NCBI GenBank assembly: GCA_028678715.1
Contig: JAJRCY010000051.1
Coordinates: 1 to 6,575 of the forward strand
Direction: 5' to 3'
Length of the DNA stretch: 6,575 nt
Source: Methanomicrobiales archaeon
Lineage (GTDB): Archaea > Halobacteriota > Methanomicrobia > Methanomicrobiales > JACTUA01
Each line of letters opens with the position of its first letter. Within the stretch, counting starts at the first letter, position 1. Below, piece by piece: positions 1-6,575 of this stretch. The position numbers and the translations under genes were made by a program. The notes beneath the pieces are model-generated. The model worked only from the letters and a program-made list of their open reading frames with translations, was not told the DNA's origin and did no database searches.

Positions 1-1
1 A

Positions 2-574
2 GGGAAGCCCGTGACCGTGGAATCCCGCCCCACCATCGCCGACGGGATCCGGGTCCGACGGGTGGGGGACCTGGCCTTTCCCGTGCTCCGTGACCTGGTG
101 GACCGCGTTGTCCTGGTGGACGATGGTGCCATCGCGGACGCCATGCTGCTCCTCCTGGAGCGGAAGAAGGTCCTCGCCGAAGGGGCGGGGGCAGCCCCCC
201 TGGCAGCGCTCCTCACGGGAACCGCAGGCGTCGCACCGGGGAGCCTGGTGGTGCTGGTGGTGAGCGGTGGCAACCTGGACATGCCTCTTCTCGAGCGGGT
301 GATCCGGCGGGGGCTGGCCCGGACCGGCCGGGTGCTGCACCTCACCGCCACTATCGATGATGCGCCGGGAGCGCTCGCATCGATACTGGCTGTCATCGGG
401 TCTTCCGGCGGTAACATCCTGCACATCCACCATGGCAGGGGTGACCCCGGTATCGGCGTTACCGCGGTGCGGCTTGACCTGGTGATCGAGACACGGGGGC
501 CGGATCATTCCCGCGACATTGTCGGATGGCTCCGAAAAGCCGGTTACCGGGTGGATGAGAGCGGGGCAGGGTAA
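2..574 (+). CDS. ilvA: Threonine ammonia-lyase, C-terminal part with ACT domain (5' end outside window)
   Basis: This is the last 190 residues of a PLP-dependent threonine ammonia-lyase (threonine dehydratase), which turns threonine into 2-oxobutanoate and ammonia, usually as the first step of isoleucine synthesis in the cytoplasm. The frame is open from base 2, so the gene begins left of the window; full-length relatives are about 400 residues. Visible marks are the VESRPTIADGI segment near the left edge, AEGAGAAPLAAL, and the SGGNLD glycine-rich motif of the fold-type II PLP domain. After RTGRVLHL comes an ACT domain (DDAPGALASILAVIG then SSGGNILHI), which in this family gives allosteric control by amino acids. 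A catabolic role cannot be excluded. No gene follows closely, so it is probably the last gene of its transcript. Confidence 0.9.
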   Translation, partial: GKPVTVESRPTIADGIRVRRVGDLAFPVLRDLVDRVVLVDDGAIADAMLLLLERKKVLAEGAGAAPLAALLTGTAGVAPGSLVVLVVSGGNLDMPLLERVIRRGLARTGRVLHLTATIDDAPGALASILAVIGSSGGNILHIHHGRGDPGIGVTAVRLDLVIETRGPDHSRDIVGWLRKAGYRVDESGAG

Positions 575-632
575 CGCCCTGGACCGTCGGCATCCCCGGT
601 GCGCGTCGGGATGATCGAGGAAGGAGCAGGAG

Positions 633-647
633 GGAGGTGGAACCTCC
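633..647 (+). terminator. Short hairpin downstream of threonine ammonia-lyase
   Basis: GGAGGT (633-638) pairs with ACCTCC (642-647) across a GGA loop. It lies 59 bases after the stop codon and has no T-run directly behind it, so a role in 3'-end formation is only a guess. Confidence 0.25.
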
Positions 648-874
648 ATACGCAGTTGTGCAATTTCCTCTCCGTGTACCTCTCATAAAATATGGTGAAA
701 AACCCGTATTTCCCCCTTAAAACGTTCATAAAGCGCTAATTTCGCTGGCAGGGGCATGTAATAACGGCCGGTGAATCCGGGCGATCTGCTCTCCCGGTGA
801 CCCCCAAATCTGGATTGAAAAACTACCCAGAATTGCCATCAACCATTGCTGTAAACCCTATAACATTCCACAAA

Positions 875-926
875 GCTTTTATCCCCCGAGCACAAAAAAT
901 CAATTGTCACCCTAATTTACGAGGTG
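875..926 (+). promoter_or_regulatory. Candidate TATA box and ribosome binding site of the 71-residue protein
   Basis: GCTTTTATC (875-883) is TATA-like and would place the transcription start near 905. A second candidate, CCTATAAC (857-864), would start near 886. The ribosome binding site GAGGTG (921-926) sits five bases before ATG 932. It decides the start against the longer in-frame GTG at 797, whose extension has no binding site and no protein-like composition. The rest of 575-931 holds no gene that I can support; 680-740 is notably AT-rich. Confidence 0.4.
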
Positions 927-931
927 TACTG

Positions 932-1147
932 ATGGGACAGAAAGTTGGAAATGAAAAGATCAAGCGTGAAGCGGGTTACCTGTACTTTGTCGGAAAGGAC
1001 GGCTACGTATGGGCCGCCCCGATGAAGCACAACAAGGGTGGAAGGAAGAAGAAGGTCGGCAGCGAGAAGATCGCCAAGCAGCCGGGGTTCATGTACTACC
1101 TGGGCAAGGACGGCTTCGTTGCCAAGGCCAAGATGAAGAACGCCTGA
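932..1147 (+). CDS. Small basic protein with an internal tandem repeat, function unknown
   Basis: The product is 71 residues, rich in lysine and glycine, with no signal peptide or membrane segment. It consists of two copies of one unit, residues 5-32 and 42-69, joined by a basic linker (HNKGGRKKK). By eye 15 of 28 positions are identical, including VG.EKI, the central GY/GF.Y aromatic pair and GKDG(Y/F)V. I recall similar short lysine-rich two-unit proteins in various bacteria and archaea annotated as hypothetical. The charge and small size would suit nucleic-acid or ribosome contact, but nothing here proves that. The gene stands alone, with its own binding site upstream and a strong hairpin terminator downstream, which fits a separately expressed and perhaps abundant protein. 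Confidence 0.8.
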   Translation: MGQKVGNEKIKREAGYLYFVGKDGYVWAAPMKHNKGGRKKKVGSEKIAKQPGFMYYLGKDGFVAKAKMKNA

Positions 1148-1178
1148 ACCTTTCACCTTTTTCCATTCACAATTTCAC

Positions 1179-1212
1179 GGGGTGCCGGGAGGCGCCCCAC
1201 GCCTGTTTTTTT
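1179..1212 (+). terminator. Hairpin plus T-run after the 71-residue protein gene
   Basis: Bases 1179-1186 pair with 1191-1198 (eight pairs, one a T-G wobble) around a GGGA loop of the GNRA type. Seven T residues follow at 1206-1212. It looks like a classic intrinsic terminator, 31 bases past the stop codon; in archaea the T-run is the part known to matter. Confidence 0.65.
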
Positions 1213-1299
1213 GCCGAGGGTATCGTCCCCGTCGGTGCGTTCCTCCCATTCCAAACCCATAAGACCACCGGCTGCACCTGTATCCCCTGAGGGATATGG

Positions 1300-1773
1300 A
1301 TGCATGTGCTGATCGCGTACTATTCCTGGCAGGGGCACACGGCGAAGGTGGCCCAGGCCCTTGCTGCCGTTCTGGGGGCCGAGATGGTCAGGATCGAGCC
1401 GCTGTCGGAGAGCGGGATCCTCGTCAAGGCCGCAAAGGCGATGCTCGGCCTGAAATCTGCCATCAGGCCGTGCAGGGTGGATCTGGCCGGGGTGGATCAC
1501 CTGGTCATCGCATCGCCGGTCTGGGCCCAGAAGGTCCCGCCGTACGTGAATGAATACCTCTTTCAGGTGACGGGGGGAGCGGGAAAACCCTTCTCCGTGC
1601 TGGTGGAGATGAGGGCTTCCGGGGCCGGATCGGCCACCAGGATCATCCGGACGGCGCTGGAGAAGAAGGGGATGCATTTTGTGGCGTCCGCCTCCACCCT
1701 GGAGAATCAGGTGGAGAACGGGACCTTCGGCGACCGGATCACGGCGCTGGCAGAGGCGATCCGGAAGGGGTGA
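1300..1773 (+). CDS. Flavodoxin-family protein
   Basis: The 157-residue product is a small cytoplasmic FMN-binding electron carrier or a related flavodoxin-fold reductase. The N-terminus MHVLIAYYSWQGHTAKVA holds the first beta strand and the phosphate-binding loop (SWQGHT, residues 9-14, a variant of the S/T-x-T-G-x-T motif). IASPVWAQKVPPYVNEYL (70-87) gives the second flavin-contact loop with a tryptophan next to the ring. The length is normal for a short-chain flavodoxin. ATG 1300 is preceded by GAGGG (1289-1293) with six bases between. The ATG at 1296 is out of frame. The gene is monocistronic here, 152 bases after the previous gene and convergent with the YkgJ gene. Its redox partner cannot be read from the context. 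Confidence 0.88.
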   Translation: MHVLIAYYSWQGHTAKVAQALAAVLGAEMVRIEPLSESGILVKAAKAMLGLKSAIRPCRVDLAGVDHLVIASPVWAQKVPPYVNEYLFQVTGGAGKPFSVLVEMRASGAGSATRIIRTALEKKGMHFVASASTLENQVENGTFGDRITALAEAIRKG

Positions 1774-1910
1774 CGGCGGGTAGGATTCCCTCCCATCCTG
1801 CGGCCATGGACCAGGGGAGATGGGTTCTCGCCGTGAGGAAACTTCGTCCCTGGGAAAACCGGCGGGGGCGGTGAGCCCCCGACATCGTCCCATTGGTAGG
1901 AAGCAGTCAT

Positions 1911-1936
1911 GAGAATTGTTCGGAACGAACATTCTC
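1911..1936. repeat. Inverted repeat, 11 pairs with one bulge
   Basis: GAGAATTGTTCG (1911-1922) pairs with CGAACATTCTC (1926-1936) across a GAA loop, leaving T1917 bulged. Unlike its GC-rich neighbours, its arms are of mixed composition, so a chance origin is less likely. It may be an RNA stem or a protein-binding dyad. Confidence 0.5.
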
Positions 1937-1964
1937 TCCGTCCATCCTATTTCGCTGGCTGATG

Positions 1965-1989
1965 CGGGAGGGGGCAGGGCCCCCTCCCG
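1965..1989. terminator. Perfect 11-bp GC-rich hairpin
   Basis: CGGGAGGGGGC (1965-1975) pairs without mismatch with 1979-1989 around a three-base AGG loop. No T-run follows on either strand. It lies 192 bases past the flavodoxin stop. Confidence 0.45.
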
Positions 1990-2083
1990 GCCCCACCCCC
2001 GTGAGGATGGCCAGCTGTTCGGTTGATTCCAAGCGATGGAGCTTCATCCAGGGGAGAACCGATGGGGGGGACGCCCACGCGGC

Positions 2084-2107
2084 GGGGGGGACCATCAGGT
2101 CCCCCCC
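2084..2107. terminator. Perfect 10-bp GC-rich hairpin after the YkgJ gene
   Basis: GGGGGGGACC (2084-2093) pairs perfectly with GGTCCCCCCC (2098-2107) around ATCA. On the minus strand it lies about 95 bases past the YkgJ stop, so it could end that transcript, although no T-run follows. Confidence 0.45.
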
Positions 2108-2201
2108 TTGGAGCGTACCACCAGTCGTCGTCCTCTGAAAAAGCGACCCATTGGGCCTCAATCAGGCGGTTCTATCAAATGGTCGAGATCTGCCTCATCG
2201 T

Positions 2202-2585
2202 TCACGGCGGCGAGACCGGGCAGCCCCACGGGCCGTACCGGCCGGACCCCCACTCCCAGGTGTTGGTCTCCCAGCAGAGCTGCGGTTTCGTGGGGTGGAT
2301 GGCGCAGAGGTACCGGGAGGGACCGGCCTGGACCAGGAAGGGGCAGGTCTCCCGCACCGTCCCGGTCTCCGGGTCCGTCCAGCCGGTGACAGGGCCAAAT
2401 GTTTCCAGGTCAGCCCTCTCCAGGTCGGCCGCCGTCCGGAGCCGCCCGGTGCCATCCCGCCCTGCCGCCACGTACCGGAGGATGTCCTTCCGCCCCTGGT
2501 CGTGCCACCGCAGCAGGTCCCCGGGCTTTGCCCAGTGGTACCCCCGGTACTGCCGGCAGCACCACCCGCACTGGATGCACTGCAT
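2202..2585 (-). CDS. YkgJ-type cysteine-cluster protein (zinc- or iron-chelating)
   Basis: The 127-residue product belongs to the CxxCxxCC (YkgJ) family, small cytoplasmic proteins thought to bind zinc or an iron-sulfur cluster; their exact role is unknown. The cluster C3-I-Q-C6-G-W-C9-C10 stands at the very N-terminus. The second cysteine set lies in CPFL (C81), YLC (C94) and KPQLC (C104), and C122 is near the end. The start is ATG 2585, with GGAG three bases upstream. No ATG lies between it and the in-frame stop at 2645-2643, so it cannot be moved far. Its first 176 bases are also read, in another frame, by the end of the upstream lipoprotein frame. The intact family pattern shows that this frame, not the lipoprotein tail, is the real coding one here. 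Confidence 0.85.
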   Translation of the reverse strand: MQCIQCGWCCRQYRGYHWAKPGDLLRWHDQGRKDILRYVAAGRDGTGRLRTAADLERADLETFGPVTGWTDPETGTVRETCPFLVQAGPSRYLCAIHPTKPQLCWETNTWEWGSGRYGPWGCPVSPP

Positions 2586-3684
2586 CGTCTCCGGTATCTT
2601 GAGCGGCAGGAGGGAAATGCCCTTCGCCCGAAGGGTACCGTATCATGGGTGCATTCCCGGCGGCAGCCGCATAGGCGGAGGCTTCTCTCACAAACGCGGC
2701 GAGATCATCCGCCGTCACCACCTTCTCCCAGTCCCTGAGGTAGATCCCTGTCCCGAGCCACCAGGTGTCATCGACCTGCTGGATGTAACTCATCTTGGGT
2801 TCCAGGGTCATGTTGCGGGCCGGGTTCAGGTAGTGGAAGAAGATGAACCCGCCCCCGTGCTGCGCGAGGAATATCTCGACCCTGGTATAATTGACCCCGA
2901 AGGGATCCCGGAGCCCGGAGAGGTCGGTCCCGATCAGCTGGGGCTGGAAGGGGAGCGCCAGGGTCGTTCCGCGGTAATCGAAGGCGTAGATGTAGCGGTT
3001 TCCGCGGACGAACGTGCCGTTCCTGTCGTTGAACTCCCGGATCGCGGCGTCTTTTCCATGCTTCCCGGCATACGCGATCGCCTCGCCGACAAAGGATCTC
3101 AGATCCTCCCTCACCAAGGGATCTGCTCCCACCCTCACGATCAGGGAATCCCCCGGTGGCTCATAGATCCCGGACCCGATGAGCCAGTCCCGGTCCACCA
3201 TCATGACGTAGCTGAGTTTGGGTTTGATCCTGAAGTTGTCTGAGGGATCCGCATAGAGGTAATGGACGAACCCTCCGCCGGATTGCGCGGTCCTGATGAT
3301 CTCCTGGATGAACGCGGTACCGGCAGCGTCGGTCTGGTTCCACCGGTTCATCCCGATGAGGTCAGGCTGGAAGGGGAGCGCCAGGGTGTTGCCACGGGTG
3401 TCGTAGGCGAAGATATAGAGTTCGCCCTCCACAAACCGGCCGGCCGGGTTGTTAAATTCCCGGAGGGCGGCTTCCTTCCCATGGTCGTGGGCATATTCGT
3501 AGGCTTTCTCCACGAATGCCACCAGCTGTTCCGGTGGTACGGGGGATCCGGAAACCGGTATCAGGCTGGCAGTCGGCGTCACCCCCGGTTGGGTCTGCGG
3601 GGGGGTGCCCGGGGTGGTGCAGCCGGCACCAAGGATCGCTCCCAGCACGAGGGTAATAACGAAGAGGACTGCCTGACTTCTCAT
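2410..3684 (-). CDS. Lipoprotein with two Cache-type sensor repeats and a broken third
   Basis: Residues 1-21 form a lipoprotein signal peptide ending LGAG before C22, the likely lipid anchor; glycine at -3 is unusual. A proline- and threonine-rich linker (about 23-52) leads to repeat 1 (about 53-180) and repeat 2 (about 190-320). These share HGK(E/D)AA(L/I)REFN, TLALPFQP, LIG, GGGF, KLSY/KMSY and GSGIY/GTGIY. The units resemble single Cache domains of extracellular ligand-sensing proteins. With no transmembrane signalling part, it may be a free ligand-binding lipoprotein. A third unit starts at residue 326 (DDLAAFVREASAYA) but breaks off near M347-R349. The remaining 75 residues have no Cache features and overlap the YkgJ gene, so the functional protein probably ends, or once continued differently, around base 2640. 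No clear ribosome binding site precedes ATG 3684. Confidence 0.8.
   Translation of the reverse strand: MRSQAVLFVITLVLGAILGAGCTTPGTPPQTQPGVTPTASLIPVSGSPVPPEQLVAFVEKAYEYAHDHGKEAALREFNNPAGRFVEGELYIFAYDTRGNTLALPFQPDLIGMNRWNQTDAAGTAFIQEIIRTAQSGGGFVHYLYADPSDNFRIKPKLSYVMMVDRDWLIGSGIYEPPGDSLIVRVGADPLVREDLRSFVGEAIAYAGKHGKDAAIREFNDRNGTFVRGNRYIYAFDYRGTTLALPFQPQLIGTDLSGLRDPFGVNYTRVEIFLAQHGGGFIFFHYLNPARNMTLEPKMSYIQQVDDTWWLGTGIYLRDWEKVVTADDLAAFVREASAYAAAAGNAPMIRYPSGEGHFPPAAQDTGDDAVHPVRVVLPAVPGVPLGKARGPAAVARPGAEGHPPVRGGRAGWHRAAPDGGRPGEG
2620..2635. repeat. Small inverted repeat at the lipoprotein-YkgJ junction
   Basis: CCCTTC (2620-2625) pairs with GAAGGG (2630-2635) around GCCC. It lies just where the third Cache unit loses its similarity, so it could be a remnant terminator or a breakpoint mark. 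Confidence 0.3.
2942..3387. repeat. Exact 23-bp direct repeat inside the lipoprotein gene
   Basis: The same 23 bases occur at 2942-2964 and 3365-3387, 423 bases apart and in the same frame. They encode the shared TLALPFQP segment of Cache repeats 2 and 1. Identity at the DNA level points to a fairly recent duplication or to gene conversion between the units. Confidence 0.8.
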
Positions 3685-3706
3685 GCACAGGGATCACGAT
3701 ATCCAG

Positions 3707-3714
3707 ACATAAAG
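3707..3714 (-). promoter_or_regulatory. Candidate TATA box of the lipoprotein gene
   Basis: On the minus strand CTTTATGT (3714-3707) is TATA-like. Its centre is about 26 bases before ATG 3684, so transcription would begin almost at the start codon. That predicts a leaderless message and agrees with the missing ribosome binding site. Confidence 0.4.
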
Positions 3715-3907
3715 AGATCGAAAGAGGTTAACGGGAGGAATCTCCGATCAGTATCCGGTAAGGATCGCGGATGAATTGGTGCCCGATATCTCCCGGCAGG
3801 ACCCCTCCGATGGGGATCACGCGGTCTCCCCTTATGGCGGAACCGGCGTCCGGAGAGTATCATACCGGGGATACCACAGAAAATTCATCTCAGTTTATAG
3901 GATCATT

Positions 3908-3917
3908 TCTATATACT
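3908..3917 (+). promoter_or_regulatory. TATA box of the secreted protein gene
   Basis: TCTATATACT is a good archaeal TATA box. The expected transcription start, about 25 bases on, falls near 3936-3940, inside the dyad at 3934-3950 and 25-30 bases before ATG 3965. Between the lipoprotein start and this box (3685-3907) I see no gene. Confidence 0.6.
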
Positions 3918-3933
3918 AAAACCAATTATACCA

Positions 3934-3950
3934 ATGTCCATTCTGGACAT
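3934..3950. promoter_or_regulatory. Dyad at the predicted transcription start, possible operator
   Basis: ATGTCCA (3934-3940) and TGGACAT (3944-3950) are perfect inverted arms around TTC. Placed at or just after the predicted transcription start, the dyad could bind a repressor or form a hairpin at the 5' end of the message. Confidence 0.45.
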
Positions 3951-3964
3951 GGAGTTGAGGCAGC

Positions 3965-4624
3965 ATGAAAATGAGATGGTCAATGGGGATTGCTCTGGCA
4001 ACCGTGCTGGTGGCAGCCCTTCTGGTTTCCGGTGTGGCGGCGGTTGGTACCGGTAACGGTGCGATCAGCGGGAAGCACTACAACCTGAACCTCATCGGGG
4101 TGAAGAAAGCCGACAAGCTCCCCAATGACTTCAACAGCGGGGCACGGATCTTCGTGAACCTTGTCGGGAAGAGCAAGATCTATCTGACCCTGGGGACCAC
4201 CTTCGACGTCATTGATGCAGATGCCACCGATGGCAGGGCAGAGTTCATGCTTCCGAGACCGGAGAACGAGTATGATCCTGACACCGGAGCGTATGTCGGT
4301 CCAGGCGCATATCGGGTATTCATCCGCGAGCTCGGCCAGCCCAGTGACCGGAAGGCGTATCTCAAAACCTGCGCAGAGTACATGGAGAACGGGGAGGTCG
4401 TATCCTACTGTTCAACGGGGGATGATATTGTTGTCCTCCAGAGGAAGAAGGGGCAATCGCTTTTCGACGATGTCACCCGCGAGCTGACGACTGTCGTTAT
4501 TGACGGTGTCCGTGTGGACATCTTCGATGATGAATTTGCGGACTACCTCTGGGAATACGACAACGAAGGGCTGAAGCACGTCCAGCTCAGGTTCTACCTG
4601 CTGGATGAAATTGAGGCAGACTAA
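3965..4624 (+). CDS. Secreted protein of unknown function, methanogen-associated family
   Basis: The 219-residue product starts with a cleavable signal peptide: basic MKMRW, a hydrophobic core (about 8-22), then VSGVAA, with cleavage likely after A26. The mature part is acidic. It carries a pattern I recall from secreted hypothetical proteins of methanogens and some bacteria: YNLNLIGV (39-46), RIFVNLVGKSKIYLTLG (61-77), DVIDADATDGRAEFMLPRP (81-99) and YRVFIRELGQP (116-126). C136 and C149 could form a disulfide. It has no transmembrane helix beyond the signal and no enzyme motif. ATG 3965 follows GGAG (3951-3954) and GAGG (3957-3960). It stands alone between its own promoter and T-run terminator, divergent from the Cache lipoprotein. 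No function can be assigned. Confidence 0.8.
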   Translation: MKMRWSMGIALATVLVAALLVSGVAAVGTGNGAISGKHYNLNLIGVKKADKLPNDFNSGARIFVNLVGKSKIYLTLGTTFDVIDADATDGRAEFMLPRPENEYDPDTGAYVGPGAYRVFIRELGQPSDRKAYLKTCAEYMENGEVVSYCSTGDDIVVLQRKKGQSLFDDVTRELTTVVIDGVRVDIFDDEFADYLWEYDNEGLKHVQLRFYLLDEIEAD

Positions 4625-4638
4625 TTTTTTCCTTTTTT
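4625..4638 (+). terminator. Double T-run terminator of the secreted protein gene
   Basis: Directly after the TAA stop come six T, two C and six T. Such T-tracts without a hairpin are the usual archaeal transcription terminators. Confidence 0.7.
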
Positions 4639-4747
4639 CCCCTGAATGGTATTCACACGGGGAATGCGTCCCATTCGACGGACAGAAATCCCGGGACACA
4701 AAATACGCCCTGGATGTCCGGTTCGCTCGCCAGAAGAAGTCGGTCGC

Positions 4748-4792
4748 GATGGGCTCGAGGAGAGTCGAACTCCTGACCTCCGCCGTGTGAAG
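4748..4792 (-). repeat. tRNA-Val 3'-half fragment, distal copy of a 45-bp direct repeat (attachment-site-like)
   Basis: Read on the minus strand, this is the anticodon loop TTCACAC (anticodon CAC), stem half GGCGG, variable AGGTC, T arm AGGAG-TTCGACT-CTCCT, acceptor half CGAGCCC and discriminator A. The 5' half of a tRNA is missing: upstream there is no partner for the acceptor or anticodon stem. It matches 5487-5531 in 44 of 45 positions, differing in one T-loop base. Identity ends exactly at the 5' edge of the anticodon loop, a common crossover point of tyrosine integrases in tRNA genes. It is therefore best read as the far end of an integrated segment. Confidence 0.75.
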
Positions 4793-4842
4793 ATCCCTGC
4801 CCGTCTATCGAAGGGGTCCGCCCACCCTCGGCCGCCCTGTTA

Positions 4843-4873
4843 CAAAGAAAGGGATGATGAGAGACGACATCCC
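4843..4873 (-). terminator. Hairpin and T-rich tail after the cupin gene
   Basis: On the minus strand GGGATG (4873-4868) pairs with CATCCC (4856-4851) around an 11-base loop. It is followed by TTTCTTTG (4850-4843), nine bases beyond the cupin stop codon. Confidence 0.5.
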
Positions 4874-4881
4874 CGGAAAGA

Positions 4882-5286
4882 TCAGGCGGCGGGGACGGGG
4901 ACCACCAGGAACGTGGAGTACCCGTCACTGATGTTCCTCGTCACGTGACCCTTGCCCGAGGTATCTTCCAGCAGGACGAGATCCCCGGGCCCGAACCGCC
5001 TGACCGTCCCGTCTGTCGTCTCCATCTCCACCGCACCCGACATGAGGGCCAGGAACTGCCGGGTGGGACACGGGTGCAGTTCGCCGATCCAGCCGGGCTC
5101 AAACGTATAGAAGCGATACTTTGACGCAGGGCCATCCGCTGAGACGTAGAACGGGGCAGCGGGCGGCGCTGCCTGCGCGAGACCCTGTTCGACCGTGACC
5201 GTATCAAAGTGAGATTCACCCTGGATGTCCGAATAAATTCTGTGATACGTCACCAGGGTGAGCGTGGGGGAGACTTTCTTTGCCAT
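4882..5286 (-). CDS. Cupin-domain protein
   Basis: This is a 134-residue single-domain cupin (beta-barrel) protein, probably cytoplasmic. Motif 1 is G66-WIGEL-H71-P-C73-PTR-Q77 to G84. It has the usual spacing, but cysteine replaces the second histidine and glutamine replaces the glutamate. Motif 2 is GPGDLVLLEDTSGKGHVTRN, keeping G101-D102, H114 and N118. With half of the classical metal ligands changed, metal binding and catalysis are uncertain. I recall a subgroup with HPxPxRQ at this place that is annotated only as cupin. ATG 5286 is chosen because GGAGGT lies seven bases upstream; an in-frame ATG at 5343 has no such site. It is the only gene between the two tRNA-Val repeats, so it may have arrived as cargo. 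Confidence 0.85.
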   Translation of the reverse strand: MAKKVSPTLTLVTYHRIYSDIQGESHFDTVTVEQGLAQAAPPAAPFYVSADGPASKYRFYTFEPGWIGELHPCPTRQFLALMSGAVEMETTDGTVRRFGPGDLVLLEDTSGKGHVTRNISDGYSTFLVVPVPAA

Positions 5287-5353
5287 GTGGTTTACCTCCG
5301 TGCTATCAACGGGCCGGGGGTGTGACCCGACAGGATTACTCACTGAGCAGGGA

Positions 5354-5361
5354 AGAATAAA
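5354..5361 (-). promoter_or_regulatory. Candidate TATA box of the cupin gene
   Basis: TTTATTCT on the minus strand would place the transcription start near 5333, giving a leader of about 47 bases that contains the GGAGGT site. Confidence 0.4.
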
Positions 5362-5486
5362 TGTTCCGACATGCCTTCAGCCAGGGGTGGTCCCGGGTTT
5401 TTCCGGTTATTGAAGGAAAGTTGTGCACCCGTTTCAGGGACCTTCACCGCATCCAGGCCGATTCGCATCTTGTCTGGCAAAACCGG

Positions 5487-5531
5487 GATGGGCTCGAGGA
5501 GATTCGAACTCCTGACCTCCGCCGTGTGAAG
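5487..5531 (-). repeat. Proximal copy of the 45-bp tRNA-Val direct repeat
   Basis: This is the partner of 4748-4792, with one mismatch and the same orientation. It is the 3' half of the tRNA-like gene at 5489-5566. Together the two copies bracket about 700 bases holding the cupin gene. Confidence 0.75.
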
Positions 5532-5566
5532 GCGACGTAACGGGCAGCGTTTCCAAAAGCGAGCCC
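5489..5566 (-). tRNA. tRNA-Val(CAC)-like gene with an abnormal D arm, possibly a pseudogene
   Basis: On the minus strand GGGCTCG (5566-5560) pairs fully with CGAGCCC (5496-5490), followed by discriminator A. The anticodon stem TCGCC/GGCGG (one T-G pair) encloses TTCACAC with anticodon CAC. The T arm AGGAG-TTCGAAT-CTCCT is canonical. CCA is not encoded. The part between the acceptor and anticodon stems is 24 bases and lacks a normal D stem; only AACG/CGTT can pair, with a five-base loop. Total length is 78 bases against the usual 74-76. It may be a damaged or recombined tRNA-Val gene left by integration, or a divergent working one. The anticodon loop and 3' half are certain; function is not. 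Confidence 0.55.
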
Positions 5567-5602
5567 AGGATAAGCGTTTCTGGAACTCTATTAGGATGGG
5601 GG

Positions 5603-6028
5603 TATTGTGTTAGATGCTACTGTTGGATAGACTGGTCTGCGGGACAGACGGAGTGCGGGGCTATCTGGTTTGTAAGGAAGACCAAGAAGATTCTTCCATC
5701 GGAGGTGGCCGGGATGGATGAGAGAAACGCCCGACAGCATTGTCTATGCAGATACATATAAGAGTTACAATGCGTTGGATGTCGGTAGTTTCCACCATCA
5801 GCGGATTAATCATTTAACACACTTTGCAAGGTAAGAATCATATTAATGGTATTGAAAATTTTTGGAATCAGGCCAAAAGAGTGCTTAGGAAATATAATGG
5901 AATCCACACGGATTCTTCCCCACTGTTTTCGAAAGTGTGAGTTCAGGTTTAATTACGGAACACCAAAGCAACAACTCGAAACGTCGAGGCTGTGGTGTGA
6001 TATTTAAAACCTTTATCTATACAATCAC
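5603..6028 (+). mobile_element. Remnant of an IS1595-family insertion sequence
   Basis: The segment carries the C-terminal part of an IS1595-type transposase (see the pseudogene) in AT-rich DNA unlike the left of the window. Candidate terminal inverted repeats are ATTGTGTTAGAT (5604-5615) and ATCTATACAAT (6015-6025, reverse complement ATTGTATAGAT), differing by one base and one gap; the right one starts eight bases past the transposase stop. TTACACAAC (6049-6057) is an alternative right end. At about 430 bases it is far shorter than an intact element, so the N-terminal half of the transposase is gone. The ends are uncertain. Confidence 0.55.
5675..6007 (+). pseudogene. Decayed IS1595-type transposase, C-terminal part with frameshifts
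   Basis: Read in pieces, the sequence gives DSIVYADTYKSYNALDV then FHHQRINHLTHFAR (5733-5831), next KNHINGIENFWNQAKR then VLRKYNGI (5833-5904) and on to 5934, and finally CEFRFNYGTPKQQLET then SRLWCDI with stop TAA (5936-6007). These are hallmarks of the DDE transposase of IS1595 elements: the aspartate in VYADTY, the RINH motif, the catalytic glutamate in HINGIENFW, and FNYGTP. The reading frame shifts near 5829-5832 (leading to TAA 5832) and at 5935 (leading to TGA 5938), each equal to loss of two bases. An upstream piece (5675-5731) may join through a third shift at 5732, with weaker similarity. It cannot make active transposase. Confidence 0.8.
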
Positions 6029-6063
6029 TGAGTTCATATTCCAGTTATTACACAACTTAGTAA

Positions 6064-6070
6064 AAAGGAG
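6064..6070 (+). promoter_or_regulatory. Ribosome binding site deciding the TTG start of the methyltransferase
   Basis: AAAGGAG lies eight bases before TTG 6079. An in-frame TAA at 6061-6063 blocks any earlier start, and the nearby GTG 6074 is in another frame, so TTG is the only fitting start. Confidence 0.7.
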
Positions 6071-6078
6071 TTTGTGCA

Positions 6079-6575
6079 TTGGACATCCCACGTATCTTCA
6101 ACATTACCGAAAGTGCTCACCGCATCCATAACCCGTTCACACCAGAAAAACTCGCCACCCTCGGCGCAGCGTTGCGCCTGGAATCGGGGACTCGTGTGCT
6201 CGATCTCGGCAGCGGTTCGGGCGAGATGCTGTGCACCTGGGCACACGATTACGGAATCACCGGCGTCGGCATCGACATGAGCCAGTTATTCACCGAGCAA
6301 GCGAAACTACGCGCTGAAGAACTCGGAGTCGCCGATCGTGTCGAGTTCATCCACGGCGACGCTGTCGGCTACGTCGCCGACGAAAAGGTCGATGTGGCAG
6401 CCTGTCTCGGTGCCACGTGGATCGGTGGGGGAGTCGTCGGCACCATCAAGCTTCTGGCGAAGAGTCTCCGCTCCGATGGAATCATCCTCATCGGCGAGCC
6501 CTACTGGCTGCAGTTACCACCGACGGAAGACGTTGCCAAGGGATGCTTTGCCAATTCTATCTCCGACTTTCTCAT
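6079..6575 (+). CDS. Class I SAM-dependent methyltransferase (3' end outside window)
   Basis: The first 165 residues of a Rossmann-fold methyltransferase are visible; the frame is open at the right edge, and relatives I recall are about 250 residues. Motif I is VLDLGSGSGE (40-49), which binds S-adenosylmethionine. D66 in GVGIDMS ends beta strand 2 and should hold the ribose. FIHGDA (90-95) is the adenine-side motif, and GIILIGEPYW (134-143) marks beta strand 5. The N-terminus IPRIFNITESAHRIHNPFTP is typical of a bacterial group that I recall from enterobacterial and other mobile DNA, annotated only as methyltransferase. The substrate is unknown. It starts about 50 bases past the IS remnant, and its codon use (GCG, CGT, CTC, TCG mixed with TTA) differs from the methanogen genes to the left, supporting transfer from bacteria. 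Confidence 0.85.
   Translation, partial: MDIPRIFNITESAHRIHNPFTPEKLATLGAALRLESGTRVLDLGSGSGEMLCTWAHDYGITGVGIDMSQLFTEQAKLRAEELGVADRVEFIHGDAVGYVADEKVDVAACLGATWIGGGVVGTIKLLAKSLRSDGIILIGEPYWLQLPPTEDVAKGCFANSISDFL

Follow-up and report, generated by a model that had tools for sequence, protein, structure and literature searches.

The question raised by this locus is how a single cupin gene came to lie between two pieces of a valine tRNA gene. The window, by which we mean the whole stretch of 6,575 nucleotides analysed, is the entire contig C70 of a Methanomicrobiales MAG (1.15 Mb in 212 contigs, 56.5% complete), and the first-pass annotation had read the arrangement as the result of insertion into the tRNA gene by a tyrosine integrase. 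Our preferred answer, to which we assign a probability of roughly 0.68, is that a 739-base unit was inserted at tRNA-Val(CAC) by site-specific recombination, probably through a tyrosine integrase supplied in trans, and that it is one of several stacked units. Recombination would take place across the 45-bp 3' half of the tRNA; if the strands were exchanged at or near the anticodon loop, the tRNA would stay intact and its former 3' half would end up at the distal side of the insert. Several units could stack downstream of one tRNA in this manner, as we suppose happened here, and the cupin has likely crossed between methanogen orders, often to the same tRNA.

The direct repeats occupy positions 4745-4792 and 5484-5531, with the tRNA copies on the minus strand, and sequence comparison showed them to be identical at 46 of 48 positions. 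Within them the distal core (copy U, 4748..4792) and the proximal core (copy D, 5487..5531), both on the minus strand, agree at 44 of 45 positions, the same count that the first-pass annotation had given. A BLAST comparison of the copy at 5484-5573 with the other copy gave an E value of 4e-17, which rules out a chance repeat. Both repeats are 3' halves of tRNA-Val(CAC) that span the anticodon loop to the 3' end, so the anticodon-loop boundary proposed earlier was correct. The proximal copy is identical to the tRNA-Val(CAC) gene of a genome of the same genus (G002) over 52 of 52 bases (100%), from 5487 to 5538. The distal copy is a bare 3' half with a single mismatch to the proximal one. The fuller copy, at 5484-5577, keeps the 5' acceptor strand and has an abnormal D-arm. 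Neither copy forms the complete cloverleaf by which tRNA finders recognize a functional tRNA-Val gene: ARAGORN called no tRNA in the window and Rfam gave none at E values up to 1, which rules out an intact tRNA at either copy. The sole call made by ARAGORN when introns were allowed, a tRNA-Tyr with a 349-base intron starting at 4750, is implausible, and a match to U3 snoRNA at 3890-4025, weak and under the gathering score (E 0.36), was taken as noise. A search of the source assembly for other copies of the core, which the first-pass annotation had recommended, found none beyond the two in the window, so that no intact tRNA-Val of this genome was recovered from the assembly, which is 56.5% complete.

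The repeats enclose 691 bases that contain one convincing gene and no integrase, in agreement with the earlier description of an integrase-free, one-gene segment of about 700 bases. The gene (4882..5286, minus strand) encodes a cupin of 134 aa and has an ATG start behind a GGAGGT motif. Its match to PF07883 (E 2e-6) scores only slightly over the family cut-off, and a 12-row alignment also supports the gene; the match to structure 3es1 is weak, and that to a mandelonitrile lyase model is far under the cut-off. A TATA-like box noted by eye at 5354..5364 (minus strand) is the predicted promoter, and in the nine loci inspected a similar T-rich box precedes the cupin. The 739-base unit is thus laid out as core, left arm, cupin with its predicted promoter, right arm and core. 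The left arm (5429..5486, minus strand) directly follows the 3' end of the core and is kept in G058, in two copies, as well as in G006 and L073. Out of sample, the left-arm profile matched after tRNA-Val in four loci (E 0.0011, 0.0066, 0.11 and 0.52) and had one match away from a core (L080). The right arm (4793..4881, minus strand) extends from the cupin stop to the distal core, and its profile comprises the window, L070, L098, L073, L081, G043, L084 and G051; the cupin-side part also occurs in G002, L080 and L093, there without a core. Both arms are conserved across families. G058 has another one-gene unit, with a SpoIIAA-like gene, that carries the same left arm. The right end of a different insert, in L078, resembles the cupin right arm just before its core, where none of 2000 mononucleotide shuffles scored as high and the profile E value was only 0.32. 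The arm profile had no match at E values up to 1 in the viral contigs L152-L155, and a second genome with an identical 739-base unit was not found.

The first-pass annotation had suggested looking in relatives for a one-repeat empty site, as against an ancient fixed arrangement in which none would exist. Such a site was found in the same-genus genome G002, where the stretch 219-1068 of contig C110 is colinear with window 3935-4792 at 79% identity over 865 columns. The tRNA-Val of G002, which lies directly after tRNA-Gly(TCC), joins directly to the flank found beyond the distal copy of the window, and the match stops at the anticodon loop, at window position 4792. This flank (3935..4744), which in G002 lies next to tRNA-Val, holds a 219-aa gene (3965-4624, plus strand) that has no match in Pfam, PHROG or NCBIfam. 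The end of the G002 contig (C110, also L062, positions 1-29) repeats 29 bases of the tRNA-Gly/tRNA-Val junction and may be an assembly edge or a second copy. The same empty site is occupied in L078 by a different insert of 1.75 kb, which carries MscS-like and DUF6141 genes and has a degenerate core at its end, and a short insert of about 0.4 kb lies at the same site in L084. At the same tRNA, G028 shows an exact empty site where G053 carries an insert of 4.2 kb. For L098, whose gene past the distal core is the one found beside tRNA-Val in G027 and G012, there is an empty site at the level of genes. Comparison of G034 with G014 gave no exact empty site. Together with the conserved arms and the crossing of the cupin between orders described below, these empty sites make insertion of the cupin unit at the tRNA gene by site-specific recombination well supported.

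The fuller tRNA copy does come first in the tRNA (minus) direction, as had been stated, but the insertion did not take place in this copy, whose degenerate 5' half also occurs in G058 and G017. This tRNA-like half (5538..5583, minus strand), which we call the type-2 right arm, was made into a profile from the window, G058 and G017 and run on 113 loci at E values up to 2; it gave one extra match, L161, which is the same site as G017. We infer that positions 5538-5583 are not a tRNA but the terminus of an adjacent unit situated toward the tRNA. Because this 5' half is both degenerate and shared, the stack to which the cupin unit belongs probably comprises two units or more, with the native tRNA-Val lying off the contig. 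For that reason the stacking in the window is read from its remaining parts, and it is in relatives that two or three copies can be seen in a row. Three copies follow one another in G058, with the SpoIIAA-like unit between two of them, and L073 has a right arm, a core and a left arm in succession. In L069, L078 and L084 the cupin and the 219-aa gene stand in the reverse order relative to the window. Within the order, 10 of 232 genomes carry two or more exact cores; the matches listed include six pairs that share a contig, and in each of these both cores are on the same strand.

To find the agent of insertion we searched for tyrosine integrases (PF00589) under 57 genome handles (14, 17, 20 and 6), with at least three genomes entered under two handles. 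There was no PF00589 integrase in any of the 14 bracketed segments with comparable coordinates (G011, G016, G023, G026, G034, G037, G047, G051, G053, G058, G109, G125, G130 and L098), of which three have weak distal cores (G026, E 0.002; G051, E 0.1; G037, E 2e-4). A serine recombinase (PF00239) was likewise absent from 13 of these segments (17 handles searched, G037 left out), and G051 has a weak PF00239 match about 10 kb past its distal core. The PF00589 matches of G066 and G078 with coordinates that might have fitted the cupin contigs, and one in the genome of L078, lie on other contigs and were discarded as island integrases. In G004 an integrase lies 19 kb downstream of tRNA-Val, and no second convincing core was found in that downstream stretch. 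Two near-identical and presumably archaeal viral contigs (L153 and L155) carry a tRNA-Val core about 0.4 kb from a PF00589 integrase. The lack of an integrase in the bracketed segments, taken with this viral core beside an integrase, suggests a recombinase acting in trans as the likeliest agent. The window unit has the make-up of a cis-mobilizable element, with one gene and no recombinase between attachment cores at 4748-4792 and 5487-5531. The duplicated stretch, bounded by the anticodon loop and the 3' end of the tRNA, also has the geometry of archaeal integrase sites: the pT26-2 plasmids are described as integrating at sites that run from the anticodon to the tRNA 3' end, some of them in tRNA-Val (PMC6972569), and are unlike the unit studied here in carrying their own integrase. 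Exchange of the host tRNA 3' half for that of the element would leave T-stem mismatches wherever the two differ. In G130 the T-stem of the current tRNA reads GGGCG and that of the distal copy CTGAG, and the single copy of the sister genome G131 also reads CTGAG. Among 18 distal cores compared with the current tRNA, 3 differ in the T-stem (in G130, in L098 and in one of the two copies of G109), whereas 13 have the same T-stem, which counts against the model, and 2 have decayed beyond comparison.

The same segments bear on a different history, in which a larger element with an integrase had the cupin as its last gene and an internal deletion left the cupin between the attachment copies, so that the unit never moved in its small form. 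The cupin is indeed the last gene before the distal core in the longer inserts of L098 (9.7 kb) and G051 (8.2 kb), and decay does occur, since the L098 cupin matches only from residue 42 and the L093 cupin has a stop. We consider such erosion possible but somewhat doubtful, because both arms are still present within the 739 bases, because a one-gene unit in G058 and the short insert in L084 occur at the same site, and because no integrase was found in the 14 bracketed segments, several of which have fresh cores, such as those of G125 with 49 of 49 positions identical.

A broader interpretation, which we offer tentatively and hold to be rather unlikely, is that of an integron-like system on an essential tRNA, in which cassettes would be captured, stacked and reordered beside tRNA-Val by viral or host integrases. 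The cassettes would be the cupin and, in G058, the SpoIIAA-like gene, each with a tRNA-Val 3' half as core, shared arms and its own promoter, and their capture could swap the T-arm of the tRNA. Integrons and integrase-less attC clusters have been reported in archaea (PMC9668308), and their cassettes, as described there, are likewise small one-gene units that require a recombinase in trans. The window unit is unlike them in that its boundary is a tRNA-Val 3' half and not an attC site, and in that it carries a predicted promoter for its gene. In three Methanoregula-like MAGs (L071:707-6412, L072:1588-7532 and L075:819-10523) the same cupin does occupy an attC-like repeat array. It is flanked there by copies of a 75-base repeat, which reappears between genes and keeps a single orientation on each contig. 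This repeat has 14, 14 and 9 matches in the respective genomes and none in five other genomes searched. The arrangement resembles an array of the integron type with no integrase close by; a derivation of its repeat from tRNA-Val received no support from comparison.

Returning to site-specific insertion, we considered whether DNA of a relative could have recombined through the tRNA and its flanks without a dedicated enzyme. The conserved tRNA does offer a short homology, and some flanks are 77-91% alike between relatives. We nevertheless hold homologous recombination to be improbable: the breaks fall at the anticodon loop or inside the core and not in the flanks, the arms next to the core are kept between families whose other flanks differ, and the core itself is only about 45 bases long.

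The genomic surroundings of the cupin were compared in relatives found at 43 loci by a scan of named genomes, 34 of these loci being in methanogen records. Some of these entries are dependent (L069 and L084 come from one MAG, as do L099, L101 and L111) or are the same locus (L082 is G026, L076 is G002, L083 is G001, and L086 lies within G130). The 34 methanogen loci and five others were used for a strand test, in which similar flank lengths were searched on both sides of the cupin of these 39 loci and a match to the tRNA-Val half of at least 25 bits was counted as strong. All 17 strong matches, which came from 15 loci and 14 genomes, are on the strand of the cupin and none is on the opposite strand; 15 are upstream of the cupin and 2 lie after its stop, at +90 and +97. 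Of 36 testable loci, 8 have a core remnant 82-135 bases past the cupin stop (each with p <= 0.014 against 4000 random segments), and none was seen in the other 28; this test did not include L078 (20 bases) and L101 (none). The conserved right arm stands before these remnants. The remnant in L070 shares a 17-base T-arm with a neighbouring tRNA-Thr, which makes its parent tRNA ambiguous. In two genomes of the same genus as the window (G001 and G002) the cupin is on contigs without any tRNA-Val match. These two genomes and the repeat array of the three MAGs indicate that tRNA-Val is not the only address of the cupin. On contig C87 of G001 (L054, 1507-1911) it lies behind what appears by eye to be the end of a NusA-like gene, and the contig also carries rpoB.

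We then compared the identity of the cupin with that of RpoB for 25 of 29 handles (G000, G075 and G077 had no match and G072 was in pieces), of which four were Methanosarcinales genomes (Methanosarcinaceae/Methanolobus) and 21 were Methanomicrobiales. The four Methanosarcinales genomes form their own RpoB cluster. The median RpoB identity drops from 83% within Methanomicrobiales (210 pairs) to 66% between the two orders (84 pairs), whereas the median cupin identity is 76% within Methanomicrobiales and 75% between the orders for the same numbers of pairs. Over all 300 pairs the two identities are barely correlated (Spearman 0.13). The two highest cupin identities between orders (85 and 84%) rest on the L098 row with its 92 residues, and full-length pairs reach up to 84%. 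In two Methanosarcinales loci (L074 and L077) about 5 kb separate the cupin from the tRNA-Val of the host itself, which lies upstream on the same strand. Since cupin identity is equal across and within orders while RpoB identity falls, the gene appears to travel; it has probably been passed between distant methanogens, in many cases settling next to the same tRNA. Joint inheritance of the cupin and the tRNA pieces from a common ancestor, with partial loss, is extremely improbable. In its favour, 15 loci from several families and two orders have tRNA-Val, or its half, upstream of the cupin. Against it, the cupin is present in 16 of 61 genomes including that of the window (10 of them strong matches), its identity scarcely tracks RpoB, and the window differs from L069, L078 and L084 in the relative order of the cupin and the 219-aa gene; the empty sites (G002; G053/G028) and the identities between orders contradict it.

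Several elements of this arrangement are already known, as far as the sources cited here describe them. In Dehalococcoides, tandem genomic islands at ssrA, 15 of them without an integration module, are stacked downstream of one RNA gene in one orientation and bounded by repeats of its 3' end, and integrase-less islands there were proposed to be cis-mobilizable elements (PMC3146451). Our case is similar in these respects and differs in that many Dehalococcoides islands carry a serine-recombinase module, where we found none in the segments examined, and in that our host is archaeal, the RNA gene used is tRNA-Val and the same cargo gene turns up in different orders. The additive flexible genomic islands at tRNA-Lys of Methylophilaceae, of 330 bp to 42 kb, also have repeated tRNA 3' ends and variable size and content (PMC10872708). 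The islands at tRNA-Val share with this type the empty sites in relatives (G002, G028 for G053, and G027/G012 for L098) and the direct repeats of the tRNA 3' end, downstream and in one orientation, although the native tRNA of the window itself lies off the contig; an integration module, expected in some islands of such a set, did not appear, as no recombinase was detected in the bracketed segments tested. Conserved arms and a recurrent one-gene unit set the present case apart from the islands described in that paper. Archaeal tRNA gene fragments left by integration have been treated as annotation pitfalls (PMC9897764); the partial copies here resemble such scars and delimit shared units. In comparison with what these papers report, the differences are a size of one gene with both arms retained, a cargo gene common to two orders and the lack of a recombinase in the segments examined. 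As far as the literature was searched, no paper linked this cupin, tRNA-Val and methanogen islands. If the units do move in trans, single genes could spread between methanogen orders without a mobility gene of their own, and searches based on integrases would miss them. T-stem mismatches between a tRNA and its distal copy may in turn allow past integrations to be read from sequence.

The tRNA-Val site also offers an exact place to seek accessory and defence genes in methanogens. Inserts with other cargo were observed at tRNA-Val in L116:17579-18409, L122:15938-19071, L061:10656-10982 and L200:4394-9835. Their genes include one for a radical SAM protein that is viperin-like by eye, HepT/nucleotidyltransferase genes, zeta-type genes, a PemK-like gene and what appears by eye to be a type I restriction system, and judged from this predicted cargo the site may be a defence hotspot. 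In a Methanolobus MAG (L093:4219-5169) a gene that is MscS-like by eye follows the cupin with the stop at a distance of about 2.3 kb and recalls the MscS-like cargo at tRNA-Val in L078. A methyltransferase gene at window 6079-6573 is cut by the contig end and has a relative of 85% identity in G044:C19, 2-3 kb from the cupin, in an order and orientation that differ from those of the window. Finally, in G011 (L117:577-5949) a 3' half stands 5.3 kb downstream of a tRNA-Val(GAC) gene and shares its strand, which suggests that the other isoacceptor may serve as a site too.
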